Of a DNA stretch of 14,306 nucleotides, positions 1-14,306 are shown piece by piece. Below the pieces are notes generated by a model. That model had not been told where the DNA came from. It did no database searches and saw nothing but the letters and a program-made list of their open reading frames with translations. The stretch comes from a bacterium (lineage in GTDB: Bacteria > CG2-30-53-67 > CG2-30-70-394). Position 1 is the first letter of the stretch; each line of letters opens with the position of its first letter. The position numbers and the translations under genes were made by a program. Location of the stretch: positions 1 to 14,306 of the forward strand of contig JAJRSX010000152.1 in the NCBI GenBank assembly GCA_024278555.1, read 5' to 3'.

Positions 1-117
1 CCCTCGCTCCTCGGCGGCGACGGCTTTGCCACCCTCGCCGAGGCGATGCGCCTGGAGCGCTTCGAGACCCGCCGCCTCGGCGACGACCTGCTCCTCACCG
101 GCCGGATACGGCGGTAG
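1..117 (+). CDS. ribD: C-terminal fragment of a RibD-like riboflavin biosynthesis deaminase/reductase (5' end outside window)
   Basis: Reading from base 1, 38 codons end at TAG (115-117). The tail has an LLGGDG motif followed by an AEAMRLERFETRRLGDDLLL stretch. The reductase domain of RibD typically ends with a similar pattern: an LLGG element, a short helix, then a strand like VRRLGDDLLL near the C terminus. RibD deaminates and then reduces the pyrimidine intermediate of riboflavin synthesis in the cytoplasm. No catalytic residues lie in this fragment, so the call rests on the C-terminal pattern only. The gene is convergent with rmlD, and no other riboflavin gene follows inside the window. 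Another member of the RibD C-terminal (DHFR-like) reductase family remains possible. Confidence 0.62.
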   Translation, partial: PSLLGGDGFATLAEAMRLERFETRRLGDDLLLTGRIRR

Positions 118-119
118 GA

Positions 120-200
120 GGGGGCCATGCCCCCGATCCACGCCACCGGCGTGGCGGGCCGTCGGCCCCACCCGGGATCGCGGCCATGGCCCGCCCCTAC
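120..200. other. Cluster of short GC-rich stem-loops between convergent genes
   Basis: Three perfect hairpins follow one another right after the ribD-like stop codon. They are GGGGGC-CAT-GCCCCC (120-134), CCACGCC-ACC-GGCGTGG (138-154) and GGGCC-GTC-GGCCC (156-168). A GGCCATGGCC palindrome follows near 189. None has a T-run, so these are not classical intrinsic terminators. They could act as a bidirectional transcription barrier or mRNA 3' end protection for the two convergent genes, or be remnants of a REP-like element. The rest of 118-254 shows no gene. Confidence 0.5.
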
Positions 201-254
201 CGACAAGCCGCACCCAAAGGATGCACCTCCGCGATGGCGTGCGCCGCGCCCCCC

Positions 255-1130
255 TCACCCCTCGTCGAAACAGAGGCGCACCCCCTCCTCCCACGCCGGC
301 AGCCGAATCCCGAAGGTCTCGGCGAGCCGCGTGCAGTCGAGCCGTGAGCTCGCCGGGCGGGGCGCCGGAGTCGGGTAGTCGCGGCTCGGGATCGGCGCCA
401 GGTCGGCCACCCTCCCCTGCCGGGCCGCCACCGCGAGGAGCTCGCGGGCGAAGCCGTACCACGAGGTGGCGCCGGCGCAGGCGAGGTGGTAGCAGCCGGC
501 CCGCTCGCCCAGGTAACCGGCCACGTCGCCCCGGCCGGCGGCGACGATCGCCCCGGTCGCCTCGGCGATCCACCGGGCCCAGGTGGGGGCGCCGACCTGG
601 TCGTCGACGATGGTCAGCCGGTCGCGCTCGGCCGCCAGGCGCAGGATGGTGCGCGGGAAGTTGGTCCCGCGGGCCGCGTAGACCCAACTCGTGCGCAGGA
701 TAAGGTAGCTCCCCCCTGCCGCCGCCACCGCCCGCTCACCCACGAGCTTGGAGCGGCCGTAGGCGTTGATCGGCGCGGTCGGGTCGTCCTCCCGGTAGGG
801 CCGTGGTTGGCTGCCGTCGAAGACGTAGTCGGTGGAGTAGTGGATGAGGGCTGCACCACAACTCGCTGACTCTTCTGCAAGAACGCCAGGCGCCTCGCCG
901 TTGATCCGGGTCGCCTCCGCCTCCTCGGTCTCGGCCCGATCCACCGCGGTGTAGGCGGCACCGTTCACCACCACCGCCGGCCGCACCTCGCGCACCGTCC
1001 TCCGCACCGCCGCCGGGTCGGCGAGGTCGAGGGCGGCGTGGTCGAGGGCGACCACCTCCCCCAGCGGCGCGAGGCAGCGGGCCAGCTCCCACCCCACCTG
1101 GCCGCGACTACCAGTGATCAGGATGCGCAT
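255..1130 (-). CDS. rmlD: dTDP-4-dehydrorhamnose reductase RmlD
   Basis: This is the last step of dTDP-L-rhamnose synthesis: NAD(P)H reduction of dTDP-4-keto-L-rhamnose in the cytoplasm. The 291-residue protein is a normal length for the family. It begins with a Rossmann strand and a GSRGQVG nucleotide-binding motif (residues 7-13). It has the STDYVFDG signature (99-106) and the short-chain dehydrogenase YGRSK catalytic motif (124-128). The ATG at 1130 is chosen because it opens directly on the MRILITG strand. The frame stays open 40 codons further upstream, through an inverted-repeat element, to an ATG at 1250. No Shine-Dalgarno sequence precedes the 1130 start, so expression may depend on translation coming through the repeat. 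It is the last gene of the rmlBACD cluster, separated from rmlC by 168 bp that are largely repeat. Confidence 0.95.
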   Translation of the reverse strand: MRILITGSRGQVGWELARCLAPLGEVVALDHAALDLADPAAVRRTVREVRPAVVVNGAAYTAVDRAETEEAEATRINGEAPGVLAEESASCGAALIHYSTDYVFDGSQPRPYREDDPTAPINAYGRSKLVGERAVAAAGGSYLILRTSWVYAARGTNFPRTILRLAAERDRLTIVDDQVGAPTWARWIAEATGAIVAAGRGDVAGYLGERAGCYHLACAGATSWYGFARELLAVAARQGRVADLAPIPSRDYPTPAPRPASSRLDCTRLAETFGIRLPAWEEGVRLCFDEG

Positions 1131-1298
1131 GGGGGCTCGCTCTGCTCGCGGGATGGGGGGTGGGGGATGAGGGGATGGTCGGCCGCGGCGCGGCCACATG
1201 ATCTTTTCGTGGGTGGCTTCCCTGGGAATCTCGTCCGGCCGTAAGGCCATCCTTCCCTACCCCCTGGCCCCCATCCCTGGGATGGGCGCAGCGCGCCC
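1131..1298 (-). repeat. Dispersed inverted-repeat element, copy A (upstream of rmlD)
   Basis: The gap between rmlC and rmlD holds an element that recurs upstream of flgK and flgA. Shared parts, in top-strand order, are a GCTCGC-NNN-GCTCGC box touching the downstream ATG, a G-rich arm (1151-1178), hairpin GGCCGC-GGC-GCGGCC (1181-1195), a core containing ATCTTTTCGTGGGTGGC (1201-1217), hairpin GGCC-GTAA-GGCC (1237-1248), and a C-rich arm (1247-1277) partly complementary to the G-rich one. Two further hairpins lie at the rmlC end: CCCATCC-CTG-GGATGGG (1270-1286) and GGGCGC-AGC-GCGCCC (1284-1298). The second directly follows the rmlC stop. On the minus strand the element keeps an open frame in phase with rmlD that encodes a PDEIPREATHEKI stretch. 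Confidence 0.85.
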
Positions 1299-1844
1299 CT
1301 ATTCCGGTAGTTGTTCCGTCGCGCTGCCGAGGAGCGGGTGGTGCCGGTCCTTGCGTGACAGGAGCGGCTCGGTGATCGGCCAGTGGACGTCGATCTGCGG
1401 GTCGGACCAGAGGATGCCGCGGTCGTCCTCCGGGTCGTAGTAGTCGGTGCACTGGTAGACCACCTCGGCCATGTCGGAGGTGACGCAGAAGCCGTGGGCG
1501 AAGCCGGGGGGGATGTAGAGGAGCCGCCGGTTCTCCGCCGACAGGACCGCCCCGGCCCATTCGCCGAAGTGGGGCGAGCTCCGGCGGATATCCACCGCCA
1601 CGTCGAAGATCTCCCCGACCACCGCCCGCACCAACTTCCCCTGGGGGTGGCGGAGCTGGTAGTGGAGGCCGCGCAGGACCCGCAGGGCGGAGCGCGAGTG
1701 GTTCTCCTGGACAAACTCCACGTCGATGCCGCCGGCGCGGTACTTCTCCCGCTGGTAGACCTCCATGAAGAAGCCGCGGGCGTCACCGAAGAGCTCCGGC
1801 TCGATCTCGATCACCCCGGGGAGCTGCGTCTCACGGAAGATCAT
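1299..1844 (-). CDS. rmlC: dTDP-4-dehydrorhamnose 3,5-epimerase RmlC
   Basis: RmlC epimerises C3 and C5 of dTDP-4-keto-6-deoxyglucose, the third step to dTDP-L-rhamnose. The 181-residue protein has the family's normal length and cupin pattern. DARGFF is at residues 21-26, RGLHYQ with the putative catalytic His61 at 58-63, PPGFAHGF at 112-119, and the VVYQCTDYY segment at 128-136 carries the conserved tyrosine (Y130). The ATG at 1844 overlaps the rmlA TGA by four bases (ATGA). It has a good ribosome site, AAGGAGG, about nine bases upstream, and it gives the canonical N terminus. The frame is open further upstream, but only inside rmlA. Translational coupling to rmlA is likely. Confidence 0.96.
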
Positions 1845-2725
1845 CCCCAGCGCCCCTCCTTCTCCAACAACAGGTCGCGCAGGTAGTCGGCGTACTCCCC
1901 CGTGCCCATCGCCTCGGCGAGACGGCCGAGCTGGGCGTCGTCGATGAACCCCTCGTGCCAGGCGATCTCCTCCACGCACCCCACCTTCAGCCCCTGGCGG
2001 TGCTCGATCGCCTCGATGAAGTCGGAGGCGGCGAGGAGCGAGCTGTGGGTGCCGGCATCGAGCCAGGCGACACCACGACCAAACGCCTCCACCTGCAGCT
2101 CACCCCGTTCGAGGTAGACCCGGTTGAGGTCGGTGATCTCCAGCTCACCGCGCGCCGACGGTTTGAGGGCGGCGGCGTACTCCACCACCCGGCGGTCGTA
2201 GAAGTAGAGGCCGGGGACCGCGTAGCGCGACCGGGGGCGCTCCGGCTTCTCCTCCAGGGAGATGGCGCGGCCGGACTCGTCGAACTCGACGACGCCGTAG
2301 CGGCGCGGGTCGCGCACCCGGTAGGCGAAGATCACCGCCCCCTCGGTGAGACCGGCGGCACGGGAGAGGACCATGCGGAGGTCGTTGCCGTAGAGGACGT
2401 TGTCGCCGAGGACCAGGGCAACGGGGTCGTCGCCGATGAAGTCGCGCCCGAGGATGAAGGCCTGGGCGAGCCCCTCCGGGCGCGGCTGCTCGCAGTAGCT
2501 GAGTTCCAGACCGAACTGGCGGCCGTCGCCGAAGAGGCGGCGGAAGAGGGGGAGGTCATGGGGGGTGGAGATGATCAGGATCTCCCGGATCCCCGCCAGC
2601 ATGAGGGCGGAGAGGGGGTAGTAGATCATCGGCTTGTCGTAGACCGGCAGGAGCTGCTTGGAGACCGCCAGGGTCACCGGGTGCAGCCGGGTGCCGGCGC
2701 CGCCGGCGAGGACGATCCCCTTCAT
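1841..2725 (-). CDS. rmlA: Glucose-1-phosphate thymidylyltransferase RmlA
   Basis: RmlA joins dTTP and glucose-1-phosphate to form dTDP-glucose, the committed step of dTDP-L-rhamnose synthesis. The 294-residue protein starts with the nucleotidyltransferase signature [13 protein letters not shown] (6-18). It continues with [16 protein letters not shown] (22-37), [10 protein letters not shown] (80-89) and the metal-binding GDN motif (107-109). The length matches the classic short RmlA family, which is often feedback-inhibited by dTDP-rhamnose. The ATG at 2725 overlaps the rmlB TGA by four bases and follows a strong G-rich Shine-Dalgarno (GGAGGG). The longer open frame upstream lies within rmlB and is not needed. 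Confidence 0.97.
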
Positions 2726-3798
2726 CCCACCCTCCCCTCTCCGGTGCCGAGGCGCTCGCGCCGGTAGGCACCGCTGGCCACCCGATCGCACCAGGTGCGG
2801 TTCTCCAGGTACCACGCCACGGTCTTGGCGAAGCCGGTATCAAACGACTCTTGCGGCCGCCAGCCGAGATCGCGCTCGATCTTGGTGGCGTCGATGGCGT
2901 AGCGGCGGTCGTGGCCGGGGCGATCGGCAACAAAGGTAATGGCGTCGGCGTGCGGCCGACCGTCGTCGCGCGGGGCGAGGCGATCGAGGTGGCCACACAG
3001 GGTCCTCACCACCTCCAGGTTGGTGTGCTCGTTGAAGCCGCCGATGTTGTACACCTCACCCGGCGTGCCCGCCTCCATCACCCGCCGCATGCCGCGGCAG
3101 TGGTCGTCGACGTAGAGCCAGTCGCGGATGTTGCCGCCGTCGCCGTAGACCGGCAGCGGCTTGCCGTCGAGGCAGTTGAGGATCATCAGCGGGACGAGCT
3201 TCTCGGGAAACTGGTAGGGGCCGTAGTTGTTCGAGCAGTTGGTGGTGAGGACCGGCAGGCCGTAGGTGTGAAAGTAGGCGCGCACCAGGTGGTCCGCCGA
3301 CGCCTTGGAGGCGGAGTACGGGGAGTTGGGGGCGTACGGGGTGGTCTCGGTAAAGAGCCCCTCGGCACCGAGAGAGCCGTACACCTCGTCGGTGGAGACC
3401 TGGAGGAAGCGGAAGCGGTCACGCCGTACGCCACTGAGGGTCTGCCAGTAGGTGAGCGCCGCATCCAGGAGGGTGAAGGTCCCGACGACGTTCGTCTGCA
3501 CGAAGGCGGCGGGGCCGTCGATGGAGCGGTCCACGTGCGACTCGGCCGCCAGATGGAAGATCCCGTCCGGCTGGAAGTCGGCGAGGAGGGCGGCCACCGC
3601 CGCCCCGTCACAGATGTCGGCGTGGACGAAGCGGTGGCGCGGGTGGTCGAGGAGGGGGCCCAGGGAGTCGAGATTCCCCGCATAGGTGAGGGCGTCGAGG
3701 TTGGCGACCTCGTGCTCCGTCTCGGTCAGGAGCTGGCGCACCAGGGCGGAACCGATGAACCCGGCACCGCCGGTGACGAGAAAACGCTGACCGTCCAT
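2722..3798 (-). CDS. rmlB: dTDP-glucose 4,6-dehydratase RmlB
   Basis: RmlB converts dTDP-glucose to dTDP-4-keto-6-deoxyglucose using tightly bound NAD. The 358-residue protein is an extended short-chain dehydrogenase with the GGAGFIG dinucleotide motif (10-16), [10 protein letters not shown] (83-92), the STDEVYG loop with catalytic Asp/Glu (135-141), and the YSASK motif (161-165). All expected catalytic residues are visible. It is the first gene of rmlBACD and lies 57 bp downstream of fliW on the same strand. No convincing terminator is visible in that gap, so read-through from the flagellar operon is possible. A weak GGGG ribosome site precedes the ATG. No sigma-54 or strong sigma-70 promoter was recognised in the gap. 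Confidence 0.97.
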
Positions 3799-3855
3799 GG
3801 CCCCTAGTAGACGGGTTGGCAGACCAAGGGCGCAAGCTCCGCCGCGGCCCGAACC

Positions 3856-4293
3856 CTACGCGGAGAGCCCCTGCACGACCCGATAGCGCGTGTCGTACGC
3901 CGAACGGGTCAGGAGGAGCTGGGCCCCGAGACCCTCGGCGCGGTTGATGAGCAGGGGCGCCTGAAGGTTCGCGGTGATCTTTTCCGGGTCGTCGCTGAGG
4001 GTGAGGATGACACGCATGATCCCCTTCGCACGGTCGTCCAGGTGGACGGCGGAGAGATCACCGTGTCCGAGACGCGGGTCGTAGCCACCGCATACCGCCT
4101 GTGGATCGACCACCGCAAAGGCGAGGGCCGGCTCCTCGGTCGACTGGAGCCACTCGAAGGGGGCGACCTCCGCCACCTCCACAAGGACGTAGTCGTGGAA
4201 CTCCTCGAAGCCGGGGATGCCGTCGGCAAAACGGATCACCGCCCCCGCCGCCACCTCTACCTCTCCGAGCTGGTCGCTGTGGATCGTCTCCAT
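3856..4293 (-). CDS. fliW: Flagellar assembly factor FliW
   Basis: FliW binds and inhibits CsrA, and is itself sequestered by flagellin, so it links flagellin mRNA translation to filament export (known from Bacillus and Campylobacter). The 145-residue length is typical. The signature RFADGIPGFEEFHDYVL (21-37) and the C-terminal ITANLQAPLLINR (106-118) followed by GAQLLL (123-128) are family hallmarks. The ATG at 4293 lies four bases after the csrA stop and has a clear GAGGAG ribosome site inside the end of csrA. This supports the start and implies coupled synthesis of regulator and antagonist. The open frame extends further upstream, but only through csrA in another phase. Confidence 0.95.
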   Translation of the reverse strand: METIHSDQLGEVEVAAGAVIRFADGIPGFEEFHDYVLVEVAEVAPFEWLQSTEEPALAFAVVDPQAVCGGYDPRLGHGDLSAVHLDDRAKGIMRVILTLSDDPEKITANLQAPLLINRAEGLGAQLLLTRSAYDTRYRVVQGLSA

Positions 4294-4297
4294 CCCC

Positions 4298-4531
4298 TCA
4301 CTCCTCACCACGGACGCGGCCGGCGAGACCGGTGAGCCCCCCCTTGGGCCCACTGGCGGCACGGCGATTTTCCGCCTGGATGGTTTCGAAGAGCTCGCCC
4401 CGGTAGACCGAGACGTCGGCGGCGGCGTCAATCCCGAGGCGGACCTGCTTCCCCCGGATCTCCAAAACCTTCACCTGGATTCCACCGCCGATGACGATGG
4501 TCTGCCCTGACTTCCTTGTCAGAATCAACAT
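4298..4531 (-). CDS. csrA: Carbon storage / translational regulator CsrA
   Basis: CsrA is a small homodimeric RNA-binding protein that binds GGA motifs in 5' leaders, and in flagellated bacteria it often represses flagellin translation. This copy has 77 residues. It has the conserved MLILTRKSGQTIVIG strand, LGIDAAADVSVYR, and the RNA-binding residues L4, R6 and R44. About 15 residues after the IQAEN helix form a Gly/Arg-rich tail, which is within the family's range. The ATG at 4529-4531 is preceded by only a weak GGGA site. The 48-base gap from flgL contains GGA triplets (in GAGGAGGAGG and GGGACA), which could allow autoregulation, but this is inference. It sits between flgL and fliW, as in many deltaproteobacterial and Gram-positive flagellar clusters. 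Confidence 0.97.
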   Translation of the reverse strand: MLILTRKSGQTIVIGGGIQVKVLEIRGKQVRLGIDAAADVSVYRGELFETIQAENRRAASGPKGGLTGLAGRVRGEE

Positions 4532-4579
4532 GATGTATGTCCCGTGGTCGCGCTGCGGTGGCCTCCTCCTCGAACGCCA

Positions 4580-5752
4580 TTATAGGTAATCGAGCAATGA
4601 TCGCTGTAGGACCCGCGCCGCGGTCCCCAGGGTGGCCTGGTAGACCGCCTCCGTTGCGCTGAGGTTGGTGATTGCGGTGGCCATGTCAACGTCTTCGATC
4701 TGTGAACGGAGCCCCTCGATGGTGATCGACCTCTGGGACAAGTCATTCTTTGCGGATTCCACCATATTGAGACGACCACCGATAACCCCCTGCCCCTCGC
4801 TCATCTGACCAACCCCCTGGTTGATCTGGTCGATGATCGTCTGGATGGCATCCTGATCGTCGTTCTCCAGGGCAAACTTGAACTCTTCCAGGGTCCCGAA
4901 AAGGCTCACCCGTCCCGAGTCGGTGGCGCCGTCCATGTTGCTGTCACCGAGGAAGAACTGGTGGCCGTGGACGTTGGCGGTCACCGTCTGCCCCTCACCC
5001 ACGGAGATCTGGCTGTCGTTGCCGTCACCGCGGTAGACCATGTGCGGGGTGATGAGGAAGGTGTCGTTGGCGGCCGGTGTACCGCTGATGGTCACCTGGT
5101 TGCCCTTTCCATCAAAGTCGATCGGGGCGCCGTCGGTGAAGCTGCCGGTGGCGGTGGTGGCGTTGGTGCCGACCTCGACCACCTGGTAGGTGTTGGCGGC
5201 GGTAAAGCGGATTCGGTAACGGGAGCCGGAGAGCGCCTCCGGATCGAAGGTGGCGGTGGCGATCGTGCCGCTGCCGGTATTACCGGCCTCGGCCGCGACC
5301 GTCAGGTTGCGCACAAAGGGGGGCTGGTCGGTCTGATAGCCGCCGAAGAGGTAGCGTCCCCCAAGCTCGCTGTTGGCGAGACGCTTGACCTCGTCGAGCT
5401 GCTGGGTCACCTCGGTGGCGATCACCTGCCGCTGGTCCGAGTCGAGGGAGCTGTTCGCCGCCTGGATGGCCAACTCCAGGGAGCGATAGAGGACCTCCTG
5501 GGTCTGTCCGAAGACGTTCTCCGAGACGTTCAGCCTGGAGGTCACCGATGACAGGTTGCGCTCGTACTGGTCGTTGCGCGCCTGCACCGCCTTCAACCCG
5601 AGGACCCGGTAGGCGCCGCTCGGATCGTCCGACGGGTGGTTGATCTGCCGTCCGGTGGCAACCCGCTCCTGGCTGGTGAGCAGCCGCCGGCCGCCCCGCG
5701 CCAACTGGGTGCGGATATTCCCGAGGAAGGTATTTTGGGTCACGCGATACAA
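4580..5752 (-). CDS. flgL: Hook-filament junction protein FlgL (HAP3), TTG start
   Basis: FlgL is the second junction protein between hook and filament and is exported by the flagellar type III system. The 390-residue protein has the flagellin-like N-terminal coiled-coil region, including LTSQERVATGRQINHPSDDPSG (25-46, written here as a family signature), and a C-terminal helix ending VLQRSLLDYL. Residues about 157-237 form an inserted beta-rich domain that resembles one in FlgK. The start is a TTG at 5752 with GGAG six bases upstream. An in-frame GTG at 5743 gives MTQNTF and has poorer ribosome-site spacing. No ATG fits. The gene is 32 bp downstream of flgK. FlgN is the expected export chaperone. 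Confidence 0.95.
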   Translation of the reverse strand: MYRVTQNTFLGNIRTQLARGGRRLLTSQERVATGRQINHPSDDPSGAYRVLGLKAVQARNDQYERNLSSVTSRLNVSENVFGQTQEVLYRSLELAIQAANSSLDSDQRQVIATEVTQQLDEVKRLANSELGGRYLFGGYQTDQPPFVRNLTVAAEAGNTGSGTIATATFDPEALSGSRYRIRFTAANTYQVVEVGTNATTATGSFTDGAPIDFDGKGNQVTISGTPAANDTFLITPHMVYRGDGNDSQISVGEGQTVTANVHGHQFFLGDSNMDGATDSGRVSLFGTLEEFKFALENDDQDAIQTIIDQINQGVGQMSEGQGVIGGRLNMVESAKNDLSQRSITIEGLRSQIEDVDMATAITNLSATEAVYQATLGTAARVLQRSLLDYL

Positions 5753-5784
5753 GGGCTACTCCATCCCCGTGTTATCGGCCGAGG

Positions 5785-7449
5785 TCACATATTCAGGAGG
5801 GTCTCGAGCATCTGGTCGGCGGTCGCGATCACCTTGGCCGCTGCCTGGTAGGAGCGCTGGAACTCCACCAGGTTTGCCGCCTCCTCATCGATGGAGACCC
5901 CGGAGACCGCGTCGCGCTGGGCCTGTACCTGGGAGACCACCAACTCCTGGCGCTCGAGCCCTTTTTGCGCCTGGGCGCTGTTGACCCCCGCTTGGGAGAC
6001 GAGACCGGAGATCGCCTCGGTCAAGGTGGTCGAGCCGCCGCCCATGGTCCCGGTGGTGGCGAGGTCGGCAATCGCTATCGCCGTCTTGTTGTCGCCGGGG
6101 AGACCGGCCGCGGTCGACGAGGCGACCACCAGTTGCGGGTTGGAGACGAGGGTGGAGTCGACCTGCATCGAGGTGTAGTAGCTCGCCCCCGGTGCGATCG
6201 AGAATGTGTCGCCGCTGGCCGGCGGCCCGCCGCCGTTGGTGATCGCCACCTCGACCCCGCCGAAGGCGATGGTCGCGCCACTGGTGTAGTTGCCGGCGGC
6301 GGCGGCAATGACCGTCGCGCCGCTGGTGGTATCCACCACCTGGTAGGTATCGGTGGCGGTGAAGGTGATCTCGTAGTCGTGGCCGGTGAAGGCGGGGCCG
6401 TCCACCACCGCCGGCGTACCGATTGCCGCGCCCCCGGTGTTGGCGCCGCCCGCCCCGGCGGTCACGGGGGCGGTAAAGAAGGGGTGGCCGGTGGTCCCGT
6501 CGAGGGCGTAGCCGGCAGCGTGGCTCGCGTTCACGTTGGCGGCGAGAAACACGGCGATCTCGTTGAGCCCCGCCTGCACATCGGGGATGTCGGTGCGGAT
6601 CACCTGCAGGGCGGCGCCGATCCGGCCGCGCTCCGGGAGGTCAAAGAAGGAGTTCGAGCCGCCACCCTGCAACACCGAGAGGGTCGGCAGGCCGTTGGCG
6701 TCGTTGACCACCTCGATCTCCTGCGCCTGCACCCCCTGGACCAGGGTCTGCCCCTTCACCTGGACGGTGAAGTCGAGGGGGTCGCCGCTCTCCACCACCG
6801 ACATCTCGGTGAGGTTCGCGAGACGACCGAGGAGGGCGTCGCGGGTGTCGCGCAGGTCGTTGGCGTCGTTTCCCCCGGCCTCGGCCGAGATGAGCGCCCG
6901 ATTGGTGTCAGCGATCTGGGCGGTGATGTCGTTGACCGTCGAGACCGACGCCTCCAGGTCCGAGCGCATGTCCACCGCCACCCGATCGATGCCGTCGGCA
7001 TAGAGGGAGAACTGGCGCGCCAGAGCCTCCCCGTTGGCGACCACCGCCTGGCGCTCCGCCACCCCCTCCGGGGTCACCGCAAGCTCGTGCCAGGCGGAGA
7101 AGAAGGCGGAGAGGGACTCGGAGAGCCCCCCCACCTGCGACTCGCTCAAGACCTCCTCGATGTGGCTCGCGGCGGTGGAGAGGAGGTCGAGCTGGCCCCG
7201 CGCCTGCTTCTCGGTGAGGAGCTGCTGCTCCAGGAAGCTGGAGGTGATGCGCTGGATCGACTCCGGCCTCGCCCCGGTACCGAGCAGCCCACCGGGCACC
7301 AGCCGCGGCCGGGTGGCGGCGGAAAAGACCTCCTGCCGGCTGTAACCGTCGGTGTCGGCGTGGGAGATGTTGTGCGCCGTCGTCTGCACCCGCATCTGGG
7401 CCAGCTCCAGGGCGCGACGGCCCATGTCGAGGATGCCGGAGAGGGACAT
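5785..7449 (-). CDS. flgK: Hook-filament junction protein FlgK (HAP1)
   Basis: FlgK is the first junction protein assembled on the hook tip, exported through the flagellar type III system. The 554-residue protein has the rod-hook N-terminal signature RVQTTAHNISHADTDGYSRQ (20-39). Its C terminus has NLVEFQRSYQAAAKVIATAD (526-545), and both ends form the D0/D1 coiled coils. Residues about 340-422 are a beta-rich insert similar to one in FlgL. The ATG at 7449 has no Shine-Dalgarno of its own. A repeat element touches it directly, and a 40-codon frame in that element ends in TAA overlapping the ATG (TAATG), so translation may be coupled to the element. A 191-bp gap separates it from flgN. Confidence 0.96.
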   Translation of the reverse strand: MSLSGILDMGRRALELAQMRVQTTAHNISHADTDGYSRQEVFSAATRPRLVPGGLLGTGARPESIQRITSSFLEQQLLTEKQARGQLDLLSTAASHIEEVLSESQVGGLSESLSAFFSAWHELAVTPEGVAERQAVVANGEALARQFSLYADGIDRVAVDMRSDLEASVSTVNDITAQIADTNRALISAEAGGNDANDLRDTRDALLGRLANLTEMSVVESGDPLDFTVQVKGQTLVQGVQAQEIEVVNDANGLPTLSVLQGGGSNSFFDLPERGRIGAALQVIRTDIPDVQAGLNEIAVFLAANVNASHAAGYALDGTTGHPFFTAPVTAGAGGANTGGAAIGTPAVVDGPAFTGHDYEITFTATDTYQVVDTTSGATVIAAAAGNYTSGATIAFGGVEVAITNGGGPPASGDTFSIAPGASYYTSMQVDSTLVSNPQLVVASSTAAGLPGDNKTAIAIADLATTGTMGGGSTTLTEAISGLVSQAGVNSAQAQKGLERQELVVSQVQAQRDAVSGVSIDEEAANLVEFQRSYQAAAKVIATADQMLETLLNM

Positions 7450-7571
7450 TAGGGCTCGCTTCGCTCGCAGGGATGAGGGGTGGGCTCGCTGCGCTCGCGG
7501 GATGGGGGATGGGGGGACGGTTGGCCGCTACGCGGCCAGATGTTTGTTTCGTAGATGCCTTCCATCGTCAT
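7449..7571 (-). CDS. Possible 40-residue leader peptide encoded by repeat copy B
   Basis: From the ATG at 7571 (a second in-frame ATG is at 7565) a 40-codon frame runs through the repeat and ends with TAA, whose last base is the A of the flgK ATG. The predicted peptide contains IYETNIWPRSG near its start. It then has two ERSEP units from the GCTCGC boxes and is rich in Pro, Ser and Arg. Homologous frames are present in the copies upstream of rmlD and flgA. No ribosome site is obvious. It may be a translation-coupling leader or a chance open frame in a conserved repeat. No function is proposed. Confidence 0.25.
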   Translation of the reverse strand: MTMEGIYETNIWPRSGQPSPHPPSRERSEPTPHPCERSEP

Positions 7572-7612
7572 CTCATCGGCCCGAAGGGCCGTCCTTCCTT
7601 ACTCCCTTACTT
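7451..7612 (-). repeat. Dispersed inverted-repeat element, copy B (upstream of flgK)
   Basis: This element fills most of the gap between flgN and flgK. It has two GCTCGC-NNN-GCTCGC boxes (near 7455 and 7486), where the other copies have one equivalent box, so a unit of about 31 bp is duplicated here. It has a G-rich arm, hairpin GGCCGC-TAC-GCGGCC (7523-7537), a core with TTCGTAGATGCCTTCCATCG (7548-7567), hairpin GGCCC-GAA-GGGCC (7578-7590), and a diverged C/T-rich right arm. The remaining bases to the flgN stop (7613-7640) show no recognisable feature. It is the most diverged of the three copies on its right side. Confidence 0.85.
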
Positions 7613-7640
7613 CCCCACCTCTCTAATCCGTAGCTGTTCC

Positions 7641-8168
7641 TCACGCCGTCTCCTGAAGCACGGCGCCGCGACTCTTGCCCTCGGCAACCACGCCCTCGCC
7701 ACCGTAGAGACCTACCGCCTCTTCGGCCTCGCGGCGGACCATCTGCACGATGCCGTGGATGGTGTCAACCGAGACACCCAGGAGGTGGTGGGCCACCTCA
7801 CCGCGACGGCGAACCTCCGCCGCCACCCGGGTGAGCTGGCGGCGCAACGACTCCAGCTCCCGGCGATCTGCCGGCGGCAGCCGCTCGAGCACCGCGCCGA
7901 CGCTCACCGTATCGGCCTCCATCCCCAGGTGTCGCCCAACCTCCGACAGGCTGGCGCTGCGCGCCGCCCCCACCACCCCCATCCTCTCGAGGAGCCGGTC
8001 GGTCTCGGTGCGGACCTCCCCCAGGCCGGGGGCGCCCACCCGCTTCAATACCTCCTGTTGCCGATCCAGCAGGGCGGCGAGGCGCTGAAAGAGGTCGGAC
8101 TCCCGCTCCATGTTGCGCAGGAGGGCATTGATGCTGTCGAGGGCCTCGGGGGCCAGGGGATCATTCAT
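7641..8168 (-). CDS. flgN: Flagellar export chaperone FlgN
   Basis: FlgN-family proteins are cytoplasmic, helical chaperones that bind the C termini of FlgK and FlgL and bring them to the export gate. This 175-residue protein is largely helical and charged. It begins MNDPLAPEALDSINALLRNM, with repeated LLxxL-type heptads, and is rich in Glu, Arg and Leu. Similarity to FlgN is by overall pattern, size and its place directly before flgK and flgL rather than by a strict motif. The ATG at 8168 has an AAGGAG ribosome site six bases upstream and overlaps the end of flgJ by eight bases. No flgM-like gene lies between flgJ and flgN. Confidence 0.8.
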   Translation of the reverse strand: MNDPLAPEALDSINALLRNMERESDLFQRLAALLDRQQEVLKRVGAPGLGEVRTETDRLLERMGVVGAARSASLSEVGRHLGMEADTVSVGAVLERLPPADRRELESLRRQLTRVAAEVRRRGEVAHHLLGVSVDTIHGIVQMVRREAEEAVGLYGGEGVVAEGKSRGAVLQETA

Positions 8169-8520
8169 CGGGCTCTCCTTGCATGGGGTTGCCTTGCACC
8201 GTCCCTGGCGCACCGCGGGTAAGACGCGCCGCCCACTGGCGCTCGAGCATCTCGGCAATACCGAAGCCGCCGCGCTCGGAGGAGATCTTGGCGAACTGCG
8301 AGTCACGCAGGTCGATAAAGATCTCCTCGCCGTTCGAGCGACCGAGGAGGGTGTTGCCGGAGCTCGCCGACCGGCCCGCCTTCATGACCATCTGGAGGAA
8401 GAGCGACTCGAACTGCTGCGCCGCCTTATGCAACGCCGCGGGCGAGTCTCCCCCCGCGGTCCGCCGCACGGCGGTGTCCGGCGGCTGGGTCAGCCCGGGC
8501 GGTAACGCGACCGGCCTCAT
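8161..8520 (-). CDS. flgJ: Rod-cap / rod-binding protein FlgJ, single-domain form
   Basis: FlgJ scaffolds rod assembly in the periplasm. This 119-residue protein has only the rod-binding domain: AAQQFESLFLQMVMKAGR (33-50), then IFIDLRDSQFAKISSERGGFGIAEML (66-91, a family signature). It lacks the C-terminal muramidase domain found in enterobacterial FlgJ, so a separate peptidoglycan hydrolase is expected elsewhere. A short Gly/Pro-rich tail follows. The ATG at 8520 shares its A with the flgI TGA (TGATG) and has a GGAG site eight bases upstream, supporting the start and coupled translation. Confidence 0.92.
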   Translation of the reverse strand: MRPVALPPGLTQPPDTAVRRTAGGDSPAALHKAAQQFESLFLQMVMKAGRSASSGNTLLGRSNGEEIFIDLRDSQFAKISSERGGFGIAEMLERQWAARLTRGAPGTVQGNPMQGEPDE

Positions 8521-9755
8521 CAGATGATCTCCAGCTCGGCGTGCAGGGCACCCGCCGCCTGCAACGCCTGGAGGATGGCGATCAGGTCGCCGGGGCCGAC
8601 GCCGAGGGCGTTCAACGCCCCCACCACATCCGCCAGACTCACCCCCTCGGGGACCACCACCAACCGCCGCTCCTCCTCCTTCACCTCCACGGTGGAGTCG
8701 GTCGCCTGGACCGTCTCGCCGCCGGTGGACAGGGGCGACGGCTGGGAGACCAGGGGGGTCTCCTTGATCGAGATGGAGAGACCGCCGTGGGCGATGGCGA
8801 CGGTGGAGAGACGTACCTGCGAGCCCATAATCACCGTGCCGGTGCGCTCGTTGAGGATCACCTTGGCGGCACGGTCCTCGGTCACCTGCACCTCCTCGAG
8901 GCGGGCGGCGAACGGCACCGGGTGTTTCAGGTACTCCTCGGGCACCGCCACATCCACCGTGCCGGCGTCCGCGGCCACCGCCAGGTGGCGACCGAACCGC
9001 TCGTTGATCGCCACCGCGAGCCGCTCGGCGGTGGTGAAGTCCGGGTGGCGCAGGGCGTAGCGCAGGTGGTCGGTCGCGGCGAAGTCGACATCCACCTCCC
9101 GCTCCACCAGCCCGCCGGAGACGATCCGGCCGGTGGTCGGGTGGTTCTTCTGCACCCCGCCACCGCCGCGCCCGCCAAAGGAGAAGCCGCCGATCGACAC
9201 CGCCCCCTGGGCCACCGCATAGACCCCGTTGTCCGCCCCCTTGAGGGGGGTCATCAACAGGGTGCCGCCGCGCAGGGACTCACAGTCGCCGATCGACGAG
9301 ACGGTGACGTCGAGGCGGCTCCCCTGGCGGGCGAAGGGGGGGAGGTCGGCGGTCACCATCACCGCGGCGATGTTCTCCACCTTCAGGGCCGAGGCATCCA
9401 CGTTCACCCCGAGGCGCTGGAGCATGGCGGTGAGCGACTGGCGGGTGAAGGCCGCCTTCACCCCGTCACCGGTCCCGTCGAGCCCCACCACCAGGCCGTA
9501 GCCGATGAGCTGGTTGCTCCGCACCCCGGTAAGGTCCGCCACATCCTTCAACCGCGTGGCACCGGCGTTCGCCGGCGCCAGAAGGGCGAGGAGGAGGGCG
9601 AGAAGCGCGAAGGCAGGTGGCCGTAGATTCGGGCCGACCCGCAGGCCGCGACCGCAGGCGTACTCGGTCGTACGTCGAGGATCGCGGCCGAGGACGCGGC
9701 CCGAAGGTACGGCCAGATGCGCGCCCGTAACCGCATCTTCAGAAAAATTCTCCAT
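8520..9755 (-). CDS. flgI: Flagellar P-ring protein FlgI with an altered N terminus
   Basis: FlgI forms the periplasmic P ring around the rod. The mature part is intact. A hydrophobic segment (about residues 48-61) ends in PANA before GATRLKDVADLTGVRSNQLIGYGLVVGLDGTGDG, the classic FlgI start (quoted as the family signature, residues 65-98), and the C terminus ends in a long helix. The start is a problem. The only ATG in frame near the signal peptide is at 9755, overlapping the flgH TAA (TAATG). It gives 411 residues, with about 40 extra in front of the signal peptide. Those residues come largely from a palindromic element (9618-9715). An out-of-phase ATG at 9736 opens MRLRA, which would look like a normal signal-peptide start without the insertion. 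No good Shine-Dalgarno precedes 9755. Confidence 0.93.
   Translation of the reverse strand: MENFSEDAVTGAHLAVPSGRVLGRDPRRTTEYACGRGLRVGPNLRPPAFALLALLLALLAPANAGATRLKDVADLTGVRSNQLIGYGLVVGLDGTGDGVKAAFTRQSLTAMLQRLGVNVDASALKVENIAAVMVTADLPPFARQGSRLDVTVSSIGDCESLRGGTLLMTPLKGADNGVYAVAQGAVSIGGFSFGGRGGGGVQKNHPTTGRIVSGGLVEREVDVDFAATDHLRYALRHPDFTTAERLAVAINERFGRHLAVAADAGTVDVAVPEEYLKHPVPFAARLEEVQVTEDRAAKVILNERTGTVIMGSQVRLSTVAIAHGGLSISIKETPLVSQPSPLSTGGETVQATDSTVEVKEEERRLVVVPEGVSLADVVGALNALGVGPGDLIAILQALQAAGALHAELEII
9618..9715. repeat. 98-bp interrupted palindrome inside the flgI 5' region
   Basis: The two halves are reverse complements with interruptions. TGGCCGTA (9618-9625) pairs with TACGGCCA (9708-9715), then TTCGGGCC (9628-9635) with its partner at 9698-9705, then GGCCGCGA (9644-9651) with its partner at 9682-9689. 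The centre is a GTACTCGGTCGTAC-type core near 9660-9673. This makes a cruciform-capable element, or a long RNA hairpin when transcribed. Its sequence differs from the three other repeats, although they share the GGCCGTA and TTCGGGCC motif style. It looks like a separate miniature element inserted between the flgI start and its signal peptide. Confidence 0.8.
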
Positions 9756-10510
9756 TAGAAGGGCCATACCTTGTCTACGACCGTCGCCAACCACCCCTGC
9801 CGCTGCTGGTCGGCAATCGCGCCGACGCCGTAGTAGCTGATCGAGGCGTCGGCGATCTGGGTGGAGGAGATGGTGTTGGTGGGGGAGATGTCCTCGGGCC
9901 GGATGATCCCGGTGAGGAGGATGTACTGGTTCTCCTCGTTGAGGTTGATCCGCCGGCGCCCCTCGATCACCAGGTTGCCGCTCGGCAGCCTCCTCGTGAC
10001 CACCGCGGTGAGGGTGGCGTCGAGCTTGCCGCTGCGCTCGGTGGCACCGTCGCCGGCGAACTTCTTCGAGCTGGAGGCGGCCAGGAGCGACGAGAGGTCG
10101 AGGCCGATGGCCGCGGCCCCGTTGCCGTTGGCGGTGGCCACCCGCCCCTTGCGCGCGTTCGCCGCCGCCTCCAGGCCGAAGATGGAGGGGATCCCGAACT
10201 TGACGTCGTTCTTCCGGTTGAGGTCGGTCTTCGCCGATTTCGAGGCGCTGGCGGTCTCCTTCACCTGGATGGTGACGATGTCCCCCACCTGCCGTGCCCG
10301 GTGGTCGGTAAACAGGGAGCCGCGCCCCTCGGTCCATAGAGAGCCGGTCAACCGCGGCGGCGCCGGCGGCGGTTCCACCTCCGCCTGCGGCAACACCTCC
10401 GAATCCAGGGGACGGGGCATTCCGCGATGGTGGGCGGCACAGCCGAGGCTCGCCAGCATGGCGACCGCGGCGACGGAACGCCAGGGGAGCTGACGGAAGA
10501 GACAATTCAT
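9755..10510 (-). CDS. flgH: Flagellar L-ring lipoprotein FlgH
   Basis: FlgH forms the outer-membrane L ring and is lipid-anchored. The 251-residue protein starts with a basic n-region and hydrophobic segment (12-23) ending in Cys24 (LASLGC). The residue at -3 is Ser rather than the usual Leu, so the lipobox is slightly off consensus. The body has SLWTEGRGSLFTDHRARQVGDIVTI, and the C terminus TNTISSTQIADASISYYGVG to DKVWPF is diagnostic of FlgH (family signatures). The ATG at 10510 shares its A with the flgA TGA (TGATG), and a GGAGGTGG ribosome site lies just upstream. The 3' end overlaps the flgI start by one base. Confidence 0.96.
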   Translation of the reverse strand: MNCLFRQLPWRSVAAVAMLASLGCAAHHRGMPRPLDSEVLPQAEVEPPPAPPRLTGSLWTEGRGSLFTDHRARQVGDIVTIQVKETASASKSAKTDLNRKNDVKFGIPSIFGLEAAANARKGRVATANGNGAAAIGLDLSSLLAASSSKKFAGDGATERSGKLDATLTAVVTRRLPSGNLVIEGRRRINLNEENQYILLTGIIRPEDISPTNTISSTQIADASISYYGVGAIADQQRQGWLATVVDKVWPF

Positions 10511-11298
10511 CAGAAGGCCACCTCCACGGTCGCGCTGTCGATCACCGTCCCCATCACCACCTTGCCGGAGGTGGCGTTGGCCACTCGCACCCGCGCATGG
10601 TGTCCGCCCGCCTCACGCACAACGCCGCGCGCCCGCACCAGCAATGGGCCACGGTGGGCAACGAGGGTGACGCGATCGCCACGGCGGACCACCGGAACCG
10701 GCTTGAGCTGCGAGGCGCGCACCACGTCGCCGGCGCGCACCGAACGGCTGAGCTGCATCCCCACCGCGTCCGCCAGGCGCACCACGCTGTCACGCGCCAT
10801 CGTCCCCCACGGCAGGTACTCCTGCCGCAGGGAGTCCGCCTCCACCACCGTGCCGCGCCGGAGGTCATGGGCCGCCACCCACACCGGGCGCCGCCGGTCG
10901 ATGGTGGCGTTCACCCGCAGGTGGCGCACCACGCCGCCCGCCGCCTCCACCTGCAGGTGGAGGACGACGGTGCCGGCCAGGGCGACGCCGCGGCCACGTG
11001 AGAGGGAGAGGTGGAGGGGACCGGCAGGCAGGCGCGGGTCGCCGGTGAGGACGACGCGCTTTACCTGCCACTGGTCGCCGCTCTCCTTGAGCTCACCCTC
11101 GACGTACCGCTCCACCTCCCGCTGTACCCTTGTGGTGTCGAGGCGCTGGGGGGAGACAGCGCCCGCCCGTGCACCCTGGGCCAGGAGGAGGAAGACAAGG
11201 CCGAGGGCGAGGGACAGCGGGAGGTGGAAGGGGAGGCGCGCTACGCGCGCCGGGATGAGGGCTGAGGGGTGGGGGGTGAGCGGAGCGGTGGCCGCCAT
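10510..11298 (-). CDS. flgA: Flagellar P-ring assembly chaperone FlgA, start within a repeat
   Basis: FlgA is a periplasmic chaperone for P-ring assembly. The C-terminal SAF-type region is clear: DLRRGTVVEADSL, then SVRAGDVVRASQL, RRGDRVTLVA, and a final VMGTVIDSATVEVAF. A hydrophobic segment ending AQGARA before GAVSPQ indicates a Sec signal peptide (cleavage near residue 45 with this start). Between that segment and the adjacent repeat element there is no ATG, GTG or TTG. The nearest in-frame ATG (11298) lies in the loop of the repeat's GGCCGC-CAT-GCGGCC hairpin, giving 262 residues. Other in-frame ATGs lie at 11331 and 11337, also in the repeat. None has a good Shine-Dalgarno. The gene is thus certain but its start is not. 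Confidence 0.9.
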   Translation of the reverse strand: MAATAPLTPHPSALIPARVARLPFHLPLSLALGLVFLLLAQGARAGAVSPQRLDTTRVQREVERYVEGELKESGDQWQVKRVVLTGDPRLPAGPLHLSLSRGRGVALAGTVVLHLQVEAAGGVVRHLRVNATIDRRRPVWVAAHDLRRGTVVEADSLRQEYLPWGTMARDSVVRLADAVGMQLSRSVRAGDVVRASQLKPVPVVRRGDRVTLVAHRGPLLVRARGVVREAGGHHARVRVANATSGKVVMGTVIDSATVEVAF

Positions 11299-11396
11299 GC
11301 GGCCAACAATCTTTTCGTGGGTGGCATCCATCGTCATTTCATCGGGCCCGTAGGGCCGGCCTGCCCCCCCATCCCTCATCCCCCACCCCTCAGCCC
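11235..11396 (-). repeat. Dispersed inverted-repeat element, copy C (5' end of flgA)
   Basis: This is the best preserved copy. It has hairpin GGCGCGC-TAC-GCGCGCC (11235-11251), left arm 11259-11280, hairpin GGCCGC-CAT-GCGGCC (11290-11304), core containing ATCTTTTCGTGGGTGGCATC (11309-11328), hairpin GGCCC-GTA-GGGCC (11345-11357), and right arm 11375-11396. The two 22-base arms are reverse complements with one mismatch, so the unit looks like a miniature inverted-repeat element of about 160 bp. It reaches into the flgA reading frame. The bases from 11397 to the flgG stop at 11457 are C/T-rich and show no gene. Confidence 0.88.
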
Positions 11397-11456
11397 CAGC
11401 TCTCATCATCGCTCCCATCATTTTCTCCGCCCCCGTCCCCACCGAGCACCACCCCA

Positions 11457-12245
11457 CTACCGAATCAAATTGTTCGCCGTCTGCAGCATCTCGTTGGCGG
11501 TCTGGATCGACTTCGAGTTCACCTCGAAGGCGCGCTGGCTCATGATCATGTTCACCAACTCCTCGGCGATGGAGACGTTGGAAATCTCCAAAAAGCCCTG
11601 ACTCAGGGTGCCGATGCCGCTCTCCCCGGGCACCCCGGTGGTCACCGCGCCGGAGGAGTCGCTCGGCTGGTAGAGGTTGCGGCCGATGGGGCGCAGCCCC
11701 TGGGGGTTGGGGAAGGTGGCCAGCTCGATCGTCCCCACCACCGAGGTGGTGGAGCTGCCGGCCTGCAAGACCGAGACGGTGCCGTCGGAGCCGATGGTGA
11801 TGGAGGTGGCATCGGTGGGGATGGTAATCGACGGCTCCAGGGGATCGCCGTTGGAGGTGACCAGCTGGCCGGAGCTGTCGCGCTTCAGGGCGCCGGCGCG
11901 GGAGTAGCCGATCTCCCCGTTCGGCTGCACCACCTGCAGGAAGCCGGCGCCCTCGATTGCCACGTCGAGCTCACCGCCGGTCTGGCGCAGGTCCCCCTGG
12001 GTGAAGACCTTGCCCACCGCGGCGGTCTTCACCCCGAGCCCCACCTGGATCCCGGTGGGGGTCTGGGTGGAGGCGGAAGAGGCGGTCCCCGGGGCGGTGG
12101 TCGACTGGTAGAGGAGATCCTGAAAATCGGCGCGCGCCCGCTTGAAGCCGGTGGTGTTCGCGTTCGCCAGGTTGTGGGCGATCGTGTCGATATTGAGCTG
12201 CTGCGCCTCCATGCCGGTAGCAGCGGTAAACAGGGCTCGGATCAT
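11457..12245 (-). CDS. flgG: Flagellar distal rod protein FlgG
   Basis: FlgG builds the distal rod. The 262-residue protein is the standard length. Its N terminus is [20 protein letters not shown] followed by [14 protein letters not shown], the rod-hook signature. The C terminus has [20 protein letters not shown] and then [14 protein letters not shown], both diagnostic of FlgG. The ATG at 12245 has an AAAGGAG ribosome site seven bases upstream, and the flgF stop lies 12 bases before it. The gene is followed by a 60-base C/T-rich stretch and repeat copy C before flgA. Confidence 0.97.
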
Positions 12246-12257
12246 GGGAGGGCTCCT

Positions 12258-12971
12258 TTAACGCGCCACCTCGCCCACCTGATCGACGGTGGTGCGGGTG
12301 AGCTCGTCACGTTGTTTCATCAACTCCACCTGGGAGTCATAAGCGCGCTGAAGGCGGATCATCTCCACCAGGCCGCGGGTCGGGTCGCTGTTGCTGTGCT
12401 CCACCACTCCGCCGTGGACCTCCGGAGTGGCCGGTCGCGGCCCCGCCTGGGGCCCGGCGCGGAAGAGGCCGGAACCCTCGCGTACCAGCAGGTCCGGTCG
12501 GGTAAAGCTGCGCAGGCGGATCCGCCCCACGGGCGCGCCGTCCACCAGGACCTCCCCCTTCCGGGTGAAGCCGAGGTGGCCGTCATTGCCCACCCCCACC
12601 TGCAGGGTGCGGCCGGTCTCCGCCACCACCACCTCGCCGGTGGAGAGCGCCAGCTCCCCCTTGTCATTGACCACCAGGGAGCCGCCGCGCACATACCGCT
12701 CGCCGCCTTTGCCGCGCACCGCCACCATCCCCTCCCCCTGGAGGGCGAGGTCGAGGGTGCGACCGGTGGCCACCAGCGGCCCGTCGGACATGTCCGGAGC
12801 GACGGTAGTCTCTCCCACCCCCTCCACATCTTGCCCCATGAGGAGCGACTCGAAGGCGACACGCTCGCGCTTAAAGCCGTTGGTCGAGACGTTGGCCAGA
12901 TTATGGGCCACCGCATCGAGCTGACGATCGCGGGCAACGGCGCCGGTAAGAGCGATGTAGATGGGATTCAT
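12258..12971 (-). CDS. flgF: Flagellar proximal rod protein FlgF
   Basis: FlgF is a rod protein between the proximal rod and FlgG. The 237-residue protein opens MNPIYIALTGAVARDRQ with the AHNLANVSTNGFKRERVAF rod signature (22-40). It closes with PTRGLVEMIRLQRAYDSQVE and a final helix. It resembles FlgG but is shorter, and lies first in the operon, as FlgF usually does. The ATG at 12971 has only a weak ribosome site. A sigma-54 type promoter lies about 40 bases upstream, giving a short leader. The longer frame upstream (to 13139) runs through the promoter region and was not used. Confidence 0.94.
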   Translation of the reverse strand: MNPIYIALTGAVARDRQLDAVAHNLANVSTNGFKRERVAFESLLMGQDVEGVGETTVAPDMSDGPLVATGRTLDLALQGEGMVAVRGKGGERYVRGGSLVVNDKGELALSTGEVVVAETGRTLQVGVGNDGHLGFTRKGEVLVDGAPVGRIRLRSFTRPDLLVREGSGLFRAGPQAGPRPATPEVHGGVVEHSNSDPTRGLVEMIRLQRAYDSQVELMKQRDELTRTTVDQVGEVAR

Positions 12972-13010
12972 GGTGTGAAGTCCGGACCGGGATGGCCCGT
13001 ACCACCGCCC

Positions 13011-13027
13011 ATGCACGCCCCGTGCCA
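13011..13027 (-). promoter_or_regulatory. Sigma-54 (RpoN) promoter for the flgF operon
   Basis: On the minus strand 13027-13011 reads TGGCACGGGGCGTGCAT. Against the sigma-54 consensus TGGCACG-N4-TTGCA it has the -24 GG and -12 GC at exact spacing and one mismatch (G for the first T of TTGC). Transcription would start near position 13000, about 30 bases before the flgF ATG. Sigma-54 control of rod, ring and hook genes is well known in polar flagellar systems. An activator of the FleQ/FlrC type would be required. Confidence 0.82.
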
Positions 13028-13165
13028 CAACCGGAGAAGGCGCCTCCACCACTACGTCACAAACCGGCGAAGCGGGACACGAATCCCGAAACGTCAAAGA
13101 GTTCTGGAGCCCATCCAGATCCGCCCCCGGCCGCCCCATGGCCTTCGCCCCGGCCGCGGCAAGTC

Positions 13166-13220
13166 AAAAAAGAGACGGATTCCTGGCGCCCTCCGGCGCC
13201 ATGCGTCAAATCCCCGTCTC
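13166..13220 (-). terminator. Rho-independent terminator (minus strand) in the flgF/HDOD intergenic region
   Basis: On the minus strand GAGACGG (13220-13214) pairs with CCGTCTC (13178-13172). The stem is extended by ATT with AAT and an inner stem TGGCGCC-loop-GGCGCCA (13201-13184), and is followed at once by six T residues (13171-13166). This is the form of an intrinsic terminator. No minus-strand gene is visible upstream of it in the window, so it may end an antisense or small RNA starting inside or before the HDOD gene. On the plus strand the same sequence would form a structured 5' leader for the HDOD mRNA. Confidence 0.6.
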
Positions 13221-13277
13221 CCCCCTCCACCCGGGCACCCAACGCGCCGAATAGATAACAACTCCACGGAGACCCCC

Positions 13278-14192
13278 ATGCCGACGACCCTCCTCAGCCC
13301 GACCCAGCTCAACCGCCTGGTAGACGACAACGCCCACCTCGCCGCCCCCTCCAACGCGGTCCAGCGGCTCCTCGACGTCACCTCCGACCCGGAGCTCGAG
13401 GTCCCACCGCGGCAGGTGGCGGAGATCCTGTCGCGGGAGCCCGCCCTCGCCGCCCAGGTCCTCCAGTGGGTCAACTCGGCGATCTTCGCCCTCCCCAACC
13501 CGGTGGCCGACATCGGCCGCGCCATCCCGCTGCTGGGGCTCAACCGCATCCGCGCCATCGCCCTGGCACAGGCCTTCTTCTCCCGTACCGCCCACCAACA
13601 GATGGCGACCTACGGCATCGACGGCCGCACCTTCTGCCTCCACTCCCTGGAGACCGGCCTCGGCGCCGCCCACCTGGTCCGCCTCTCCGAACCGGGACGG
13701 GAGGGCGAGGCCTTCACCGCCGGCCTGCTGCACGACCTCGGCATGCTCCTGGTCGATGGGATCACCAAGGGGCGCGACATCGCCGCCCCCCTCCTGCCGG
13801 CCGAACGCCCCCAGTGTGAAGCCGAGCGCGACCTCCTCGGCACCGACCACGCCGCCCTCGGCGCCGCCCTCACCCGCCGCTGGCGGCTCCCGGAAGAGCA
13901 CCAGACGGTCATCGCCAACCACCACCAGGCGCCCACCCACCGCAACCACCTCGACGGCTGGAACCTCAACGACGCCGCCCTCGCCGCCCCCCCGGAGACG
14001 CCGCCGCTGCTCAAGGCGGTGCAACTCGCCGACCGCCTCTCCGAAGAGCGGGTCGGCATCACCCCCGCCGACCCGGAGGCACGCTGGCTGCGCCCATTCG
14101 CCAACCTCCTCCCCGACGACGAGAGCCGCATGGCCCTCGAACACGAGATGGACCAGGCCGCCGCCCAGCTCGCCGCGATGATGGGGGAATAA
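13278..14192 (+). CDS. HDOD-domain signalling protein
   Basis: HDOD proteins are degenerate HD-domain relatives linked to signalling, motility and c-di-GMP networks. They are non-enzymatic or of unknown activity. This 304-residue protein has an N-terminal HDOD region. LSREPALAAQVLQWVNSAIF (51-70) is typical of the first half, and AIPLLGLNRIRAIALAQAFF (82-101) is the usual G-x-x-R helix. GLLHDLGMLL (149-158) keeps an HD pair (152-153), and VIANHHQAP lies further on. No receiver, GGDEF or EAL domain is fused. The ATG at 13278 has GGAG six bases upstream. The frame is open far upstream over flgF, but the N terminus fits this start. It is divergent from the flagellar operon, and no sigma-28 or sigma-54 promoter was recognised for it. 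Confidence 0.9.
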   Translation: MPTTLLSPTQLNRLVDDNAHLAAPSNAVQRLLDVTSDPELEVPPRQVAEILSREPALAAQVLQWVNSAIFALPNPVADIGRAIPLLGLNRIRAIALAQAFFSRTAHQQMATYGIDGRTFCLHSLETGLGAAHLVRLSEPGREGEAFTAGLLHDLGMLLVDGITKGRDIAAPLLPAERPQCEAERDLLGTDHAALGAALTRRWRLPEEHQTVIANHHQAPTHRNHLDGWNLNDAALAAPPETPPLLKAVQLADRLSEERVGITPADPEARWLRPFANLLPDDESRMALEHEMDQAAAQLAAMMGE

Positions 14193-14241
14193 CAGCGGAC
14201 AGCGGACAGCGGACAGCGGACAGCGGACAGCGGACAGCGGA
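14193..14241 (+). repeat. Tandem repeat: seven perfect copies of CAGCGGA
   Basis: Seven exact copies of the 7-mer CAGCGGA begin at the base after the HDOD stop codon and end at 14241. The unit length is not a multiple of three, so a frame through it repeats every 21 bases. Perfect copies suggest recent slippage. No spacers are present, so it is not a CRISPR array. The remaining 65 bases to the window end show no gene. Confidence 0.95.
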
Positions 14242-14306
14242 AACAGCGTCGCCTCTCAGCAAGCGAATCGGAGGCCGTGGCGCCACCGCAAGCCCCCCTC
14301 TCCCCC

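Follow-up and report, generated by a model that had tools for sequence, protein, structure and literature searches.

Repeat copies at rmlD, flgK and flgA

The window (the whole stretch of 14,306 nt that was analysed, contig C130) comes from the 3.06-Mb draft genome of an uncultured groundwater bacterium. Family models confirmed rmlD, rmlC, flgK, flgA and flgG, whereas no NCBIfam model matched the gene in the flgN position. All the genes concerned, as well as the three copies described below, lie on the minus strand. A repeat search of the window recovered three related copies (families D1, D2, D6 and D7) at 1131-1298 (copy A), 7451-7612 (copy B) and 11235-11396 (copy C), as the first-pass annotation had described them, and the same copies were found with copy C as query and with a covariance model.

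Copy A takes up the entire 168-nt spacer between the rmlC stop codon (1299-1301) and the rmlD ATG (1128-1130). Read in gene direction, it consists of a stop-side hairpin GGGCGCGCTGCGCCC (1284-1298), a G-rich arm (1253-1283), hairpin 1, a central stretch and hairpin 2 (together 1177-1252), a C-rich arm (1150-1176) and the start-side motif GCGAGCAGAGCGAGC (1135-1149), which lies 4 nt upstream of the rmlD ATG. Copy B is found in a 191-nt spacer (7450-7640) between the stop of the flgN-position gene at 7641 and the flgK ATG (7447-7449); the element covers about 7450-7623, leaving a residue on the stop side. Its two hairpins and central stretch occupy 7519-7594, and a first GCGAGCGCAGCGAGC (7484-7498) is followed by a second, GCGAGCGAAGCGAGC (7454-7468), 4 nt upstream of the flgK ATG. 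The first-pass annotation had all three copies placed exactly at start codons; copies A and B instead span whole spacers from the upstream stop codon, and the exact placement holds for the last motif of the element, as the genome-wide data below indicate.

Copy C (11235-11396) lies between flgG (stop 11457-11459) and the 5′ end of flgA. It comprises a G-rich heptad arm (11362-11396), hairpin 1, central stretch and hairpin 2 (11286-11361), a C-rich arm (11252-11285) and a terminal perfect hairpin GGCGCGCGTAGCGCGCC (11235-11251), which is of the stop-side form and here stands within the flgA reading frame. The reported 22-base arms with one mismatch were confirmed (95% over 22 nt). The copy had also been assigned to the flgA start codon, but it overlaps the 5′ end of the gene: no in-frame ATG, GTG or TTG was found between copy C and the FlgA signal peptide, and the only in-frame starts within the copy are the ATG at 11337-11335 in the central stretch and that at 11298-11296 in the hairpin-2 loop. 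Judging from the reading frame, flgA therefore probably starts at 11337 or 11298, both inside copy C, or at a non-standard codon.

The predicted RNA folds of copy C (z -5.0) and copy A (z -3.55) were better than all 200 dinucleotide shuffles, and that of copy B, whose 5′ arm is degenerate, was not better than all of its 200 shuffles (z -0.31). No Rfam family matched the window at gathering scores.

A palindromic repeat family and its anatomy

The nearest relative among the genomes compared, and the only one of them in the same genus, was the MAG Nitrospirae bacterium CG2_30_70_394 (hereafter the sister), with a FlgG identity of 93%. Identity between the sister and our genome is no more than about 80%, and the spacers have diverged too far for an alignment that would reveal target-site duplications. 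The data used were the stretches of our own genome around matches and about 0.7 Mb (709 kb) of the sister; the covariance model was built from 24 copies, with the sister not used for it. Gene calling relied on a codon-usage model derived from the analysed stretches, and individual start codons may therefore be wrong.

The covariance model gave 149 matches in our genome, corresponding to about 122 distinct places, and copy C as query alone gave 68 matches at E ≤ 0.01, copies A and B included. In the sister, 27 places were found in the 709 kb. A search of 58 more distant relatives gave no match at E ≤ 1e-8. The three copies are members of a palindromic intergenic repeat family, so far seen in this genus only. 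Identity among copies is about 70-80%, and because the copies have diverged to this degree no recent move is visible.

Each element is non-coding and about 120-200 bp long. In gene direction, a complete element runs from the stop codon through a GC hairpin and a G-rich heptad arm to hairpin 1, the central stretch and hairpin 2, and from there through a C-rich heptad arm, GCGAGC-NNN-GCGAGC and some four C to the ATG, so that the inverted G-rich and C-rich arms enclose the two GGCC hairpins and the stretch between them. Hairpin 1 reads GGACGGCCC-TGC-GGGCCG, the central asymmetric stretch ATGAGATGACGATGGAAGCCACCCACGAAAC, and hairpin 2 TGGCCGC-GCA-GCGGCCAACC, with GCCGGCCGCAGGCCGGCACC in a second subfamily. 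Heptad units of the arms are GGGATGA, GGGGTGG, GGGATTA, GTAGAAA and others, and GGGRTGRGGGRTGRGGG occurs 199 times in the genome versus 7 times for its reversed control. Some double changes in hairpin 1 preserve pairing, and the arms of a copy pair better with each other than with swapped arms, modestly (46/70, p 0.01).

Copies A, B and C point in the same direction relative to the downstream gene, as had been noted, but this does not extend to the family. In our genome, 75 copies have the orientation of the genes and 28 the opposite one, 12 lie between convergent or divergent genes and the rest at contig ends; the ratio of same to opposite orientation is 39:5 among copies that score 80 bits or more, as against 36:23 among those that score lower, and in the sister 7 copies are in the same and 14 in the opposite orientation. 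Neither the lower-scoring copies nor the sister show the bias, which therefore belongs to a single subfamily of one species. Copying from spacer to spacer, which would preserve orientation, may be behind it.

Spacer filling and differences between the two ends

Among 111 spacers with an element, 99 are codirectional, 8 convergent and 4 divergent, compared with 413, 71 and 73 gene pairs, respectively, in the sister (Fisher p 3e-4). For 92 codirectional spacers we determined the residue left on either side. The median was 1 nt on the stop side, with 73% of the spacers at 10 nt or less, and 5 nt on the start side, with 63% at 10 nt or less, versus 7% within 10 nt of the start expected from length-weighted random insertion into the other spacers of our genome; these residues are somewhat underestimated, because every hairpin and every stretch rich in G or C was annotated as part of the element, yet the observed shares still differ from 7% by a wide margin. 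The start-side motif ends within 10 nt of a start codon in 44 of 61 copies, with a peak at 1-7 nt before it. Furthermore, the G-C excess is +0.28 after stops and -0.29 before starts.

The element therefore takes up nearly the whole spacer, from stop codon to start codon, and its placement goes beyond random neutral insertion genome-wide, in agreement with the first-pass annotation. That annotation had proposed that the element either targets translation starts or is kept where it drives translation, and had named a location after stop codons as an outcome contrary to its view. Tabulating distances across the genome, we found the elements tight to starts and, simultaneously, located after stop codons. 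As the stop-side end adjoins the upstream stop as closely as the start-side end adjoins the start, the element is a filler of spacers, and a special relation to starts is unsupported.

The two ends are not alike. A perfect hairpin stands no more than 14 nt from the stop in 31/92 spacers and equally near the start in 9/92, and the GCGAGC direct repeat is present at the start in 37/92 spacers, versus its mirror at the stop in 5/92. The predicted RNA stability of this broken form is -2.1 kcal/mol versus -8.3 for the perfect hairpin. Because the element is an inverted repeat, it would look alike at both ends if unselected, and the simplest cause of the asymmetry would be selection against a closed ribosome-binding site. 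The start-side motif was also considered as a stable Watson-Crick hairpin; this was rejected on the predicted -2.1 kcal/mol and the depletion of the perfect form at starts. In spacers without a recognised core the motif also precedes starts (16/61), mostly beside C-rich heptads, and genes without a core had no enrichment of start-adjacent hairpins.

At 33 orthologous junctions compared with the sister, the two species differ in presence and absence of the element. The sister has a diverged copy at the flgN-flgK junction (L255 9739-9859, 33.8 bits) and at some further junctions. Its rmlC-rmlD spacer is 86 nt long and without the core, yet it carries the start-side motif in the form GCGAGAGAAGCGAGC-CCTC-ATG, and its flgG-flgA spacer is empty, flgA starting 12 nt after flgG. 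The clearest empty site was observed for the element at C193:11578, where the sister reads TAA-CCC-ATG, and the junctions on C123 and C68 are likewise without the core there. Empty orthologous sites, which the first-pass annotation had suggested looking for, thus exist at flgG-flgA and C193:11578, but not at flgN-flgK. Several coreless sister spacers are 50-110 nt long and of unrelated sequence, so that loss in the sister or replacement of the spacer fits as well as gain in our genome. The start-side motif was detected at 5/13 orthologous sister starts against a background of 15/586 (p 6e-6), also where the core is absent; such motifs are either leftovers of lost elements or have a use of their own. 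Their retention at some coreless orthologous starts counts against a pure parasite.

With regard to translation, an anti-Shine-Dalgarno match of at least 4 bases was found at 25% of element starts, versus 44% of other starts behind spacers of at least 25 nt and 73% of starts at tight junctions. Frames through the element are not conserved, and at orthologous genes the sister starts at the same codon without the core. On these three observations, the proposal that the element is kept to drive translation is a possible but unsupported one. Starts or in-frame fusions supplied by the element as a rule were rejected, since in the 75 copies oriented like their genes the central ATGs rarely share the frame of the downstream gene; flgA is an exception.

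Explanations for the family and its place among known repeats

The reading that we prefer, with a probability of about 0.55, is that of a REP/MITE-like intergenic repeat family, nearest to the paired G-rich heptads of Xanthomonas, that has been shaped by selection at gene ends; this figure jointly covers the view that proximity to a start codon comes with filling the spacer, as its one half, and is no sign of aiming at starts. The element would have spread like a REP/MITE-like parasite, inserting at tight junctions between genes or travelling as one spacer was copied over another; we infer both its mobility and a machinery providing it. Selection at gene ends would then mould it: perfect GC hairpins would be tolerated directly after stop codons, and the broken form GCGAGC-NNN-GCGAGC would prevail beside starts, since a perfect one would obstruct the ribosome in that position.

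The tight position of GCGAGC-NNN-GCGAGC could also mean that it is a translation signal other than Shine-Dalgarno, with the element kept to drive or couple translation downstream. In most copies it ends 1-7 nt before the ATG on the gene strand, 42% of element starts have GCGAGC at most 16 nt away, versus 0-6% elsewhere, and the enrichment at orthologous sister starts even without the core is in line with such a signal. We consider it unlikely, as the 16S tail is normal (CACCTCCTTTC), GCTCGC, the complement of GCGAGC, is absent from the 16S gene, hexamers of the Shine-Dalgarno type are the foremost signal near starts in the two species, and many element starts, as well as sister orthologues that share the start codon, are without the motif. 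A little less probable still is a portable two-ended module, in which the stop-codon hairpin would close the upstream message and GCGAGC-NNN-GCGAGC would substitute for Shine-Dalgarno at about 100 gene-pair junctions. The same start-side proximity of the motif is what insertion specifically beside start codons, for instance at CCATG, would produce; internal copies often run on as GCGAGCCCAT-CCC, one base off CCCATG, and on C147 CCCC-ATG comes directly after the motif even though the next gene start is 376 nt away. Such targeting is very improbable nonetheless, because the other end is equally near stop codons, elements between convergent genes have stop codons at both ends, and divergent spacers, with two starts each, are under-represented.

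Two further explanations were considered. The element might be a REPIN that owes its mobility to a REP-associated transposase, one of the four Y1_Tnp proteins encoded in the genome, given that it is intergenic, has two inverted hairpins with similar 5′ tags (GGAC and GGTT), and that four such genes are present. The tags are, however, neither GTAG nor CGTC, no element stands at the Y1_Tnp genes, and two of these are flanked by other sequence (GGGGTCAGGTCTT and similar), which makes this origin quite improbable. Mobilisation by the Y1_Tnp genes was rejected, as 5-6.5-kb stretches at the four genes gave only weak 11-19 nt matches (E 0.05-0.4). Alternatively, a long transcript hairpin could join stop and start, letting ribosomes cross the spacer from one gene to the next. 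The predicted fold of copy A closes between the base directly behind the stop and a point 2 nt upstream of the ATG, and the inverted arms, the tight residues at both ends and the codirectional placement would fit, orientation being irrelevant to such a bridge. We regard it as improbable to the same degree as the REPIN origin, because the folded path from stop to start, as predicted, is just as long as that of shuffled sequence (median 20 vs 20) and the fold of copy B is no better than chance.

MITE-like repeats such as ERIC, RUP and Correia are about 100-170 bp long, carry an inverted repeat, are intergenic and are variably present at orthologous places. The present family resembles them (PMC3049150, PMC2229807) in size class, terminal inverted arms, intergenic position and presence or absence between genomes; it differs in its low-complexity heptad arms, the lack of an Rfam match and the lack of a parent insertion sequence or transposase link among the Y1_Tnp genes. 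With REP and REPIN sequences it shares short intergenic palindromes in many copies, inverted pairs, a position between unidirectional genes and an occasional role as stop-codon donor (PMC3733652, PMC3116915). Unlike the GTAG and CGTC families of these, it has the 5′ flanks GGAC (hairpin 1) and GGTT/GGTG (hairpin 2, other strand), no Y1_Tnp link, heptad arms and few copies between convergent genes (8/111). The closest likeness is to the paired inverted G-rich heptads, GGGAATC in Xanthomonas and GGGGA(C/T)T in Nostoc, for which no function was found (PMC4692102; Rehm et al. 2015). These also are tandem seven-base G-rich units in convergent pairs, lie at aligned and rarely at divergent genes, have the G-rich strand within 50 bp after stops and the C-rich strand within 50 bp before starts, and are often retained at orthologous places (PMC4692102). 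In our family the unit is GGG[AG]TG[AG], with further types, and not GGGNATC or GGGGA(C/T)T, and two conserved GGCC hairpins, a conserved central stretch and distinct motifs at the stop and start ends are added.

A repeat that at most of its sites is bounded by a stop and a start codon, far more often than random insertion would give, and that has a different end for each of the two gene ends, opens a general question to testing: bacterial repeats between genes may be parasites that are tolerated and trimmed by selection at ribosome-binding sites, or they may have become message parts of use to the cell. Whether the start-side motif aids translation can be tested too, and the heptad pairs of Xanthomonas, which are similar and unexplained, may be one and the same phenomenon.

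Transposase genes and the repeats beside them

Four matches to Y1_Tnp transposases of the REP-associated type were obtained in the genome (L154, 307-1152; L155, 2837-3178; L156, 1258-2160; L157, 2267-3202), and at least two of the four were flanked by a different repeat (GGGGTCAGGTCTT and similar), not by the palindromic element.

Repeats adjoining or interrupting the element, and a heptamer array

A separate repeat family, TAGGAGGGGGTTGTACCCCCGATCCCGGCCC ... GGATCGCGGGTGCAACCCGCTCCTACC, was frequently observed directly after copies of the element, chiefly as a companion of the subfamily bearing hairpin GCCGGCCGCAGGCCGGC; it is present at 114-215 of the window and also in stretches L104, L066, L118 and L123, following the core. 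In two copies of the element, those in L118 (C68:21930-22101) and L125 (C72:11265-11434), arrays of the heptad GTAGAAA break up the central stretch. The heptamer ACAGCGG forms a tandem array at 14192-14241 of the window, and the same array was found in a spacer of contig C155.

Element copies and the genes that follow them

On contig C147, a leader of ~370 nt separating a copy of the element from the next gene (L109, about 2225-2590, minus strand) was kept in the sister species, Nitrospirae bacterium CG2_30_70_394; a comparison of this leader with Rfam gave no match at gathering score. At 11235-11337 of the window, the repeat element itself appears to encode the predicted N-terminus of FlgA.
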